DNA from: Phyllobacterium endophyticum
GTDB lineage: Bacteria > Pseudomonadota > Alphaproteobacteria > Rhizobiales > Rhizobiaceae
Reading direction: 5' to 3'
DNA length: 64,000 bases
NCBI RefSeq assembly: GCF_003010935.1
Contig: NZ_PGGN01000001.1
Location: 558,001-622,000 of the forward strand
Shown here in pieces: positions 1-64,000 of the stretch. Within the stretch, counting starts at the first letter, position 1; each line of letters opens with the position of its first letter. Under the pieces are notes generated by a model, which worked only from the letters and a program-made list of their open reading frames with translations, was not told the DNA's origin and searched no databases. Made by a program: the position numbers and the translations under genes.

Positions 1-415
1 TACTCAATCACAATCTATGGCGCTGCCATTGTTCAGCGTCTGAGTTTGACTGCTGCGAAAAACCGTCCTCGCCAGATGCAGAGGACCCTCGCCGTCAAAC
101 AATCCTATTCAACCCATATCAAACATCGACTTCAGGGTAATCAGACTTTGGTCTGACCATGGACGTCCATAGGTCTTACGCCGCGTGCTTGAATCATCCC
201 GGGCGGCAAGGGTTTCTACGGAAGATCGCACCATAGAACCCGACCTGGAGCGGTTCATGGCAAAACGCATGGACCCAACACAGTTGAGATGAGGCCTAAC
301 CGGGGAGATCACGAAACTCATCTCGATGCAACCGGACGCAAATGGTGCGCAAGTGTGCGATTGGGCGGAAAGGCTTACCCTCGCTTCCGGCGATGCTTCG
401 CACATAGTTTTGAAA
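1..415. other. No gene recognised
   Basis: I see no convincing coding region here. The only longer open frame, on the minus strand at 109-405, has no recognisable motif and no ribosome binding site. The stretch lies just downstream of the 3' end of the tRNA-Ser gene, so it could hold a tRNA terminator or the edge of a neighbouring locus outside the window, but no hairpin with a T-run stands out. Confidence 0.4.
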
Positions 416-506
416 TGGCGGAGAGAGCGGGATTCGAACCCGCGTTACGCTTTTGACGTAAACACACTTTCCAGGCGTGCGCCTTCAACCACTCGGCCAC
501 CTCTCC
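416..506 (-). tRNA. tRNA-Ser (anticodon GGA)
   Basis: The minus strand folds as a class II tRNA. The acceptor arm GGAGAGG pairs with the CTCTCC region before the discriminator G. There is a D-arm GGCCGAGTGG, an anticodon arm with loop CTGGAAA (anticodon GGA), the long variable arm typical of serine tRNAs, and a T-arm containing GGTTCGAATCC. The CCA end is encoded (416-418). The tRNA reads UCC/UCU serine codons. Confidence 0.95.
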
Positions 507-868
507 ACAATACGCCGGCATCTGGCCGGTCGGGTTGATATGCAGCCGGAATACCGGCTTCAAGAGCACCGTCAACCATCGGTCACTCAGTTCTGGATAA
601 GCGCACAGGGCCCGTAGGTGGTTAGCCGGCAGCGACCCCGTGCGGCGCGCACTATAGTCAGAACAGGCACTTGATCAACTCCTATTTCAACATAATCTTG
701 CTTTGGGTGAAATTCTCGAGTTTCCCACTGAAAACGCTGATGATTTTTCCAGAAATGTCAGTTTGTCCCATCGAACTGGTCGCAAAAATGAGTTCCTTCA
801 CCGGAGGTCAAGCTTTACAAACAATTGTGTCGATGCTGTTTGATATATTGTATTTTAGGGAGACCTCT
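507..868. other. Intergenic, nothing recognised
   Basis: This is a spacer between the divergently oriented tRNA-Ser and the small membrane protein gene. It should contain the tRNA promoter on the minus strand and the promoter for 869-1192 on the plus strand, but no strong -35/-10 pair, repeat or hairpin could be picked out by eye. The 5' part of the open frame running from 671 is not expected to be translated. Confidence 0.4.
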
Positions 869-1192
869 GTGATCCGGTTCATATTCAGGCTTCTTGCCTA
901 TGTCGCCCTAAGCCTGTCGATCATCGCTGCCGTTCTCGATGCGGCACGCTCGGTTGGTGCATCCCAAATCGTCATGACCTCCTTGCAGAACGCATGGCAA
1001 TCCATCTCGCCTTCGTCGCTCGTTTTTGCTGAAACAGGCATCAAGAGCCACTTCTATCCTGTGCTTTGGGACCCCTTCATGCTCTTTGTGCTCGAGACGC
1101 CAACCTTCATCGTCTTTGCGCTAATCGCATTCCTGTTCTACGCGATAGGCTACAAACGCGAGAATGGAGCCGGCCGCTTTGCCGCCCGTTAA
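869..1192 (+). CDS. Small two-helix membrane protein, unknown function
   Basis: The product is 107 residues from a GTG start preceded by AGGGAG. The frame is open further upstream to 671, but that part lacks coding character and a start signal. The protein has a hydrophobic helix at about residues 3-25 and another near the C-terminus (about 76-95), with a polar stretch containing Trp and Pro between. The topology suggests a small inner-membrane protein. I do not recognise the family with certainty; proteins of this form occur as conserved hypotheticals in Rhizobiales. It lies 292 bp upstream of the nucleoside-binding protein gene on the same strand, and no functional link is visible. Confidence 0.6.
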   Translation: MIRFIFRLLAYVALSLSIIAAVLDAARSVGASQIVMTSLQNAWQSISPSSLVFAETGIKSHFYPVLWDPFMLFVLETPTFIVFALIAFLFYAIGYKRENGAGRFAAR

Positions 1193-1484
1193 CCGAGTGC
1201 CTTGGATGTTCGAGGGACGCCAATCGACGTTCCGATCAGCTGTCTTCACCACGGAAGCTCGCGCCCCCGGCACCGGCGTGGCTGGCCCCCTTGCGAAGAC
1301 ATAACGAACTGGGGTTGCTGGATTTTCCAAGGATATGTGACCAAGAGGCAAAATTCCACGTGAATTTTAGCAACCGGCATGCAAGATTGTCCCTCGGGGG
1401 CGGCTGGCGGTGGACCATCCGCAACGGTTTCAGGTGCGACAGAAGTTAACCTTGCTCAACAAAAATCCAGAGGGTTGGTATCAA

Positions 1485-2480
1485 ATGAAGCGTATTGTTC
1501 TTGGTCTCCTGGCTGCTACAGCATTGTCCGTCTCGGCCTTTGCTGCTGATGACAAGCCGGCCGTCATCTACGATCTTGGCGGAAAATTCGACAAATCCTT
1601 CAATGAAGCCGCGTTCAACGGCGCCGAGAAATACACAGCCGACTCCGGTGTCAAATACCGCGAATTTGAAATCCAGAACGAGGCACAGCGCGAACAGGCA
1701 CTTCGCAAATTCGCATCTGACGGCAACTCGCCCATTGTCATTGCCGGCTTCTCCGCCGCGGCCGCCGTCGAAAAGGTCGCCACGGAATTTCCGGAAACGA
1801 AGTTTGTCATCATCGATGCCGAAGTTGATAAACCCAATGTGCGTTCGGTAGCTTTCAAGGACAATGAAGGCTCCTACCTCGTCGGCGTAATCGCCGCAAA
1901 GGCGTCCAAGACCGGAACCGTGAGCTTCATCGGCGGCATGGATGTTCCGCTTATCCGTAATTTCGGTTGTGGCTATGTGGGCGGTGTCAAGGCTACGAAC
2001 CCAGACGCCAAGGTGATCCAGAACATGACCGGCGACACACCTGCTGCCTGGAACGATCCTGCCAAGGGCGGTGAAATCGCAAAGTCGCAGATCGATCAGG
2101 GCTCCGACGTTATCTTCGCGGCTGCGGGCGGCACGGGCATCGGTGTTCTACAAACAGCGGCCGATGCGGACAAGTTGGCGATCGGCGTCGACTCCAACCA
2201 GAACGGCCTGCATCCCGGGAAGGTCTTGACCTCGATGCTCAAGCGCGTCGACGTTGCCACCTATAACGCCTTCAAGGATGCCGCGGATGGCAAGTTCACG
2301 GCCGGTGTAAGCATTCTTGGCGTCAAGGAAGGCGGTGTCGACTATGCGGTCGACGAGAACAACGCCAAGCTGATGACCGATGATGTCAAGAAAGCCGTCG
2401 AAACTGCCAAGGCGGATATCATTTCCGGCAAGGTCAAGGTTCACAGCTATTTCTCGGACAATGCCTGCCCGTACAAATAA
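1485..2480 (+). CDS. BMP-family ABC transporter substrate-binding lipoprotein-like protein (nucleoside uptake)
   Basis: The product is 331 residues. The chosen ATG follows AGAGGG and gives a clean signal peptide (MKRIVLGLLAATALSVSAFA, then ADDKP), so the protein is periplasmic. There is no lipobox Cys, unlike the PnrA/BmpA lipoproteins. The mature part has the BMP fold features: an initial YDLGGKFDKSFNE segment, VIAGFS, a repeated GVIAAK turn and GGTGIGVLQ, then GVDSNQNG near residue 235. BMP proteins bind purine and pyrimidine nucleosides for ABC importers. The matching ATPase and permeases start about 1 kb downstream, separated by LysE and SlyX genes. Nucleoside specificity is inferred from the salvage genes that follow. 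Confidence 0.9.
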   Translation: MKRIVLGLLAATALSVSAFAADDKPAVIYDLGGKFDKSFNEAAFNGAEKYTADSGVKYREFEIQNEAQREQALRKFASDGNSPIVIAGFSAAAAVEKVATEFPETKFVIIDAEVDKPNVRSVAFKDNEGSYLVGVIAAKASKTGTVSFIGGMDVPLIRNFGCGYVGGVKATNPDAKVIQNMTGDTPAAWNDPAKGGEIAKSQIDQGSDVIFAAAGGTGIGVLQTAADADKLAIGVDSNQNGLHPGKVLTSMLKRVDVATYNAFKDAADGKFTAGVSILGVKEGGVDYAVDENNAKLMTDDVKKAVETAKADIISGKVKVHSYFSDNACPYK

Positions 2481-2557
2481 GCACAGCAGTTCAAGTAAAC
2501 AGCCGGTTCAGCGCCGGCGGTCTTGGCTTTGAAGATTGACCTTTGGGGAAAATGCCG

Positions 2558-3199
2558 ATGACAGCATTTGCCGTTCTTCTCAGCATTCTTGCCACGATCT
2601 TCATCGGTGCGATGAGTCCAGGACCCAGCTTCGTGCTTGTCTCACGCATAGCCGTCGCAACGTCCCGGAGCCATGGCCTTGCTTCCGCTTTGGGAATGGG
2701 TCTGGGCGGCGCCATATTCGCCGCCCTCGCTGTGCTCGGCCTTACCGCGTTGCTGATGCAGTTCGAGTGGCTCTATCTCTTCCTGAAGCTGCTTGGCGGG
2801 GCCTATCTGATTTACATCGGCATTCGCATCTGGCGCGGCGCAGCCGAGCCATTGAAGATGTCCGGCGCCGGGGCAACGGAGAAAGGCATCTCAGTTTCGC
2901 GCGCCTTTGTCCTCGGGCTCGTTACGCAACTCAGCAATCCGAAGACATCTATCGTCTATGCCAGCATCTTCGCCGCTCTCATGCCGCCCTCGCCACCGCT
3001 GTGGCTTCTCGTCGCTCTTCCGCCCATGCTCTTCTGTGTAGAAGCAGGATGGTACGCTGTCGTCGCCTTCGCATTCTCGGGGTCGCGTGCACGTTCCGTC
3101 TATATCCGGCTGAAGCGGTGGATCGATCGCGGTGCAGGCGTGGTCATGGGAGCCTTGGGAACCAAACTCATGCTTGAAGCGCTGAGGGCCAAGCCGTGA
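2558..3199 (+). CDS. LysE/RhtB-family amino-acid exporter
   Basis: The product is 213 residues when started at the ATG 8 nt after GGGGA. Starts at 2552 or at the TTG at 2543 would put the ribosome site too close or inside the gene. The N-terminal GAMSPGPSFVLVSR segment is the LysE family hallmark, and KLLGGAYLIYIGIRIWR is the typical third helix. About six membrane helices are visible. Members export small amino acids or related metabolites across the inner membrane; the substrate here is not readable. It lies inside the nucleoside transport block but looks like an unrelated gene, convergent with slyX (its stop abuts the slyX stop). Confidence 0.85.
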   Translation: MTAFAVLLSILATIFIGAMSPGPSFVLVSRIAVATSRSHGLASALGMGLGGAIFAALAVLGLTALLMQFEWLYLFLKLLGGAYLIYIGIRIWRGAAEPLKMSGAGATEKGISVSRAFVLGLVTQLSNPKTSIVYASIFAALMPPSPPLWLLVALPPMLFCVEAGWYAVVAFAFSGSRARSVYIRLKRWIDRGAGVVMGALGTKLMLEALRAKP

Positions 3200-3412
3200 T
3201 CAATAGTGCGGTGGTTTTGTAACGGGAACATCGGGAGCTGTCTGCTCTTCCAGCACCAGGAACCGGTCGGTCAGAGCGTCGAGCTTGCGGCGCATGCCTT
3301 CGATAACCTTCCACTGCTCGGCGATCTGGCCGGAAAGTTCGTCGATTGTCTTTTCATGCTCGGTCACGAGCATTTCCAGACGGGTCATTCGCTCGGGTTC
3401 GTCCGCTATCAT
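3200..3412 (-). CDS. slyX: SlyX family protein
   Basis: The product is 70 residues, almost entirely alpha-helical coiled coil (about residues 5-58, LEMLVTEHEKTIDELS and onward), ending in the family's characteristic TKPPHY tail. SlyX proteins are short cytoplasmic coiled-coil proteins of unknown function, named for linkage to slyD in enterics. The gene is convergent with and directly abuts the LysE gene, and is divergent from the ABC ATPase gene. The identification rests on length, coiled coil and the terminal PPHY. Confidence 0.85.
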   Translation of the reverse strand: MIADEPERMTRLEMLVTEHEKTIDELSGQIAEQWKVIEGMRRKLDALTDRFLVLEEQTAPDVPVTKPPHY

Positions 3413-3533
3413 AGCACGTCTCCATCTTTGACAAGCTTGTCTATTCCTGTGTTTCTTGACTGGAAAGAAAAAAATCCCGTGTTAGGGTCCAGACATCTAT
3501 ACGACGAAAAGCTGACAGACAGCGGATGGGGAT

Positions 3534-5066
3534 ATGGCCGAACCGGCGATCGAACTTGTTGGAATTGAGAAGCGCTTTGGCGCCGTTCATGCCAACCGCG
3601 ATATTCATATGCGTGTCGACAAGGGCACGATTCACGGGATTATCGGTGAGAATGGCGCAGGCAAATCCACGCTTATGTCGATACTCTATGGTTTCTATCA
3701 AGCCGATAGTGGCGAGATACGCATCAATGGCATAGCCAGCAACATCGCCGATCCGAATGCCGCCATCGCCCTCGGCATAGGCATGGTGCACCAGCATTTC
3801 ATGCTGGTCGAAAACTTCACGGTTCTCGAAAATGTCATGCTCGGTGTCGAAGGAGCGCCTCTCCTCAAGAACGGAATTGCCAAGGCACGCGCCGAGTTGA
3901 AGCGGCTGGAGCGGGAATACCAGCTGGACGTCGACCCTGATGCGCTGATCGAAGAACTTCCTGTAGGATTGCAGCAGCGCGTGGAGATCCTCAAGGCACT
4001 CTATCGCGGTGCTGAAATCCTGGTACTGGACGAGCCCACGGGCGTCCTGACACCGCCTGAGGCCGATCACCTTTTTCGTATTCTCGAGCAACTGAAAAGT
4101 CAGGGCAAGACCATCGTCCTCATTACGCACAAGCTGCGCGAGATCATGGCGGTGACGGACAATGTTTCCGTCATGCGTCAAGGTGCTGTCGTTGCAACGC
4201 GCAAGACCGCGGAAACGACGGTCGAAGAATTGGCCGAGCTGATGGTCGGTCGCCGGGTGCTCCTCAGAGTGCAAAAGGGCGAGGCGAAACCCGGCGACGT
4301 CAAGCTTTCCGTCGAAAATTTGACCGTACGCGACAGTCGGGGCGTGGTGATGGTCGATGATACGTCGTTTTCAGTGCGTGCAGGCGAGATCGTCGGCATT
4401 GCCGGTGTGGCAGGCAACGGGCAATCGCAACTGATAGAAACGATCGCCGGCATTCGCGCCGCCGTTTCAGGCCGGGTGCTCCTCGACGGTCAATTGATCG
4501 ACATCACCGGAGGCGCGGACCCCGGCGAGTTGCGTGACCGCGGCCTCGCCCATGTACCGGAAGACCGCCACCATATGGGACTGGTTCTCGCCTTCGAGGA
4601 ATACGAAAACTCGATCCTCGGCTATCATGACGATCCGCTTTATCTGAATGGGCCGTTTCTCGATCTGGAGGCGATCAAGTCGGACGCCCGCAAGAAGATC
4701 GAGAAGTATGATATCCGGCCTGGAGATCCCCGTTTGAAAACCGCCAATTTTTCCGGTGGCAACCAGCAGAAGATTGTGCTCGCGCGTGAAATGGAGCGCG
4801 ACCCAGGCGTGCTGATCATCGGCCAGCCGACGCGCGGCGTCGATGTCGGTGCGATCGAGTTCATTCACAAGCGCATCATCGAGATGCGCGACGCTGGCAA
4901 GGCCGTGCTGCTTGTCTCGGTCGAGCTCGACGAAATACGCTCGCTCTCTGATCGCATCCTCGTGATGTTTGCCGGACGCATAGTTGGCGAGCGCCTCTCC
5001 GATGCCGACGAGGGTGAGCTTGGCCTGCTGATGGCCGGTGTCGAACACCAGGAGGCAGCGCAATGA
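3534..5066 (+). CDS. Nucleoside ABC transporter, double ATPase subunit
   Basis: The product is 510 residues with two ABC ATPase domains in tandem, as in the YufO/NupO and sugar (RbsA/MglA) type. Domain 1 has Walker A GENGAGKS (residues 38-45), a degenerate signature LPVGLQQRVEI and Walker B ILVLDEPT. Domain 2 has a degenerate Walker A (GVAGNGQSQ), the signature FSGGNQQK and a GQPTRGVD Walker B/D-loop. Such asymmetric ATPases pair with two different permeases, present here at 5611 and 6756. A GGGGAT-like site precedes the start. The stop overlaps the start of the next gene by ATGA, indicating translational coupling. Confidence 0.93.
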   Translation: MAEPAIELVGIEKRFGAVHANRDIHMRVDKGTIHGIIGENGAGKSTLMSILYGFYQADSGEIRINGIASNIADPNAAIALGIGMVHQHFMLVENFTVLENVMLGVEGAPLLKNGIAKARAELKRLEREYQLDVDPDALIEELPVGLQQRVEILKALYRGAEILVLDEPTGVLTPPEADHLFRILEQLKSQGKTIVLITHKLREIMAVTDNVSVMRQGAVVATRKTAETTVEELAELMVGRRVLLRVQKGEAKPGDVKLSVENLTVRDSRGVVMVDDTSFSVRAGEIVGIAGVAGNGQSQLIETIAGIRAAVSGRVLLDGQLIDITGGADPGELRDRGLAHVPEDRHHMGLVLAFEEYENSILGYHDDPLYLNGPFLDLEAIKSDARKKIEKYDIRPGDPRLKTANFSGGNQQKIVLAREMERDPGVLIIGQPTRGVDVGAIEFIHKRIIEMRDAGKAVLLVSVELDEIRSLSDRILVMFAGRIVGERLSDADEGELGLLMAGVEHQEAAQ

Positions 5067-5614
5067 CAACGCAGGCGCTGATCGTGGTGGATGTGCAGAA
5101 CGCCATCGATGACCCGAAGTGGGGCAGGCGCGGCCAGCCGGACGCGGAGGCTATGATCGGCAAACTGCTTGCCGCGTGGCGGGAGAGGCGACTGCCCATT
5201 ATCCACATCCGGCACGATTCGACCGATCCAACGTCGCCTTATAGGCCAGGCACAGATGGTAACGAATTCAAACCCGAGGTTGCCCCGCAAATTGGCGAAC
5301 CTGTCGTGGACAAGCGGACCAACAATGCCTTTATCGGCACCGACTTGATGGATGTGCTGGATGAATTGCAGGTTCACAGCCTTGTCGTTACCGGCGTACT
5401 TTTGGAAAATTCGGTCGATGCGACTGTAAGAATGGCGGCAAATCTCGGATTTGAAGTGACTATTCCTGAAGATGCGGTGGCCAGCATCGACAGGAAGGAT
5501 CACCGCGGCAAGCATTGGTCCGCGGAGGATGTGCACGCACTGTCGCTATCGGTCCTGAACGGCGAATACGCCCGCATCACCACGTCCGACGCAATCATAG
5601 AGACTTTGCCATGA
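5063..5614 (+). CDS. Isochorismatase-like (cysteine hydrolase family) protein with Cys-to-Ser change
   Basis: The product is 183 residues. The fold is recognisable from ALIVVDVQNA (Asp10), the Lys84 region (VVDKRTNNAF) and the VVTGVLLENSVDAT segment. In cysteine hydrolases of this superfamily (nicotinamidase, N-carbamoylsarcosine amidase) the last segment carries the nucleophile Cys followed by Val; here Ser117 occupies that place (codon TCG). True isochorismatases also lack the Cys. The enzyme may therefore hydrolyse a different bond or be catalytically altered. It overlaps the ATPase gene by 4 bp and the next permease gene by 4 bp, so it is firmly embedded in the transporter operon. A role on an imported nucleoside-derived compound is only inference. 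Confidence 0.85.
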   Translation: MTTQALIVVDVQNAIDDPKWGRRGQPDAEAMIGKLLAAWRERRLPIIHIRHDSTDPTSPYRPGTDGNEFKPEVAPQIGEPVVDKRTNNAFIGTDLMDVLDELQVHSLVVTGVLLENSVDATVRMAANLGFEVTIPEDAVASIDRKDHRGKHWSAEDVHALSLSVLNGEYARITTSDAIIETLP

Positions 5615-6756
5615 GCCAGCCCTTTGCCAAACTGCCTGCTTGGGCGGACTATGGCCTCCTCCCGCTGATCAACCTGATAGTCGCGTTTCTGGTTGCGGGA
5701 CTTGTGGTGCTTCTGGTCGGCGAGAGCCCCATCGATGCGGCTGTGTTGATGGTCAAGGGAGCATTCGGTTCGGGCGACGGCGTCGGCTACACGCTCTATT
5801 ATGCGACAAACTTCATCTTCACCGGACTTTGCGTCGCAGTCGCGTTTCATTGCGGCCTGTTCAACATCGGTGGGGAGGGCCAGGCCTATATCGGCGGTCT
5901 GGGTGTTACGGTTGTTGGCCTGTGGCTCGGCAATTTTCTCCCCTGGTGGCTGACTTTTCCAATTGCGATCGCCGCATCGGCCCTGGTCGGAGCGCTGTGG
6001 GCGCTTATACCTGCGTGGCTGCAGGCAAGACGCGGTTCGCACATCGTCATTACGACGATCATGTTCAATTTCATTGCTGCAAGTATCATGGTGTACTTGC
6101 TTGTAGGAGCACTGAAGCCGGCAGGTAGCCAGGCGCCGGAGACACGCGTCTTCGCAGAAGGCGGACAATTGCCGGGCCTCGGATGGTTGCTCGAACTCGT
6201 CGGGCTTTCCATGCGGTCGGCGCCTTTGAACGTGAGTTTTCTGCTGGCGCTCATCGCGGCTTTTCTCGTCTGGATACTGATTTGGCGAACCAAGCTCGGT
6301 TATGAAATCCGAACCATGGGCTTCAGTCCGAAGGCAGCGCGCTACGCCGGTATCGGCGAACTGCGGATCATTATCATCACGATGATGATCTCAGGCGCGC
6401 TGGCGGGAATGATGGCGCTGAACCCGATCATGGGCGCGCAACATCGCATGCAGCTGGATTTTGTCGCAGGCGCGGGCTTCGTCGGTATCGCCGTAGCATT
6501 GATGGGCAGGTCTCACCCGGCCGGAATCGTTCTCGCGGCGATCCTCTTCGGCATGCTTTACCAGGGCGGTGCCGAGATTGCATTCGACATGCCCAATATA
6601 TCGCGCGACATGATCGTCATCATCCAAGGCCTGGTTATCCTTTTTGCTGGGGCTCTGGAACATATGTTCCGACCCGCCCTGCAACGGATTTTCCATCGTC
6701 TTGGACGTGAAAAAAACCAATCCGCGGCGGCCGTCGTTGCAGGAGGAAATCGCTGA
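5611..6756 (+). CDS. Nucleoside ABC transporter permease 1 (YufP/NupP type)
   Basis: The product is 381 residues from the ATG overlapping the preceding stop (the frame is open from 5515, but that part lies inside the previous gene). There are about nine to ten hydrophobic segments. The segments FNIGGEGQAYIGG and IMFNFIAASIMVYLLV, and a GFSPKAARYAGI loop followed by SGALAGMMALN, are typical of the BPD_transp_2 permeases that partner BMP-binding proteins. It forms a heterodimer with the next gene product in the inner membrane. The stop of this gene and the start of the next share one base (TGATG). Confidence 0.92.
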   Translation: MSQPFAKLPAWADYGLLPLINLIVAFLVAGLVVLLVGESPIDAAVLMVKGAFGSGDGVGYTLYYATNFIFTGLCVAVAFHCGLFNIGGEGQAYIGGLGVTVVGLWLGNFLPWWLTFPIAIAASALVGALWALIPAWLQARRGSHIVITTIMFNFIAASIMVYLLVGALKPAGSQAPETRVFAEGGQLPGLGWLLELVGLSMRSAPLNVSFLLALIAAFLVWILIWRTKLGYEIRTMGFSPKAARYAGIGELRIIIITMMISGALAGMMALNPIMGAQHRMQLDFVAGAGFVGIAVALMGRSHPAGIVLAAILFGMLYQGGAEIAFDMPNISRDMIVIIQGLVILFAGALEHMFRPALQRIFHRLGREKNQSAAAVVAGGNR

Positions 6757-7727
6757 TGGATTCTTTCACTACGATCCTTCAGCTTTTCGACTCGACCATC
6801 CGGCTCTCCGCGCCTTTGCTGCTTGCCTGTCTTGCCGGACTCTATTCCGAGCGCGCGGGCATCTTTGACATCGGGCTCGAAGGCAAGATGCTGGCCGGCG
6901 CTTTTGCCGCTGGCGCAGTTGCAACCTGGTTTGGTTCTGCCTATCTCGCGTTGCTCGCGGCGATCCTGGTATCTGTCGCGCTCGGGCTCGTCCACGGTTT
7001 CGCATCCATCACCCACCGGGGCAATCAGATCGTTTCGGGTGTCGCGATCAATTTCATCGCGGCTGGAACGACCGTCATCCTCGGTCAGGCATGGTTCAGC
7101 CAAGGCGGGCGCACACCGTCGCTGCCAAACGCCGCACGTTTCAACCCGATAAATCTTCCGGGTGCCGAGGCGATGCGCAGCGTACCGGTCATCGGGCCGG
7201 TTTATTCCGAACTGATCTCGGGCCATTCAGTCCTGGTCTATCTGGCGTTCCTGCTTGTGCCGTTCACCTGGTGGGCGCTCTACCGCACGCGCTTTGGGTT
7301 GCGCCTGCGCGCTGTCGGCGAAAATCCGGCGGCGGTGGATACGGCCGGCATATCTGTGCCGTGGCTGCGTTATCGCGCGGTGATTTGCTGCGGTGTCCTT
7401 TGCGGCATCGCCGGCGCGTACCTGGCGACAGCGCAGGGTGCGGGATTCGTCAAGGACATGACGGCCGGAAAAGGATACATCGCGCTGGCAGCACTCATCT
7501 TCGCCAAATGGCGCCCGGTTCAGGCGATGTTCGCCTGTCTTTTATTCGGCTTTCTGGATGCAGTGGGGATACGCATGCAAGGCCATCCACTGCCGCTCAT
7601 TGGCGAGGTGCCGGTCCAGTTCATGCAGGCCTTGCCCTATATATTGACCGTTGTGCTCCTGGCCGGTTTCATCGGCAAGGCCATACCGCCCAAGGCAGGT
7701 GGCGTTGCCTATGTGAAAGAGAGATAG
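6756..7727 (+). CDS. Nucleoside ABC transporter permease 2 (YufQ/NupQ type)
   Basis: The product is 323 residues and strongly hydrophobic. The N-terminal APLLLACLAGLYSERAGIFD and DIGLEGKMLAGAFAA segments, the RAVGENPAAVDTAGI loop and the GAYLATAQGAGF segment are all typical of the second BMP-system permease. It is preceded by AGGAGG, which overlaps the end of the previous gene. It is followed after only 3 bp by the cytidine deaminase gene, which ties import to catabolism in one transcript. Confidence 0.92.
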   Translation: MDSFTTILQLFDSTIRLSAPLLLACLAGLYSERAGIFDIGLEGKMLAGAFAAGAVATWFGSAYLALLAAILVSVALGLVHGFASITHRGNQIVSGVAINFIAAGTTVILGQAWFSQGGRTPSLPNAARFNPINLPGAEAMRSVPVIGPVYSELISGHSVLVYLAFLLVPFTWWALYRTRFGLRLRAVGENPAAVDTAGISVPWLRYRAVICCGVLCGIAGAYLATAQGAGFVKDMTAGKGYIALAALIFAKWRPVQAMFACLLFGFLDAVGIRMQGHPLPLIGEVPVQFMQALPYILTVVLLAGFIGKAIPPKAGGVAYVKER

Positions 7728-7730
7728 AAG

Positions 7731-8132
7731 ATGAAGGACCTGTTCGACGCCGCCTTTGCAGCAATGCAGAAGACGCACTCACCCTATTCACAATTTCCAG
7801 TCGGCGCAGCCATACGCACAAGCGACGGACGCATCTATTCCGGTTGCAACATCGAGGTCATTTCGTATCCCGAAGGATGGTGCGCGGAAACCACCGCGCT
7901 CGGACATTTTGTCATGGGTGGCGGCGGTACAATCACTGATATCGCTGTAGTTGCAGAAAAGAAGGCGAAGTGTACGCCCTGCGGTGGTTGCCGCCAGCGC
8001 CTGGCTGAGTTTGCCGGACCAGATGCCCGCCTGCATCTGTGCGACAACAATGGCATCGTCGAAACGATGACCATGAAGGACATTTTCCCTTACGGCTTCG
8101 AAGCGGATGTTTTGGGCAAGGGTGCCGCATGA
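7731..8132 (+). CDS. cdd: Cytidine deaminase
   Basis: The product is 133 residues, the length of the short tetrameric class. It catalyses zinc-dependent hydrolytic deamination of cytidine and deoxycytidine to uridine and deoxyuridine in the cytoplasm. The zinc and catalytic motif is complete: C51-A-E53 for Cys ligand and catalytic Glu, and P-C84-G-G-C87 for the other two ligands. The substrate-binding FPVGAA and SGCNIE segments are present. It overlaps the phosphorylase gene by 4 bp (ATGA). Its product feeds the thymidine/uridine phosphorylase encoded by deoA two genes on. Confidence 0.95.
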   Translation: MKDLFDAAFAAMQKTHSPYSQFPVGAAIRTSDGRIYSGCNIEVISYPEGWCAETTALGHFVMGGGGTITDIAVVAEKKAKCTPCGGCRQRLAEFAGPDARLHLCDNNGIVETMTMKDIFPYGFEADVLGKGAA

Positions 8133-8929
8133 TAGCACGTTCAACGGAGGTTCTTGTCCGGAGACTGAACGGCTTGACCCCCCGCGTCGCATTCATTCTC
8201 GGCTCTGGTCTCGGTTCTCTGGTCAACGCTGTGGAAGACGCGGTGCGGATCCCTTACGTAGACCTGCCCGAGTTCCCGCAAAGCGGCGTTTCCGGCCACG
8301 CGGGGGAAGTTGTCGTTGGTTACCTTTCAGGCAAGCCTGTCCTGATGCTGGCTGGCAGGGCTCATTATTATGAAAAAGGCGATGCTGCCGTCATGCGCCC
8401 CGTCATCGCCTCGCTCGCCGGTCTTGGTATCGAGACGCTTATACTTACCAATGCGGCTGGCTCGGTCCGCGCCGATCTTGCGCCGGGCAGTTTGATGCTG
8501 ATCGATGATCACATCAATTTCTCCGGCCTCAATCCACTCATTGGAGAACCCACCGATCGGCGCTTCGTCGGAATGACCACCGCCTATGACACCAAGTTGA
8601 AAGATGCCTTGATCGAGGCTGCGATAAAGGTCGGAGAAGAGCTTGAGCGGGGCGTTTACATGTGGTTCTCCGGCCCGTCATTTGAAACGCCGGCTGAAAT
8701 TCGCATGGCGCGAACCCTTGGTGCGGATGCGGTTGGTATGTCTACGGTGCCGGAGGTAATTCTGGCACGGTTCTTCGGCTTGCGTGTCGCAGCTTGCTCG
8801 GTCATCACCAACTTTGGAGCGGGCATGACAGGAGACGAGCTCTCCCACGAGGAAACGAAAGACGTCGCTCCACGGGGCGGCGCCCGCCTGCGGAAAATTA
8901 TTCAGGCCCTGATCCGGGAGATAGGCTGA
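8129..8929 (+). CDS. Purine nucleoside phosphorylase (trimeric type)
   Basis: The product is 266 residues from the ATG overlapping the cdd stop. It catalyses phosphorolysis of purine (deoxy)nucleosides to base and (deoxy)ribose-1-phosphate. Family features visible are the phosphate-binding FILGSGLG near residue 25, the GRAHYYEKG loop, LTNAAGSV, the YMWFSGPSFETPAEIR segment and VGMSTVPEVILA. The length and GRxHxYEG-like loop indicate the trimeric PunA/human-PNP class rather than the hexameric DeoD class. Deoxyribose/ribose-1-phosphate produced here would need a phosphopentomutase, which is not in this window. Confidence 0.92.
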   Translation: MIARSTEVLVRRLNGLTPRVAFILGSGLGSLVNAVEDAVRIPYVDLPEFPQSGVSGHAGEVVVGYLSGKPVLMLAGRAHYYEKGDAAVMRPVIASLAGLGIETLILTNAAGSVRADLAPGSLMLIDDHINFSGLNPLIGEPTDRRFVGMTTAYDTKLKDALIEAAIKVGEELERGVYMWFSGPSFETPAEIRMARTLGADAVGMSTVPEVILARFFGLRVAACSVITNFGAGMTGDELSHEETKDVAPRGGARLRKIIQALIREIG

Positions 8930-8933
8930 GCAA

Positions 8934-10250
8934 ATGTTATTGCCCCAGGAAATCATCCGGCGAAAGCGTGACGGCGAAACCCTGGATGCAGCCGATATTA
9001 CAGCTTTCATCAATGCAATGAGTTCTGGATCGATCACTGATGGGCAGGTCGCCGCCTTCGCCATGGCCATATTCTTCAATGGCATGAAACGCGACGAAGC
9101 CGTCGCGCTCACCTTGGCGATGCGCGATTCTGGCGACATTCTCGATTGGTCGGACCTGCCCGGGCCCGCCGTCGACAAGCATTCGACCGGGGGTGTCGGG
9201 GACAATGTATCGCTGATACTCGCGCCAATCGCAGCCGCTTGCGGAGCCTATGTACCGATGATTTCCGGCAGAGGTCTCGGTCATACCGGTGGTACGCTCG
9301 ACAAGATGGATTCGATCCCAGGCTATCGTAGCCAGCCTGACAATGATCTTTTTCGCAAGGTCGTGCATGAGGCAGGTTGTGCCATAATCGGCCAAACTGC
9401 GAATCTCGCGCCAGCCGACAAGCGGCTCTATTCGATCCGTGATGTCACCGCCACCGTAGAGTCCATCCCGCTCATCACCGCCTCGATCCTGTCGAAGAAG
9501 CTTTCCGCCGGCCTCGACGCGCTCGTGCTGGACGTGAAATCGGGTAACGGTGCTTTCATGACCAGAAACCGCGATGCCGTGTCGTTGGCCGAAAGCATCG
9601 TTGCGGTTGCGGCTGGAGCAGGTCTGGCGACGACGGCAGTTCTTACTGATATGAACGAGCCCCTCGCCCGTGCTGCAGGCAACGCGGTAGAGGTCAGGAA
9701 TGCCGTCGACTTCCTCACCGGAGACAGGCGCGACTCTCGGCTCGAAGCTGTTACATTGGCGCTGGCTGCCGAGATGCTTGTCTCCGCCAAACTTGCCACC
9801 ACTCATAAAACCGCAACCGATAAGGCGCGCGAGGCGTTGAACAGTGGCAAGGCGGCAGAGGTGTTCGGCCGCATGGTTGCCGGATTGGGCGGACCGACGG
9901 ATTTCGTGTCCCGCGCGCGGTACCATCTGGCCGTTGCGCCGATCACGCACGAAGTCAGGGCAACGCGCGCCGGTTATGTCGCGTCGATCGATACGCGTGC
10001 GATCGGTATCGCCGTTGTCACGCTCGGCGGCGGTCGTATTCGCCCGCAGGACCCGATCGATCATGCCGTCGGAATTACCGCGCTGCAACCGCTTGGTGCA
10101 ATGATCGAAGAGGGTGAACCTGTTGCGCTTGTCCATGCTCGAAGCGACAGCGACGCTGCTGCCGCGGTTGAAGTTGTCCACGCAGCCTTCGGCTTCTCCG
10201 AGCGCAAGCCGCGCACCATCAACCCGGTGCTCCGCCGGGTGGGCGTTTGA
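8934..10250 (+). CDS. deoA: Thymidine phosphorylase
   Basis: The product is 438 residues, the usual length. It converts thymidine/deoxyuridine and phosphate to base and 2-deoxyribose-1-phosphate. Diagnostic segments are KHSTGGVGDNVSL (about residue 82), the SGRGLGHTGGTLDKMDSIPG phosphate/pyrimidine-binding signature, and the LDVKSGNGAFM stretch. The domain order is the family's: N-terminal helical, the large alpha/beta phosphorylase domain, then the C-terminal PYNP domain. It ends the plus-strand operon; its stop abuts the convergent upp gene with no spacer (10250/10251). Confidence 0.95.
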   Translation: MLLPQEIIRRKRDGETLDAADITAFINAMSSGSITDGQVAAFAMAIFFNGMKRDEAVALTLAMRDSGDILDWSDLPGPAVDKHSTGGVGDNVSLILAPIAAACGAYVPMISGRGLGHTGGTLDKMDSIPGYRSQPDNDLFRKVVHEAGCAIIGQTANLAPADKRLYSIRDVTATVESIPLITASILSKKLSAGLDALVLDVKSGNGAFMTRNRDAVSLAESIVAVAAGAGLATTAVLTDMNEPLARAAGNAVEVRNAVDFLTGDRRDSRLEAVTLALAAEMLVSAKLATTHKTATDKAREALNSGKAAEVFGRMVAGLGGPTDFVSRARYHLAVAPITHEVRATRAGYVASIDTRAIGIAVVTLGGGRIRPQDPIDHAVGITALQPLGAMIEEGEPVALVHARSDSDAAAAVEVVHAAFGFSERKPRTINPVLRRVGV

Positions 10251-10877
10251 TTATTTTGTCCCGTACATGCGGTCGCCCGCGTCGCCAAGACCAGGAACGA
10301 TATAGCCTTTCTCATTCAGATGACTATCTATGGCGGCCGTGAAAACAGGAACGTCGGGATGGGCCGTAGTAAATCGCTCGATACCCTCAGGCGCAGCAAG
10401 AAGACAGAGAAACCGGATATTGCTGGCTCCCCGCTCCTTGAGTTTCTGAATAGCGGCGATAGCGGAATTGGCAGTCGCCAGCATCGGATCGACCACGATG
10501 ATCAGCCGGTTTACGATGTCTTCCGGCGCCTTGAAGTAATACTCCACCGGCAGCAACGTCTCATGGTCGCGATATAGACCGATGTGAGCAACACGGGCCG
10601 CGGGCACAAGGTCGAGCATGCCTTCGAGAAGGCCGTTGCCAGCGCGCAGGATCGAGGCGAAGACCAGTTTTTTGCCCTCGATGACAGGCGAATCCATTTC
10701 CGTCAGCGGTGTCTGTATCCGGATATTGGTCAATTGCAGGTCCCGCGTCACTTCATAGCAAAGGAGCAGAGATATCTCCTTGAGCAGCCGCCGGAATCCG
10801 GCGGTCGACGTATCCTTGTCGCGCATGATGGTGAGCTTGTGCTGGACAAGCGGATGGGAAACGATTGTCACGCCCAT
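10251..10877 (-). CDS. upp: Uracil phosphoribosyltransferase
   Basis: The product is 208 residues. It converts uracil and PRPP to UMP, recovering the base released by deoA. Visible features are the N-terminal [14 protein letters not shown] (typical UPRTase start), the PRPP-binding segment [13 protein letters not shown] and the uracil-binding C-terminal [16 protein letters not shown]. The gene is on the minus strand, convergent with deoA, 31 bp downstream of the adenosine deaminase gene and probably co-transcribed with it. Confidence 0.96.
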
Positions 10878-10908
10878 GGGGAACCCCTCTTACTCTAAGA
10901 AGTGGACC

Positions 10909-11928
10909 TTAGCTGTTTGAGGCTGATCCCGCAAAGAACTCATCAATGGCACACACAGTTTTGTCCTGATAGAGCCGTCGCAGCAGGGCGTACCTTGTAC
11001 CTTCATCTATGAAAGCCGCCTTCAGTGCAGTCGCAGTAACGTCTGACAGCATCCTGTCGTCATAGCCGAAATGCGTGGCTGCGATATCATACTCCTGTTG
11101 GATATCCGTGTGAAAAAAAGGCGGATCATCTGAGTTGAGCGTTACCGGCACGCCGGCCCTGGCGAGCGCCGCAAAGGGATGCGACCCGAAGTTTTTATAG
11201 ACGCCCAGCGAGATATTCGACCCCGGGCAGCATTCCAGGACGATTTGCGCATCGGCGAGCCGCTTGACGAGATCGGGATTCTCAACGGCACGAACACCAT
11301 GGCCGATCCGTGCGGGTTTGAGCGCGTCCAGCGCATCGGCCACGCTTTCCCACCCGGCCAATTCACCCGCATGCACGGTTATGCCAAGTCCTGAATCGCG
11401 TGCAATATCGAATGCAGTCGCGAAATCTTCGGAGTGATACATGCGCTCATCGCCCGCCATGCCGAAGCCGGTAATCAGGGGATGCGGGTGAGCAGCGATA
11501 TATCGCGCCGCCGCCGTGACCGCCTCGGGTCCCCTGTGGCGTAGTCCGGTCGCGATCATCCGGCATTCGATACCCGTCGCGGCTTTGGCGCGCCTGATAC
11601 CTTCCGCCAGCCCCTCGATATAGGCGCTCGGGTCGAGCCCGGCGCCGAGCGCGTGGTCGGTCGATATGAAAAATTCCGAGTAGATAGCTCCCTGCCGGCC
11701 CAGCGACATAAGATACTCTTCGGCGAGTTCGGCGTAATCCTCTTGAGCCCGAAAGAGCATTGAAGCCCGGTCGTACGCCTGCAGGAATGACGTGAAGTCG
11801 TTCCAGACGTATCTCCCGTTCCGAATGAATCCGGAAACATCTGCGCCGTATTTGGCGGCCTTCTGTTCGACAAGGCGGGGGGAGGCGGCGCCTTCGATAT
11901 GGCAGTGAAGCTCGGCTTTAAGAACCAT
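10909..11928 (-). CDS. add: Adenosine deaminase
   Basis: The product is 339 residues, a metal-dependent TIM-barrel amidohydrolase. Zinc and catalytic motifs are in order: ELHCHIEGA (HxH) near residue 7, TVHAGE near 190, RIGHGVRA near 220, and NSDDPPFF near 285. It deaminates adenosine/deoxyadenosine to inosine, the substrate for the purine nucleoside phosphorylase at 8129. An adenine-deaminase-like preference cannot be excluded from sequence alone. It is the first gene of a probable add-upp transcript, with its start about 110 bp from the divergent ubiE. Confidence 0.9.
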   Translation of the reverse strand: MVLKAELHCHIEGAASPRLVEQKAAKYGADVSGFIRNGRYVWNDFTSFLQAYDRASMLFRAQEDYAELAEEYLMSLGRQGAIYSEFFISTDHALGAGLDPSAYIEGLAEGIRRAKAATGIECRMIATGLRHRGPEAVTAAARYIAAHPHPLITGFGMAGDERMYHSEDFATAFDIARDSGLGITVHAGELAGWESVADALDALKPARIGHGVRAVENPDLVKRLADAQIVLECCPGSNISLGVYKNFGSHPFAALARAGVPVTLNSDDPPFFHTDIQQEYDIAATHFGYDDRMLSDVTATALKAAFIDEGTRYALLRRLYQDKTVCAIDEFFAGSASNS

Positions 11929-12039
11929 CCCGCTTACCTCAAGAAAACGACTTAACGCGGCGCTTCATCGCGCAAGAGACAATAGCCTTATGCGTTTCAA
12001 TCTTCTATGGTTCTGGCGATTTGAAAAACGGGTAGCACA

Positions 12040-12816
12040 ATGAACCAGCAACGTACCGGTGCCCACGGCGGCATGGAGACGTCCTTCGGGTTTCAGGATG
12101 TCAGCGACGGGGAAAAGCAGTCACGCGTCAATGATGTATTTCATCGCGTCGCCAAGCGCTATGATGTGATGAACGACTTGATGTCGGGCGGATTGCATCG
12201 TGTCTGGAAAGATTCGATGATCGCGTGGCTGGCGCCCTCCAAAACCGCGCGCTGGAAGGTGCTGGATGTTGCGGGTGGCACTGGCGATGTGGCGTTTCGC
12301 ATTGTTGAAGCATCAAATCGTAATGCCCATGCCACGGTACTCGACATCAATGGCTCAATGCTCGCCGTCGGGCGCGATCGGGCGGAAAACAAAGGGCTGA
12401 TCGATAATACCGAATTTGTCGAAGCCGATGCCGAAGAGCTTCCGTTCGAGGATGCGAGTTTCGAGGCTTACACGATCGCGTTCGGCATTCGCAATGTGCC
12501 GCATATCGATCGCGCTCTGGAAGAGGCTTTCCGGGTGCTCAAACCGGGCGGCCGATTTCTGTGCCTCGAGTTCTCGGAGGTCGAGCTGCCAATCCTCGAC
12601 AAGATTTACGATGCGTGGTCCTTCAACGCTATCCCCAATATAGGCAAGGCCGTGACAGGCGATGCGGACAGCTATCAATATCTGGTGGAATCGATTCGCA
12701 AGTTTCCGCGGCAGGGTGATTTCGCCGAAATGATACGCAGTGCGGGTTTCGAACGCGTCACCTGGCGCAATTTCACTGGTGGTATAGCCGCGCTCCATTC
12801 CGGCTGGAAGTTGTGA
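12040..12816 (+). CDS. ubiE: Ubiquinone/menaquinone C-methyltransferase UbiE
   Basis: The product is 258 residues. It is a SAM-dependent C-methyltransferase acting on the 2-polyprenyl-6-methoxybenzoquinol ring in ubiquinone synthesis. SAM motif [16 protein letters not shown], the FxYDxMNDxMSxGxHRxWK-like start ([19 protein letters not shown]) and the UbiE signature [13 protein letters not shown] with CLEFSEV are all present. A shorter start at the ATG at 12073 is possible. Seven bases separate it from ubiB, so the two are co-transcribed. In many Rhizobiales mutM lies upstream; here add does. Confidence 0.95.
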
Positions 12817-12823
12817 TCGCTGC

Positions 12824-14401
12824 ATGAGTAGCCTTGCAGCCACGTTCCGCCTGATCAGGGCCGGATGGATCATGACGCGGGAGGGGGTTATCTCCGCACT
12901 GCCAGCCGAAGGGTTGACCGGTCTGCCGGCATTCGGTCATCGTGTCGCCGGCCTTTTGGCACGTCGCCGCGCCAGGACAACTCAGCGCTCCGAGCGCATG
13001 TCACGTGCCATCAACAAACTCGGACCATCCTATGTGAAGCTTGGGCAGTTCCTGGCGACGCGTCCCGATGTGGTCGGAACCGAAGTAGCCGACGATCTCG
13101 CGCTCCTGCAGGACCAGCTCGATTTCTTCCCCATGGAGGCCTCGGTCAGGGCCATCGAAGGTTCATTGGGACGGCCTGTTTCAGACCTTTTTGCTGGCCT
13201 TGAAGAACCGATCGCCGCAGCGTCGATTGCGCAGGTGCATCCTGCTTTCGTCGAGAGCAATGGCGAGATCAAGAAAGTTGCGGTCAAGGTGGTGCGCCCC
13301 GGTGTGCGGCAGCGGTTCAACAATGATCTCGAGAGCTTCTTTCTGGTTGCAAGATGGCAGGAGCGCTACGTGCCGGCCACCCGCCGCCTCCGTCCGATCG
13401 AGGTCACGCGAACGCTTGCGCAAACCACCCGTATCGAGATGGACTTGCGGCTCGAGGCAGCAGCTCTCTCCGAGATAGGCGAAAACACCAGGGATGATCC
13501 GGGCTTCCGTGTTCCGACGGTAGATTGGGAACGCACGGGGCGTGATGTCCTGACGCTTGAATGGATCGACGGCATCAAGATGTCGGACACCGAAGGCCTG
13601 CGTGCTGCCGGACACGACCTCATCAGGCTCGCGGAAACACTGATCCAGTCATTTCTACGCCATACATTGCGCGATGGCTTTTTCCACGCGGACATGCATC
13701 CTGGCAACCTGTTCGTCGACGATGAAGGCCATATCGTCGCGGTGGATTTTGGCATTACCGGGCGGCTCGGCAAGAAGGAGCGCCGCTTTCTCGCCGAGAT
13801 TCTTTATGGCTTCATTACTCGGGACTACGTCCGTGTCGCCGAGGTGCATTTCGAGGCCGGCTATGTCCCGCATCGTCACGACGTTGCCAGCTTTGCTCAG
13901 GCAATTCGCGCCATCGGCGAGCCGATCCATGGCCAGCCTGCCGAAACCATCTCCATGGCAAAACTGCTCACGCTGCTGTTTGAAGTAACGGAACTCTTCG
14001 ATATGGAAACGCGGCCGGAACTTGTCATGCTGCAGAAGACAATGGTTGTTGTCGAGGGCGTGTCGCGTACCCTCGACCCGCATTTCAACATGTGGAAGGC
14101 GTCGGAACCGGTGGTTGGGGGCTGGATTCGTCGTAATCTCGGCCCCCAGGGCATACTCATCGATGCAAGAGATGGCGCACAGGCAGTCTTGCACCTCGCT
14201 CGCCAAATGCCCGAACTGGTGGGGCGTGCCGATCGTCTGTCGAAGGAACTGGACAACATGGCGGAGAACGGCTTGCGGTTGGACGAGCAGACCGCACATT
14301 CTATTGGCAAGGCGGAAGCTCGTCACACACGCTCCGGCAGAGTGGCGTTGTGGGTGATTGCAATTTGCTTGGTCACAATCACGTATCAGCTATTAACGTA
14401 G
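12824..14401 (+). CDS. ubiB: Ubiquinone biosynthesis kinase-like protein UbiB
   Basis: The product is 525 residues. It is an atypical protein-kinase-like ATPase required for ubiquinone biosynthesis at the inner membrane. Signature segments are the KxGQ motif KLGQFLATRPDVVG, AASIAQVHPA (the Ala-rich loop replacing the usual P-loop), HADMHPGNLF and VDFGITGRLGK. A hydrophobic C-terminal helix (VALWVIAICLVTITYQLL) gives membrane anchoring; the second helix of the usual pair is weak here. It follows ubiE directly. Confidence 0.95.
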   Translation: MSSLAATFRLIRAGWIMTREGVISALPAEGLTGLPAFGHRVAGLLARRRARTTQRSERMSRAINKLGPSYVKLGQFLATRPDVVGTEVADDLALLQDQLDFFPMEASVRAIEGSLGRPVSDLFAGLEEPIAAASIAQVHPAFVESNGEIKKVAVKVVRPGVRQRFNNDLESFFLVARWQERYVPATRRLRPIEVTRTLAQTTRIEMDLRLEAAALSEIGENTRDDPGFRVPTVDWERTGRDVLTLEWIDGIKMSDTEGLRAAGHDLIRLAETLIQSFLRHTLRDGFFHADMHPGNLFVDDEGHIVAVDFGITGRLGKKERRFLAEILYGFITRDYVRVAEVHFEAGYVPHRHDVASFAQAIRAIGEPIHGQPAETISMAKLLTLLFEVTELFDMETRPELVMLQKTMVVVEGVSRTLDPHFNMWKASEPVVGGWIRRNLGPQGILIDARDGAQAVLHLARQMPELVGRADRLSKELDNMAENGLRLDEQTAHSIGKAEARHTRSGRVALWVIAICLVTITYQLLT

Positions 14402-14417
14402 CAAAATTCCCGATAGT

Positions 14418-14461
14418 ATGATTGCAATGATTGCATTGTGCCGTCATTTACCTACGTAGGT
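14418..14461 (+). promoter_or_regulatory. Candidate operator: 9-bp tandem repeat plus 12-bp palindrome before coaBC
   Basis: In the 68-bp gap between ubiB and coaBC the 9-mer ATGATTGCA occurs twice in direct tandem (14418-14435). A perfect 12-bp palindrome, ACCTACGTAGGT (14450-14461), ends 8 bp before the coaBC start codon. Both would suit binding by a ribbon-helix-helix protein, and the downstream gene product itself begins with such a domain. Function is inferred only. Confidence 0.4.
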
Positions 14462-14469
14462 GCAAGCAT

Positions 14470-15855
14470 ATGGCCAGTATCACCATCCGAAATCTGGACG
14501 ATTCGATCAAGGAAAGGTTGCGCCTGCGGGCAGCAGCAAACGGGCGGTCGATGGAAGAAGAAGTGCGGATTATTCTCGCCGACCTTGGAGCATCAAGTCT
14601 GCCGGTGGCGCCCGCGTCGTCTATCCGGCAGCACTCCGGCTCCTTATCCGGACGCCGCATCCTGCTGATCATCGGCGGCGGAATTGCTGCGTATAAATGT
14701 CTCGACCTCATCCGGCGGCTGCGAGAGCGCGGTGCACAGGTTCGCCCGGTGCTTACCGGGGCGGCGGAAGAGTTCGTTACGCCGCTGGCGGTCGGAGCGC
14801 TCGCAGCCGACAAGGTCTTTACGGAACTATTCTCACGTGAAGACGAACAGGACGTCGGTCACATTCGCCTGTCCCGCGAGGCTGATCTGATCGTCGTCGC
14901 ACCGGCGACAGCGGACCTGATGGCAAAGATGGCAACAGGTCTTGCCAATGATCTTGCCTCCGCGGTGCTACTGGCGACGGACAAGCCTGTGCTGGTAGCG
15001 CCCGCGATGAACCCCAGGATGTGGGACCATCCGGCCACGAAGCGAAATCGCGCAACGCTAGAAAAGGACGGCGTTCGGTTTGTCGGCCCCAACAGGGGCG
15101 AGATGGCGGAGAGCGGCGAGAGCGGTTCGGGCCGTATGGCGGAGCCGCTGGAAATCGCGGCCGCAATAGAAAAGCTGCTCGACCGGAGTGCGAAGCCTCT
15201 GCAAGGCAAAACCATCGTCATGACCTCTGGGCCGACCCATGAGGCAATCGACCCCGTGCGTTACATCGCCAATCGATCATCTGGAAAGCAGGGCCATGCC
15301 ATAGCCGCGGCGCTGGCAAGGTTTGGCGCAACGGTGCGCCTCGTGTCGGGTCCTGTCACTATCCCGGATCCGGAAGGCGTAGGCGTGATCCACGTGGAAT
15401 CTGCACGTGAAATGCGCGATGCTGTCGAGCAGCTTCTGCCCGCCGATGCCGCGATCATGGTCGCCGCCGTCGCCGATTGGCGCATGGCTGAAGAAGCTGG
15501 CGAGAAGATCAAGAAAAAGGCCGGAGAGAAGGCGCCAAGGCTGCAGATGGTTGAAAACCCGGACATTCTCGCGGGTGTAGGACATAGTAAATTGCGTCCG
15601 CATCTGGTCATCGGTTTTGCTGCCGAAACGCAGGATGTACTTGCCAATGCTCAGCGAAAGCTCGACAAAAAAGGCGCTGACTGGATCATCGCAAATGATG
15701 TCAGCCACGCAACCGGCGTCATGGGCGGCGACCGCAATTCGGTGCGCATCGTCACGCGGTCAGGCGTCGAGGAATGGCCGGACATGAGCAAGGAAGAAGT
15801 TGCGGAGCGATTGGCGGCGAAGATTGCAGCCGCCTTGGAATCGGTGGAAGTATGA
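14470..15855 (+). CDS. coaBC: CoaBC (phosphopantothenoylcysteine synthetase/decarboxylase) with N-terminal RHH antitoxin-like domain
   Basis: The product is 461 residues, about 55-60 longer than standard CoaBC. Residues 1-45 (ASITIRNLDDSIKERLRLRA, then ANGRSMEEEVRIIL) match the FitA/VapB-type ribbon-helix-helix fold, with a beta strand followed by two helices. A linker leads to the CoaC flavoprotein domain from about residue 60 (RRILLIIGGGIAAYKCLDLI), with HIRLSREADL (catalytic His) and PAMNPRMW (active-site Asn). The CoaB synthetase follows from about 245 (MTSGPTHEAIDPVRYIANRSSGKQG). The two enzyme activities make 4'-phosphopantetheine for CoA. The start gives a protein beginning exactly at the RHH strand. 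Position after ubiB follows the usual order for the group. Confidence 0.93.
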   Translation: MASITIRNLDDSIKERLRLRAAANGRSMEEEVRIILADLGASSLPVAPASSIRQHSGSLSGRRILLIIGGGIAAYKCLDLIRRLRERGAQVRPVLTGAAEEFVTPLAVGALAADKVFTELFSREDEQDVGHIRLSREADLIVVAPATADLMAKMATGLANDLASAVLLATDKPVLVAPAMNPRMWDHPATKRNRATLEKDGVRFVGPNRGEMAESGESGSGRMAEPLEIAAAIEKLLDRSAKPLQGKTIVMTSGPTHEAIDPVRYIANRSSGKQGHAIAAALARFGATVRLVSGPVTIPDPEGVGVIHVESAREMRDAVEQLLPADAAIMVAAVADWRMAEEAGEKIKKKAGEKAPRLQMVENPDILAGVGHSKLRPHLVIGFAAETQDVLANAQRKLDKKGADWIIANDVSHATGVMGGDRNSVRIVTRSGVEEWPDMSKEEVAERLAAKIAAALESVEV

Positions 15856-15889
15856 GCGTTTTATGCGATCATTTACAGGAACAGCCGTC

Positions 15890-16417
15890 ATGATCCCAGT
15901 CCTCGAGACCGAGCGCCTCATCCTTCGTGCTCACAAGCGCGAGGATTTTGAGGCGCTGCATGCAATGTGGGCCCATCCATCCGTATATAGATATATCTCC
16001 GGCAAGCCGTCGACACGAGAGCAGTCGTGGGCGCGCCTCCTGCGCTATGCCGGCATGTGGCCATTGATAGGCTATGGTTTCTGGGCATTGGAGGAGAAGG
16101 CAAGCGGGCGCTTTATCGGAGAGTTGGGATTTGGCAATTTCGAGCGCGATATCGAGCCCCGCTTTGGCGATACGCCGGAAATGGGCTGGGTCCTCGCACC
16201 CGAAATCCACGGCAAGGGCTATGGCAGCGAAGCGATCTCCAGAGTTGTGGGCTGGGGAGAAGATACCCTCAAGCAAAATCGGGCGCTTTGCATAATTTCG
16301 CCTGACAATGCCGCCTCATTGCGGGTCGCGGAGAAGAACGGGTTCAGCAAAATGCTTGAGACGAGCTACACAGGTGAGCAGGTCATGCTTTTGGAACGGC
16401 CGTTCGGCACCAGGTGA
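15890..16417 (+). CDS. GNAT-family N-acetyltransferase (RimJ/RimL type)
   Basis: The product is 175 residues from the ATG 9 nt after CAGGA; an in-frame ATG at 15863 is less well placed. The N-terminus LETERLILRAHKREDFEAL is the RimJ/RimL-like start. The acetyl-CoA loop is seen in GWVLAPEIHGKGYGSEAIS (Q/RxxGxG/A position KGYGSE), followed by NAASLRVAEKNGF. The acceptor (protein N-terminus or small amine) cannot be told. It lies just after coaBC on the same strand and may be read through with it. Confidence 0.88.
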   Translation: MIPVLETERLILRAHKREDFEALHAMWAHPSVYRYISGKPSTREQSWARLLRYAGMWPLIGYGFWALEEKASGRFIGELGFGNFERDIEPRFGDTPEMGWVLAPEIHGKGYGSEAISRVVGWGEDTLKQNRALCIISPDNAASLRVAEKNGFSKMLETSYTGEQVMLLERPFGTR

Positions 16418-16477
16418 ATGCGGCCGAAGTTCGAACCTGCTGGCGCAACTTCGGCCGTTTGTCAGTTGGTTTAGGCC

Positions 16478-17020
16478 CTACTCGGCGATAATCTGGCTAT
16501 ACTCTTGTCTGACCCGTTCGAAATTTCCCCAGAATCCCGAGGGCGTGTCTCCATTGAGGTGATCTACAAGGATCCCCAGATGGGTGTGCCAGCCGCTCGC
16601 GACCATGACCATGGATTTGGGACTTGAAAGAAGTGTGTGCGTCACCCTGAGCAAAGTGCTGGCGCCTTTCGGTTCGAGTTCGAAGGTGACCTCGGAATCC
16701 TGTCCCCCGTCGGGCCATGTAATGCTCAAGACATGCGGCGGTTCGTAACGAAGTACCTTGCCCTCTTGCTTTGCGCCCTCGAGAGTCGCGAATTCCGCGG
16801 GTGCTGGTTCATCCGAAAGTTGCGAATGATGGAACGTCAGTTTGACGTCGCCGCCAACATGGTTTGCCATCGGGCCCTGCGCCAGCCACTTCTTGCGCTT
16901 GTCCGATTCGGTGATATAGGCCCATACCCGTTCAACAGGCCCCGGGAGAAGTCGTTCGATGCGAACCGTTCGCGGCGCAGTGACGATACCGAGACGGTCA
17001 TTTCCAACATGCTCGTTCAT
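16478..17020 (-). CDS. SRPBCC/AHSA1-domain protein
   Basis: The product is 180 residues from the ATG six bases after AAGGAG; the upstream TTG in frame lies before this site. The Bet v1-like/AHSA1 fold is recognised from RTVRIERLLPGPVERVWAYITESDKRKKWL and the later strand-rich part ending in a C-terminal helix containing GILVDHLNG. Such proteins bind hydrophobic ligands or act as stress-linked activators; no exact function is known. It sits 14 bp downstream of the ArsR regulator gene, a very common pairing, and should be co-transcribed and controlled by it. Confidence 0.88.
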   Translation of the reverse strand: MNEHVGNDRLGIVTAPRTVRIERLLPGPVERVWAYITESDKRKKWLAQGPMANHVGGDVKLTFHHSQLSDEPAPAEFATLEGAKQEGKVLRYEPPHVLSITWPDGGQDSEVTFELEPKGASTLLRVTHTLLSSPKSMVMVASGWHTHLGILVDHLNGDTPSGFWGNFERVRQEYSQIIAE

Positions 17021-17034
17021 TTCGTTCTCCTTAC

Positions 17035-17415
17035 TCAAGGTTTGGGTAGCTTTTTCGTCGTCTTTTCATGCGTGGAAGGCGAGGCACGTTCCTCCTCGCG
17101 CAGGAGTGTCTCAAGGTCATCAAGACGCGATGTCCAGAAACGTTCATAAGTGCGCAGCCATTCTTGCGCGTCGGCCAGCCGCGCAGCCTCGAGCTGGCAC
17201 ATATGCGTTCGGCCCTGGACGTGACGCCGGACCAGCCCGGCGCCTTCCAGCACCCTTATGTGTTTGGATGCGCCGGCGAGCGACATGTTGAAGGGCGTCG
17301 CAAGATCGCTCACTGAATGGTCGCCGCCCGCAAGCCGGTGCAACATCGCCCTTCGCGTTGGATCGGAAAGAGCGTGGAACACGGAGTCGAGATGATGTGT
17401 CTGAAATTCAACCAT
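17035..17415 (-). CDS. ArsR-family transcriptional regulator
   Basis: The product is 126 residues from the ATG giving MVEFQTHHLDSVFHALSDPT. Alternative starts at 17430 (ATG) and 17442 (TTG) are open, and none has a strong ribosome site. The winged helix-turn-helix shows FHALSDPTRRAMLHRLAGGD, then VSDLATPFNMSLAGASKHIRVLEGAGLV. No metal-binding CxC motif is visible, so it belongs to the SRPBCC-linked group rather than the metal sensors. Two TCAACC-N4-GGTTGA operators cover its start and upstream region, indicating autorepression of the two-gene operon. Confidence 0.9.
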   Translation of the reverse strand: MVEFQTHHLDSVFHALSDPTRRAMLHRLAGGDHSVSDLATPFNMSLAGASKHIRVLEGAGLVRRHVQGRTHMCQLEAARLADAQEWLRTYERFWTSRLDDLETLLREEERASPSTHEKTTKKLPKP

Positions 17416-17461
17416 ATGGTTTAATATCATCGACGCAAACAATAGTCAACCAACCGGTTGA
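17408..17461 (-). promoter_or_regulatory. Two ArsR operators (TCAACC-N4-GGTTGA)
   Basis: Site 1, TCAACCATATGGTTTA (17408-17423), overlaps the ArsR start codon and has one mismatch between its arms. Site 2, TCAACCAACCGGTTGA (17446-17461), is a perfect 6-4-6 inverted repeat. Their centres lie 38 bp apart, with the likely promoter between or around them. The arrangement suggests repression by the adjacent ArsR protein bound at both sites. Confidence 0.7.
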
Positions 17462-17474
17462 ATATTTTCAGGTT

Positions 17475-18479
17475 CTAAGGAACGAGAAAACCTTGCCCCA
17501 GCGGATCATCGTCCTCAACGATGTACTCTGCCCGACCGCTATAATAGGCGCGACCGGAAACGCGTGCGGTGATGGCGTCGAATTCCCCGGCCTTCGTTTT
17601 TGAGGCAATAAAGCCTGCAAAGCGTGAACCAACGATGCTTTCGAAGATTCGAGCGTTTCCTTCATGTATCTGGCCCCGGGCGTGCATCGCAGCCAACCGC
17701 GCGGTCACGCCCGATCCGGTCGGAGAGCGATCTAGTTGTCCATCGGCAAAGATGCAGGCGTTTTTTGTCGGGGCCTCGTTCCAGTCATCGGCACCATCTG
17801 TCAGGATCGATCCATAAAGAAATGCCAGGTCTTTGTGGTCCGGGTGGTCGATTTGCACCGCATCCTTCACGGCCTCCGTAAGGGTAGTGGCAGCACGTAC
17901 GAATTCTCCTGCCGCGTTGCGTCCGAACTCGAGACCAAACTGATTGCAATCGGCCAAGGCATAAAACGCCCCTCCATATGCCACATCGAAACTGATCAAG
18001 CCGAAGCCTGGCAGTTCCACGCTCTGATCCCGGGCAAACAGGAACGCAGGCACGCTCTCGAACGAAACGCCACCGGATTTTCCGTCGCGCACCTCGACCG
18101 ATGCGACCACCATGCCACACGGGCATTCAATGTGTACCGTCGTCACCGGGTCGACTTTGGCTACTATGCCATAGTCGACGGCATAGCGCCCAAGCGCGAT
18201 AATGGCGTGGCCGCACATGGTGGAATAACCTTCATTGTGCATGAAAAGCACTGCCAGGTCGGCTCCCGGCAGGTCGGGCTCTACCAGAACGGCGCCATAC
18301 ATGTCGAAATGGCCGCGCGGCTCGAATATCAGGATCTTGCGCAGATGATCCAGCCTGTCACGAACATAGGCGCGTTTTTCAAGGATCGTGCTCTTGGGTA
18401 GTTTCGGATAACCGGCAGTGACGATTCGCAAGGGTTCGCCGCCCGTGTGCATGTCGATGACAGTCAGCGTCTCGGCCAT
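17475..18479 (-). CDS. Proline racemase-family enzyme, likely trans-3-hydroxy-L-proline dehydratase
   Basis: The product is 334 residues. The first catalytic Cys is present in STMCGHAI (Cys89). The second catalytic position, Cys in proline racemase and 4-hydroxyproline epimerase, is Thr254 in DRSPTGSGVTARLA. The Cys/Thr pair is the mark of trans-3-hydroxy-L-proline dehydratases, which make delta1-pyrroline-2-carboxylate. The N-terminus VIDMHTGGEPLRI is also typical. The start codon overlaps the stop of the upstream HAD gene by one base (TGATG), so HAD and dehydratase are coupled. No pyrroline-2-carboxylate reductase or transporter is seen nearby. Confidence 0.85.
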   Translation of the reverse strand: MAETLTVIDMHTGGEPLRIVTAGYPKLPKSTILEKRAYVRDRLDHLRKILIFEPRGHFDMYGAVLVEPDLPGADLAVLFMHNEGYSTMCGHAIIALGRYAVDYGIVAKVDPVTTVHIECPCGMVVASVEVRDGKSGGVSFESVPAFLFARDQSVELPGFGLISFDVAYGGAFYALADCNQFGLEFGRNAAGEFVRAATTLTEAVKDAVQIDHPDHKDLAFLYGSILTDGADDWNEAPTKNACIFADGQLDRSPTGSGVTARLAAMHARGQIHEGNARIFESIVGSRFAGFIASKTKAGEFDAITARVSGRAYYSGRAEYIVEDDDPLGQGFLVP

Positions 18480-19138
18480 CAGGCTGCTAGCCCCAGCATC
18501 GCGGGCAGTTTTCGCATGTCATCGAAGAGGATGCCGCCTGCGGCAGTCAGCCCCTCGTGATCCGCATGTTTGTCGCCGCAATAGGAAAACACGCGCATGC
18601 CGGCCGCCGTGCCGGCCCTGGTTCCTGCGACACTATCCTCGATAACGACAGACCGGGACGGCTCATGGCCCATTTCCCTAGCCGCGTGCAGAAACAGGTC
18701 GGGGAAAGGTTTGCCTCGGGCTACCATCGAGGCACTGTAGAGCACATCGCGGAAATGGTCTATCAGCCCCGTTTTCCCCAGGGTTATGTGCATTTTCTCA
18801 ACATTCGCCGACGAAGCGACACAGTATGGAAGCTCTGCCTGTTTCACCGCAGCGATGACTTCCTCGATATGAGGGATGGCTTCGACACCGTTTTCGAAGA
18901 TGATCGGTATGGCCTTGTACCAGCGATCAACGAAATCGTCGCCAAGCACGTACCCCTCGCTCTCGACCTTTTCCTTCACTGCACGCATCGGCATGCCGCA
19001 GAAGTCCCTGCGGACGGCCTCGAAAGTGGTCGCGTATCCGGAAGCGCACAGCATTTCAACGAGGTGACGATTACCGAGCGTTTCCGTATCGACCAGCACC
19101 CCGTCACAGTCGAAAATCACCAGCTCCGGTCTCGTCAT
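18479..19138 (-). CDS. HAD-superfamily hydrolase (beta-phosphoglucomutase/phosphatase-like)
   Basis: The product is 219 residues from the ATG giving MTRPELVIFDCDGVLVDTE; the frame is open upstream to 19273 but into the next gene. HAD motif I DCDGVLVDTE (Asp10, Asp12), motif II VASSAN near residue 113, motif III Lys in the ARGKPFPDLF region and motif IV VIEDSVAGTRAG are all present. A helical cap lies between motifs I and II. The substrate is a phosphorylated small molecule that cannot be named. It lies between the PEP-mutase-like gene (4 bp upstream) and the hydroxyproline dehydratase gene. Confidence 0.88.
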   Translation of the reverse strand: MTRPELVIFDCDGVLVDTETLGNRHLVEMLCASGYATTFEAVRRDFCGMPMRAVKEKVESEGYVLGDDFVDRWYKAIPIIFENGVEAIPHIEEVIAAVKQAELPYCVASSANVEKMHITLGKTGLIDHFRDVLYSASMVARGKPFPDLFLHAAREMGHEPSRSVVIEDSVAGTRAGTAAGMRVFSYCGDKHADHEGLTAAGGILFDDMRKLPAMLGLAA

Positions 19139-19142
19139 TATT

Positions 19143-19961
19143 TCAGATGTCCTTGTTCGCGCCCTGCGAAAACAGTTGCTGCAATTCCCCGAAGGGCATG
19201 GCGCGGTCGCCAAACGCGAAAGTACCTTTGTCCAGCATCTCGTGCGCTGCGTCGCGAACCGCGGCGAAGGCAATGGTGGTCAGTCGAGGGCCAATGGAAA
19301 CGCGCTTGACCCCGGCTTCGGCAAGCTGCGCGACCGTAAACGCCGGCAGGGCCATCACATTGACGGGTTTGGAGACGGAGGAGCATATTTGGCGGATGTG
19401 GTTGATATCGCCTATGCCCGGCGCATAGAGGACATTCGCGCCAGCCGCTTCAAACGCCTGCAACCGCCGGATCGTGTCTTCGAGGTCTGGCCTGCCGTGC
19501 AAAAAGTTTTCGGCGCGGGCGGTGAAGACGAAATCGCCTTTCAGTGCCTTGGCAGCTTCGCTCGCTGCTGCCACCCGCTCGACCGCAAGCGAGAAATCAT
19601 AAATCGGATTGCGATCGTCGCCCGAATAATCTTCGATAGAACACCCGGCGAGCCCGGCCGCCTCCGCTGCGAAGATCGTCTCGCCAGCGCTATCCGGGCT
19701 GTCGCCCTTGCCTTTTTCCAGATCGGCATTGACGGGAAGGCCGGTTGCGGAAACGAGATCCTTGCAATGGTTTATCATCATGTCGAAAGGCACGGCCCCA
19801 TCGGGCAGCCCGCGTGAAAACGCAAACCCGGCACTGCTGGTTGCGAGTGCCTTGAATCCGAGAGACGCCAGGAACATCGTCGTCCCGGGGTCCCACGGAT
19901 TAGGCATGAGGAAAGTCCCGGAAGCTTCATGCAGCTCGCGAAAAGCCCTGCCTTTGTCCAT
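19143..19961 (-). CDS. Isocitrate lyase/PEP mutase-superfamily protein
   Basis: The product is 272 residues with a (beta/alpha)8 barrel. The N-terminal FLMPNPWDPGTTMFLASLGFKALATSSAG, VNADLEKGKG (metal-binding Asp/Glu region), AGCSIEDYSGD and FTARAENFL segments match the oxaloacetate decarboxylase/2-methylisocitrate lyase-like branch. The KKCGH motif of true isocitrate lyases is absent, so the activity is open: a C-C or P-C lyase on a small oxo-acid. It is the first gene of the 19.96-17.48 kb three-gene minus-strand set. Confidence 0.85.
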   Translation of the reverse strand: MDKGRAFRELHEASGTFLMPNPWDPGTTMFLASLGFKALATSSAGFAFSRGLPDGAVPFDMMINHCKDLVSATGLPVNADLEKGKGDSPDSAGETIFAAEAAGLAGCSIEDYSGDDRNPIYDFSLAVERVAAASEAAKALKGDFVFTARAENFLHGRPDLEDTIRRLQAFEAAGANVLYAPGIGDINHIRQICSSVSKPVNVMALPAFTVAQLAEAGVKRVSIGPRLTTIAFAAVRDAAHEMLDKGTFAFGDRAMPFGELQQLFSQGANKDI

Positions 19962-19991
19962 GACGACCTCCCGGTGCGGATGTCCTACATT

Positions 19992-20477
19992 CTAGGACGT
20001 GCCTGTTGAACCAAAGCCCCCGGCGCCCCGGGCCGTATCGCTGGCATGCTGCCGTTCTTCGACATCTAGCTGCACGACCGGAGCAAGGACGACTTGCGCA
20101 ATTCGCATGCCGCGCGTCACATAGAAATCGTCATCGCCGAGATTGATCAACAACACTTTTACCTCACCCCGGTAGTCTGAATCAATCGTTCCAGGAGTAT
20201 TCAGGCATGTAATTCCGTTCTTCAGCGCCAGGCCTGAACGCGGCCGGACCTGCGCTTCGAAACCCTGCGGAATTTCGAAAATCAAGCCGCTGGGCACCAA
20301 TGCCCTGCGACCCGGCAAAAGTAGCAATGGCCGGTCTTCCGGCACAGCTGCGCGCAGGTCCATGCCGGCGGAGCCTGCAGTCTCATAAGCGGGAAGCTCA
20401 AGGTCCTGACCGTGTGGCAACCGGACGATACCGAGAGCGGGGTTCTTATAGCGAACGGAATCGGATATTTTGGACAT
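19992..20477 (-). CDS. dut: dUTP diphosphatase
   Basis: The product is 161 residues. It hydrolyses dUTP to dUMP and PPi, keeping uracil out of DNA and supplying thymidylate synthesis. The five family motifs are visible: AGMDLRA, the [12 protein letters not shown] phosphate-binding segment, [16 protein letters not shown] with the catalytic Asp, [10 protein letters not shown], and the C-terminal arm GAGGFGSTG. It is a homotrimer in this family. It follows the coaBC region in the group's usual order but is separated from it here by about 4 kb of other genes. Confidence 0.96.
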
Positions 20478-20692
20478 GAAAAGACCTTTTTCACCAGACG
20501 GCGGTCGGGGTCAACTCACAAGATATGAAGGGTGCCTGGTTTGCACATAATACGCACCAGCCACGCGGCTGCCGTCGGGCTGATGGGACCCCCTGCATCA
20601 TTGCATACAGCGGCTGACAATCAACCATCGACTGCAAGGCTCGCTGCTGATAGAAGGCGCGCTAACCTTCCTCCACCGAGTTTGAGCTTTCA

Positions 20693-22282
20693 ATGTCTTC
20701 TGCCGACCATCCTGTTTCCAAGCGCCGTACTTTTGCGATCATCGCCCACCCTGACGCCGGTAAAACCACGCTCACCGAAAAGCTGTTGTTGTTCGGCGGG
20801 GCAATTCAGCTTGCAGGCGAGGTCAAGGCCAAGAAGGACCGCATCCAAACCCGCTCCGATTGGATGAACATAGAGCGTGACCGCGGTATCTCGGTCGTCA
20901 CCTCGGTCATGACGTTCGAGTATAGAGACTGCATCTTCAATCTGCTCGATACGCCCGGTCACGAGGACTTTGCCGATGATACCTACCGCACCCTGACTGC
21001 CGTCGACAGCGCAGTCATGGTCATCGATGCCGCCAAGGGTATCGAAGCCAGAACCCTCAAACTCTTCGAAGTATGCCGCATGCGCGACATACCTATCGTC
21101 ACCTTCATCAACAAAATGGACCGTGAAAGCCGCGATCCCTACGAAATTCTTGATGAGATCGAGCAGAAGCTCGCGCTGGACACTGCCCCGATCACTTGGC
21201 CCATCGGCCGCGCCAAGAGCTTTGCCGGTACTTACAATCTGCAGAACAACACCGTCCGCCGCCGTGATGAGGAAGAGGTCCCGACGCCGGTCAACGGCCC
21301 GGAATCCCCTGCGGCGTCCGGTCTTTTGCCCGACAATGAGCGGCAGGCCTGGATCGACGAAGTGACGCTGGCACGCGATGCCTGCAACCCGTTTGATCTT
21401 CAGGCCTTCCGCGAGGGGCATCTCACGCCGGTATATTTCGGGTCAGCCCTGCGAAATTACGGCGTGCGCGATCTCATCGAGGCCTTCTGTGACTATGGAC
21501 CAAGCCCGCGCGCGCAAGATGCCGACACGCGCAAGGTCGAGGCGACTGAAAACAGGATGACCGGATTCGTCTTCAAGATTCAGGCGAACATGGACCCCAA
21601 TCACCGCGACCGCATTGCATTTCTGCGTGTCTGCTCGGGAAAGCTGTCGCGCGGCATGAAGGCCAAGCTTGTGCGAACCGGCAAGCCCATGAGCTTGTCT
21701 GCACCGCAATTCTTCTTTGCGCGCAGCCGCCAGATTGCCGATGAGGCCTGGGCAGGCGATGTGGTCGGAATCCCCAATCACGGGACGCTGCGTATCGGCG
21801 ACACATTGACCGAGGGCGAAGACCTTCTGTTCCGCGGGGTGCCGAACTTTGCACCGGAAATCCTTCGCCGCGTGCGGCTCGACGATGCCATGAAGGCGAA
21901 GAAGTTGCGCGAAGCATTGCAGCAGATGGCGGAGGAGGGCGTGGTCCAGCTCTTCCTGCCGGATGATGGCTCCCCTGCTATTGTCGGCGTCGTCGGCGCG
22001 TTGCAGATCGATGTCCTGACCGAACGGCTCAAGGTGGAGTATACCCTGCCTGTCGGCTTCGAACCAGCCCGCTTTACCGTCGCGCGCTGGATTTCAGCCG
22101 ACGATCCGGCCGAGTTGCAGCGCTTTATCAATGCGCATCGCGCCGATATCGCGCACGATCTTGACAATGATCCGGTCTTTCTCGCCCAGAATACCTTCTC
22201 GCTGTCTTATGAAGCGGAACGCTGGAAAGCGATCCGCTTCGCCGCGATCAAGGATTATCAGGTTCGAGACAAGGCGGCCTGA
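20693..22282 (+). CDS. prfC: Peptide chain release factor 3
   Basis: The product is 529 residues. It is a translational GTPase that removes RF1/RF2 from the ribosome after termination. G-motifs are G1 AHPDAGKTTLTEK, G2/G3 region DRGISVVTS and DTPGHEDFADDTYR, and G4 NKMDR. Domains II and III follow (SGKLSRGMKAKLVRTGK; HGTLRIGDTLTEGE). The RF3-specific VEYTLPVGFE segment near residue 450 separates it from EF-G. The last 25 bp overlap the end of the convergent acyl-CoA ligase gene. Confidence 0.95.
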   Translation: MSSADHPVSKRRTFAIIAHPDAGKTTLTEKLLLFGGAIQLAGEVKAKKDRIQTRSDWMNIERDRGISVVTSVMTFEYRDCIFNLLDTPGHEDFADDTYRTLTAVDSAVMVIDAAKGIEARTLKLFEVCRMRDIPIVTFINKMDRESRDPYEILDEIEQKLALDTAPITWPIGRAKSFAGTYNLQNNTVRRRDEEEVPTPVNGPESPAASGLLPDNERQAWIDEVTLARDACNPFDLQAFREGHLTPVYFGSALRNYGVRDLIEAFCDYGPSPRAQDADTRKVEATENRMTGFVFKIQANMDPNHRDRIAFLRVCSGKLSRGMKAKLVRTGKPMSLSAPQFFFARSRQIADEAWAGDVVGIPNHGTLRIGDTLTEGEDLLFRGVPNFAPEILRRVRLDDAMKAKKLREALQQMAEEGVVQLFLPDDGSPAIVGVVGALQIDVLTERLKVEYTLPVGFEPARFTVARWISADDPAELQRFINAHRADIAHDLDNDPVFLAQNTFSLSYEAERWKAIRFAAIKDYQVRDKAA

Positions 22283-24075
22283 TCCGCATCGCGCAACTCG
22301 CGCCGCAGAATTTTGCCCACGTTGCTTTTCGGTAGTTCGTCGCGGAATTCGACGGAACGCGGGCGTTTGTAATTGGTCAGCCGCTCGGCACAGAAAGCTT
22401 TCACCGCTTCTTCGGTAAGCGCCGGGTCCTTGCGGACAATGAAGAGCTTGACCACTTCACCTGAATTCTCATTTGCCATCGCGACAGCCGCCGCTTCGGC
22501 CACGCCGGGGTGTTCCATCACCACCTCTTCGATCTCGTTCGGAAAGACATTGAACCCGGAAACGAGGATCATGTCCTTCTTGCGATCGACGATTTTGACG
22601 TATCCGCGATCGTCCATATAGCCGACGTCACCGGTGCGGAAGAAGCCGTCCTTCGTCATGACCTTCTCAGTTTCGTCGGGGCGATTCCAATATCCTGCCA
22701 TCACCTGCGGACCGCGAATGCAGATTTCACCAGCTTCCATCAAGGGAAGCTCGATTCCATCGTCGTCGCGGATGGAAAAATCCGTCGAGGACAGGGGCAC
22801 CCCCACGCTACCGGAAAATTCAGTGATGTTCAGCGGGTTCGCAGATGCCACGGGCGAAGTTTCCGACAGACCATATCCTTCGATGATCACGCAGCCGGTC
22901 ATTTCTTGCCAGCGATCGGCAATGGCTTTCGGCAGAGCCATGCCGCCGCTGAATGTGATCAGGAGGTGCTTGAAGTCCAGCTTGCGGAAATCCGCATTGT
23001 TCATCAGCCCGTTGAACAACGTGCTCAGGCCAGGGAAAAAGTGGTAAGGCTGTTTCTGCAAGACTTTCACAAACCCGGGTATGTCGCGCGGATTGGGAAT
23101 AAGGATATTATTGGCGCCCTGCTCGATGCCGATCATTGCATTCACAGTGAGGGCGAAAATATGATAGAGCGGCAGCGCGCACATATAGATCAGGTTCTCG
23201 GGGCGCCCCTTGAGCTTGAACCCGACATCGCACCACAACTTCATCTGCGTCAGGTTGGCAAGTATATTGCCATGCGTAAGGGTTGCACCCTTGGAGATGC
23301 CGGTCGTGCCGCCAGTATACTGCAGAAAAGCAACATCCCCCTGGCTCGCCTCGACAGTCTTGAAACGGAGGGATGCGCCCTTGGCCAAGGCGGCCTTGAA
23401 TGGCGTATGCCCTGGCAAGGCAAAAGCCGGAACCATCTTTTTGACCCGCCTGACAACGAAGTTGACCAGATGGCCCTTGACGCCCAGCATATCGCCCATC
23501 GTTGCGACGACCACATGTTGCACGGACGTCTTCGTGATAACCTTCGCCAGCGTCGCGGCAAAATTTTCCAGAATGATGATGGCTTTCGCGCCGCTGTCTT
23601 TCAACTGATGTTCGAGTTCGCGCGGGGTATAGAGCGGGTTGACGTTTACGACGATCAAACCTGCTCGCAAGATCGCGGCGATAGCAACGGGATATTGCAG
23701 GACATTGGGCATCATGATCGCAACGCGATCGCCCTTGACCAATCCCCGTGACTGTAGCCATGCAGCAAAAGCAATCGAGCGGGTGTCGAGTTCGGCATAG
23801 GACAAAGGCTTGCCAAGGCAGGTGAAAGCGGCTTTCCCAGGGTTTCGCTTAAACGCTTTGTCGAAGAAATCGCCGAGGGACGTATACTCCGAAGCTGGAA
23901 TTTCTGCTGGCACGCCGTCGGGATAAGACTTCACCCACATTTTGGGCGTGGGCATGGGGGCGTTGGCGGAGACCTTTACGGAAGCAGGCGCCTCGCTGTT
24001 TACTGATCTGTCGGCTGCTGCCTCGGCTTTTGTGCTGCTGGTGTTCTTTTTTGCCGGTGTCGTCTCTCGTGCCAT
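22258..24075 (-). CDS. fadD: Long-chain fatty-acid--CoA ligase
   Basis: The product is 605 residues, an ANL-superfamily adenylating enzyme that activates fatty acids to acyl-CoA. ATP-binding YTGGTTGISKGATLTHGN, the VIIEGYGLSETSP motif and TGDVGYMDDRGYVKIVDRKKD (hinge) with the C-terminal Lys in LPKSNVGKILRREL are all in place. The first 40 residues are a Lys/Ala/Ser-rich extension before PKMWVKSYPDGVPAEI, where most homologues begin. The start is supported by GGGGAGGA 8 nt upstream. A palindromic AACGTAAACGTAA-type site lies about 110 bp upstream. Chain-length range is not readable. Confidence 0.92.
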   Translation of the reverse strand: MARETTPAKKNTSSTKAEAAADRSVNSEAPASVKVSANAPMPTPKMWVKSYPDGVPAEIPASEYTSLGDFFDKAFKRNPGKAAFTCLGKPLSYAELDTRSIAFAAWLQSRGLVKGDRVAIMMPNVLQYPVAIAAILRAGLIVVNVNPLYTPRELEHQLKDSGAKAIIILENFAATLAKVITKTSVQHVVVATMGDMLGVKGHLVNFVVRRVKKMVPAFALPGHTPFKAALAKGASLRFKTVEASQGDVAFLQYTGGTTGISKGATLTHGNILANLTQMKLWCDVGFKLKGRPENLIYMCALPLYHIFALTVNAMIGIEQGANNILIPNPRDIPGFVKVLQKQPYHFFPGLSTLFNGLMNNADFRKLDFKHLLITFSGGMALPKAIADRWQEMTGCVIIEGYGLSETSPVASANPLNITEFSGSVGVPLSSTDFSIRDDDGIELPLMEAGEICIRGPQVMAGYWNRPDETEKVMTKDGFFRTGDVGYMDDRGYVKIVDRKKDMILVSGFNVFPNEIEEVVMEHPGVAEAAAVAMANENSGEVVKLFIVRKDPALTEEAVKAFCAERLTNYKRPRSVEFRDELPKSNVGKILRRELRDADQAALSRT

Positions 24076-24183
24076 GTTAATCCTCCCCGTTTAAAAATCA
24101 CTTGAACCATGCAACAGTTCCCAGCCTGCCACATGGTACTTAATATTCGTATCTAGAGCGAGAGCCCCAGGGCTTGCAAGTCT

Positions 24184-24205
24184 TTACATTAACGTAAACG
24201 TAAAA
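24184..24205 (-). promoter_or_regulatory. Candidate fatty-acid/branched-chain regulator site upstream of fadD
   Basis: The plus strand reads TTACATTAACGTAAACGTAA; on the fadD strand this contains TTTACGTTTACGTTAA (24189-24204), with two ACGT cores. The pattern resembles, from memory, motifs described for MerR-type LiuR and related acyl-CoA metabolism regulators in proteobacteria. It lies in the divergent gap between fadD and the antiporter gene, 109 bp from the fadD start. Confidence 0.45.
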
Positions 24206-24327
24206 ACATGATGAGGCTGTTTTTGTAGGATTCATCCAAAGGGCCTGTTCCCGGCACAAAGTTGCCAAGGTTCACCTCGACAAAGCGCCTGGCGTTCTTC
24301 ACTCTGCTTCGATCGAATTGGGTTCCC

Positions 24328-25962
24328 GTGGAAACAATAACCATTGTCCTCCTGATGTTACTGGCCGTCGTGGTCAGCGATTCCCTTATCCGCGTGTCGC
24401 CCGTTCCATTACCGCTGCCACTGGTTCAAATAGGGCTTGGTGCAGTAATTGCCTCCGTAACCAGCATCCGCGTCGAACTTGAACCCGACATCTTCTTCTT
24501 GCTGTTTTTGCCGCCGCTGCTGTTCCTCGATGGCTGGCGCATTCCCAAGGAAGGTCTATTCCGCGACAAGGGCATCATTCTCGAAATGGCGCTGGGGCTC
24601 GTCATATTCACAGTCGTCGGGCTGGGCTTTTTCGTTCACTGGATGATTCCATCCGTCCCGCTGCCGGTGGCGTTTGCCCTTGCGGCCATCCTTTCGCCTA
24701 CGGACCCGATTGCCGTTTCCGCCATTGCCGCGCGCGTGCCGATCCCATCGCGAATGATGCATATCCTGGAAGGCGAATCTCTGCTGAACGATGCGTCCGG
24801 ACTTGTCTGCATGCGCTTTGCCGTTGCAGCAATGCTCACGGGCACGTTTTCCCTTCCGCAAGCCTTCTTCACTTTTCTTTGGCTCGCCTTTGCCGGAATT
24901 GCCATTGGCGTCGGCGTCACCATCGGCGTCACGAAAGGCAAGGCCTTCCTGGCGCGTCACCTTGGCGAGGAGAGCGGGTCGCAGATACTGATCAGCCTTC
25001 TCATTCCCTTTGGTGCATATCTCCTGGCCGAGCACCTCCACGCGTCCGGCATCCTCGCGGCCGTGGCCGCTGGAATAACCATGAGCTATGCCGAGAATAC
25101 CGGTCAATCTCTTGCGCTGACAAGGGTGAGACGCGCAGCTGTCTGGGACACGGCGCAATTTGCCGCCAACGGTGCCATATTCGTGCTCTTGGGTGAGCAG
25201 CTTCCAAGCATTTTCATGGGTGCCGTCGAAAACGTGCAGCATGGCGGCGGCTCGAGTCCGTGGTGGCTGGGCGTCTATGTCGTTATTATCTATGCGGTCC
25301 TTGTGGCGTTGCGTTTCCTGTGGGTATGGGCTTCGTGGCGCATCGCCTTGTACCGCCCATTGAACCACGGCGGCGCCGCGGTCAAGCCTAGCTGGCGCCT
25401 CGTCGCCACCATGTCCTTTGCCGGCGTTCGCGGTGCTATCACCCTGGCTGGTATCCTGACGCTACCGCTCTTGCTCAATGATGGCACCTTGTTTCCTGCT
25501 CGCGATCTCGTGATATTTTTGGCGAGCGGCGTCATCATCCTGTCACTGATCACGGCAGGCATCTGCCTGCCGCGCCTGCTCCAGAATATCGACTTGCCGG
25601 TTGAGGACTCGCACCAGCGCGCCGAGGACTACGCGCGTATTGCGGCCGCGGAAGCCGCTATCATGGCCATCGAAAAAGCGCAGCACGATCTGGCCACCGG
25701 CCGCGCGGATGCAGATGCGTTCACAGACGTAGCTACGCAGATCATGGAACTATACCGCAAGCGCATAGACGGGCGCATGCACCTTGGCGAGGAACGCGAA
25801 CAGGCGGCACGAAGCGAGGAAATCGGCAAGCAGTTGCACATCACGGCGCTAAAGGCGGAGCGGCAGGAAATCTACCGGCTGGTGCGGGCGCGACGCCTGG
25901 AAAGTACGATCGCCAGCAAGATGGTGCGGGATATCGATTTGCTCGAAGCACGCTACGGTTGA
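24328..25962 (+). CDS. Na+/H+ antiporter (CPA1 family)
   Basis: The product is 544 residues from the GTG giving a protein beginning METITIVLLMLLAVVVSD, the usual family start; the open frame from 24262 adds an unlikely polar leader. There are about twelve membrane helices. The conserved transport segments ALAAILSPTDPIAVSA (with the essential Asp) and LEGESLLNDASGLV are clear, as is FAGVRGAITLAG. The C-terminal 150 residues are a helical, charged cytoplasmic tail. It exchanges protons for Na+ or K+ for pH and salt balance. It is transcribed divergently from fadD. Confidence 0.92.
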   Translation: METITIVLLMLLAVVVSDSLIRVSPVPLPLPLVQIGLGAVIASVTSIRVELEPDIFFLLFLPPLLFLDGWRIPKEGLFRDKGIILEMALGLVIFTVVGLGFFVHWMIPSVPLPVAFALAAILSPTDPIAVSAIAARVPIPSRMMHILEGESLLNDASGLVCMRFAVAAMLTGTFSLPQAFFTFLWLAFAGIAIGVGVTIGVTKGKAFLARHLGEESGSQILISLLIPFGAYLLAEHLHASGILAAVAAGITMSYAENTGQSLALTRVRRAAVWDTAQFAANGAIFVLLGEQLPSIFMGAVENVQHGGGSSPWWLGVYVVIIYAVLVALRFLWVWASWRIALYRPLNHGGAAVKPSWRLVATMSFAGVRGAITLAGILTLPLLLNDGTLFPARDLVIFLASGVIILSLITAGICLPRLLQNIDLPVEDSHQRAEDYARIAAAEAAIMAIEKAQHDLATGRADADAFTDVATQIMELYRKRIDGRMHLGEEREQAARSEEIGKQLHITALKAERQEIYRLVRARRLESTIASKMVRDIDLLEARYG

Positions 25963-25997
25963 ACCCTGGCAACCGCAGCGGAATACGTCGCGCGTCG

Positions 25998-27620
25998 CTA
26001 GCGAGATTGCCGCTGATCTTCCAGCACGAGCTCCGCTCCCTTTGCCCCCACCATCATTGCTGCGGCATTGGTGTTGCCGGAGATGATGTTCGGAAACACC
26101 GAGCAGTCGATGATGCGCAGGCGGTCTACGCCATGAACCTGCAACCGCGGATTGACCACCGATTGCGCTGGATCGGGGCCCATTCGGCATGTCGAGACCG
26201 GATGATAGACCGTGCCGCTGCGCCGTCTGAAGTCCGCGATCAGTTCCTCGTCACTCTGACAGGCAGGTCCCGGCAGCAACTCCTCGACGATCAGCCTGGA
26301 CATCGTTGGTGTTGCGGCAATCCTGCGCAAAAATTTCACCGCGTCGAGCATCTCAGCCACGTCGTGGTCAGTCGAAAATGCGTTCGGGATGATCCGCGGC
26401 TGTTCGTGCGGATTACTGGATCGGATGTGGATGGAACCGGTACTTGTCGGACGGCAGTTCGACAGGCCGATCGAGAATCCGGGCCAGGGGTCGGGCGTGA
26501 GAATTGGCCGCTCTCCATTCTTGGGCACCAAAGTTGAGAATGCCTGGAAATAGAGCTGCATGTTGGCACGCATGCGCGAGGGATCGGTGCGGAAGAAGCC
26601 GCCGCCCTGGTTCATGCTGATAGACAGCGGACCCTTGCGCTGAAACAGATATTCCATGCCCGCCAGGGCCTTGCCCCACCAGGGCCGCAAGATCTGGTTC
26701 AGCGATGAGACGTTGGCACGATAGGTATAGTTGATGCCGAGATGGTCCTGCAGGTGTTCGCCGACATGAGCATTGTGATGCATCGTCTCGATGCCAAAAC
26801 CACGCAGCCGTTGGGCGTCACCGATGCCGGACAATTCAAGGAGTTGCGGCGTATTTATCGACCCGCCGCAGACAATGACCTCGCGCCCGGCGGCAACGGT
26901 TTCACTCTTGCCGTTCCGGACGAACTCCACGCCGGTGGCGCGTTTCCCGTCAAAGGCCACGCGCGTGACCATGGCTTGCGTAATCACGGTCAAATTGGGC
27001 CGCTTCATCGCAGGTCGCAGGAAAGCCCGCGCCGCCGACATTCGCCGTCCGCCTTTCGTCGTCAGTTGAAAGGGTCCGACACCTTCCTGAGTCGCGCCAT
27101 TGAAGTCCGCATTATAGGCAAGTCCCGCTTCCTGCCCTGCCTTGATCATCGCATTGGCCAGCGGATGAAATGACTTCGAACAATCGGTGACATGCAATGG
27201 CCCGCCCTTGCCCAGGCTCCGGGCTGGACCGTCATGATCCTCAAGCGACCGGAAGACCGGCAGGACATCGGCATGCCCCCAGCCTGGGTTGCCCTCGTCG
27301 CGCCACTCGTCGAAATCGTCCGGTGCACCGCGGACATAAACCATCGCGTTGATCGAACTCGAGCCGCCCAGCACCTTGCCACGCGGCCAGTAATCCGCAT
27401 TTCCGGCAAGGCCGGGGTCGGGCTCGGCACGGTACATCCAATTGACGGATTTGTCGTAAAAGGTCTTGCCGTACCCAAGCGGCATCGAGATGAAGAAGCG
27501 CCTGTCCGATCCGCCGGCTTCCAGCACCAGAACCGAGTAACGCCCGTTGGCAGACAGACGTTCTGCCACGACGGATCCGGCCGATCCTGAACCGACGATG
27601 ATGAAATCAAACGAACGCAT
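25998..27620 (-). CDS. GMC-family FAD-dependent oxidoreductase (choline/alcohol dehydrogenase-like)
   Basis: The product is 540 residues. The FAD-binding Rossmann motif DFIIVGSGSAGSVVAERLS starts at residue 4. GMC signature 1 is seen in GKVLGGSSSINAMVYVRG and signature 2 in CGGSINTPQLLELSGIG. The catalytic His region YHPVSTCRMG and the C-terminal VFPNIISGNTNAAAMMVGAKGAE complete the fold. It oxidises an alcohol group; BetA- and AlkJ-like enzymes are equally similar by eye, and there is no betaine gene beside it. It stands alone, 111 bp from the CoxG-like gene on the same strand. Confidence 0.9.
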   Translation of the reverse strand: MRSFDFIIVGSGSAGSVVAERLSANGRYSVLVLEAGGSDRRFFISMPLGYGKTFYDKSVNWMYRAEPDPGLAGNADYWPRGKVLGGSSSINAMVYVRGAPDDFDEWRDEGNPGWGHADVLPVFRSLEDHDGPARSLGKGGPLHVTDCSKSFHPLANAMIKAGQEAGLAYNADFNGATQEGVGPFQLTTKGGRRMSAARAFLRPAMKRPNLTVITQAMVTRVAFDGKRATGVEFVRNGKSETVAAGREVIVCGGSINTPQLLELSGIGDAQRLRGFGIETMHHNAHVGEHLQDHLGINYTYRANVSSLNQILRPWWGKALAGMEYLFQRKGPLSISMNQGGGFFRTDPSRMRANMQLYFQAFSTLVPKNGERPILTPDPWPGFSIGLSNCRPTSTGSIHIRSSNPHEQPRIIPNAFSTDHDVAEMLDAVKFLRRIAATPTMSRLIVEELLPGPACQSDEELIADFRRRSGTVYHPVSTCRMGPDPAQSVVNPRLQVHGVDRLRIIDCSVFPNIISGNTNAAAMMVGAKGAELVLEDQRQSR

Positions 27621-27731
27621 GCCTGCCGTCTTTCGAATGCATTATTGCACGCATTCAGGATATCCGGCTTCGGCTGCGTAAACCCAAACGGCTTTCCGTC
27701 ATGGCCTATGGAAATTGCGACAGTGGGTTGT

Positions 27732-28175
27732 TTATGTTCCGCTCACGGCTGCGTTGAAGTTCTCGAAAAACTGCGTCGCGATCTTCTTCGAAGTCGAGGC
27801 GATCAATCGGCTGCCGAGTTGAGCTATCTTTCCACCGACATCGGCGTTGACCTTGTAGGCCAGCACGGTTTCGGCGCCTTCCTCGGTCAAGGTCACATCG
27901 GCGCCGCCTTTCGCAAATCCAGCAACCCCGCCTTTGCCTTCCCCGGAGATTGTGTAGGAGGAAGGCGGGTTTAGATTTGTCAGCTCCACTTTCCCGGTGA
28001 AGCGCGCCTTCACCGGGCCCATCTTGACGCCGACGGTAGCCTCGAGCTCCGTATCGGATATTTTCTCAAGGCTCTCGCATCCGGGAATGCAGGCCCTCAA
28101 TATCTCCGGGTCATTCAGCGCTCTCCATACCGTATCACGCGACGCCGCGATCCGTTCTTCCCCCGTCAAATCCAT
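27732..28175 (-). CDS. CoxG-like SRPBCC protein (CO dehydrogenase subunit G family)
   Basis: The product is 147 residues from the internal ATG giving [20 protein letters not shown]; the longer frame to 28217 lacks a family match. The SRPBCC fold is read from [24 protein letters not shown] and a C-terminal helix [15 protein letters not shown]. CoxG anchors CO dehydrogenase to the membrane in carboxydotrophs, but stand-alone relatives are common and no cox genes are nearby, so a CO role is not supported. It may share a transcript with the downstream GMC oxidoreductase gene. Confidence 0.85.
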
Positions 28176-28327
28176 ATTCGAAGCCCTCCCTGGAAAGTAG
28201 AAGGCTAAGACACGCAAATGCTTATGTCCATGTTTCTGTCACGCATCCATTCTATTTGGACATGCGTTGCTTTAAGAGCATTCCAGTGGCAGTTTGCCCA
28301 CCATCAGCGTTATCTCAGGAGAAAGAC

Positions 28328-29986
28328 ATGGCGTCAGAACAAGCGAGCGACCTCAAGCGGTCGGTTCAGGCATTGAAGGCTCATTGGAAGAGTGGCGCAC
28401 CCAAAAACATGCGCACCGCCTTTGCACAGGATCCGAAACGCTTCGCGCGCTACTCGCTCGGATTTGATGATCTCCTGCTCGATTGGTCGAAATGCCTCAT
28501 CCATGACGAGACCATTTCGCTGCTCGCCGACCTGGCGAAGAAAGCTGATGTCGAAGGCCGGCGCGATGCAATGTTTGCCGGCAAACCGATCAATAATACG
28601 GAAGGTCGCGCCGTGCTGCACATCGCGCTGCGCAATCGCTCCGGCAAGCCGATCAAGGTGAACGGCGAAGATGTCATGCCCGGAATCGAGGACGTGCTGG
28701 ATCGCATGGCCGCATTCTCCAACGGACTGCGAAGCGGCGAGATCAAAGGCGCGAAGAACAAAGCCATCACCGACATCGTCAACATCGGCATCGGCGGTTC
28801 CGATCTGGGGCCAGCCATGGCCACGCTTGCCATGTCGCCGTACCATGACGGCCCGAGGACGCATTTTGTTTCCAATATCGATGGTGCGCATATCGCCGAT
28901 ACCCTTGCGGGCCTCGACCCGGCAACAACACTGATAATCGTCGCTTCGAAGACGTTTACGACGATAGAAACCATGACCAACGCCAAGGCGGCCCGCAAAT
29001 GGGTCGCAGATGCGCTAGGCGAGAAGGCAGTCGGCAAGCACTTCGCCGCCGTGTCCACAGCACTCGACAAGGTCGATGCCTTCGGCATTCCTCAGGACCG
29101 GATATTCGGCTTTTGGGATTGGGTCGGCGGCCGTTATTCTATCTGGTCCGCGATCGGCCTGCCCCTGATGATTGCTATCGGTCCGGAAAATTTCGGCCGC
29201 TTCCTTGATGGCGCCCACGCCATGGACGAGCACTTCCGCAAGACCCCGCTGAACAGAAACCTGCCCATGATTCTGGGTCTGATCGGCTATTGGCACCGCG
29301 CCACTTGCGGATATACCAGCCGCGCCGTAATTCCCTACGATCAGCGTCTTGCCCGTCTGCCAGCCTATCTGCAACAGCTCGACATGGAGTCGAATGGCAA
29401 GGGAGTTACCATCGACGGCAAACCCGTCAGCGGGCCCACAGGGCCGGTCGTTTGGGGTGAGCCTGGTACCAATGGCCAGCATGCGTTCTTCCAGCTCCTG
29501 CATCAGGGCACGGACACTATTCCCGTGGAATTCATTGTTGCTGCCAAGGGTCACGAGCCAGATCTCGCCAACCAGCATGAGATGCTGCTCGCCAATTGCC
29601 TCGCCCAATCCGAGGCGCTGATGCGCGGTCGCACGCTTGAAGAAGCCAAGGCGCAGCTCGCGGCAAAGAACCTGCCAAAATCCGAGGTGAATCGCATAGC
29701 GCCGCACAGGGTTTTCACTGGCAATCGCCCTTCGATCACCATTATCCATGACATTCTTGATCCCTTTACACTGGGACGCCTGATTGCGCTTTACGAGCAC
29801 CGCGTGTTCGTCGAGGCACAGCTCTACGGCATCAACGCCTTCGATCAGTGGGGTGTCGAACTTGGCAAGGAACTCGCAACGGAACTTCTGCCCGTTGTGT
29901 CAGGGGAGGTGGAGCCGAAGGACAAGGACGCTTCCACGCAAGGTCTTGTCGCGCACCTGCGCAAGCGCCGCGACCCCAAGTCCTGA
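28328..29986 (+). CDS. pgi: Glucose-6-phosphate isomerase
   Basis: The product is 552 residues from the ATG after AGGAGAAAG; the upstream extension to 28256 has no start signal. It interconverts glucose-6-P and fructose-6-P. Signatures are [14 protein letters not shown], the KTFTTIET phosphate loop, [18 protein letters not shown] (PGI signature 1) and the C-terminal [14 protein letters not shown] (signature 2). The catalytic Glu/His region [12 protein letters not shown] and [18 protein letters not shown] are intact. It is convergent with the autotransporter gene 18 bp downstream. Confidence 0.97.
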
Positions 29987-30004
29987 TCTCGATGGCGTCG
30001 ACGA

Positions 30005-33000
30005 CTAAAATCTTACAGACAATGCGGCTTTTGCCGCGTTGTCACTGAGACCTTCTGCGAACAGACCATCATAGCTCAGGTCGAGCGTCGTGTTCTTGCC
30101 AAGTGCAAATGCGATCCCGGCGTCAATCACGACCGCATCCCTGCCGACCCTCAGCCCGTCAATACCGATCAGACCGAGGCCGGTATAATTCACGCGGTAG
30201 GAAGGCACGGCGTCAGCATAGGTGTGACGCCAGCCGATTGTGCCCCGAAAGCTTGCGTTCAGCGAGGTCGTCGGTAAAGCGCCCGAGATGTGCAATCCTA
30301 GCGTGCTGACCGTCAGATCATTATCAGCGCCATTGCTGGCGAGACCAGCCAGAGCCGCATTTTCGGCAAAAGGGTCTGTGTGAATCCGCGCATAGGCAAG
30401 ATTGGCAAATGGCTCCAACGCCACAGCGCCAATGCCGGCCTTGTAACCGATTTCGCCAAAGACTTGCGCCGTTCCCGCATCATAGTCGCTGCCCAATCTT
30501 TCGAGGCGGTCCATGAACCGCACCTGGCGATATACCTCGATATTGTGCCAGCTATAGGCCGCACCTGATCGAAAGTTGATACGGCCATATTCAGCCCCGC
30601 CATAAAGGCCGAGATTGTAACTGTCCACGGAGGCCTCTGCAGCGAGGCCCAACTGCTTCAGATCGGTTTTGCTGTAACCCGCCACAATACCGGCGCGGCC
30701 ATATTCACCAATTACGGCATCGCCGCCAATCATAAACCCTGCAAGAGACCGTGCTGCATCGGAGAAGCCTCCATCGCTCTTGATGTCAGCCCAGGAGCCG
30801 AAACCTTCGCTCCACAATCCAAACCGGTTGACCACGTCAGCGGGCAATTCTTTTACGTCTTCCCCAAAAGCGAGGACAGGCAGTCCTGTCGAAACCCGAT
30901 CGTCCGAGGCCGTGCGCAACCGGTTGCCGATGGCGTCCCTGACAAATCGGCTGTCTTCAAGAAGAACGCCAGCCAGTGCGGGGTGAATCCGGCCCGGCAG
31001 TTGTTCAACAGTACGCGGCGCTGTTTCCGTTTCGAGTGCCTTGATTTTCTTGTCAAGTTCAGAGCCACCTCCACCATGGGGATCGATGATGGGGGGCTTC
31101 AGATCATTGCGCTTTACCACTAGACGAACATCCGTGCCGTTGGGGTAGAGAAGCTCCGGTTTGTAGAATGCCAACTCAGTCGACACATCCTGAAATGTTG
31201 TCCCGTTCAAGCCGCCTGCGGCAGTCAGGATCGTATAGCCGGCGGGGTCGGGCTGGCCCTCAACCGCCACCACTTGCACTCGCGCGCCGGTCAACGTGGC
31301 CGTGCCGGTAATCTGTGTCAGATCGCTCGCGGTGGAATTGAGTTCTACCTGATAGGTTGTTCCAGACGCCAGAAGTAGGTCACCATTGACGTGGATTGTC
31401 CCGACAGAATTGCCGGGCGCGAGGATCGATCCCGCATCGAGCCTTGTCGTACCGACAGTGCCGACGCCGCCAAGAAATCCGCCGCCAAGCACATGAAGCG
31501 CGCCCCCAAGCGTGTTGTTGACGCGTAAAATGCTTTTGTTGCTCACCGTCGTCGTACCAGTAAAGCCGCCGCTGTCCGATGCAAGGACTAATGTACCGGA
31601 ATTTAAGTTCAGCTTGCCTTTGCCGGCAATAGCAGCATTGATCTGGCGATCTCCGTTGAAATTGACCGTGCCATCACCCGCGCCGAAGGTGATGCTGTTT
31701 GTGACAAAACCACTTTGCGCACCATTGATATTGAGAACGCCTTTCGATCCGGCATTGGTCGCGATAGCTGTCGTGGCGCTTGAGAGTCGCGCATCATTGT
31801 AAATGTTGAGCGTAGCGTCACCATCCTGGCCGATGGTCATGGCATCGGCAACGGTCCAGTTGGCCCTGTCTTTCAGGGTGAGCACACCTGCCGATCCCGC
31901 GTCCCTGGCAAGAATGCCGGATCCGCTGGTAATCGCACCGTCTGTATCCGCATTGAAAACGCCGAAACCTGCCTGACCGATTGTCAAGGCTCCCGTTGTG
32001 TCCCATTTGGAATTGCCTGTGACAGTAACGGTTCCGGACGAATTGGCGTTTCGGCCAAGAACGGCAAGGGCGTTTGAAAATTCGCCGCCACGGCTCAACT
32101 TGATATTAGCTGAATCTGTTTCGCCGACGACAACGGTTCCTCCCGCCGTCCATTTCGAGCCGGCGCCATCAATCGTCACGTTTGCTGATCCCGCAATGCC
32201 GCCTGATGTCCGCCCAAGCAAGGATTCCATGTTTGGGGCTGTGCCCGATCCGGTTGTCGTCAATGTCGCGCCATTCATGATAGAAAGTTCGCCAAGCGTT
32301 TTCGTGCCAATAATCAGACGGCGGCTGCTCAGACTGGAGCCCTTGTCGGTCACAACGAGCTTGTGTAAACGTCCGGGAGTATCGGTGTTGTTGACCGCCC
32401 CGATGAACGTCGTTGTGCCGATGCGAACCGCGCCGCCTTCTGCTATGGTCAGTTCACCCGACCCGTCGCCACCAACAGCCAAACTGCCATCGACAGTCCA
32501 AAGCGATCCGGCATCCCGCACCGTCGCAGTACCGTTGGAACCGTCAAAGCCGCCGATATTGGCTGAATTGCTGTTGAGAGTTCCCTTTTGTTCCACCGTC
32601 AGGACGCCCTTACCGCTGTGGCCGATTGTGAAACCCTCGGTGCCGCCTGTGGTCAGGTTGGCACCCTGGCCGGATATCAACAATTCGCCGCTGCCGCCAA
32701 TAGTGGCGCCAATGACCGTCTGGCTTGTAAGCACAACCTTGCCGCCATCAGCGATTGTTAGCTTGCCATTCCCGCTATCGCCGATGCCAAGGGTTGTGCC
32801 GGCGTGCCATTCCGATCCGGGTCCCGTGACAAATACTGTCCCGGTGCTACCGCTCTGTTTGCCCAAAACAGCGCCGATGCCTTTCAACTTGCCGCCGGCC
32901 TCAATGACAAGGTCGCCGCTCGTTGCATTGCCGATAATCAGTGAGTCCGTTAGCTCCCAGGTTTCCGGCGCAATTACAGTACGCGTCAGGCCACCGTCGA

Positions 33001-33133
33001 TCACCGTTTGGGCAAGGCCTTGCGACGGTATGATTGCGACCGACGATAGGGAAAGCAGGAGCAAACGGCTTCGCAGTAATCGCGGCGAAGTTGCCGGCAG
33101 ACTTAGACGGTCGGATTTGTTCATCATGCGCAT
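30005..33133 (-). CDS. Type Va autotransporter adhesin-like outer-membrane protein
   Basis: The product is 1042 residues. An N-terminal signal peptide with a basic start ends near SQGLAQ (about residue 42). The passenger is built of T5SS/PEP-CTERM-associated repeats of the type VGxxGxGxLTIxxGGxV and SxGTVxVxGxxSxW, and then one autotransporter-associated beta-strand repeat (KLNLNSGTLVLASDSGGFTG). The C-terminal ~270 residues form the translocator beta-barrel and end in the expected aromatic residue (LSVRF). The passenger is probably a surface beta-helix; no protease triad or RGD is evident, so adhesion is a guess. It is a single gene, convergent with pgi and divergent from the hydrolase at 33370. 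Confidence 0.92.
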   Translation of the reverse strand: MRMMNKSDRLSLPATSPRLLRSRLLLLSLSSVAIIPSQGLAQTVIDGGLTRTVIAPETWELTDSLIIGNATSGDLVIEAGGKLKGIGAVLGKQSGSTGTVFVTGPGSEWHAGTTLGIGDSGNGKLTIADGGKVVLTSQTVIGATIGGSGELLISGQGANLTTGGTEGFTIGHSGKGVLTVEQKGTLNSNSANIGGFDGSNGTATVRDAGSLWTVDGSLAVGGDGSGELTIAEGGAVRIGTTTFIGAVNNTDTPGRLHKLVVTDKGSSLSSRRLIIGTKTLGELSIMNGATLTTTGSGTAPNMESLLGRTSGGIAGSANVTIDGAGSKWTAGGTVVVGETDSANIKLSRGGEFSNALAVLGRNANSSGTVTVTGNSKWDTTGALTIGQAGFGVFNADTDGAITSGSGILARDAGSAGVLTLKDRANWTVADAMTIGQDGDATLNIYNDARLSSATTAIATNAGSKGVLNINGAQSGFVTNSITFGAGDGTVNFNGDRQINAAIAGKGKLNLNSGTLVLASDSGGFTGTTTVSNKSILRVNNTLGGALHVLGGGFLGGVGTVGTTRLDAGSILAPGNSVGTIHVNGDLLLASGTTYQVELNSTASDLTQITGTATLTGARVQVVAVEGQPDPAGYTILTAAGGLNGTTFQDVSTELAFYKPELLYPNGTDVRLVVKRNDLKPPIIDPHGGGGSELDKKIKALETETAPRTVEQLPGRIHPALAGVLLEDSRFVRDAIGNRLRTASDDRVSTGLPVLAFGEDVKELPADVVNRFGLWSEGFGSWADIKSDGGFSDAARSLAGFMIGGDAVIGEYGRAGIVAGYSKTDLKQLGLAAEASVDSYNLGLYGGAEYGRINFRSGAAYSWHNIEVYRQVRFMDRLERLGSDYDAGTAQVFGEIGYKAGIGAVALEPFANLAYARIHTDPFAENAALAGLASNGADNDLTVSTLGLHISGALPTTSLNASFRGTIGWRHTYADAVPSYRVNYTGLGLIGIDGLRVGRDAVVIDAGIAFALGKNTTLDLSYDGLFAEGLSDNAAKAALSVRF

Positions 33134-33369
33134 TTTGCCCCACCAGGATTCGCGTGTACACTTTAAGTATTATTGACCGGCTAGAGCGTCAATTATACTA
33201 AGGTAGCACTAGAAAATGTCAGTATATTCGCGGAAATTTACGAAAATAAATACGTGTCTACTGCTCAGGTCACAAGTATCGATTGTCTCGGCTTCGCTTC
33301 TTGTGAAGGGGCATAAAGCTGCCTATCTTGGCGGCAATTGCCCGAATCCTGCCACTGCGGAACGACAAC

Positions 33370-34422
33370 ATGGAAATCGAAACGATAGAGCTCCCCGGCG
33401 ACGTGCCGGGCAACAGCATCGAACTGCGTGTCCTGCGCTTCGAGGGCGCCGACAGCGACGCCGTCAGCGCTTATCTGCAATCGTCGCTGCACGGGTCGGA
33501 ACTCCCCGGGCAGGCGGCGCTGCATTTCCTCATACCCATGTTGGAAAAGGCCGAAACGGAAGGTCGCGTCGTCGGTCGCATCACTGTTGTTCCCCAAGCC
33601 AATCCGATCGGGTCGGCACAATGGCAGGCGCACCAGCATCTCGGTCGCTTCGACTACTTCTCCGGCGTTAATTTCAATCGTTCCTTCCCGCTGCTTGACA
33701 CGTTCGATACGTCGGCACTCCCCGATATCGATGCGCCGAAATCGTTGGCGGAACGATTGAAGGCCCAACTCCTTCGTCTGGCTCTGCCGCACGAGATCGT
33801 GCTCGACCTGCACTGCGATGATGAAAGCGAAAACTATCTCTATATTCATCAGGCGTTCCTGCCCGAGATGTATGATCTTGCTTCCGCACTTGGCTCGACC
33901 GCCATCCTTTCGTGGGACAGTACCGCGGATGCCGCTTTCGAGGAGGCCTGTGCCCATCCGGCGTTGCAGTTGCCCGAGGGCGAGCGAAAAGCCCGCGCTG
34001 TCACGACTGTCGAGTTTCGCGGCCTGAATGATGTCGATTTCGCAACCGGCAAGGCCGACGCTGAGGGTCTGTATAGATTTCTTGTCCATCGCGGCGTCGT
34101 CAAGGATGACACTATCAGGCTGAACGTCGATTTCGCCGGACCGGTAACGCCCCTCGAAAATGTCGAGATGATCCGGGCACCGCAGGGCGGCATGATCCTG
34201 TTCCACGTCGATATCGGCACCGAAGTGCGGGCTGGTGACAGGCTGGTGACTGTCGTAACCAATCCGGGTGATCCGGGCGGTGACATTACCTTGACCGCAC
34301 CGCAGGCGGGACGCGTGCTCACCCGCCGGGGACATCGCTATACAAGGCGCGGCGATGATCTGATGAAACTGCTCGGCAGCAAGCGCTCGGAAACCGCCAG
34401 GCCGGGCTCGCTGGAAGCATGA
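33370..34422 (+). CDS. Succinylglutamate desuccinylase/aspartoacylase-family zinc hydrolase
   Basis: The product is 350 residues from the ATG preceded by GGAA; an upstream TTG at 33328 is possible. Zinc ligands fit the M14-like motif LHGSELPGQ (His and Glu) and EIVLDLHCDDESE (second His). The C-terminus (about residues 260-330) is a lipoyl-like beta domain (IRAPQGGMILFHVDIGTEVRAG), as in many family members. It removes an acyl group from an amino-acid derivative; with no arginine or ectoine genes alongside, the substrate is unknown. It overlaps the HAD phosphatase gene by 4 bp (ATGA). Confidence 0.88.
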   Translation: MEIETIELPGDVPGNSIELRVLRFEGADSDAVSAYLQSSLHGSELPGQAALHFLIPMLEKAETEGRVVGRITVVPQANPIGSAQWQAHQHLGRFDYFSGVNFNRSFPLLDTFDTSALPDIDAPKSLAERLKAQLLRLALPHEIVLDLHCDDESENYLYIHQAFLPEMYDLASALGSTAILSWDSTADAAFEEACAHPALQLPEGERKARAVTTVEFRGLNDVDFATGKADAEGLYRFLVHRGVVKDDTIRLNVDFAGPVTPLENVEMIRAPQGGMILFHVDIGTEVRAGDRLVTVVTNPGDPGGDITLTAPQAGRVLTRRGHRYTRRGDDLMKLLGSKRSETARPGSLEA

Positions 34423-35162
34423 TGGCAACAGTCGGTTCGCATCACCTCCGCGGCATTCTTTTCGACAAGGATGGCACATTGGTCGATTTTAATCGCACCT
34501 GGTTTGGCATCACCATGGAACTGGCGCACAAGGCAGCCGATGGCGACGAGGAACGGGCGCGGGCACTTGTCGAGGCCGGTGGCTATGACTGGGAGATGGA
34601 AAAGTTCCGTGGCGGCTCGATCATAGCGGCAGGAACGATCAACGATATTGTCGATCTCTGGCATCCCGAATTGACTCTCGAAGAGAAACGGATGCGTATC
34701 CAGGAATACGATGCCTATGCCGCGGAAGAAGGCTCGCGGCGTGCCGTTGGTATCGAAGGCCTGCAGGCGACGCTCGAAGCACTGGTAACGCAGGGGTTCG
34801 TCCTCGGCATCGCCACCAATGATTCGGAAGCCGGTGCGCGAGCAACGGCGGAGTCGCTCGGCCTCACCCGGTGGTTCAGCGTCATTATCGGCTATGATTC
34901 GGTCGCCCGCGCCAAGCCGCATGCGGACCAGCTCCATCTCTTTGCCGCAAGGACCGGCCTTGAACCGGATGCCATCGCCATGGTCGGCGATAACGCACAT
35001 GATCTGGAAATGGCCCACGCCGCAGGTGCGGGGCTTGCCATTGGAGTCCTGTCCGGCAACAGCACTCTCGACGATCTCGCGCATCTTGGCGACGCCATCC
35101 TGGGATCTATCGCCGAACTGCCGCAGTTTCTAAAAAACCGGGCAGAAAATCTTCCCGCCTGA
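34419..35162 (+). CDS. HAD-family phosphatase (phosphoglycolate phosphatase-like)
   Basis: The product is 247 residues. Motif I LFDKDGTLVDF (two Asp), motif II GIATNDSEA, motif III ARAKPHADQLHL and motif IV MVGDNAHDLEMAHAAG are intact, with a helical cap between I and II. The Gph label is by resemblance; the true substrate is not known. Translational coupling to the upstream acylase-like gene suggests a shared pathway or simply shared control. The next gene starts 97 bp downstream. Confidence 0.9.
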   Translation: MMATVGSHHLRGILFDKDGTLVDFNRTWFGITMELAHKAADGDEERARALVEAGGYDWEMEKFRGGSIIAAGTINDIVDLWHPELTLEEKRMRIQEYDAYAAEEGSRRAVGIEGLQATLEALVTQGFVLGIATNDSEAGARATAESLGLTRWFSVIIGYDSVARAKPHADQLHLFAARTGLEPDAIAMVGDNAHDLEMAHAAGAGLAIGVLSGNSTLDDLAHLGDAILGSIAELPQFLKNRAENLPA

Positions 35163-35259
35163 GGAGCGCCGTCGATTGCTATGATGACAATGATTTAAGT
35201 GCCTCTCGCAGATCGCGGTGCTATCAATTCCCCGCGGTGCAGCATCGGAGCGGGATAGT

Positions 35260-36249
35260 ATGGATAGTCAGGATTTGGCCATTGGAATTGCGGACGTCGA
35301 GGCTGCGGCGGTAAGACTCAAAGGCCAGATCGTATCTACGAGACTTGTCGAATCCGAGGCTTTGAACGCCAGGTACAAGGCGCGCATCCTGTTCAAGCCG
35401 GAATGCCTGCAACGCACAGGCTCTTTCAAGTTCCGCGGGGCCTACAACCGTATCAGCCAGTTCACGGAGGATGAACGAAGGCGTGGCATCATCGCCTATT
35501 CCTCCGGCAATCACGCCCAAGGCGTCGCCAGTTCCGCCCGGCTCTTCGGCATTCACGCTACTATCATCATGCCGCATGACGCTCCACAGACCAAGGTCGC
35601 CAACACGCGTTCCTATGGTGCGGATGTCGTCTTCTACGACCGCTACAACCAGACGCGCGATGCGGTTGCCCGGCCCTATATCGAAGAACGCGGTATGGTC
35701 CTGGTGCCTCCGTATGATGATCCCTCCATCATGGCGGGGCAGGGGACGATCGGGCTGGAAATCGTGGCGGAAACAAGGGAGCGGGGGCTGCACCTCGATG
35801 AACTGTTCGTCCCCAGCGGCGGCGGCGGACTTATCAGCGGCGTTTCCGTCGCAGTGAAGGCGGGTTCACCACAGACGCGCATATGGGGGGTCGAACCGGA
35901 AAACTTCGATGATCTGCGCCGCTCGTTGATCGCCGGTGAACAGGTCGCCAATGAACCCGGCCACCGCTCGATCTGCGATGCGATCCTCACGCCGCAACCT
36001 GGCGATCTGACCTTCCCGATCAACAGGCGCAATCTCGCCGGCGCGGTCGCCGTCTCCGACAAAGCTGTGAAGGTCGCCATGCGTGACGCGGCCAACTACC
36101 TTAAGCTCATTGTCGAGCCCGGAGGTTGTGTCGGGCTTGCGGCTTTGGCTGGCAGCGACGTGAACATCGAGGGCAAGACGGTCGCTGTCGTGCTCTCCGG
36201 CGGCAATGTCGATCTCGATCTCTATGGCGGACTTATCGCATCGGCCTGA
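35260..36249 (+). CDS. Threonine/serine dehydratase-family PLP enzyme
   Basis: The product is 329 residues, lacking the C-terminal ACT regulatory domain of biosynthetic IlvA, so of catabolic or serine-racemase-like length. The PLP lysine lies in TGSFKFRGAYN, the substrate loop is SSGNHAQGVA and the phosphate loop is PSGGGGLISG. The chosen ATG follows CGGGA; the frame is open from 35218. Threonine deamination, serine/3-hydroxyaspartate dehydration and serine racemisation are all possible in this subfamily. Confidence 0.88.
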   Translation: MDSQDLAIGIADVEAAAVRLKGQIVSTRLVESEALNARYKARILFKPECLQRTGSFKFRGAYNRISQFTEDERRRGIIAYSSGNHAQGVASSARLFGIHATIIMPHDAPQTKVANTRSYGADVVFYDRYNQTRDAVARPYIEERGMVLVPPYDDPSIMAGQGTIGLEIVAETRERGLHLDELFVPSGGGGLISGVSVAVKAGSPQTRIWGVEPENFDDLRRSLIAGEQVANEPGHRSICDAILTPQPGDLTFPINRRNLAGAVAVSDKAVKVAMRDAANYLKLIVEPGGCVGLAALAGSDVNIEGKTVAVVLSGGNVDLDLYGGLIASA

Positions 36250-36287
36250 CTATGGCCATCGTCGGACATGCACACAAACGTGGGGTT

Positions 36288-36316
36288 TTGTCATCAGACT
36301 GTTACGCTGCCGTCAT
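36288..36316 (+). promoter_or_regulatory. Pho box (three 7-bp repeats) upstream of phoX
   Basis: Three direct heptamers spaced by exactly 4 bp are TTGTCAT, CTGTTAC and CCGTCAT, matching the PhoB site pattern of 7-mers on an 11-bp period. The last ends 56 bp before the phoX start codon, placing PhoB next to the promoter. Expression under phosphate limitation is predicted. Confidence 0.75.
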
Positions 36317-36372
36317 AGCGGGGAATTACGGTTTAAGTCCGTTCCCCAGCCAGACAGCCAGAGGTAAGCTCC

Positions 36373-38370
36373 ATGAACGACCATTCTCAGATATTCCGCA
36401 CCAGCCAGCTCGAGGAAAATGACGGGCCCGGCCACAACCCGACTGACAATGCGACCATGGGTGAATTGATCGCAGCGCGCTTTTCGCGCCGAGGCTTCCT
36501 GAAGGGCTCGCTCGCTGTATCCGCCATCGCCGCGACGGTCAGCCCTATGGCGCTGATGATGGCCGATGAAGCGCGCGCCGAGAGCAAGTCGGCTTTCACC
36601 TTTGACGAAGTCGAGGCGGGCATCGATGAGACGCACCATGTCGCCGCCGGTTATGACGCGGATGTCCTATTGCGTTGGGGTGACGCCATCTTTGCCGATT
36701 CGCCCGAGTTTGATCCGCTGAACCAGACACCGGAATCCCAGGCGAAGCAGTTCGGGTACAACAATGATTATGTCGGCTATCTCCCGATCGACGGCTCTTC
36801 CGAGCATGGACTCCTTGTCGTCAACCACGAATACACGAATGAACATCTTATGTTCCCCGGCATTGTCAAAGTCGTCAAGGATGACAAGGGCGAAGCCAAG
36901 ATCGAGATCGCGCCGGCTGACCAAAAGCGCGTCGACGTCGAAATGGCTGCCCATGGTGGCACAATCGTCGAGATCAAGAAGACGAACGGCAAATGGCAGG
37001 TCGTCAAGGACGGGAAGCTCAACCGCCGCATAACCGCCAATACGGAAATGCAGCTTTCTGGTCCCGTAGCCGGCCACGAGCGTGTCAGGACCAAGGCCGA
37101 CCCATCGGGCACAAAGGTCTTCGGAACCATCAATAATTGCGCAGGTGGTGTAACGCCCTGGGGCACCTACGTCATGGCAGAAGAGAACATCCACGGCTAT
37201 TTTCTTGGCGAACTATCAGCTGACAGCAAGGAAGCCGCCAATTACAAGCGCATGGGCATTCCCGAAGGCGCTTACGATTGGGGCAGGTTCCATGATCGTT
37301 TCGATCTGTCAAAGGAGCCAAATGAAGCCAATCGCTTCGGCTGGATCGTCGAGGTCGATGTAAACGACCCAAATTCCGTGCCAAAAAAGCGCACGTCCAT
37401 GGGCCGGTTCAAGCACGAAGGTGCTGAGTCCGTCGTCGCCAAGGATGGCCGCGTCGTCTTCTATCTCGGCGACGATGAACGCTTCGATTATGTCTATAAG
37501 TTCGTCACGGCCGGCAAGTTCAATCCGGAGGATCGTGCCTCCAATCTCGATCTGTTGGATCAAGGTACGCTCTTTGTGGCCAAATTCGCTGCCGATGGTT
37601 CTGTGAACTGGCTGCCGATCGTCCATGGTGAAGGGCCGCTGACGGAGGCCAACGGCTTTGCCAGTCAAGCAGACGTGCTTATTGAAACCCGTCGTGCCGG
37701 CGATCTGCTCGGCGCCACCAAGATGGACCGTCCGGAGGACATTCAGCCCAACCCGGTCAATGGCAAGGTCTACGTGATGTTGACCAACAACACGAAGCGC
37801 AAGGATGATCAGGTCGACGCCGCAAATCCGCGCGCCAAGAATGCCTTCGGCCATATTATTGAGATTGGTGAAGAAGACGGCAATTTCGCCGCCACCAGTG
37901 GCAAATGGGAGGTGCTGTTGAAATGCGGCGATCCTTCCGTGGCCGATGTCGGTTCATCCTTCTCCACCGATACGACCAGGAACGGCTGGTTCGGCATGCC
38001 CGATAATTGCGCAGTCGATGCCGATGGCCGTCTTTGGGTGTCTACCGATGGTAATTCGCCCGAGGCAACCGGCCGCACCGACGGCATTTGGGCCGTGGAT
38101 ACCGACGGTCCCGCCCGCGGAACATCGAAACTGTTCTTCCGTGTGCCTGTCGGTGCCGAGATGTGCGGCCCGCTCATGCTGCCGGACATGGCGACCTTCA
38201 TGGTTGCCGTCCAGCACCCAGGCGATGGCGGCGAGGACTGGAAGCCATTCGGTCGCCCCTCCTACTACGAGGACCCGTCCACTCGCTGGCCGGACTTCAA
38301 GGATGATATGCCGGTGCGCCCCTCTGTCCTCGCCATTACCAAAAAGGGCGGCGGCAAGATCGCTGTTTAA
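36373..38370 (+). CDS. phoX: PhoX-family alkaline phosphatase (DUF839)
   Basis: The product is 665 residues. A Tat signal is evident: RFSRRGFLKG (Arg39-Arg40), a hydrophobic stretch and a cleavage site after ADEARA (about residue 69), so it is folded and exported to the periplasm. DUF839/PhoX features include LLVVNHEYTNEHLMFPG near residue 150, NNCAGGVTPWGTYVMAEEN, FKHEGAE and YLGDDERFDYVYKF. PhoX hydrolyses phosphate mono- and diesters using Ca2+ and Fe3+. The Pho box upstream supports the role. It is monocistronic, with a hairpin terminator after the stop. Confidence 0.93.
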   Translation: MNDHSQIFRTSQLEENDGPGHNPTDNATMGELIAARFSRRGFLKGSLAVSAIAATVSPMALMMADEARAESKSAFTFDEVEAGIDETHHVAAGYDADVLLRWGDAIFADSPEFDPLNQTPESQAKQFGYNNDYVGYLPIDGSSEHGLLVVNHEYTNEHLMFPGIVKVVKDDKGEAKIEIAPADQKRVDVEMAAHGGTIVEIKKTNGKWQVVKDGKLNRRITANTEMQLSGPVAGHERVRTKADPSGTKVFGTINNCAGGVTPWGTYVMAEENIHGYFLGELSADSKEAANYKRMGIPEGAYDWGRFHDRFDLSKEPNEANRFGWIVEVDVNDPNSVPKKRTSMGRFKHEGAESVVAKDGRVVFYLGDDERFDYVYKFVTAGKFNPEDRASNLDLLDQGTLFVAKFAADGSVNWLPIVHGEGPLTEANGFASQADVLIETRRAGDLLGATKMDRPEDIQPNPVNGKVYVMLTNNTKRKDDQVDAANPRAKNAFGHIIEIGEEDGNFAATSGKWEVLLKCGDPSVADVGSSFSTDTTRNGWFGMPDNCAVDADGRLWVSTDGNSPEATGRTDGIWAVDTDGPARGTSKLFFRVPVGAEMCGPLMLPDMATFMVAVQHPGDGGEDWKPFGRPSYYEDPSTRWPDFKDDMPVRPSVLAITKKGGGKIAV

Positions 38371-38422
38371 GGTCAAGGACCGAAGCTAAAAACGACAAGA
38401 CATTCTCTTGCGGTGTCAAACT

Positions 38423-38458
38423 GAGCCCGGCTTGTGGAATATTTCACAAGCCGGGTTC
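38423..38458. terminator. Bidirectional intrinsic terminator
   Basis: An 11-bp perfect stem, CCCGGCTTGTG (38426-38436) with CACAAGCCGGG (38445-38455), extends by further pairs to GAG/TTC. The loop is GAATATTT and is followed by TTCTATT. It lies between the convergent phoX and lipoprotein genes and probably serves both. Confidence 0.75.
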
Positions 38459-38532
38459 TATTAGTAGACGCAGATACCTTCCGCCCGTGGATGGCAAGTT
38501 GGCAGCTCAAGGCGAAGCGGCGAACGGAGGCG

Positions 38533-40956
38533 TCATTGACTGATGAGAAGCACCTTGTCCTCGGGCTTCTTGCTGGAGGCGAGACCTATGCCGGTCTTGC
38601 TTGCAATAAGCTCGTCACGTCCAAAGTTCTGCAGCTCGATATCGGTGATCGCAACGCTGCCGCTTTCTTTCGGGAAAGCGAGTTTCAACTCCTTCAGATG
38701 CGCAAGATCGACGCCCTCGAAAGCCTTGAGCGGTATCGCCACCATGTTCAGGAATATCCTCGCCTGCCCCTCGGTGTAGACCTCATCGTCAGGGTGATCC
38801 ACAACCGGAATTTTGACGTCCACGTCTTTTCGCCGCGGCAGATTATGGAGCGCATCGCTGAAATTGCTCGCTGTTATCGGGTATGATTGGTTTGCAGTGT
38901 CCGTGAGCGTAACCTCCACCTCCTGATCCATCGGACGAGCGACAGCGATACGGAAGGTTAGAGAATCATAGCCTTTGGCTGACAAATCGCCGAGATTCTT
39001 GACGATGGATGCATCTATTTTGGTCCAGGAAAGCTCAAGATGGTCAGCGACGGAAAGAAAGCCCTGCCGCGGCGCCCCACCCACCGCGGATATGAATGCA
39101 GGCAATTGCTCTGGCGTGCATGTCGTCACAGCAAATGGGTTGGGAGGTTTCGATACCGGCAGATCGCACAGCGCATGCTCGTGGATGCCGGAAAGAACGA
39201 CTGTCCTGTTGAAGCTACTCCCATCCCTTGCCGGGTTGAAGCTCTGGATGGTTTTGCTGTGACTTCCGCCTTTTTGAACCGTCAGGACCACTCGTTCGTC
39301 ACAGCTTCCTTTGCCTTCTGGACACGCTGCCTGCGGCAGTCTCGCCTGTGCATTCCAGTAAGAGGCAAATTGCATTTCGCGGCCTACATGATAGCGCATG
39401 AATGAATCGATAAGAAAAAGGCCACTATTACGCTGCGCATCGGCACTCAGCCGGACATTGCCTTTTGCGTTACTTTTACAAAAGTCCGGTCCTTCAAGAT
39501 AATTGGATGCATCGTCGCTCGTCCATTTGGCATTATAGAAATTGTGATTGGCGCCTTGCACTAGAACTTGATAGCGCGGTGCCTGGTCATCCTTGGCACC
39601 GAAGCGGTTCTTGTCAAAAGCCTTGGCACCATCGAAGGTGACCACATCGCCGTCGCAGCCTGGCAGCAAGACGGCAAGCGGGACATTTTTTGGTTTGTCT
39701 TCATCGCTGCCGGCATAGGTAGGCGCCAGGAGGAAGCCGCCTTTGAAGCCGTAAAGCTCGGATTTACCATCACCTTTGCTGCCGGTGGCCAGGAATATAT
39801 TGTGGGCTTTGAGGGCTTTCTTGAACTTATCGCTACCCGTAATTACGGCTAAGTCGGCTGTGCCTTGAGTGGCCGCTACAAGTAAAGGGTAGTTCTCGAA
39901 CAAATCCGGTTTCTTCCGGATGCTCTCCGCCAAACTGTTCGCCGTTGTCTTCAGTCTTTCATCCTTGAGCCGAAGCGCATTCACAACACCGTGACCGCCG
40001 CGCGAATGTCCCATGATACCTATGCGGGTAAAATCCAGCTTGCCTTTCAACACATTGAGCGGGCCAGCGGCTCCAGCCTTTGTTTTCTGTCCCTGTTGGT
40101 TGATCTGACGCAACCTGTCGAGAGTTCCGAGTATCAGTTGCCCTCTCGCCAGGCTCGATGCATCCCCGCTAGCGTACTTCGCTCGTATCAAGCCAAGTAA
40201 CCATTTAATTCGAGCTTTTCCCGGTGGCGGGCTGTTTATATCAACACCCGGTAACAAACGCTGCAGTGTCTTCGGCGGGAAACTGGCTATGTCAGCCTCA
40301 TCGGGCCTCTTAAAAGTGACCATCTCATTGTTGACACTCGCAGCATCAATGGAAACCACGACATATCCATGTTTGGCGAGATCCTTGGCAAGATAGTCGT
40401 AACCCTTGTAGCTGTCTGGAACGGGGGACCGCCCGTGCAGAAAAAGAATGACGGGATAGGTAATCTTGATCTTATCCTTGGACAGCTCATCAGGGAAGCG
40501 TATCACGCCTTTGATTGGCGCAATGAGCGCGGCAGCCTCGGTAAAGTCTATCCCGTCCGCACTGGCCGTCGCAACCAGATTGCCGAGATCATACTCATAT
40601 GTTTGCGTGGATGAGTATTTGGCGGCGCTCGTCACGTCCGGCGCCGTTTCAAGAAAGCGGGCTGCAGCGTCGGGCTTGGGCACATCCAACGTTCTGGTTG
40701 TAACGGGTTCATCGAAAACATCGCCCTCTTGGCTCGGTTCCGGATCAGTAATGATCTTGACCTTGCCAATCACCGGTTCGTTGGGGACTGCCGTATCGTC
40801 AATCCTTGCCTGTTCCAAATGCAGCTGGCCTGAAAATATCCCTTCCTCCAGCGGTATTGACTGTGCCTTGCTGTCAGTGCTGCAGGCCATCGAGAGGGCA
40901 AGTGCCATGCCAAGCAGGCACACTCTGGCTGCCCCCGCATCCATCCATTTGATCAT
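38533..40956 (-). CDS. Large lipoprotein with alpha/beta-hydrolase domain (paralogue A)
   Basis: The product is 807 residues from the ATG giving MIKWMDAGAARVCLLGMALA and a lipobox ending SMAC. The hydrolase core has ILFLHGRSPVPDSYKGYDYL, nucleophile GHSRGG with Ser318, PGCDGD for the acid and GANHNFYN for the His. The C-terminal ~250 residues are strand-rich (FRIAVARPMDQEVEVTLTDTAN; DLAHLKELKLAFPKESGSVA) and look like a jelly-roll module. The family is not known to me beyond the fold; a secreted, membrane-anchored esterase or lipase is likely. It is a tandem paralogue of the gene at 41188-43863 and also shares its last residues, KPEDKVLLISQ. Confidence 0.75.
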   Translation of the reverse strand: MIKWMDAGAARVCLLGMALALSMACSTDSKAQSIPLEEGIFSGQLHLEQARIDDTAVPNEPVIGKVKIITDPEPSQEGDVFDEPVTTRTLDVPKPDAAARFLETAPDVTSAAKYSSTQTYEYDLGNLVATASADGIDFTEAAALIAPIKGVIRFPDELSKDKIKITYPVILFLHGRSPVPDSYKGYDYLAKDLAKHGYVVVSIDAASVNNEMVTFKRPDEADIASFPPKTLQRLLPGVDINSPPPGKARIKWLLGLIRAKYASGDASSLARGQLILGTLDRLRQINQQGQKTKAGAAGPLNVLKGKLDFTRIGIMGHSRGGHGVVNALRLKDERLKTTANSLAESIRKKPDLFENYPLLVAATQGTADLAVITGSDKFKKALKAHNIFLATGSKGDGKSELYGFKGGFLLAPTYAGSDEDKPKNVPLAVLLPGCDGDVVTFDGAKAFDKNRFGAKDDQAPRYQVLVQGANHNFYNAKWTSDDASNYLEGPDFCKSNAKGNVRLSADAQRNSGLFLIDSFMRYHVGREMQFASYWNAQARLPQAACPEGKGSCDERVVLTVQKGGSHSKTIQSFNPARDGSSFNRTVVLSGIHEHALCDLPVSKPPNPFAVTTCTPEQLPAFISAVGGAPRQGFLSVADHLELSWTKIDASIVKNLGDLSAKGYDSLTFRIAVARPMDQEVEVTLTDTANQSYPITASNFSDALHNLPRRKDVDVKIPVVDHPDDEVYTEGQARIFLNMVAIPLKAFEGVDLAHLKELKLAFPKESGSVAITDIELQNFGRDELIASKTGIGLASSKKPEDKVLLISQ

Positions 40957-41028
40957 TGAAAACTCCCGGGCTTGGCGGATCGCCATTCCAGAGCGGTCCG
41001 CCTCGAAAAGACACAAAACATCGCTGAT

Positions 41029-41056
41029 GCCTGTGGCTCCACGTGGAGCCACAGGC
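41029..41056. repeat. 28-bp perfect palindrome in the leader of lipoprotein A
   Basis: GCCTGTGGCTCCAC is followed directly by its own reverse complement, with no spacer. It ends 73 nt upstream of the lipoprotein A start. On the minus strand the following bases are rich in T (GATGTTTTGTGTCTTTT), so it may be an intrinsic terminator or an mRNA leader hairpin. The other lipoprotein gene has a hairpin at the same distance. Confidence 0.7.
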
Positions 41057-41129
41057 TGAAACAATCAAAAGCTAACACGCGGGTGTTGGCGTGTCGTCAG
41101 AGACCAAGGTATTAGAACAGTGCCGCTCT

Positions 41130-41158
41130 GAGCCGGCCTTGCGTTATAGGGCCGGCTC
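41130..41158 (-). terminator. Probable terminator of lipoprotein B gene
   Basis: A 9-bp perfect stem, GAGCCGGCC and GGCCGGCTC, with an 11-nt loop lies 30 bp past the stop of the gene at 41188. There is no long T-run, so it may act as a processing or partial termination hairpin. Confidence 0.55.
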
Positions 41159-41187
41159 AATGTTGATCGAAAACATCTAAGTTCGCG

Positions 41188-43863
41188 TCATTGACTGATG
41201 AGAAGCACCTTGTCCTCGGGTTTTGGTTGGCCGCCGTTGCCGCCAAGGGCTACACCGCCGCCCGTCGTTCCGCCGACTATCGCGCCCTGTGACAAGGCAA
41301 TCTCCGCGATCCGCTGGTCACGCCCGAAGTTCTGCAGCTCGATATCGGTGATGGCCACCTTGCCGCTCTCTTTCGGGAACGCGAGTTTCAGCTCTTTGAG
41401 GTGCGCAAGATCGACGCCCCTGAAAGCCTTGAGCGGGATGGCGACCATGTTCAGGAGCATTTTTACCTGGCCATTGGCGTAGGGCGCGTCGTCCTTATGG
41501 TCCAGAAGCGGAATGTCGCTGGCAGGATCAGGTACACGTTCAGGTTCAGGTTTGGTTTTTACAACAATCGTAGACGGAACTTCGAAAGCCGCCTGTTGGC
41601 CGGTCAGATCAATCATGGACCGCGTTGCTTCGTCGGGATTACGCGAGCCAGTTGAAGCATTGGCGACCGGCACTTGCCTGAAGGGATAAGTCTTGGCCCT
41701 CGGCGCATTATAGAGTGCATTGGTGAAATCGCTTGCTGTTATCGTATATGATCGGTTGGCAGTGTCCGTAAGCGTCACCAGCACTTCCTGACCCATGGGA
41801 CGTACGACGGCAACGCGGAAGGTCAGCGAGTCATAGTCATTGGCGGAAAGATCTTTGAGTTCAGCGACAATCGAGGCGTTCGGCTTTGACCAGGCGAGTT
41901 CGGCGTGGTCGGCGATTGAGAGGAGGCCTTTGATGGGCCCATACTCATCAACTATCCACGCGAAGTCGGGCAAACGTCTGAGTGAGCATTTTCCTGCCCT
42001 GTTGGCAATGGAGGGCATGGTGCACCGGGCGGTGGCATCGAAGCCTGAAAGCGTCATGGTGCCGCCGATGAGGTTTCGCCGAAGACTGTCCGCCCACTCG
42101 AAGCGTTGAATAAGCTTGCGTCCAGGATCGGCCTTCTGCACAGTCAACACAACGCGTTCATCGCAAGGGCCTTTGCCGACTGGGCAGGCATTTTCGGGCA
42201 ACTGCGCTATCCCGTTCCACCAGGACGCAAACTTTCGTTCGCCGCCGACGTGATAACGCATGAAGGAATTAATGATAAACATACCGCCTTTTCTCTGATC
42301 TTCCCTGCTCAGACGTATCGAATCAGAAGGGTCAGGCTTCTCCTGGCAGTAATCCGGTCCTCGGCGCGAAGAGAAGTCATCGCTTTTCCATTCAGTGTTG
42401 TAGTAATTATGGTTCGCTCCGTTCACCACGATCTGGTACCGCGGTGCTATGTCGCCCGCATGACCGAAACGGTTACGGTCGTAGGTGGTAGCGCCCTGAA
42501 GATTGGCCATATCACCATCGCAGGAGGGGAGTAACACGGCGAGAGGAACGTTACTCAGACCACTATTGCCACCAAAATCCGTGGGTCCCACAAGGAAGGC
42601 TCCTTTGAATGTATAGTAGGAAGCGTCCTTGCCGTTGGTATTCTTGCTGCCAGAGGCATAGAATATGTTGTACTTGCTGATGGCCTCCCGAAGCTTTTGG
42701 TCGTCAATATGGATTGGGTTGGCTGCTGAAGCAGGTATAATTGCATCGATGAGATCGGGATACGCGGTTTTCATGCCGGAAGGATCGGTCACTGTATCAA
42801 TGATCTTTTTCGCGAGGGCGTCGTCGATTTGAAACGCGCTTTTCAGGGCAGAGAATCCTTGCGGCACCAAGGAAATAAGTTGTTGAAGTGTTTCGTCGGG
42901 GGCTAACGAAAAGGCCTTGCGCAGTGCTTCGAGCGGGGTAGGGAGATGCATCAAGCGCTCTTTAAGCTCTTCTTCCGTAACGCCACTCCGGGTTTCGTTG
43001 AAAAGGATTGTGTTCACAATTCCCTGGCCGCCGCGCGAATGGCCCATCAGGCCTATTCGGGTAAAATCAAGGCTGCCTCTTAACGGATCGAGCTTTCCCC
43101 GATTGCCCCCGAAGTCCACCTGACCAAATCCGTCGATCTGGCGCAAACGGTCCAGCATGCCAAGCACCAGCTGCGCGCGAGACAAACCGGAGGAATCGTC
43201 GAAGTTAGTGGAATTGATCACATTCGCGTCGATTGAAACCACGACGTAGCCGTGCTCAGCAAGGTCTTTGGCCAGATAGTCATAGCCTTCGTAGCTCGGC
43301 TCGAACCAACTATGCATCCCGTGCAAGAAGATGATGATCGGAAAACGCTCGGGAGTCGTTGATGCCTTGCGTGGACTTTCCGGAAAAAATAGCCTGCCTT
43401 TGACGGGCGTAACAAGGGCCTTGCCATTGGCAAAGGTGATCGAATCGTCGGTGTTCATCGTAACTAAATTACCAAGATCGTATTTAAGGGGTGGTGATGA
43501 GTGGTAAGTAGGATTACTGGTTGTATCCGGCGCTGTCTCGATGAAGCGCTTCGCTGGCGGTTCATACGTCTCCGCTCCGCCCTCAGTGACTATAGTCTGC
43601 GTTGGCGCACGCGGGTCGGAAATCACCTTCTCTGGTTCGGTGTCCGGAACGGCCGTGACGATGCCAACCACGGGCTCGTCCGGGACGTTCTTATCGTCGA
43701 TTTTCTTGTCGTTCTCATCCTTCTTGACTTCTGCGACGAACGTTCCGTCGGTCGCCGGCGTTGATGTTGTATTGCCGCCGTCATTGTCGCAGCCCATCAA
43801 AAGGGCAAGCAGCCCGCTAAATATACATGCGCGGGTCAATTCCCGCGTCTTCCATTTGCTCAT
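41188..43863 (-). CDS. Large lipoprotein with alpha/beta-hydrolase domain (paralogue B)
   Basis: The product is 891 residues from the ATG giving MSKWKTRELTRACIFSGLLA and a lipobox ending LLMGC, followed by Asp residues. Hydrolase elements are IIIFLHGMHSWFEPSYEGYDYL, GHSRGG with Ser276, PSCDGD and GANHNYYN. Compared with paralogue A it has a long helical insert after the nucleophile (about residues 290-370) and a Pro/Glu-rich insert in the C-terminal module. The downstream RDQRIAEIALSQG stretch also carries an extra Gly-rich loop. The last residues KPEDKVLLISQ are shared. Asp at position +2 after the lipid-Cys would, by the enterobacterial rule, favour inner-membrane retention; that rule is uncertain here. 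Confidence 0.75.
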   Translation of the reverse strand: MSKWKTRELTRACIFSGLLALLMGCDNDGGNTTSTPATDGTFVAEVKKDENDKKIDDKNVPDEPVVGIVTAVPDTEPEKVISDPRAPTQTIVTEGGAETYEPPAKRFIETAPDTTSNPTYHSSPPLKYDLGNLVTMNTDDSITFANGKALVTPVKGRLFFPESPRKASTTPERFPIIIFLHGMHSWFEPSYEGYDYLAKDLAEHGYVVVSIDANVINSTNFDDSSGLSRAQLVLGMLDRLRQIDGFGQVDFGGNRGKLDPLRGSLDFTRIGLMGHSRGGQGIVNTILFNETRSGVTEEELKERLMHLPTPLEALRKAFSLAPDETLQQLISLVPQGFSALKSAFQIDDALAKKIIDTVTDPSGMKTAYPDLIDAIIPASAANPIHIDDQKLREAISKYNIFYASGSKNTNGKDASYYTFKGAFLVGPTDFGGNSGLSNVPLAVLLPSCDGDMANLQGATTYDRNRFGHAGDIAPRYQIVVNGANHNYYNTEWKSDDFSSRRGPDYCQEKPDPSDSIRLSREDQRKGGMFIINSFMRYHVGGERKFASWWNGIAQLPENACPVGKGPCDERVVLTVQKADPGRKLIQRFEWADSLRRNLIGGTMTLSGFDATARCTMPSIANRAGKCSLRRLPDFAWIVDEYGPIKGLLSIADHAELAWSKPNASIVAELKDLSANDYDSLTFRVAVVRPMGQEVLVTLTDTANRSYTITASDFTNALYNAPRAKTYPFRQVPVANASTGSRNPDEATRSMIDLTGQQAAFEVPSTIVVKTKPEPERVPDPASDIPLLDHKDDAPYANGQVKMLLNMVAIPLKAFRGVDLAHLKELKLAFPKESGKVAITDIELQNFGRDQRIAEIALSQGAIVGGTTGGGVALGGNGGQPKPEDKVLLISQ

Positions 43864-43933
43864 CGGAAACTCCTGACTGGCAGATGCCCGCCGCAGCGAA
43901 CGATCCGCTTTGAAACACATAAAATATCGATGT

Positions 43934-43962
43934 CAGGGCCGCTAAAAATGCATGCGACCCTG
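43934..43962. repeat. Hairpin in the leader of lipoprotein B
   Basis: CAGGGCCGC (43934-43942) pairs with GCGACCCTG (43954-43962) with one C-A mismatch and an 11-nt loop. It is 71 nt from the lipoprotein B start, matching the hairpin position before paralogue A. The 70-nt segments that follow each hairpin are also similar. It may double as the terminator of the DUF2239 gene. Confidence 0.5.
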
Positions 43963-44023
43963 CCGACTAACGATTCTTGAGGTGCAACAAGCGTGCCAGA
44001 AAGGGCGATCTTAGACCAATGGC

Positions 44024-44587
44024 CTAAGCGTCCGAAGTATCAGGCCAGCCGAATGCCGGCTCGCTCAAGTGACGCGCATGATCGCGCACCTCCTGCGGCC
44101 AGCCTTCTGTCAAATCGGTGAAGCTGTGATAGTCCCCGGCATAGAGCGCGCGCGCGGCCTCTTCGTAAAGCGGCTCGTTGCCGGCCATCACCATCATGAA
44201 ACGATCCGACGCCTCCTGCGCCTGCCGCGTGCGTTCGCGCCCGCCGTTGGCGTTACGTGCCGCATCGACCAGCTTGCGCAACGTGACCGAGGCACCGCCA
44301 GGCTGTGCCGCCAGCCAGTCCCAGTGCCGTGGCAGCAGCGTTACCTCGCGTGCCGTAACGCCAAGCTTCGGCCGGCCCGGCCTGCGCGGCTCGCTCTGTT
44401 CCAGCCGCGCGACGATCTCCGCATCGCTGCCGCGCAGGTCGAACTCGATCTGCCTGCCGGTCGCATTGTCGAAGACAAGGATCGCCTCGCCGCTATCTCG
44501 CGCATGTTTCACCGCGAGCGCCACCTCGGCCGGACTGCCGGCGCCAATCTTCCGCATGCCTTGAAAGGCCGTACATGTCATTTCCAT
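44024..44587 (-). CDS. DUF2239-family protein
   Basis: The product is 187 residues, soluble, no signal peptide. Family features are the early IGAGSPAEVALAVK, the ILVFDNATGRQIEFDLRG strand pair, GRPKLGVTAREVTLLPRHWDWLAAQPGGASVTLRKLVDAA and a C-terminal YHSFTDLTEGWPQEVRDHA. The GRPKLGVxAREVTLLPRHW part resembles a DNA-binding or TetR-linked segment, but the biochemical function is unknown. Two palindromic CCCGGG-centred sites lie within 70 bp upstream, suggesting repression. It is divergent from lepA. Confidence 0.85.
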   Translation of the reverse strand: MEMTCTAFQGMRKIGAGSPAEVALAVKHARDSGEAILVFDNATGRQIEFDLRGSDAEIVARLEQSEPRRPGRPKLGVTAREVTLLPRHWDWLAAQPGGASVTLRKLVDAARNANGGRERTRQAQEASDRFMMVMAGNEPLYEEAARALYAGDYHSFTDLTEGWPQEVRDHARHLSEPAFGWPDTSDA

Positions 44588-44614
44588 TCACCACTTGCTA
44601 TTGCTCGCCATGGA

Positions 44615-44655
44615 TTTATCCGGGTAAAACTCCTTCGTCAATATACCCGGGTAAA
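44615..44655 (-). promoter_or_regulatory. Two CCGGG-centred operators between DUF2239 and lepA
   Basis: TTTATCCGGGTAAA (44615-44628) and TATACCCGGGTAAA (44642-44655, with perfect core TACCCGGGTA) are near-identical inverted repeats. Their centres are 27 bp apart, upstream of the DUF2239 gene and 75-115 bp before lepA. They look like a double operator for a TetR-type regulator; none is encoded adjacent. Confidence 0.55.
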
Positions 44656-44729
44656 ATTATTCTTGCCTATTGTCCTCCGGCTGGCACGCCACCCTTTCAA
44701 ACGCTGCGAAAATGCTCTATGTGGCGCGC

Positions 44730-46538
44730 ATGAGCACTCCACTAGATCACATTCGCAATTTCTCCATCGTCGCCCATATCGACCATGGCAAATCCACCCT
44801 TGCCGACCGGCTGATCCAATCGACCGGCGGGCTGGAGTTACGCGACATGAAGGAGCAGGTGCTCGACTCGATGGATATCGAGCGCGAGCGCGGCATCACC
44901 ATCAAGGCGCAGACCGTCCGGCTCAATTACAAGGCCAATAATGGCGAGACCTATGTCCTCAATCTGATCGACACGCCCGGCCACGTCGATTTCGCCTATG
45001 AGGTGTCGCGGTCGCTGTCTGCATGCGAAGGTTCGCTGCTCGTCGTCGACGCCTCGCAGGGTGTCGAGGCGCAGACGCTGGCCAATGTCTATCAGGCCAT
45101 CGACAACAATCACGAGATTGTCGTGGTCCTCAACAAGGTCGATCTCCCCGCCGCCGAGCCGGAGCGTATCCGCGAACAGGTGGAAGAAGTCATCGGCATC
45201 GATGCGAGCCAGGCCGTGCTCATCTCCGCCAAGACCGGCCTCGGCATTCCGGATGTGCTGGAGGCCATCGTCAACCAGCTGCCGCCGCCGCGCGAAGGTG
45301 ATCGCAACAAGCCGCTCAAGGCCATGCTGGTCGATAGCTGGTATGATGCCTATCTCGGCGTCATCGTCCTCGTGCGCATCATCGATGGCGTTTTGAAAAA
45401 AGGCCAGACCATCCGCATGATGGGTACCGGCGCCAAGTATCCGGTGGAGCGTACGGGCGTGTTCACGCCGAAGATGCTCGCCGTCGATGAGCTTGGACCC
45501 GGCGAGTTCGGTTTCATCACCGCCTCGATCAAGGAAGTCGCCGATACCCGCGTCGGCGATACCATCACCGAGGACAAGCGCCCGACCGCCTCGATCCTGC
45601 CCGGCTTCAAGCCTGCGCAACCTGTCGTCTTCTGCGGCCTATTCCCCGTCGATGCGGCGGATTTCGAGGATCTGCGCGCCGCCATGGGCCGCCTGCGCCT
45701 CAACGATGCCTCGTTCTCCTTCGAGATGGAAAGCTCCGCCGCGCTCGGCTTCGGCTTCCGCTGCGGCTTCCTTGGGCTCCTGCATCTGGAGATCATCCAG
45801 GAACGGCTGGAGCGCGAGTTCAACCTCGATCTCATCGCCACCGCGCCGAGCGTCGTCTACAAGCTCAACATGACCGACGGCACCCAGCGCGAATTGCACA
45901 ATCCCGCCGACATGCCCGAGGTGATGAAGATCGCCTCCATCGAGGAGCCGTGGATCCGCGCGACGATCCTCACCCCTGACGATTATCTCGGCTCGATCCT
46001 CAAGCTCTGCCAGGATCGCCGCGGCATCCAGATCGATCTCAACTATGTCGGCAAGCGCGCCATGGTCATCTATGACCTGCCGCTCAACGAGGTGGTGTTC
46101 GATTTCTACGACCGGTTGAAATCCATCAGCCAGGGCTATGCCTCCTTCGATTATCACCTGTCGGATTACCGCGAGGGCAACCTTGTCAAGATGTCGGTGC
46201 TGGTGAATGGCGAGCCTGTGGACGCGTTGTCGATGATGGTGCACCGCGCCGCCGCCGAAAAGCGCGGCCGCGACCTTTGCGAAAAGCTGAAGGACCTCAT
46301 CCCCAAGCACATGTTCAAGATCCCGATCCAGGCGGCCATCGGCGGCACGGTGATCGCGCGCGAGACCATCTCGGCCCTGCGCAAGGACGTGACGGCCAAG
46401 TGCTATGGCGGCGACGTCTCACGCAAGCGCAAGCTTCTGGAAAAGCAGAAGGAAGGCAAGAAGCGCATGCGGCAGTTCGGCAAGGTCGAAATCCCGCAGG
46501 AAGCCTTCATCCAGGCACTGAAGATGGGCGATAGTTGA
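44730..46538 (+). CDS. lepA: Elongation factor 4 (LepA)
   Basis: The product is 602 residues from the ATG giving [20 protein letters not shown]; the open frame to 44670 is not needed. It is a ribosome-associated GTPase acting in translation under stress and in initiation/biogenesis. G1 [15 protein letters not shown]2/G3 ERERGITI and DTPGHVDF, and G4 NKVDLP are intact. The LepA-specific C-terminal domain is present ([21 protein letters not shown]). It is followed by a small lipoprotein gene on the same strand. Confidence 0.97.
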
Positions 46539-46609
46539 GGGCTGCGCTGCCCTTTACCCTTGCCCTTGCGGGGGCGATGAGCGGGCAAGACCCGCGGGTC
46601 ACCCCCGAT

Positions 46610-46804
46610 GTGAGAGCGAAGCGAAGGTTGGTGGCGCTTCTCGCCCCCATCCTGTTGAGCGCCGCGCTCGCCGGCTGCACCACAACCCCGCCGCGAACCC
46701 CGCCGGCGGCAGTGCGCGCGGCACAGGGTGACGACCAGCCCGAACCACCGACGCCCGGCATAAAGCCGCTGACGGTGGAGCAGGAAGAGCAGTTCGGGGG
46801 GTAG
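46610..46804 (+). CDS. Small putative lipoprotein
   Basis: The product is 64 residues if started at GTG 46610, giving VRAKRRLVALLAPILLSAAL and the lipobox ALAGC. The mature part is short, Pro-rich and acidic, ending PLTVEQEEQFGG. The frame is also open from a TTG at 46535, overlapping the lepA stop, but that part codes no signal-like sequence. There is no strong ribosome site. It could be a read-through partner of lepA or not expressed. Function unknown. Confidence 0.45.
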   Translation: MRAKRRLVALLAPILLSAALAGCTTTPPRTPPAAVRAAQGDDQPEPPTPGIKPLTVEQEEQFGG

Positions 46805-46810
46805 CCTTTT

Positions 46811-47191
46811 TCAAGGTCCTATCCTAGATTCCAATAGTCTTAAGAGTGCCATCTCTTTATCAGTTAAAGAACTATCGCCGAATTCGTGCACCATTGCTTG
46901 TAGGAATTGCTTTGCAGAATTGGGCGTCGCCCATATTCGAATTCGGTATCGGCCGTAGGTCACGGGAACAATCAAAAATCTATCATATAAGCGGTTAAGC
47001 GAACGATTGACCGCAACGATGTTCGACCGTGTAACATCACCTCGATTATGTACAAGCTGGGTAACTCTCTCAGTACTCAATAGAATACCTGCGTCAACGC
47101 CGAGTCGGGCAATGTATCCGCTCAACGAGTGTGGCGAGCGATCAAAAACCTCCAAAATGCTGCGTTCAATTGAACCCAAGCCACGGCTCAT
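46811..47191 (-). CDS. Small winged-helix-like protein, unknown function
   Basis: The product is 126 residues from the ATG eight bases after GAGGA. The sequence MSRGLGSIERSILEVFDRSP, then helix-rich SLSGYIARLGVDA and RVTQLVHNRGDVTRSNIVAVNRSLNRLYDR with a following short beta pair (FLIVPVTYGRYRIRIWAT), has the look of a winged helix-turn-helix domain. The base composition is visibly more AT-rich than lepA and the nitrate genes. It is divergent from the HEPN-motif gene across a 188-bp AT-rich gap. Family not recognised; it may regulate its neighbour. Confidence 0.65.
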   Translation of the reverse strand: MSRGLGSIERSILEVFDRSPHSLSGYIARLGVDAGILLSTERVTQLVHNRGDVTRSNIVAVNRSLNRLYDRFLIVPVTYGRYRIRIWATPNSAKQFLQAMVHEFGDSSLTDKEMALLRLLESRIGP

Positions 47192-47379
47192 TGTGTGGTT
47201 CCTCATAAATATCTGAAAAATTGCAAAAAAACCTTACGCAACTTAGTGCAAACATTACAGCGGCTTAGCGTTATCTGTCCACTTTGGATCAACACTTAAG
47301 TGGTCTCTGTATTTTATCTATTGTGTTAATCGCACGCGCTTTCATACTTATTTACTAGAGCCACCGACGCGAGAAGATC

Positions 47380-48684
47380 ATGACCGACGTAAATCTGCCA
47401 GCCATAATCAAAAACACTTTGCCAGTTCTAGACGATCTGACAGCTGCTCTGGGTATCCCGCGAAGTATACTTGCGTCTGACGAGGAGATTGGGAGCGCTT
47501 GGTCCAGTTTGCCGAGCGTGCTCAACAAGATCCCCGCCGAACTACGAACCGAGCAATTAGCAAAGATGTGTATCGCAGTCGCCTCTGGTCTATTCGACAG
47601 TGCGCTGAACTATGTTTGGAATTGCTCAATAGTGGAGTTAAGAGAGAAAGTAAAAAGATTTGGATTGAATGTCGTTTCGCAAATAACTGGCAAGCCGAGT
47701 TTTGACGAACAGGTTTTGATCGACTTAAAAGATGCTGATTTGCTCAATCTATGTTTGAAGTTGAACCTTATAACTGAAGACGGATTCTATTTTTTAGATC
47801 AATGCCGCGACATAAGAAATAACTTCTCAGCCGCTCATCCGGGAGTCGGCAACATTGACAATCACGAGTTCATTGCTTTCACCAACCGCTGCGCAAAATA
47901 TGCTCTTAATAATGAATACAACCCCGTCGGAGTTGACCTCGCAGGCTTCTTGATTGCCATAAAGGCTGGAAAGTTTACGCCTGAGCAAACGAACCAATGG
48001 GTTTTGCGAATAGCGAAGACGCATGAAGCACAACAAGGTCTGATCTTTGGTACGATGCATGGTATCTATTGTGATCCCGCCAGTCACGAAGAAGCTCGTG
48101 TAAACGCATTGGCAATCACATCGGAATTCGCAAAGGGCTTCTCTCCAAAAGCAAAATCAGATTTCATAAATCGGCACCATGATTACATAGCCAAGGGCGA
48201 TGAGAAACGGCATAAGGCATCACAACAATTCTTCGAAAAATTACAAATATTGGACTTACTTGATGCCCATGAAGTGCATTCATTGATCTCCAATGCGGCC
48301 AAGAAGTTAATGGCGGTGCATCAGTCTTACGACAATTTCTATAATGAACCCCCTTTTGCAGAACGTCTTAGAACGCTTTCGGAGCAAGGGGCGACCCCGG
48401 ATACTGTCAAACAAGAGCTGGTTGAAACAATTGTCACCTGCGCGGTTGGAAACCAGTATGGAGTTTCACACCTTGCCACCCCTCACTACCGCAAATTGAT
48501 CAGAGGCTTTTCTCCGGCAGAAGTTGAAATAATGCTGAGTCTCCCATCTGAAAAAAATATACTCGCGCGGCGCATGAAATTTTCATCGCCGTGCAATGAA
48601 AGATACAAAGAATTTGTGAACCTGATTGACCCGTCGACGGTCCCATCAAAAGTAGCTTCCGCATATGCTGAGTATCTAAAGTAG
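47380..48684 (+). CDS. HEPN-motif protein, candidate abortive-infection/defence gene
   Basis: The product is 434 residues, with no signal peptide or membrane helix. At residues 143-154 it reads RDIRNNFSAAHP. Arg146-Asn147 and His153 fit the Rx4-6H catalytic motif of HEPN ribonucleases, on a helix preceded by a helical region (residues 55-140), as HEPN domains require. The remaining ~270 residues are mostly helical and unrecognised (a possible sensor or effector region). The gene is AT-rich compared with the genome around it, monocistronic and next to a small wHTH-like gene. HEPN RNases act in toxin-antitoxin and abortive-infection systems. This assignment is inference from one motif. Confidence 0.6.
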   Translation: MTDVNLPAIIKNTLPVLDDLTAALGIPRSILASDEEIGSAWSSLPSVLNKIPAELRTEQLAKMCIAVASGLFDSALNYVWNCSIVELREKVKRFGLNVVSQITGKPSFDEQVLIDLKDADLLNLCLKLNLITEDGFYFLDQCRDIRNNFSAAHPGVGNIDNHEFIAFTNRCAKYALNNEYNPVGVDLAGFLIAIKAGKFTPEQTNQWVLRIAKTHEAQQGLIFGTMHGIYCDPASHEEARVNALAITSEFAKGFSPKAKSDFINRHHDYIAKGDEKRHKASQQFFEKLQILDLLDAHEVHSLISNAAKKLMAVHQSYDNFYNEPPFAERLRTLSEQGATPDTVKQELVETIVTCAVGNQYGVSHLATPHYRKLIRGFSPAEVEIMLSLPSEKNILARRMKFSSPCNERYKEFVNLIDPSTVPSKVASAYAEYLK

Positions 48685-48815
48685 CCAAGGCGGTAGTGTA
48701 CGAGAGACGTTGACTTGACTCGGAAACATACCACCCATGCGCATATTGCACTGCACAATATCCGCACCTGCGCCTATCCTGTGGTTGTTGAACCAGCGCC
48801 ACTAGGAAACAGGCC

Positions 48816-48977
48816 ATGAGCTTTCTGATTGATTTTGCCACGCGCGGTCGCCGCAGCAATGACAGTGCCTATCGCGAGGCGCTTGCCATGCTGCAGGGCA
48901 TGAGCGCGCGGGATCGCGCCGATATCGGCATCAAGCAGGCGGATTTCACCCGCATTGCGCGCGAGATGTCGCGGTAG
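48816..48977 (+). CDS. DUF1127 small protein, copy 1
   Basis: The product is 53 residues, too short for many gene callers. It starts MSFLIDFATRGRRSNDSAYR and ends with the DUF1127 core, ARDRADIGIKQADFTRIARE. AGGAAACAGG precedes the ATG. DUF1127 proteins in alphaproteobacteria are basic micro-proteins implicated in RNA-binding and growth-phase or nutrient-linked regulation. The other copy lies 638 bp downstream. It carries a longer, Arg-rich linker than copy 2 does. Confidence 0.85.
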   Translation: MSFLIDFATRGRRSNDSAYREALAMLQGMSARDRADIGIKQADFTRIAREMSR

Positions 48978-49000
48978 CTTGCAACCGGCACTTGCCGAAA

Positions 49001-49300
49001 TCAATTGGACGGCAAGACACCTTCCAAAGCAATTATCCTCGTAGAGGCGCAGCCCTCGCGGATTGCCTTAAGTCGAGCGTATTCCGGCGATTCGTACCAA
49101 GCCATCAACGATTGCATATCCGGAAACTCGATTATGACGAGGCGATGTGGTTCCCAGTCGCCTTCGAGCACCTTGGTCGCTCCGCCACGTCCCAGATATC
49201 GTCCGCCATACCGCGCTTCGGTCGCCGGTACGTCGCGGCGATACTCCTCAAAGGCAGCTGTGTTATGGACGTCTACATCGGCAATAAGATATGCAGCCAT
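49001..49300 (-). CDS. DUF1330-family protein
   Basis: The product is 99 residues from the ATG placed after GGGAGG; a GTG two codons upstream is less likely. The ferredoxin-like dimeric alpha-beta barrel is recognised from AAYLIADVDVHNTAAFEEYR, GGRYLGRGG and VIIEFPDMQSLMAWYESPEY. DUF1330 proteins are small soluble proteins of unknown role, related to stress-responsive barrel proteins. It is convergent with the first DUF1127 copy and lies between the two duplicates. Confidence 0.92.
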   Translation of the reverse strand: MAAYLIADVDVHNTAAFEEYRRDVPATEARYGGRYLGRGGATKVLEGDWEPHRLVIIEFPDMQSLMAWYESPEYARLKAIREGCASTRIIALEGVLPSN

Positions 49301-49453
49301 GGTCACCTCCCGACTTCTGTCGGGACATCATACCCCTTTGGAGTCCATTAGTCAGGTAAATGGGCATACCACCCATGCGCATATTGCACTGCACAAGACC
49401 CGCACCCACACCTATCCTGTTCCTGTTGAACCATCGCCCCCAGGAAACAGGCC

Positions 49454-49615
49454 ATGAGCTTTCTGATTGATTTTGCCACCCGCCGCCGCGCCAGTGATGG
49501 TGCCTATCGCGAGGCGCTTGCCGTGCTGCAGGGCATGAGCGCGCGGGATCGCGCCGATATCGGCATCAAGCAGGGTGATTTCGCCCGCATTGCGCGCGAG
49601 ATGTCGCGCCGCTGA
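49454..49615 (+). CDS. DUF1127 small protein, copy 2
   Basis: The product is 53 residues, MSFLIDFATRRRASDGAYRE to SRR. It differs from copy 1 at only some ten positions, mostly in the Arg-rich linker and the C-terminus; the core ARDRADIGIKQGDFARIARE is kept. The ribosome site AGGAAACAGG and the upstream 89 bp are shared with copy 1. It is probably a recent duplication and still functional. Confidence 0.85.
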   Translation: MSFLIDFATRRRASDGAYREALAVLQGMSARDRADIGIKQGDFARIAREMSRR

Positions 49616-50164
49616 TTTCGGGTGCTGTTAGGGAGCGCCGTCTGCTTCGATGGGCGTAAAGCGCATTTTATTCGCTGGAATCCTAGTGCACCTGCCTCTC
49701 GACGATTGAGGTTCCACTTCTCGGTCAATCTCGGGCTCCTGCTTCTCCGTCATCGTAAAACACCTCCCTCTCCGTCATCCTCGGGCTTGACCCGAGGACC
49801 CAAGGCCAGGGAGCACAGCTAGTTGCTGGAAACTTCGACGGGGTCCAGCTAGAGCGGATGTTTTGCGTAAGATTTGATTGAGTGCAGTTGTCCTCTGGAA
49901 TGCGCAGTCAAGCTCCAACTCGCACTCCCTGGCCGTGGGTCCTCGGGTCAAGCCCGAGGATGACGGAGAGGTGGAGCCCGAAGATGATGGAGAGGGAGGT
50001 GCGCAGCATGACGGGTAGGTGGAGCCCGAGGATGGCGGAAAGGGAGGGCCTTGGGATGACGGAGAAGGAGGCGCTTGTCGTCGTCCAACAGGGAGGCGCT
50101 TTTCACGAAGAGCGTTCGGCTTTCGTTGAATATACGCGGCCCCGGTTTGCGTAGAAAATGCGGT
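49616..50164. other. Repeat-rich intergenic region
   Basis: No protein gene is supported over these ~550 bp. They hold a long inverted repeat (49768-49970, listed separately) and, at about 49970-50090, several decayed copies of the same GGAGCCCGAGGATGACGGAG-like element. Open frames here translate as repetitive Ser/Arg/Pro strings and are artefacts of the repeats. Confidence 0.7.
49768..49970. repeat. 46-bp inverted repeat pair, rhizobial intergenic repeat type
   Basis: Bases 49768-49813 and 49925-49970 are inverted copies with a single mismatch, 111 bp apart. Each arm itself contains the hairpin CCTCGGGCTTGACCCGAGG (7-8 bp stem). This palindromic CGTCATCCTCGGGCTTGACC family is widespread between genes in Rhizobiales, as I recall. 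Partial copies follow downstream. It may be a small non-autonomous mobile element. Confidence 0.8.
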
Positions 50165-50449
50165 ATGTCCGGATATGTCTACATCCTCACAAATCGCAAG
50201 AACGGGACGGTCTATGTCGGCGTTACAGCCGATCTTGCCGGCCGCATTTACCAGCACCGCGAAGGGCACACGCCGGGTTTTGCATGGAAATACGGTTGCA
50301 CGCGTCTTGTATGGTATGAAGAACGTGATCTGGTCGTCGATGCAATCCAGCGCGAGAAATCGCTGAAACGCTGGTATCGTCAGTGGAAGATCGAACTGAT
50401 CGAAAGCATCAACCCAAATTGGAACGATCTTTACGCGACGCTCGCGTAA
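50165..50449 (+). CDS. GIY-YIG nuclease-family protein
   Basis: The product is 94 residues. The GIY-YIG signature is seen as GYVYILTNRKNGTVYVGVT, with the later Arg in DLAGRIYQHREG, and a Glu in AIQREKSLKRW as the metal ligand. This is the UPF0213/YhbQ-like stand-alone single-domain group, thought to act in DNA repair or recombination; the exact role is unknown. The chosen ATG starts at the domain. The 3' end overlaps the convergent DUF1579-like gene by 41 bp. Confidence 0.88.
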   Translation: MSGYVYILTNRKNGTVYVGVTADLAGRIYQHREGHTPGFAWKYGCTRLVWYEERDLVVDAIQREKSLKRWYRQWKIELIESINPNWNDLYATLA

Positions 50450-50912
50450 ACTCCATCACCCAGTTGGTTTCCCAGGTTTCGCCGCCATCCCGGGAAAACG
50501 CCTGCGCCCAGACCGGTGCTTCCACGGAGGGTGTCCACAGGAAGCGCACGCGCACCGGCACGCCGTCATCCATATCCTCGCCGTAAAAGACGCCCTTGCC
50601 ATTGTCGAAATGGCCGATGACGGGCGGGAAAAGCACATTCGAGCGGCTGTCGGCCCAGTTGAGCGACCATGATCCATCGCGCGGGTTGAACAGGCGCAGC
50701 GTCATTCCGGTAAAGCCTTGGGAGGGCATATGCATCTCTTCGAAATTTCCCGTGCCTTCGAGGATCTTGCGCACGCTCGACGTGGCGGGAAAGATCTCCC
50801 AGTCATCCGAGCCGGCAAAACGTTCCTTCAGGCGCAGATTGCGGATGTTCCAGTCGCCGATGAAAAAATCGAAATCCGACGCGCTGCCAAGGGTGTCTAT
50901 CGCTCCGTCCAT
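50409..50912 (-). CDS. DUF1579-like protein, soluble beta-barrel
   Basis: The product is 167 residues without signal peptide. The start DFDFFIGDWNIRNLRLKERF and the repeated beta strands (LRLFNPRDGSWSLNWADSRS; GVFYGEDMDDGVPVRVRFLW; GETWETNWVMEFTR) match the lipocalin-like proteins annotated DUF1579. Function is unknown. It is convergent with the GIY-YIG gene and divergent from nasT. Confidence 0.8.
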   Translation of the reverse strand: MDGAIDTLGSASDFDFFIGDWNIRNLRLKERFAGSDDWEIFPATSSVRKILEGTGNFEEMHMPSQGFTGMTLRLFNPRDGSWSLNWADSRSNVLFPPVIGHFDNGKGVFYGEDMDDGVPVRVRFLWTPSVEAPVWAQAFSRDGGETWETNWVMEFTRASRKDRSNLG

Positions 50913-50952
50913 GCCGCCATCCTCCCGTTTGAGCCGACGGTATAGCGCAGGG

Positions 50953-50987
50953 CTCCTGACAACATTCTGTCAGTAGGGTGTCAGGAG
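50953..50987. repeat. Competing hairpins between DUF1579-like gene and nasT
   Basis: CTCCTGACA (50953-50961) can pair either with TGTCAG at 50968-50973 (6-bp stem, 6-nt loop) or with TGTCAGGAG at 50979-50987 (9-bp stem). The two hairpins exclude each other. It could be a three-half-site operator or the leader of either flanking gene. Confidence 0.45.
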
Positions 50988-51066
50988 GGGCGCGAATCTT
51001 TGCCGCCGCTCCTGCTGCCACGCGGCTGCCGTCATCAACTATAGTCGGTGTGGCTGAATGTAGCAT

Positions 51067-51083
51067 TGCACAATATTCGTGCA
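51067..51083 (+). promoter_or_regulatory. NtrC-type site upstream of nasT
   Basis: TGCAC-AATATTC-GTGCA is a 5-7-5 inverted repeat matching the NtrC pattern TGCAC(C)-N5-(G)GTGCA. It ends 16 bp before the nasT start. No sigma-54 element is seen between it and the gene, so it might repress rather than activate, or serve a promoter further upstream. Confidence 0.6.
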
Positions 51084-51099
51084 TGCGCAAAATTGATGC

Positions 51100-51687
51100 A
51101 TGAAGGCTGCGCTCTCCATCATGATCTTCGACGAAAACCGCATCCGCGCCTCGATTATCGAGGAGGGGCTGCGGGAGGCGGGCCATGACCAGGTGGTGGT
51201 CCTGCACGATATTGTCGGTCTGGCGCGGCAGATCGAAATCATTGGCCCGGATGTCATCGTCATCGATATCGAGACGCCAAACCGCGACATGCTGGAGCAT
51301 TTGTTCCAGCTGACGCGTTCCGTGCGCAAGCCCATTGCCATGTTCGTCGATCGCTCGGACAGTTCGTCCATCGAGGCCGCGGTGGAGGCGGGCGTGTCGG
51401 CCTATGTGGTCGACGGGTTGAAGAAGGAGCGTGTCAAGCCGATCCTCGACATGGCCGTGAGCCGCTTCAAGGCTTTCAGCCGGCTGCAGCAGGAACTGGC
51501 GGATGCCAGAAGCGCACTCGAGGAGCGAAAGATAATCGATCGCGCCAAGGGCATTTTGATGAAATCCCGCAATCTGTCGGAAGACGAAGCCTACGCGCTT
51601 CTGCGCCAGACAGCCATGAACGAAAAGAAGAGACTTGCCGATATTGCACAAAGCGTCGTCATGGCGGCGGCAATTCTGGGGAGTTAG
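51100..51687 (+). CDS. nasT: NasT, ANTAR-domain antiterminator of nitrate assimilation genes
   Basis: The product is 195 residues. An N-terminal pseudo-receiver domain (residues 5-120; FDENRIRASIIEEGLREAGH) is followed by an ANTAR RNA-binding domain (about 130-188; ERKIIDRAKGILMKSRNLSEDEAYALLRQTAM). NasT binds twin hexaloop hairpins in the leader of nitrate genes and blocks termination; without nitrate it is held by NasS. The target leader is readable at 53187-53308. nasS follows 9 bp downstream. An NtrC-type site lies just upstream. Confidence 0.95.
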   Translation: MKAALSIMIFDENRIRASIIEEGLREAGHDQVVVLHDIVGLARQIEIIGPDVIVIDIETPNRDMLEHLFQLTRSVRKPIAMFVDRSDSSSIEAAVEAGVSAYVVDGLKKERVKPILDMAVSRFKAFSRLQQELADARSALEERKIIDRAKGILMKSRNLSEDEAYALLRQTAMNEKKRLADIAQSVVMAAAILGS

Positions 51688-51696
51688 GAAAGATCC

Positions 51697-52998
51697 ATGA
51701 GCTTCATCCCCACCGGAATTGATCAAGGCAGCGCGGGTTGGCAGAGCGGTGGCTTGACCGGACCTGCGACAGGCCGCAGCCAGGGCACAAGGCTGGTGCG
51801 CGCCGGGTTCATTCCGCTTGTCGATGCGTCGGTGTTGATTGCCGCCGCGGAGTTCGGTTTTGCGGCGCGCGAAGGCATTCAGCTCGATCTGGTCAAGGAT
51901 GTCTCCTGGGCCAATATCCGCGACCGCCTGGCGTTCCGGCAGTTCGATGTCGCCCATATGCTTGCCCCGATGCCTGTCGCTTCCGCGCTGGGTCTTGGGT
52001 CCAACCCGTCTCCGTCGATAGCGCCATTTTCGCTGGGGCGGGGCGGCAATGCCATCACCCTGTCGCTGCGGCTCTATCGCCGCATGCAGGAAATGGCCGG
52101 ACTTGCCGGTCAGGAAGACGCCCTGACGAATGCGAAGGCGCTCAAGCTTGTCATCGATGACATGCGGAAAAAGGGAGAGGCACTGCCGGTACTCGGCATG
52201 ACCTATCCATTCTCGTCGCATAATTATGAGCTGCGCTATTGGCTGGCGGCCGGCGGCATTCATCCTGACACGGATGTGAAGCTCGTGGTCGTGCCGCCAC
52301 CAATGACATCAGATGCGCTTTCCGCCGGGGCAATCGACGGCTTCTGCGTCGGTGCGCCGTGGAACATGGTGGCCGTTTCGCGCGAACTCGGGCGCATCGT
52401 GGCGGTCAAGCAGGATATCTGGCCGTCGAGCCCGGAAAAAGTGCTCGGCACGCGTCCCGAATGGGCGGAGCAAAATCCTGAAACGCTGTCGCGCTTGATC
52501 GTCGCGCTGGACCGGGCTGCCTCCTGGTGTGATATCCCGGACAATCGGCGTGACCTGGCGCAACTCCTCGCAGAACCGCGTTATCTCGACGTGCCGTTCG
52601 ATATTCTCCATCCGGTGCTCATGGGCAGGTTCACCATCGATCCGGTTGGAACCCGGCGGATAGTGCCTGATTACTTGACGTTCCATCGTGGCGGAGCAAA
52701 TTTCCCGTGGATCAGCCAGGCGCAATGGATATTCAGCCAGATGGTGCGATGGGGGCAGGTTGCCTATTCGCCCGAAAGCCAAGGGCAGGTCTCGTCGGCA
52801 TTTCGGCCTGACATATACCGCAATGCCTTGGGCAGCCGTGCCGATATCCCGGCAGGCGATACGCGTATCGAAGGAAACGCGAAGGGCGACGGATTCATGG
52901 ACAGCACGGTGTTCTATCCGGAAGACATATCCGGTTATATCGCAGGTTCCGCAATTCGCAGCGCTGCGCCCAAAACTACGGGTCTGGTCGATCTTTAG
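51697..52998 (+). CDS. nasS: NasS, cytoplasmic nitrate/nitrite sensor (NrtA/CmpA-like)
   Basis: The product is 433 residues of the NrtA periplasmic-binding fold, but with no signal peptide (it starts MSFIPTGIDQGSAGWQSGGL), so it is cytoplasmic. Recognisable segments are VRAGFIPLVDASVLIAAAEF, the MLAPMPVASALGLG loop and the MTYPFSSHNYELRYWLAAGG segment. That is the NasS class, which binds nitrate or nitrite and releases NasT to bind RNA. No NrtB/NrtD transporter genes lie alongside, supporting the sensor over the transporter reading. It is co-transcribed with nasT. Confidence 0.92.
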   Translation: MSFIPTGIDQGSAGWQSGGLTGPATGRSQGTRLVRAGFIPLVDASVLIAAAEFGFAAREGIQLDLVKDVSWANIRDRLAFRQFDVAHMLAPMPVASALGLGSNPSPSIAPFSLGRGGNAITLSLRLYRRMQEMAGLAGQEDALTNAKALKLVIDDMRKKGEALPVLGMTYPFSSHNYELRYWLAAGGIHPDTDVKLVVVPPPMTSDALSAGAIDGFCVGAPWNMVAVSRELGRIVAVKQDIWPSSPEKVLGTRPEWAEQNPETLSRLIVALDRAASWCDIPDNRRDLAQLLAEPRYLDVPFDILHPVLMGRFTIDPVGTRRIVPDYLTFHRGGANFPWISQAQWIFSQMVRWGQVAYSPESQGQVSSAFRPDIYRNALGSRADIPAGDTRIEGNAKGDGFMDSTVFYPEDISGYIAGSAIRSAAPKTTGLVDL

Positions 52999-53002
52999 GA
53001 GC

Positions 53003-53017
53003 GCACATATTTTGTGC
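53003..53017 (+). promoter_or_regulatory. NtrC-type enhancer upstream of the nitrate operon
   Basis: GCAC-ATATTTT-GTGC matches the NtrC spacing (GCAC-N7-GTGC). A second inverted repeat, TTGTGC-CCT-GCACAA (53012-53026), partly overlaps it. The site is about 150 bp upstream of the sigma-54 promoter, a normal enhancer distance, and points to nitrogen-limitation control. Confidence 0.6.
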
Positions 53018-53157
53018 CCTGCACAATAAAAGCGCATTCGCCTGGGGCCACTTGCATAAATCTGTTGCTTGGTGCCGACGCCCAACTTCCAGCCGTCGCG
53101 GCTTTGGAGCGCTAATTAGCCAGGTATTTCAGTAGCATATGATTTTCTTTCAACGAC

Positions 53158-53173
53158 TGGCACGCCACTTGCA
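53158..53173 (+). promoter_or_regulatory. Sigma-54 promoter of the nitrate operon
   Basis: TGGCACG-CCAC-TTGCA fits the -24/-12 consensus exactly (TGGCACG-N4-TTGCA). The expected transcription start is near 53184, giving a leader of about 170 nt before the transporter gene. Confidence 0.85.
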
Positions 53174-53186
53174 TTGCTAATGCTGT

Positions 53187-53308
53187 CCCGTCAACGAAGA
53201 CCGGGGCCGTGAGCACCGCCATCGGGTGCTATCAAAGACACAGACGTCGCTTGGCGAATTCATTCCGCGGACCATCCGGGAAGTGAATTCAATCCAGCGG
53301 CGTTTTTT
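53187..53308 (+). promoter_or_regulatory. NasT-responsive leader: twin ANTAR hexaloop hairpins and intrinsic terminator
   Basis: Hairpin P1 (53187-53205) is CCCGTC-[AACGAA]-GAC(C)GGG. Hairpin P2 (53237-53248) is GAC-[ACAGAC]-GTC. Both loops are hexanucleotides with A at position 1 and G at position 4, the ANTAR target rule. A hairpin AGCACC/GGTGCT (53212-53230) lies between them. The terminator has a 9-bp base (CGTCGCT-T-GG with CCAGCGGCG), an upper stem built on GAATTCA/TGAATTC, and then TTTTTT (53303-53308). P2's 3' arm lies inside the terminator's 5' arm, so NasT binding and termination exclude each other. Confidence 0.8.
53245..53308 (+). terminator. Conditional terminator in nitrate operon leader
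   Basis: The stem pairs 53245-53254 with 53294-53302 (one bulged T, one G-U), then 53256-53266 with 53279-53290 (one bulged G), and is followed directly by six T. It lies before any gene of the operon, so it acts as an attenuator. Confidence 0.8.
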
Positions 53309-53352
53309 CGTTTCAAGAGGCCCGAAGCGGCCGCAGCGTTCAGGGGAACACG

Positions 53353-54600
53353 ATGAAAGACGGATCATCGAACGGCATACCGGCAAAAGAGGCGAGCCAG
53401 GCCCTTTGGGTTTCGACCGCCGCATTCACAATCTGTTTTGCCGTCTGGACTATCTTTGCCATCATCGGCGTCAGGATAAAGCAGGAACTCGGCCTCAACG
53501 AAGCGCAGTTCGGCCTTTTGGTCGGCACGCCGATCCTGTCGGGCTCGCTCAGCCGCATCTTGCTGGGCGTGTGGACCACCCGCTACGGCGGACGCGTTGT
53601 CTACACGGCAACGATGCTTGCCGCGGCGCTCGCAACTTTCCTGCTCGCCTATGCGACCACCTTTCCTCAGATGCTGCTTGCAGGCTTCTGCCTTGGACTT
53701 GCAGGGGGATCGTTCGCGGTTGGCGTGGCCTACGTGTCTCCCTTCTTTCCTCCCGAAAAACAGGGCACTGCGCTAGGTATTTTCGGTGCAGGCAATGTCG
53801 GCGCGGCACTCACCAAGTTCCTCGCTCCGCTGGTCCTTGCCGCCTATGGCTGGCAGGCGGTTGCGGAAGTGTGGGCCGCCGCGCTTGTCCTCATGGCGCT
53901 CGTGTTCTGGTTCACCACCACGGACGATCCGGCGTTCCGTGAACGCCGCCTGCGCAAGGAGCAGCCTCGCAGTTTCCTGTTGGAATTCGCTCCGCTGAAG
54001 GACCTTCAAGTCTGGCGCTTCTCGCTTTACTATTTCTTCTCGTTCGGCGGCTTTGTCGCCCTGTCGCTGTGGCTCCCGCGCTACCTCGTCGGCGTCTATG
54101 GTTTCGGACTCGAGTCCGCCGGCATGCTCGCCGCTGCCTATTCGATCCCGGGCAGCATTTTCCGGGCCTATGGCGGAGCGCTCTCCGACAGGATCGGCGC
54201 GCGCAAGGTGATGTATATGACGCTGGCGGTGGCAAGTGCCGCGACGCTCATACTCTCCTTGCCGCCGGCAATGGGTCCTCAGTCCGGTCCGCTTGCGATT
54301 TCATCCACCGCCTTCGTGATCGTGCTTTTTGTTCTCGGCTTCTTCATGAGCCTCGGTAAAGCCGCTGTCTACAAGCACATCCCTGCCTATTATCCAGCAA
54401 GCATCGGCGCCGTGGGCGGTGTCGTCGGCATGATGGGCGGCCTCGGCGGGTTTGTCCTTCCCATCGCATTTGGCCTGCTGAAGGACTTCACCGGGCTCTG
54501 GTCAAGCTGTTTCATGCTGCTTTTTCTCATCGTCGCCGTCTCACTTGTCTGGATGCACCTCTCCATCCGGCAAATGCAACGCCGCCCTGCCTTCGCTTGA
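53353..54600 (+). CDS. Nitrate/nitrite MFS transporter (NarK/NasA type)
   Basis: The product is 415 residues with twelve predicted helices. The nitrate signature GTALGIFGAGNVGAALTKFL in helix 5 is present, as are the paired Arg positions (RILLGVWTTRYGG; RAYGGALSDRIGARKVMYM). It imports nitrate for assimilation. AGGGGAACACG precedes the ATG. It is the first gene of the operon and stands right behind the NasT-controlled leader; nirB begins 23 bp downstream. Confidence 0.93.
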   Translation: MKDGSSNGIPAKEASQALWVSTAAFTICFAVWTIFAIIGVRIKQELGLNEAQFGLLVGTPILSGSLSRILLGVWTTRYGGRVVYTATMLAAALATFLLAYATTFPQMLLAGFCLGLAGGSFAVGVAYVSPFFPPEKQGTALGIFGAGNVGAALTKFLAPLVLAAYGWQAVAEVWAAALVLMALVFWFTTTDDPAFRERRLRKEQPRSFLLEFAPLKDLQVWRFSLYYFFSFGGFVALSLWLPRYLVGVYGFGLESAGMLAAAYSIPGSIFRAYGGALSDRIGARKVMYMTLAVASAATLILSLPPAMGPQSGPLAISSTAFVIVLFVLGFFMSLGKAAVYKHIPAYYPASIGAVGGVVGMMGGLGGFVLPIAFGLLKDFTGLWSSCFMLLFLIVAVSLVWMHLSIRQMQRRPAFA

Positions 54601-54623
54601 ATATCGATACCGGAAACCAATCC

Positions 54624-57077
54624 ATGAAGAAACAAAAGCTCATCATCATCGGCAATGGCATGGCGCCGGGCCGCGCGCTGGAACATCTGTTCGAACTGGC
54701 GCCCGACGCCTATGACGTGACGATTTTCAATGCCGAACCGCGCGTCAACTATGATCGGATAATGCTCTCGCCGGTGCTTTCCGGCGAGAAGGAATTCGAA
54801 GAAATCATCATCCATGGCGATGGTTGGTACATCAAGCATGGCATCATGCTTTATAAGGGTCATAAGGTGGTCAATATCGACCGCGTTGCCAAGACGGTCA
54901 CGTCGGATGCGGGAACGACCGAGCCTTATGACAAGCTGCTGATCGCCACGGGCTCTTCCCCTTTCATTCTGCCGGTGCCAGGTAATAATCTTCCCGGCGT
55001 TCTGACTTACCGCGACCTCGACGACGTCAGGGCCATGCTTTTGGCGGCTCAGTCGCGAGCAAAGGCCATCGTCATCGGGGGCGGGCTGCTTGGCCTCGAA
55101 GCGGCGGCCGGTCTCAAATCCCGCGATATGGATGTGACGGTTCTGCATGTCATGCCGACTTTGATGGAGCGGCAGCTCGATCCGGCGGCGGGCTATCTTC
55201 TTGAAAAAGCGGTTGAAGCGCGCGGCATCAAGGTCATTACCAAGGCCAGCACCAAGGAAATTATCGGCGAGAAGAAAGTCGAAGGCGTCCTGCTTGCCGA
55301 TGGCACGGTGCTGCCGGCCGATCTTGTGGTGATGGCTGTCGGCATCCGGCCAAGTGCTTCTCTTGCCAAGGATACAGGGCTTGAATGCAATCGAGGCATT
55401 GTCACGGATGCCGGCATGCGTACGTCCGATCCGGATATTTTCGCCATTGGTGAGTGTGCCGAGGTTGGAGGGCAGTGCTATGGGCTCGTGGCGCCGCTCT
55501 ATGAAATGGCACGTGTCGTCGCAGCCCAGCTTGCGGGGAACAGCGAAGCCGCCTTCGTGCACAGCGAAACACCGACCAAGCTCAAGGTTACCGGCATCAA
55601 CGTCTTTTCCGTCGGCGATCTCGGCGAAGGAGACGATCGGCAGGAGATTGTCCTGCGCGACGCCGCCGCGGGCGTCTACAAGCGGCTTGTCCTCAAGGAT
55701 GACCGTATCATAGGGACGGTACTCTACGGAGAAACCTCGGACGGTGCCTGGTTCCATGACCTGACAAAAAAGCGCACCGACATTTCGGAGATGCGCGACA
55801 CCCTCATTTTCGGCCAGTCCTACCAGGGAGGGTCCCCGCTGGACCCTATGGCGGCCGTTGCAGCCTTGCCAGATGATGCGGAAATCTGCGGTTGCAACGG
55901 CATATGCAAGGGCAAGATCACCGGCACGATAAGTGCCAAGGGATTGACATCGCTCGATGATGTCCGCGCCCATACCAAGGCGTCCGCTTCCTGCGGGAGT
56001 TGCACCGGACTTGTCGAGCAGCTTTTGTCGCTGACATTGGGAGATAGCTACAATCCTTCCGCTGTAACGCCTATGTGCAGCTGCACCGATCTTGGTCATG
56101 ATGATGTGCGCCGTTTGATCAAGGCGAAGGGTTTGAAATCCATTCCGGCGGTGATGCAGGAGCTTGAGTGGAAAACCTCCTGCGGTTGCGCCAAGTGCCG
56201 CCCGGCCTTGAACTACTACCTCGTTTCAGATTGGCCGGATGAATATGCCGACGACTACCAGTCGCGTTTCATCAATGAGCGAGTTCACGCCAATATCCAA
56301 AAAGACGGGACCTATTCGGTCGTGCCACGCATGTGGGGCGGGATGACCAGCTCGAAGGAATTGCGTGCCATTGCCGATGTGGTCGACAAGTTCGCGATAC
56401 CGGCTGTGAAGGTCACCGGCGGTCAGCGCATCGACATGCTCGGCATCAAGAAAGAAGATTTGCCTGCCGTTTGGGCCGATCTCGGCAAGGCCGGCTTCGT
56501 CTCGGGACAAGCTTATGCCAAGGGCCTCCGCACGGTGAAAACCTGCGTGGGGACGGACTGGTGCCGGTTCGGTACGCAGGATTCGACCGGTCTTGGTATC
56601 CGCATCGAAAAGTTCATGTGGGGATCCTGGACACCAGCCAAGCTGAAAATGGCGGTATCCGGTTGCCCGCGCAATTGTGCGGAGGCCACCTGCAAGGACA
56701 TAGGCATCATCTGCGTAGATTCCGGTTTCGAGATCCATTTCGCCGGCGCCGCCGGGCTCGATATCAAGGGAACGGAAATTCTCGGACTGGTCCATACGGA
56801 AGACGAGGCGCTCGAACATGTCGTGGCACTCGCCCAGATGTATCGCGAGCAGGGCCGTTATCTGGAGCGCATCTACAAATGGGCGAAGCGCGTCGGGCTT
56901 GATGAAATCCGCCGGCAGATCATGGGCGATGCTGACAAGCGCAAGGGCTATTTCGATCGTTTTGTTTTCAGCCAGAAATTTGCCCAGGTCGATCCCTGGT
57001 CCGAGCGTGTGTCCGGGGTGGACAAGCACGAGTTCCGCCCGATGGCGACGATCCCCTACCAACAAGCAGCAGAGTGA
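54624..57077 (+). CDS. nirB: Assimilatory nitrite reductase [NAD(P)H], large subunit
   Basis: The product is 817 residues from the ATG giving MKKQKLIIIGNGMAPGRALE. It reduces nitrite to ammonium with six electrons. Domains in order are the FAD/NAD(P)H pyridine nucleotide-disulfide reductase part (FAD motif near residue 8; NAD motif VIGGGLLGLEAA near 155), two BFD-like [2Fe-2S] segments (CGCNGICKGK and SCGSCTGL; CSCTDL, CGCAKCRP), and the siroheme/[4Fe-4S] domain with CVGTDWC and GCPRNCAEATC. All cluster cysteines are present. nirD follows after 6 bp. Confidence 0.96.
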   Translation: MKKQKLIIIGNGMAPGRALEHLFELAPDAYDVTIFNAEPRVNYDRIMLSPVLSGEKEFEEIIIHGDGWYIKHGIMLYKGHKVVNIDRVAKTVTSDAGTTEPYDKLLIATGSSPFILPVPGNNLPGVLTYRDLDDVRAMLLAAQSRAKAIVIGGGLLGLEAAAGLKSRDMDVTVLHVMPTLMERQLDPAAGYLLEKAVEARGIKVITKASTKEIIGEKKVEGVLLADGTVLPADLVVMAVGIRPSASLAKDTGLECNRGIVTDAGMRTSDPDIFAIGECAEVGGQCYGLVAPLYEMARVVAAQLAGNSEAAFVHSETPTKLKVTGINVFSVGDLGEGDDRQEIVLRDAAAGVYKRLVLKDDRIIGTVLYGETSDGAWFHDLTKKRTDISEMRDTLIFGQSYQGGSPLDPMAAVAALPDDAEICGCNGICKGKITGTISAKGLTSLDDVRAHTKASASCGSCTGLVEQLLSLTLGDSYNPSAVTPMCSCTDLGHDDVRRLIKAKGLKSIPAVMQELEWKTSCGCAKCRPALNYYLVSDWPDEYADDYQSRFINERVHANIQKDGTYSVVPRMWGGMTSSKELRAIADVVDKFAIPAVKVTGGQRIDMLGIKKEDLPAVWADLGKAGFVSGQAYAKGLRTVKTCVGTDWCRFGTQDSTGLGIRIEKFMWGSWTPAKLKMAVSGCPRNCAEATCKDIGIICVDSGFEIHFAGAAGLDIKGTEILGLVHTEDEALEHVVALAQMYREQGRYLERIYKWAKRVGLDEIRRQIMGDADKRKGYFDRFVFSQKFAQVDPWSERVSGVDKHEFRPMATIPYQQAAE

Positions 57078-57083
57078 AACGTC

Positions 57084-57416
57084 ATGAACGACTGGATCGA
57101 GATCGGTACGCTCAACGATATTCCCCGCCGCGGCGCGCGATGTGTAAAGACGCCGCAAGGCAAGATCGCCGTATTCCGCACTATGGAAGATCAGGTCTTT
57201 GCCATTGACGATCATTGTCCGCACAAGGGCGGACCTCTAAGCCAGGGGATCGTTCATGGAGCTTCGGTGACTTGCCCTCTGCACAACTGGGTGATCTCGC
57301 TGGAAACCGGCAAGGCGCTGGGAGCAGATGAGGGTAGCGTCAAGACCGTTGCGATAAAGCGCGATGGCGAGCGCATATTCGCCCTGATCGAGCGCGTTGC
57401 CCTCGCGGCGGAATAG
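57084..57416 (+). CDS. nirD: Nitrite reductase small subunit NirD, Rieske type
   Basis: The product is 110 residues. It carries an intact Rieske [2Fe-2S] motif, C45-P-H47 and C64-P-L-H67, with the DDHCPHKGGPLSQG loop. Some enteric NirD proteins have lost these ligands, so this one is of the NasE-like, cluster-bearing kind. It pairs with NirB in the cytoplasm. It is 6 bp from both flanking genes. Confidence 0.95.
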   Translation: MNDWIEIGTLNDIPRRGARCVKTPQGKIAVFRTMEDQVFAIDDHCPHKGGPLSQGIVHGASVTCPLHNWVISLETGKALGADEGSVKTVAIKRDGERIFALIERVALAAE

Positions 57417-57422
57417 GCCAAC

Positions 57423-60092
57423 ATGAACAGTAGCGTTTCTCCCGAAACCGTCCGCACGACCTGCGCCTATTGCGGCGTTGGCTGCGGCGTTCTCGCCACA
57501 CGGGAGGAGAGCGGAGCCATTGGCATCAAGGGTGATCCCATGCATCCCGCCAATTTCGGGCGTCTCTGCTCGAAAGGCTCCGCTCTTGGCGAGACCGTTG
57601 ACCTCGAGGGGCGGCTGCTCGAGCCCCGGATCGGCGGCAAGCCGGCAAGCTGGGATACGGCACTCGATCTCGTGGCCAGCAGTTTTGCTGAAACCATAAG
57701 CGAACACGGTCCTGACAGCGTGGCCTTCTATGTCTCCGGTCAGTTGCTGACCGAAGATTATTACGTCGCCAACAAGCTGATGAAGGGCTTTATCGGCTCG
57801 GCCAATATCGATACCAATTCGCGGTTGTGCATGTCGTCTTCGGTGGCCGGACACAGGCGTGCTTTCGGCTCGGATACGGTACCCGGAACCTATGAGGATC
57901 TGGAGCTTGCCGATCTTATCCTTTTGACCGGCTCCAATCTCGCCTGGTGTCACCCGGTACTTTACCAGCGCATCGCCGCCGCCAAGGCAAAGCGACCCGC
58001 GATGCGCGTCGTGCTTATCGATCCCCGACGTACCATGACGTCCGATATCGCCGACATGCACCTCGCGATAAAGTCCGACGGCGATGCAGCCCTGTTCATC
58101 GGCCTGCTCGGATATATCGCAGCGCAAGCGATGGTGGATCGCACATATGTCGACCGGTACACTTCGGGATTTGAGCAGGCTCTGGCTATCGCCAGCAGTC
58201 ACGACCTGCGCAGTATCTCCGCTCGAACCGGTATTTCGCCCGAGCAGTTGCGCGAGTTCTTCAACCTTTTCACGCAAACCGAGCGCGTTGTCACGGTCTA
58301 TAGTCAGGGCGTCAATCAGTCAGCTGGCGGGACCGACAAGGTCAACGCCATCATCAATTGCCATCTCGCGACAGGCCGCATTGGCCGCCCGGGAATGGGA
58401 CCGTTTTCGGTAACCGGTCAACCCAATGCAATGGGCGGCCGCGAAGTCGGCGGTCTTGCCAATATGCTGGCTGCCCATATGCATATCGAAGATGAGGGGC
58501 ATCGGGATCTGGTCCAGACCTTCTGGAATTCTCCCACGATCGCGTCGCGCCCGGGCCTGAAAGCGGTCGATCTTTTCAACGCGGTGCGGACAGGCAAGAT
58601 CAAGGCCCTGTGGATCATGGCAACCAATCCGGTCGATTCCATGCCGGAAGCCGATCTGGTCGTGAAAGCGCTGCAGGAGTGCCCGTTCGTTGTCGTATCC
58701 GATATCAATTCGGTAAATGACACGACGATTCATGCCCACGTACTCCTTCCTGCCGCCGGATGGGGCGAGAAGGATGGTACGGTAACAAATTCGGAACGGC
58801 GCATCAGCAGGCAGCGCCCGTTCCTGCCTTTGCCTGGCAAGGCCAGGCCGGATTGGTGGATCATTACACAGGTTGCACGCCGCCTCGGCTTTGCGGAAGC
58901 GTTCCCATACGAGACGCCGGCTCAGATCTTTGCCGAACACGCGGCTCTCTCCGGGCACGGTAATCGCGGCAGCCGTGATTTCGACATCAGCGCGCATTCG
59001 GCGATTTCAGATGTGGAATATGACGATCTTTCTCCCTTTCAGTGGCCGCAGGGCAGGGGGGAGGCCGCACTCGAGAGACGCTTTTTCTCGCAGGGCGAGT
59101 TCTACACGCCGGACCAGCGCGCCCGGTTCATCCCGGTAAACCCGGTCAACGAGGAGGCTGCGGATCCGCGCTTCGCTTTTACACTGAACACGGGCCGGGT
59201 CCGCGACCATTGGCATACGATGACGCGTACGGGAAAAAGCGCGCGTCTATCCGCGCATTTTGCCGAGCCTTTTGCCGAGATCAATCCGCTGGACGCAGCG
59301 GTTCACGGCATTGCCGACGCCAGTCTGGTAAAACTCGGTAACGACCACGGCACGATCATCGTCCGAGCATTGCTGACAGACCGGCAGGCAAGAGGCAGAA
59401 TCTTCGTTCCCATGCATTGGAATGGACAGTTTGCCGGCGATGCGCGCGTGGACAAGCTTGTTTCAGCCAATGTTGATCCGATTTCCGGCCAGCCCGCTTT
59501 GAAGATGGCGCGTGTTGCGATGAAGCCGTTCGAGGCCGCCTGGTACGGATTCTCGGTCATGCGAGAAAAGCCGGACACTACCGCCGATTATTGGGCGCTC
59601 GCCCGCGCAGAAGGCGGTTTTCGGCTGGAGCTCGCCGGCCTCGAGGAACCTCGCGACTGGAGTGCTTTTGCCCGCCGCTTGTTCGGCTCCAGCACCGATG
59701 CGCCATTGCTCGCCTATCATGATGAACGCCAGGGTCAGCATCGTATGGCGATTTTCGACAATGAGACCCTGATCGGGGTACTTTATGTGGCACGTGAACC
59801 AGTCACTGTGTCGCGCAGTTGGGCCGCGGAACAGCTGACGCTGCCCTTTGCCAGATCGCACCAGCGGTTTCAGGTACTTGCCGGCAGGCCGGGCAAGGAT
59901 ATGCCCGACAAAGGCGCCATCGTCTGCGCCTGCTTCGGTATCGGTCGAAACGAGATCGCAACTGCGGCAATGAATGGCTGCCGGAGCGTTGAAGCGATTG
60001 GCGCGAAGCTCAAGGCGGGAACCAATTGCGGCTCCTGCCGCGCCGAGATCAAGGGCATACTCGACACAAGTATGGTTGAAGCAGCCGAATAG
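57423..60092 (+). CDS. nasA: Assimilatory nitrate reductase catalytic subunit
   Basis: The product is 889 residues. It is a molybdopterin (bis-MGD) oxidoreductase that reduces nitrate to nitrite in the cytoplasm. The N-terminal [4Fe-4S] motif uses C14, C17, C21 and C49 (TCAYCGVGC, LCSKG). Mo-bis-MGD segments include SRLCMSSSVAGHRRAFGSD (likely Mo-ligand Cys) and the C-terminal molydopterin-dinucleotide domain (HWHTMTRTGKS). A BFD-like [2Fe-2S] domain closes the protein (CACFGIGRNE, NCGSCRAEI). There is no Tat signal, as expected for an assimilatory enzyme. It is the last gene of the operon. Confidence 0.96.
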   Translation: MNSSVSPETVRTTCAYCGVGCGVLATREESGAIGIKGDPMHPANFGRLCSKGSALGETVDLEGRLLEPRIGGKPASWDTALDLVASSFAETISEHGPDSVAFYVSGQLLTEDYYVANKLMKGFIGSANIDTNSRLCMSSSVAGHRRAFGSDTVPGTYEDLELADLILLTGSNLAWCHPVLYQRIAAAKAKRPAMRVVLIDPRRTMTSDIADMHLAIKSDGDAALFIGLLGYIAAQAMVDRTYVDRYTSGFEQALAIASSHDLRSISARTGISPEQLREFFNLFTQTERVVTVYSQGVNQSAGGTDKVNAIINCHLATGRIGRPGMGPFSVTGQPNAMGGREVGGLANMLAAHMHIEDEGHRDLVQTFWNSPTIASRPGLKAVDLFNAVRTGKIKALWIMATNPVDSMPEADLVVKALQECPFVVVSDINSVNDTTIHAHVLLPAAGWGEKDGTVTNSERRISRQRPFLPLPGKARPDWWIITQVARRLGFAEAFPYETPAQIFAEHAALSGHGNRGSRDFDISAHSAISDVEYDDLSPFQWPQGRGEAALERRFFSQGEFYTPDQRARFIPVNPVNEEAADPRFAFTLNTGRVRDHWHTMTRTGKSARLSAHFAEPFAEINPLDAAVHGIADASLVKLGNDHGTIIVRALLTDRQARGRIFVPMHWNGQFAGDARVDKLVSANVDPISGQPALKMARVAMKPFEAAWYGFSVMREKPDTTADYWALARAEGGFRLELAGLEEPRDWSAFARRLFGSSTDAPLLAYHDERQGQHRMAIFDNETLIGVLYVAREPVTVSRSWAAEQLTLPFARSHQRFQVLAGRPGKDMPDKGAIVCACFGIGRNEIATAAMNGCRSVEAIGAKLKAGTNCGSCRAEIKGILDTSMVEAAE

Positions 60093-60201
60093 CGCCACCC
60101 CGCGAGTCTAAGTTCCTCCTGCCGAAGTGAACCGTGGATTATTGTTGACGATGCCGCTCATGTTTATTAACCCGTGATGTTCACGCGGGGCAGATGGATT
60201 C

Positions 60202-61089
60202 ATGACGGGCTTTCCACATTCGACTTCGGCATTGATAGCCAACACCACCGTTCACGACGTTAAGTCTGATCGCAACGGCCAGCTCTACCGGATCTTCATT
60301 TATCGTCCCGATGCGCACCCGCCGGAACAAGGCTGGCCTGTGCTTTACATGACCGATGGAAATGCCGTCATTGGCACCGCCGTCGATGTCATGCGCGCGC
60401 AGGCAAACTATCCAAGCGGCACCAATGTCGGGCACGGCGTCATCGTCACCATCGGCTATCCCCAGGATGCCGCTTATGATCCACTGCGCCGATCCTGGGA
60501 TCTGGGTCCGCCGCCAGGCCAGACCTATCCACCGTTCTTTGAGAATAGTCCGGAAGTCAGAACTGGCGGGGCAGATGAGTTCCTGAACTTTATCGTGGAG
60601 CAGGTGAGGCCCATGGTCGAGGCAGGCTTCCCGATCGACCAGCACCGGCAGGCCCTATTCGGTCACTCCTTTGGCGGTCTCTTCGTCCTCTATAGTCTCT
60701 TCACGCGCCCTTCGGCGTTCACGACGTGGATCGCCGCGAGCCCCTCCATTTACTGGGAAAATCGCGCGATTGATCGTTTCTACGAGCCGTTCGCCACGAA
60801 CCCTCGAACAAGGGACAATGCGGAGCTTTTTCTCTCCTGCGGGGAATACGAAACCGACAAGCTGGCGCCGTTTCAGCTGGGCGCCGGTGACGAGGCGGAG
60901 CGGCTGGCGCAGAAGAAGATCACGCTGAACGACGTGCACGCGCTGGATATGATGGAGCGGTTGAACAATTTGCCGGCTCGACCCATCCGTGTCCGGTTCG
61001 AGGTTCATCCCGGCGAGAATCATATGTCGCTGCTGCCGGTTGCGGTGAACCGGGCCATCCAGAATGCCTTTGCGCTCCGCAAGCTGTGA
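60202..61089 (+). CDS. Siderophore-esterase-like alpha/beta hydrolase (Fes/IroE family)
   Basis: The product is 295 residues. The catalytic Ser lies in GHSFGGLFVLYSL and the His in VHPGENHMS; DGNAVIGTAVDVMRAQA and IGYPQDAAYDPLRRSWD are typical of the esterase-D/Fes group that hydrolyses ferric siderophores. There is no clear signal peptide, so it is probably cytoplasmic. It overlaps the phosphopantetheinyl transferase gene by one base. Siderophore hydrolysis is inferred from family and from the adjacent N-hydroxylase and thioesterase genes. Confidence 0.85.
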   Translation: MTGFPHSTSALIANTTVHDVKSDRNGQLYRIFIYRPDAHPPEQGWPVLYMTDGNAVIGTAVDVMRAQANYPSGTNVGHGVIVTIGYPQDAAYDPLRRSWDLGPPPGQTYPPFFENSPEVRTGGADEFLNFIVEQVRPMVEAGFPIDQHRQALFGHSFGGLFVLYSLFTRPSAFTTWIAASPSIYWENRAIDRFYEPFATNPRTRDNAELFLSCGEYETDKLAPFQLGAGDEAERLAQKKITLNDVHALDMMERLNNLPARPIRVRFEVHPGENHMSLLPVAVNRAIQNAFALRKL

Positions 61090-61835
61090 TGGCCATGCGG
61101 CCATTCGTGAGCATAGGGGAATTGCCGGCAGCATCGCCGTCCGGCAGCGATGATCCGTGCGTCGATATCTGGTGGTGGGCTTTCGACCCGAACGGTGACT
61201 GGCGCGCGCTCGCGGTCTTCCTGACCGCCGAGGAACGCAAGCGCGCTGCCGAGTTCAGGTTTGAGAAGGATGCGTTGGCCTTTGCCGCCGGGCGGTATCT
61301 TCAGCGCCGTTCGCTGTCAGTTCACCTGGGGCTGGCTATCGATGATCTGCACATCGTGGCCGGGCAGCATGGCAAGCCCTTCCTCGCCGGCCACGAAAAC
61401 GAGATCAGCTTCAATCTCACCAATACGCATGGCTTGGTAGCCTTCGCCATCAGTCGTAGTGCCACTTCGCTGGGCATAGACGCGGAACCTCTCAAAACGC
61501 CCATTGAGCCCGAGGCATCGTTGATGTTCTGCTCGGCTGCCGAGCGCCAAGTTGTGGCAGCGTCGAAAGAGGCTGAAAGGGCATCGCTGCTCGTCGCCTA
61601 TTGGACAATAAAAGAGAGCTTTCTCAAGGCGATGGGTACCGGTCTTCTGGTGGACCCGGCAGAGCTGACGGTTCAGCTCGAAGACGGCTCGATCCGCATC
61701 GATCGAGCCTTGAGTGAAGATGAAGCGTGGCATCATCGTCTTCTTGTCACGCCCTCCGGCCATTCCATCGCCGTTTCGGCACGGTCGCCGGCTCGGAAGT
61801 TGCTTTTCCGGCAGTTCGAATTCTCAGGTCAATAG
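61089..61835 (+). CDS. 4'-phosphopantetheinyl transferase (Sfp type)
   Basis: The product is 248 residues from the ATG sharing a base with the preceding stop. It transfers phosphopantetheine from CoA onto carrier-protein serines. The metal-binding motif is GIDAEPL and the second motif is WTIKESFLKAMGTGL (W-x2-KE-x3-K-x2-G); FNLTNTHGLVAFAI is the early hallmark. It is needed to activate the NRPS whose C-terminal end lies at the window edge. It overlaps the convergent hydroxylase gene by 7 bp. Confidence 0.93.
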   Translation: MAMRPFVSIGELPAASPSGSDDPCVDIWWWAFDPNGDWRALAVFLTAEERKRAAEFRFEKDALAFAAGRYLQRRSLSVHLGLAIDDLHIVAGQHGKPFLAGHENEISFNLTNTHGLVAFAISRSATSLGIDAEPLKTPIEPEASLMFCSAAERQVVAASKEAERASLLVAYWTIKESFLKAMGTGLLVDPAELTVQLEDGSIRIDRALSEDEAWHHRLLVTPSGHSIAVSARSPARKLLFRQFEFSGQ

Positions 61836-63175
61836 TCAACCGCAACGTTCTGGTTCAAGGAGGCATGTCCGCTGGAAAGCCAGTTTACCTGCGAATCGTG
61901 CGGCTCCAGGTCGAAATGCGCCTGGCCGAGCAACGAGTTGATAATGTGCGCGCTGCGCCATGCCATGAGGCTAAGCTGCGAATCGGCAATTCCATGGCTG
62001 TAGCGTCCGGCATTCTGGGCAAAAATGCGGTTGTGCTTGGGACCGCTCCAGTTCAGGCAGTACCTGTCATCCAGAACCGGACGGTTGTGACGATCGAACT
62101 GGATACGATCCTGCAAGCCAGCAACAGCATCCGGCAGTTTGAACTGGTAGCCCGTCGCAAGGATAATAGCATCCGCGTGGAAGACCTCGACGCCGCCGTC
62201 AAAACGGTTACGCACGATCAGGCGGTAGCCGTTCTTGTCGGCCTCCATCTGGATGACGTCCCGGTTTGGCGACAATTTCGCATCGATATCGCGATTTTCC
62301 AGGTAACGCAGACTGTAGAGCCGGCGATAGATGTTGTTGATCGTCGAAATCGACAAGCCGTCGCTGGTCAGGACAGAGGCTTTCAACGCCTCCAGTTTCT
62401 GATCGCTGTTGAGGTTGAGATAGGCATAGACATATTCCGGTGAGAACACCTGGTTGGAGAAGGCAGTATCATTGATCGGCTCGAAATTGTGCCGGCGGCT
62501 GAACCAGTTGAGTTCCTTCAACTCGGATTTGGCGTTGAGCAATGCTTCCACGACTTCGCCGCCGCTTTGCCCCCCACCAATCACCGCGATACGCGCGGCC
62601 TTCAGCGGCGCCAGACGATACGCCGCTTCCGAATTGTGGAAGCACGTGTCGCCAAGAAAAGGCGTTGCCCAGGCGGGAACGAACGGCGTGGTTCCAGTAC
62701 CCAGAACCAGATTGTTGGCCGCGACGCTGCCGTTGTCGAACCTTAGGTGAAACTGGTTCTTTTCGTAGCTGACATCGCGGACCACCGCGTTGAAACTGAG
62801 GTTCTTTAGCTGGCTTGCTACCCAGGCGAGATAATGCGCGAACTCGCGTCGCGGCACAGCCTCATACTGCGCATTGAGAAAAGCGTAGAGCCGCTTGTGC
62901 GCCACGAGGTATGAAACGAATGACCAGCGGCTCGTTGGCATGACCGGAGTGACGAGGTCCTTAAGATAGGACGATTGCAACTCCACGTCGGGCAGCATCA
63001 TCCCTGGATGCCAGTTGAAAACCGGCTGGCGCTCATAGAAGTGCGCTTTGACATTGCTAAGTCCATCGAGCAGCGACGCGAGGCTCAAATTCGATGGCCC
63101 GATTCCTATCCCGGCCACATCAAGCGCATCATGTGCATGGCCGGTTCGATCATTGTTCGCAAACATGGCGGTCAT
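61829..63175 (-). CDS. L-lysine/L-ornithine N-monooxygenase (lysine N6-hydroxylase-like)
   Basis: The product is 448 residues from the ATG nine bases after AGGA. It is an FAD/NADPH enzyme that hydroxylates a side-chain amine, giving the hydroxamate chelator. The FAD motif is DVAGIGIGPSNLSLASLL, the NADPH motif IAVIGGGQSGGEV, and ILATGYQF the C-terminal signature. The GIGIGPxNL form is closer to IucD/AlcA (lysine) than to PvdA/VbsO (ornithine); the choice is moderate. It is 30 bp downstream of the thioesterase-bearing gene and in the same operon. Confidence 0.88.
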   Translation of the reverse strand: MTAMFANNDRTGHAHDALDVAGIGIGPSNLSLASLLDGLSNVKAHFYERQPVFNWHPGMMLPDVELQSSYLKDLVTPVMPTSRWSFVSYLVAHKRLYAFLNAQYEAVPRREFAHYLAWVASQLKNLSFNAVVRDVSYEKNQFHLRFDNGSVAANNLVLGTGTTPFVPAWATPFLGDTCFHNSEAAYRLAPLKAARIAVIGGGQSGGEVVEALLNAKSELKELNWFSRRHNFEPINDTAFSNQVFSPEYVYAYLNLNSDQKLEALKASVLTSDGLSISTINNIYRRLYSLRYLENRDIDAKLSPNRDVIQMEADKNGYRLIVRNRFDGGVEVFHADAIILATGYQFKLPDAVAGLQDRIQFDRHNRPVLDDRYCLNWSGPKHNRIFAQNAGRYSHGIADSQLSLMAWRSAHIINSLLGQAHFDLEPHDSQVNWLSSGHASLNQNVAVDY

Positions 63176-63205
63176 CAAGAATTTTCCTTTCGGTGAACGT
63201 GTCGT

Positions 63206-64000
63206 TCAAAGCGCTTCATCCAGCCGGTGTGCCAATCGGCTGTGAAAGGCCTGCGAGCCGATGACATGCAAATGATTGGTGCCGGAGATGATCTCCGCGG
63301 GATTTGCCCGGGGGGAATAACGCCGCCAGTCAATGAGGTTGAGTCCCCGGTTCAGGCTGTCATCAGCTGCCCACGAATGGATAGCGACGTCGTGCGGCTG
63401 CAACTGGTGGCGCCGGAAAATCAGGGCATTGTCGATGAGTATCCAGAAAGTGTGCTCGCGGCTGCTGATATCCGGCCCGTCGGTTGGCAGTGCCTCCTTC
63501 TCGTCCCCCACGAACCGCAGGAACTGGTTGTAGGTGTCGCCATCCATGACGCCGAGCAGTCGATCCCACTCGGCCCGCATCGCGCTACGGGAAAGCCAGT
63601 CCTCTACCGTCTGATGCAGGCTGTCGCGCTCTCCCTGCTTGAATCGGGGAACCGAGCCAATGGCAAATTCAGTGCCGAGATCGCATACATCGACCATCGT
63701 GATCAGGCGCAGGTCGATCTCGTTGCCGAGCCTGCGCGCCGCCTCATAGGCAAGCAGGCCACCCCATGACCAGCCGAGGAAATAACAGGGCTTCCCTTTG
63801 CTGTGAGCTCGAATGTAGTCGACATAGCCTTCGATGATTTCATCGACAGATGCGCCAATCTGCTTCTGCTCGGACAGTGAGTAGCAGATGAAACCCGTTG
63901 CCGGTTGGTCCGGACCAAGATAGTCGACCAGCTTGACGTATTCGCGTGTGCTCACCAGCAGCCCGGGAAAGCAGTAAAGCATCGGTTTGCTGCCCGATGC
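63206..64000 (-). CDS. C-terminal part of an NRPS: type I thioesterase domain (partial)
   Basis: About 264 residues are visible, and the frame stays open to the window edge with no stop (residues before MLYCFPGL read ASGSKP), so the gene continues beyond 64000. The thioesterase fold shows YCFPGLLVSTREYV, nucleophile GWSWGG (GxSxGG) and a C-terminal catalytic His in ISGTNHLHVIG. Such a domain releases the finished peptide from a nonribosomal synthetase. With the neighbouring N-hydroxylase and PPTase this indicates a hydroxamate siderophore assembly line. Confidence 0.85.
   Translation of the reverse strand, partial: ASGSKPMLYCFPGLLVSTREYVKLVDYLGPDQPATGFICYSLSEQKQIGASVDEIIEGYVDYIRAHSKGKPCYFLGWSWGGLLAYEAARRLGNEIDLRLITMVDVCDLGTEFAIGSVPRFKQGERDSLHQTVEDWLSRSAMRAEWDRLLGVMDGDTYNQFLRFVGDEKEALPTDGPDISSREHTFWILIDNALIFRRHQLQPHDVAIHSWAADDSLNRGLNLIDWRRYSPRANPAEIISGTNHLHVIGSQAFHSRLAHRLDEAL

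Follow-up and report, generated by a model that had tools for sequence, protein, structure and literature searches.

The region between nasS and a narK-type gene in Phyllobacterium endophyticum is most probably (roughly 85%) the leader of the narK-nirB-nasA genes, in which a sigma-54 promoter is followed by a NasS-NasT-gated transcription attenuator in a three-hairpin form. Judged by its sequence, the leader belongs to a known kind, the ANTAR/NasT attenuators with published anatomy. New relative to the ANTAR attenuators described in the accessible literature is a conserved, folded linker between the hairpins P1 and P2; a link to the Rfam narK RNA (RF03032) came as a by-product. The window referred to below is the whole stretch of 64,000 nucleotides that was analysed, and positions are counted from its first letter.

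On the forward strand, nasT (51100-51687) encodes a receiver and ANTAR antitermination protein (Pfam PF00072, E 1.3e-7; PF03861, E 2e-21) whose counterparts encoded in Phyllobacterium genomes share as much as 96% identity with it, and nasS (51697-52998) encodes a nitrate/nitrite-binding-protein-like sensor (Pfam PF13379 NMT1_2, E 5.8e-73). From nasS to the narK-type gene, positions 53003-53353 hold in order NtrC-like dyads, the sigma-54 promoter, P1, a middle hairpin, P2 and a terminator. Downstream on the same strand lie the gene for a narK-type nitrate/nitrite transporter (53353-54600; Pfam MFS_1, best NCBIfam match TIGR00886 of the NarK family, E 7.2e-67, under the model cut-off), nirB for the nitrite reductase large subunit (54597-57077; NCBIfam TIGR02374, above cut-off) and a gene whose Pfam matches indicate a molybdopterin nitrate reductase with a C-terminal BFD iron-sulphur domain (57423-60092). 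The latter product matched NCBIfam AssmNtatRedNasC (E 1.5e-127) below cut-off and scored higher with Fdh-alpha, also below its cut-off, and it is named NasA/NasC type because of its gene context. A REC-ANTAR protein and a nitrate-binding-protein-like NasS, the two parts of a NasS-NasT system, thus adjoin nas genes, and nasT, one of two ANTAR genes in the genome, supplies the cognate ANTAR protein. The second ANTAR gene (L002; G000:C8, about position 220897) is flanked by genes for an AmiC-like binding protein and an Opp-type permease, which by eye, from the translations, resembles an AmiC-AmiR arrangement. About 1 kb 5' of nasT, an imperfect 24-base tandem repeat occupies 49951-50077 (4.8 copies at 49951-50065, 68% matches).

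The sigma-54 promoter TGGCACGCCACTTGCA (53158-53173, forward strand) matches TGGCAC-N5-TTGCA perfectly, and its spacing predicts a transcription start near 53184. TGGCAC-N5-TTGC stands at a conserved place 5' of the leader; among 80 named loci the site was exact in 66 and had at most one mismatch in 79. Further upstream, the dyad GCAC-N7-GTGC (53003-53017) and a second, weaker one, TGCAC-N7-GCGCA (53020-53036), are enhancer-like sites which we take to be of the NtrC type. With at most two mismatches, TGCAC-N7-GTGCA was found in the 250 nt preceding the sigma-54 site in 31 of 45 relatives versus 8.4% of 900 mononucleotide shuffles, the sole control type, and exact GCAC-N7-GTGC in 4 of the 45 versus 0.1% of these shuffles. 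The window contains a single further perfect match to a sigma-54-like site (43983-43998, reverse strand); 63 bases separate it from a following open frame of 910 aa (41188-43920, reverse strand), the product of which appears by eye to be lipoprotein-like with an alpha/beta-hydrolase-type motif.

P1 (53185-53207, forward strand, as are all leader elements) carries the hexaloop AACGAA at 53193-53198, with A in loop position 1 (A1) and G in position 4 (G4), and a bulged C at 53201. The putative antiterminator P2 (53237-53248) reads GAC-ACAGAC-GUC, again with A1 and G4 in its loop (53240-53245). An intrinsic terminator is predicted at 53242-53308; its base 53244-53251 pairs with 53296-53303, its T-run TTTTTT lies at 53303-53308 and its 5' arm includes the 3' arm of P2. 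The fold of 53184-53316 reached -55 kcal/mol (z = -4.76), and none of 200 shuffles was equally good. A simple terminator scan of the window did not report the terminator at 53242-53308, probably because its stem is interrupted. Measured against the published ANTAR dual-hexaloop definition (PMC3369931), the leader has two hairpins of at least three pairs with hexanucleotide loops that both carry A1 and G4, a P2 that overlaps the 5' arm of the terminator and by computation excludes it, and a linker of 29 nt where the accessible text of that source permits a variable length. Within the leader, at 53226, a GTG codon opens a reading frame of 238 aa that continues into narK but out of the narK frame; control through a leader peptide was considered and set aside.

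Folding of growing transcripts with ViennaRNA, as equilibrium calculations and not kinetics, gave P2 a pairing probability of 0.95 at ends 53250-53254, 0.15-0.59 at ends 53258-53286 and 0.87-0.95 at ends 53290-53298, followed by 0.001 at 53302, where the terminator base had reached 0.98. The finished leader folds at -54.7 kcal/mol versus -46.1 kcal/mol with P2 forced, a cost of 8.6 kcal/mol. Given these pairing probabilities and this cost, P2 and the terminator are in the folding model mutually exclusive, termination is the default and something must hold P2. By itself P2 has 3 pairs and -0.7 kcal/mol, and it therefore needs help to win over the terminator.

The first-pass annotation of this DNA had read the region as a sigma-54 promoter plus ANTAR attenuator, citing a consensus promoter, two hexaloop hairpins with loops AACGAA and ACAGAC, a strong terminator with TTTTTT whose 5' arm contains the 3' arm of P2, and nasT and nasS just upstream. 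Promoter, loops, coordinates, terminator and both neighbouring genes (the latter through the ANTAR and NMT1_2 domains) all proved correct. The same annotation had made its reading depend on P2 and the terminator competing and on A1 and G4 being conserved in homologous leaders; the two structures do compete in the foldings, and the loop letters are conserved in the alignment described next. The attenuator reading is thus supported by anatomy, by neighbours and by conservation in relatives, and protein binding and nitrate-dependent read-through would follow from what is known of related systems.

An alignment of 46 leaders, the window and 45 others, was obtained from a set of 80 (79 loci plus the window) by dereplication at 90% identity. 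Minus-strand loci, 12 hybrid Rhizobium leaders (see below) and L068, where no sigma-54 site was found, were left out. Selection required a GAC-N6-G[TA]C motif plus a T-run, and loop letters and P1 had no part in it; the loop conservation is therefore unbiased and that of the P2 stem biased. In this sequence-only alignment A1 and G4 of both the P1 and the P2 loop were invariant (46/46). In P1, two-sided changes affected four of the six pairs, and 93.5% of the cells were paired. The P2 stem was invariant, GAC-N6-G[TA]C being the selection criterion, and six terminator base pairs were 100% paired in 46/46 leaders, the T-run likewise being a selection criterion.

A descriptor of this architecture (P1 of at least 5 pairs, P2, a terminator overlapping P2 and a T-run) matched the window once on both strands, at the leader. 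The same descriptor gave 3 hits in total on 100 dinucleotide shuffles of the window, one in each of three shuffled windows. So low a rate makes chance unlikely, though these three hits are what can be said for the alternative that the sigma-54 promoter is followed here by a plain terminator and fortuitous hexaloops. The location between nasS and narK, the loop invariance in 46 leaders and the covariation speak against such an accident, and because relatives conserve the loops and covary, chance is a practically negligible explanation. A covariance model of the leader (R1) found one strong match in its own genome (E 6.6e-16, the next at 0.23) and matches in 5 of 289 genomes of the class including its own, a count that says little on absence, with about 11 candidates scored per genome. 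The pattern GACANNGACGTCGC, which is blind to sites with different P2 stems, occurs at 5 places in the genome, and a terminator and P1 accompany it only at this leader (0 of the 4 others).

Several known systems share parts of this design, and the comparisons that follow draw on the accessible portions of the papers cited. With the NasS-NasT leaders of Alphaproteobacteria, Paracoccus nasA and Bradyrhizobium nosR, the window has the regulator pair and the leader hairpins in common. In Paracoccus, nitrate/nitrite dissociates NasS-NasT and NasT binds the P. denitrificans nasA leader RNA (PMC3795266), and for the Bradyrhizobium nosR leader NasT binding is stated as well (PMC6759348). The P. denitrificans hairpins HI and HII lie, by published positions only, 137 and 91 bp before nasA and thus 46 bp apart (PMC5424462), compared with 47 nt between the loop starts in the window. 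The accessible descriptions of the Paracoccus and Bradyrhizobium leaders mention no stem between the hairpins, which is, as far as those descriptions go, a difference from the window with its middle hairpin. The EutV-controlled eut leaders of Enterococcus faecalis have two A1/G4 hexaloops and a P2 overlapping the terminator, as in the window (PMC3369931, PMC3369936). The nitrate-responsive nasF leader of Klebsiella oxytoca, bound by NasR, also has two A1/G4 hexaloops, with a C:G closing pair preferred (PMC7496416). Unlike the window, Klebsiella has no NasS-NasT pair; its NasR carries a NIT domain with which it detects nitrate directly.

EutV is activated by phosphorylation, whereas NasT is activated by release from NasS. 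In the proposed mechanism, nitrogen limitation would lead through an NtrC-like activator to transcription from a start near 53184. Without nitrate, NasS would hold NasT while the polymerase makes P1, the middle hairpin and then P2; at about 53302 the terminator would invade P2, as in the computed competition, and transcription would stop at the U-run. With nitrate, NasS would release NasT, for which Paracoccus provides the precedent (PMC3795266). A NasT dimer, by analogy with the EutV and NasR work, would then grip the A1/G4 loops of P1 and P2 and stabilise P2, the terminator would lose its U-proximal pairs and read-through would result. The middle hairpin would fold away most of the long linker, by which P1 and P2 would be brought near each other.

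The middle hairpin (53212-53230) lies within the P1-P2 linker and consists of 6 pairs and the 7-nt loop GCCAUCG, with a stability of -9.0 kcal/mol. The first-pass annotation had noticed it as an extra hairpin in an unusually long linker of 31 nt. The hairpin was confirmed by folding and covariation; the length of 31 nt holds if P1 is taken as 53187-53205, with its outer two pairs omitted, but becomes 29 nt with the folded P1 at 53185-53207. Outside the middle hairpin, 10 nt of the linker are unpaired, 4 on the 5' side and 6 on the 3' side. The linkers of all 46 aligned leaders (23-33 nt) were predicted to contain a fold of at least 4 pairs, with a median z of -2.4 versus 100 shuffles each. In a MAFFT alignment 86.9% of the middle-hairpin cells were paired and 5 of the 6 pairs had two-sided changes. 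Cells changed on both sides numbered 37 versus a shuffle mean of 13.9 (reached by 0 of 500 shuffles), and when the 3' arm was shifted by 1-3 columns, pairing fell to 22-53%. The number of two-sided pairs was not above that of shuffles (244 of 500 as high), and the support for covariation therefore rests on cell counts, on the score and on the response to sliding. RNAalifold, run on the alignment of 46 leaders, did not draw the middle hairpin, perhaps because its loop varies in length, whereas counting pairs in that alignment speaks for the hairpin.

The loops of the middle hairpin were 3-9 nt long and in no leader of the 46 had the form of an A1/G4 hexaloop, which makes this hairpin unlike a third ANTAR site. 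It is very unlikely that it serves as a third protein site, for a second NasT dimer or another protein, although the model put forward by Walshe et al. (PMC8934654, in its accessible part) includes a recruitment hairpin and binding in succession, and although the hybrid Rhizobium leaders retain P1 and the middle hairpin despite an unrecognisable old P2. Its placement between P1 and P2, its strength, its prediction in 46/46 linkers and its varying loop length would also suit a pause signal that slows the polymerase for NasT loading before the terminator, the leader still being an ANTAR attenuator. Such a role appears unlikely, as short-linker leaders (16 of the 164 loci surveyed below are short-form and not hybrids) do without a middle hairpin, and as the unpaired remainder of the long linkers resembles the length of eut linkers, which a pause signal does not predict. 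The reading that we slightly favour, by analogy with the eut leaders, is that of a folded spacer: the middle hairpin may bring P1 and P2 close, with its pairing kept and its sequence free.

The eut linkers measure 5-12 nt, as opposed to the 29-31 nt with a 6-pair hairpin of the window, and in E. faecalis a linker of 14 nt, and also one of 3 nt, drastically reduces induction (PMC3369931). Lengthening the eut linker by 20 nt abolished antitermination in vitro (PMC8934654; both sources in their accessible text). Judged by these eut limits, a linker of 29 nt would not be expected to work. The eut limits are not exactly transferable to NasT, since short-form leaders found here have 3-nt linkers.

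The linker was surveyed in 164 loci, namely the window, 83 further loci and the 80 named ones, strand-corrected by their NasS match; by this match 39 of the 83 were minus-strand and were turned (17 of 29 among L004-L032). The P1-P2-terminator form was parsed in 129 of the 164. The distance from the nearest P1 to P2 was 20-36 nt in 99 loci and 0-9 nt in 30, with none at 10-19 nt; 35 loci were unparsed and were kept as misses, though several show AACGA-type hexaloops by eye. Among the 30 short-linker loci were 14 hybrids, and ten of the other 16 had 3 nt; in all, 24 of the 30 had a 3-nt linker by the P1 boundary used here. L138 was counted as short (0 nt), a 32-nt long reading being equally possible. 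There were 87 distinct long and 25 distinct short P1-linker-P2 strings. Of the distinct long linkers, 82 of 87 folded at -5 kcal/mol or better, and their unpaired remainder had a median of 7 nt and measured 5-12 nt in 65 of 87. Folded long linkers with a short unpaired remainder are what one would see if the hairpin took up surplus linker. Exceptions were the long-form linkers of L134, L142 and L174, all outside family f1, with poor hairpins.

The survey also bears on control by a single hexaloop, in which NasT would act on just one hairpin, P1 or possibly P2, and could do without the second. In the EutV crystal each ANTAR domain contacts one hexaloop, and the minimal site has been redefined to one hexaloop (PMC8934654, accessible part). 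In the available text on Paracoccus, hairpin I was essential in vivo, the only one to be so, and mutation of hairpin II hardly lowered expression (PMC5424462). The loop-to-loop distance of the long forms is nevertheless narrow (36-54 nt, and 46-48 nt in 65 of 87) and both loops keep A1 and G4 in all 46 aligned leaders, which makes a single-hexaloop mode quite unlikely. Returning to the attenuator with a folded spacer, several points stand against it, these being the mild hairpin II phenotype in Paracoccus, the 3-nt short linkers, the weak-hairpin exceptions and the slight nitrate induction in Sinorhizobium meliloti. In S. meliloti, narB/nirB were slightly induced by nitrate and raised about 1000-fold by removal of ammonium, according to the accessible part of the report (PMC6616083). 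This species is absent from the loci surveyed; S. medicae (L107) has a long-form leader.

At the gathering threshold, Rfam reported tRNA only in the whole window. A permissive search of a 203-nt stretch matched RF03032, the narK RNA, over 53159-53250 (E 0.0042) with a score of 25.1 versus the gathering score of 43.2, and the leader is accordingly not assigned to this family; none of 14 other loci matched RF03032 at E 0.1. The RF03032 consensus consists of a sigma-54 -24/-12 element, a hairpin with a 6-nt loop and then GACAAAGACGUCGC, which equals P2 and is left unpaired in the Rfam model. These elements are common to the window. A search of 398 genomes of the phylum listed 36 places in 21 genomes, and 30 of the 36 listed places (L181-L210) were read. 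P1 had a hexaloop closed by C-G and carrying A1 and G4 in 30/30 of these (25/30 under a bulge-free rule), P2 had G4 in 30/30, A1 in 28/30 and three standard pairs in 27/30, and a terminator overlapped P2 in 27/30. The linker was 3-9 nt in 27/30, in contrast to the long linker of the window. L198 and L199, of the RF03032 type, had linkers of 15-19 nt that fold at -1.8 and 0 kcal/mol, so unfolded intermediate lengths exist outside the window's group. An ANTAR gene was present in 21/21 RF03032 genomes versus 155/396 in the phylum sample, and the nearest RF03032 copy lay within 2.5 kb of an ANTAR gene in 19/21; these genomes are related and the counts are not independent trials. On this comparison of sequences, the RF03032 narK RNA very probably represents an ANTAR leader of the NasT type plus the promoter that precedes it. 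Neither a link between RF03032 and ANTAR nor a middle hairpin between ANTAR hairpins was found in the accessible literature searched, nor was the phrase 'narK motif' found among the papers listed there.

Most long-form loci belong to one GTDB family, and five further families of its class (f14, f24, f96, f108 and f113) have long forms too. On a tree of 78 NasT proteins, in which bootstrap support is not settled and several branches are long, the long form required 10 label changes versus a shuffled mean of 26.3 and the short form 7 versus 12.3. With fewer label changes than in shuffles, the leader form follows the NasT lineage, yet it has switched several times. On balance we are inclined to regard the three-hairpin leaders with a spacer-like middle hairpin as a distinct ANTAR class that may have been exchanged with short linkers several times, the narK RNA being the short-linker form of this sigma-54 and NasT switch in other Proteobacteria. 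Hairpin-bearing linkers, and RF03032 as an ANTAR site, would help to find NasT targets of rhizobia and their relatives that short-linker searches miss.

Hybrid leaders were found in 12 of the 80 named loci, from Rhizobium phaseoli, R. sophoriradicis, R. lentis, R. esperanzae and relatives (L072, L074, L075, L088, L092, L094, L099, L101, L106, L108, L109 and L111), and additionally in L016 and L151. In these, the sigma-54 promoter, a long-form P1 and the middle hairpin are followed by an unrecognisable old P2, then by a complete short-linker P1'-P2'-terminator and narK-nirB. The short-linker motif of the 12 named hybrids starts about 48-144 nt after P1. Their NasT proteins are 77-78% identical to that of the window, and the single hybrid row retained in the NasT tree lies inside the long-form clade. 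The hybrids are a natural experiment, with both linker forms alongside one NasT clade. If true, the spacer would explain how a linker 2-3 times longer than that of EutV can work. The ANTAR dimer reading of two hexaloops is under revision, between simultaneous and successive contact, and linker length is an experimental handle on it; the long folded, short and hybrid natural leaders are ready-made constructs that separate contour length from three-dimensional spacing.

A further leader form may be present in family f160, where 8 of nine loci were unparsed behind nasS (L161, L163, L164 and L166-L170). In six of these leaders a sigma-54-like site is accompanied by the hexaloop stretch AGC-AACGAA-GCT, and they are perhaps a third form.
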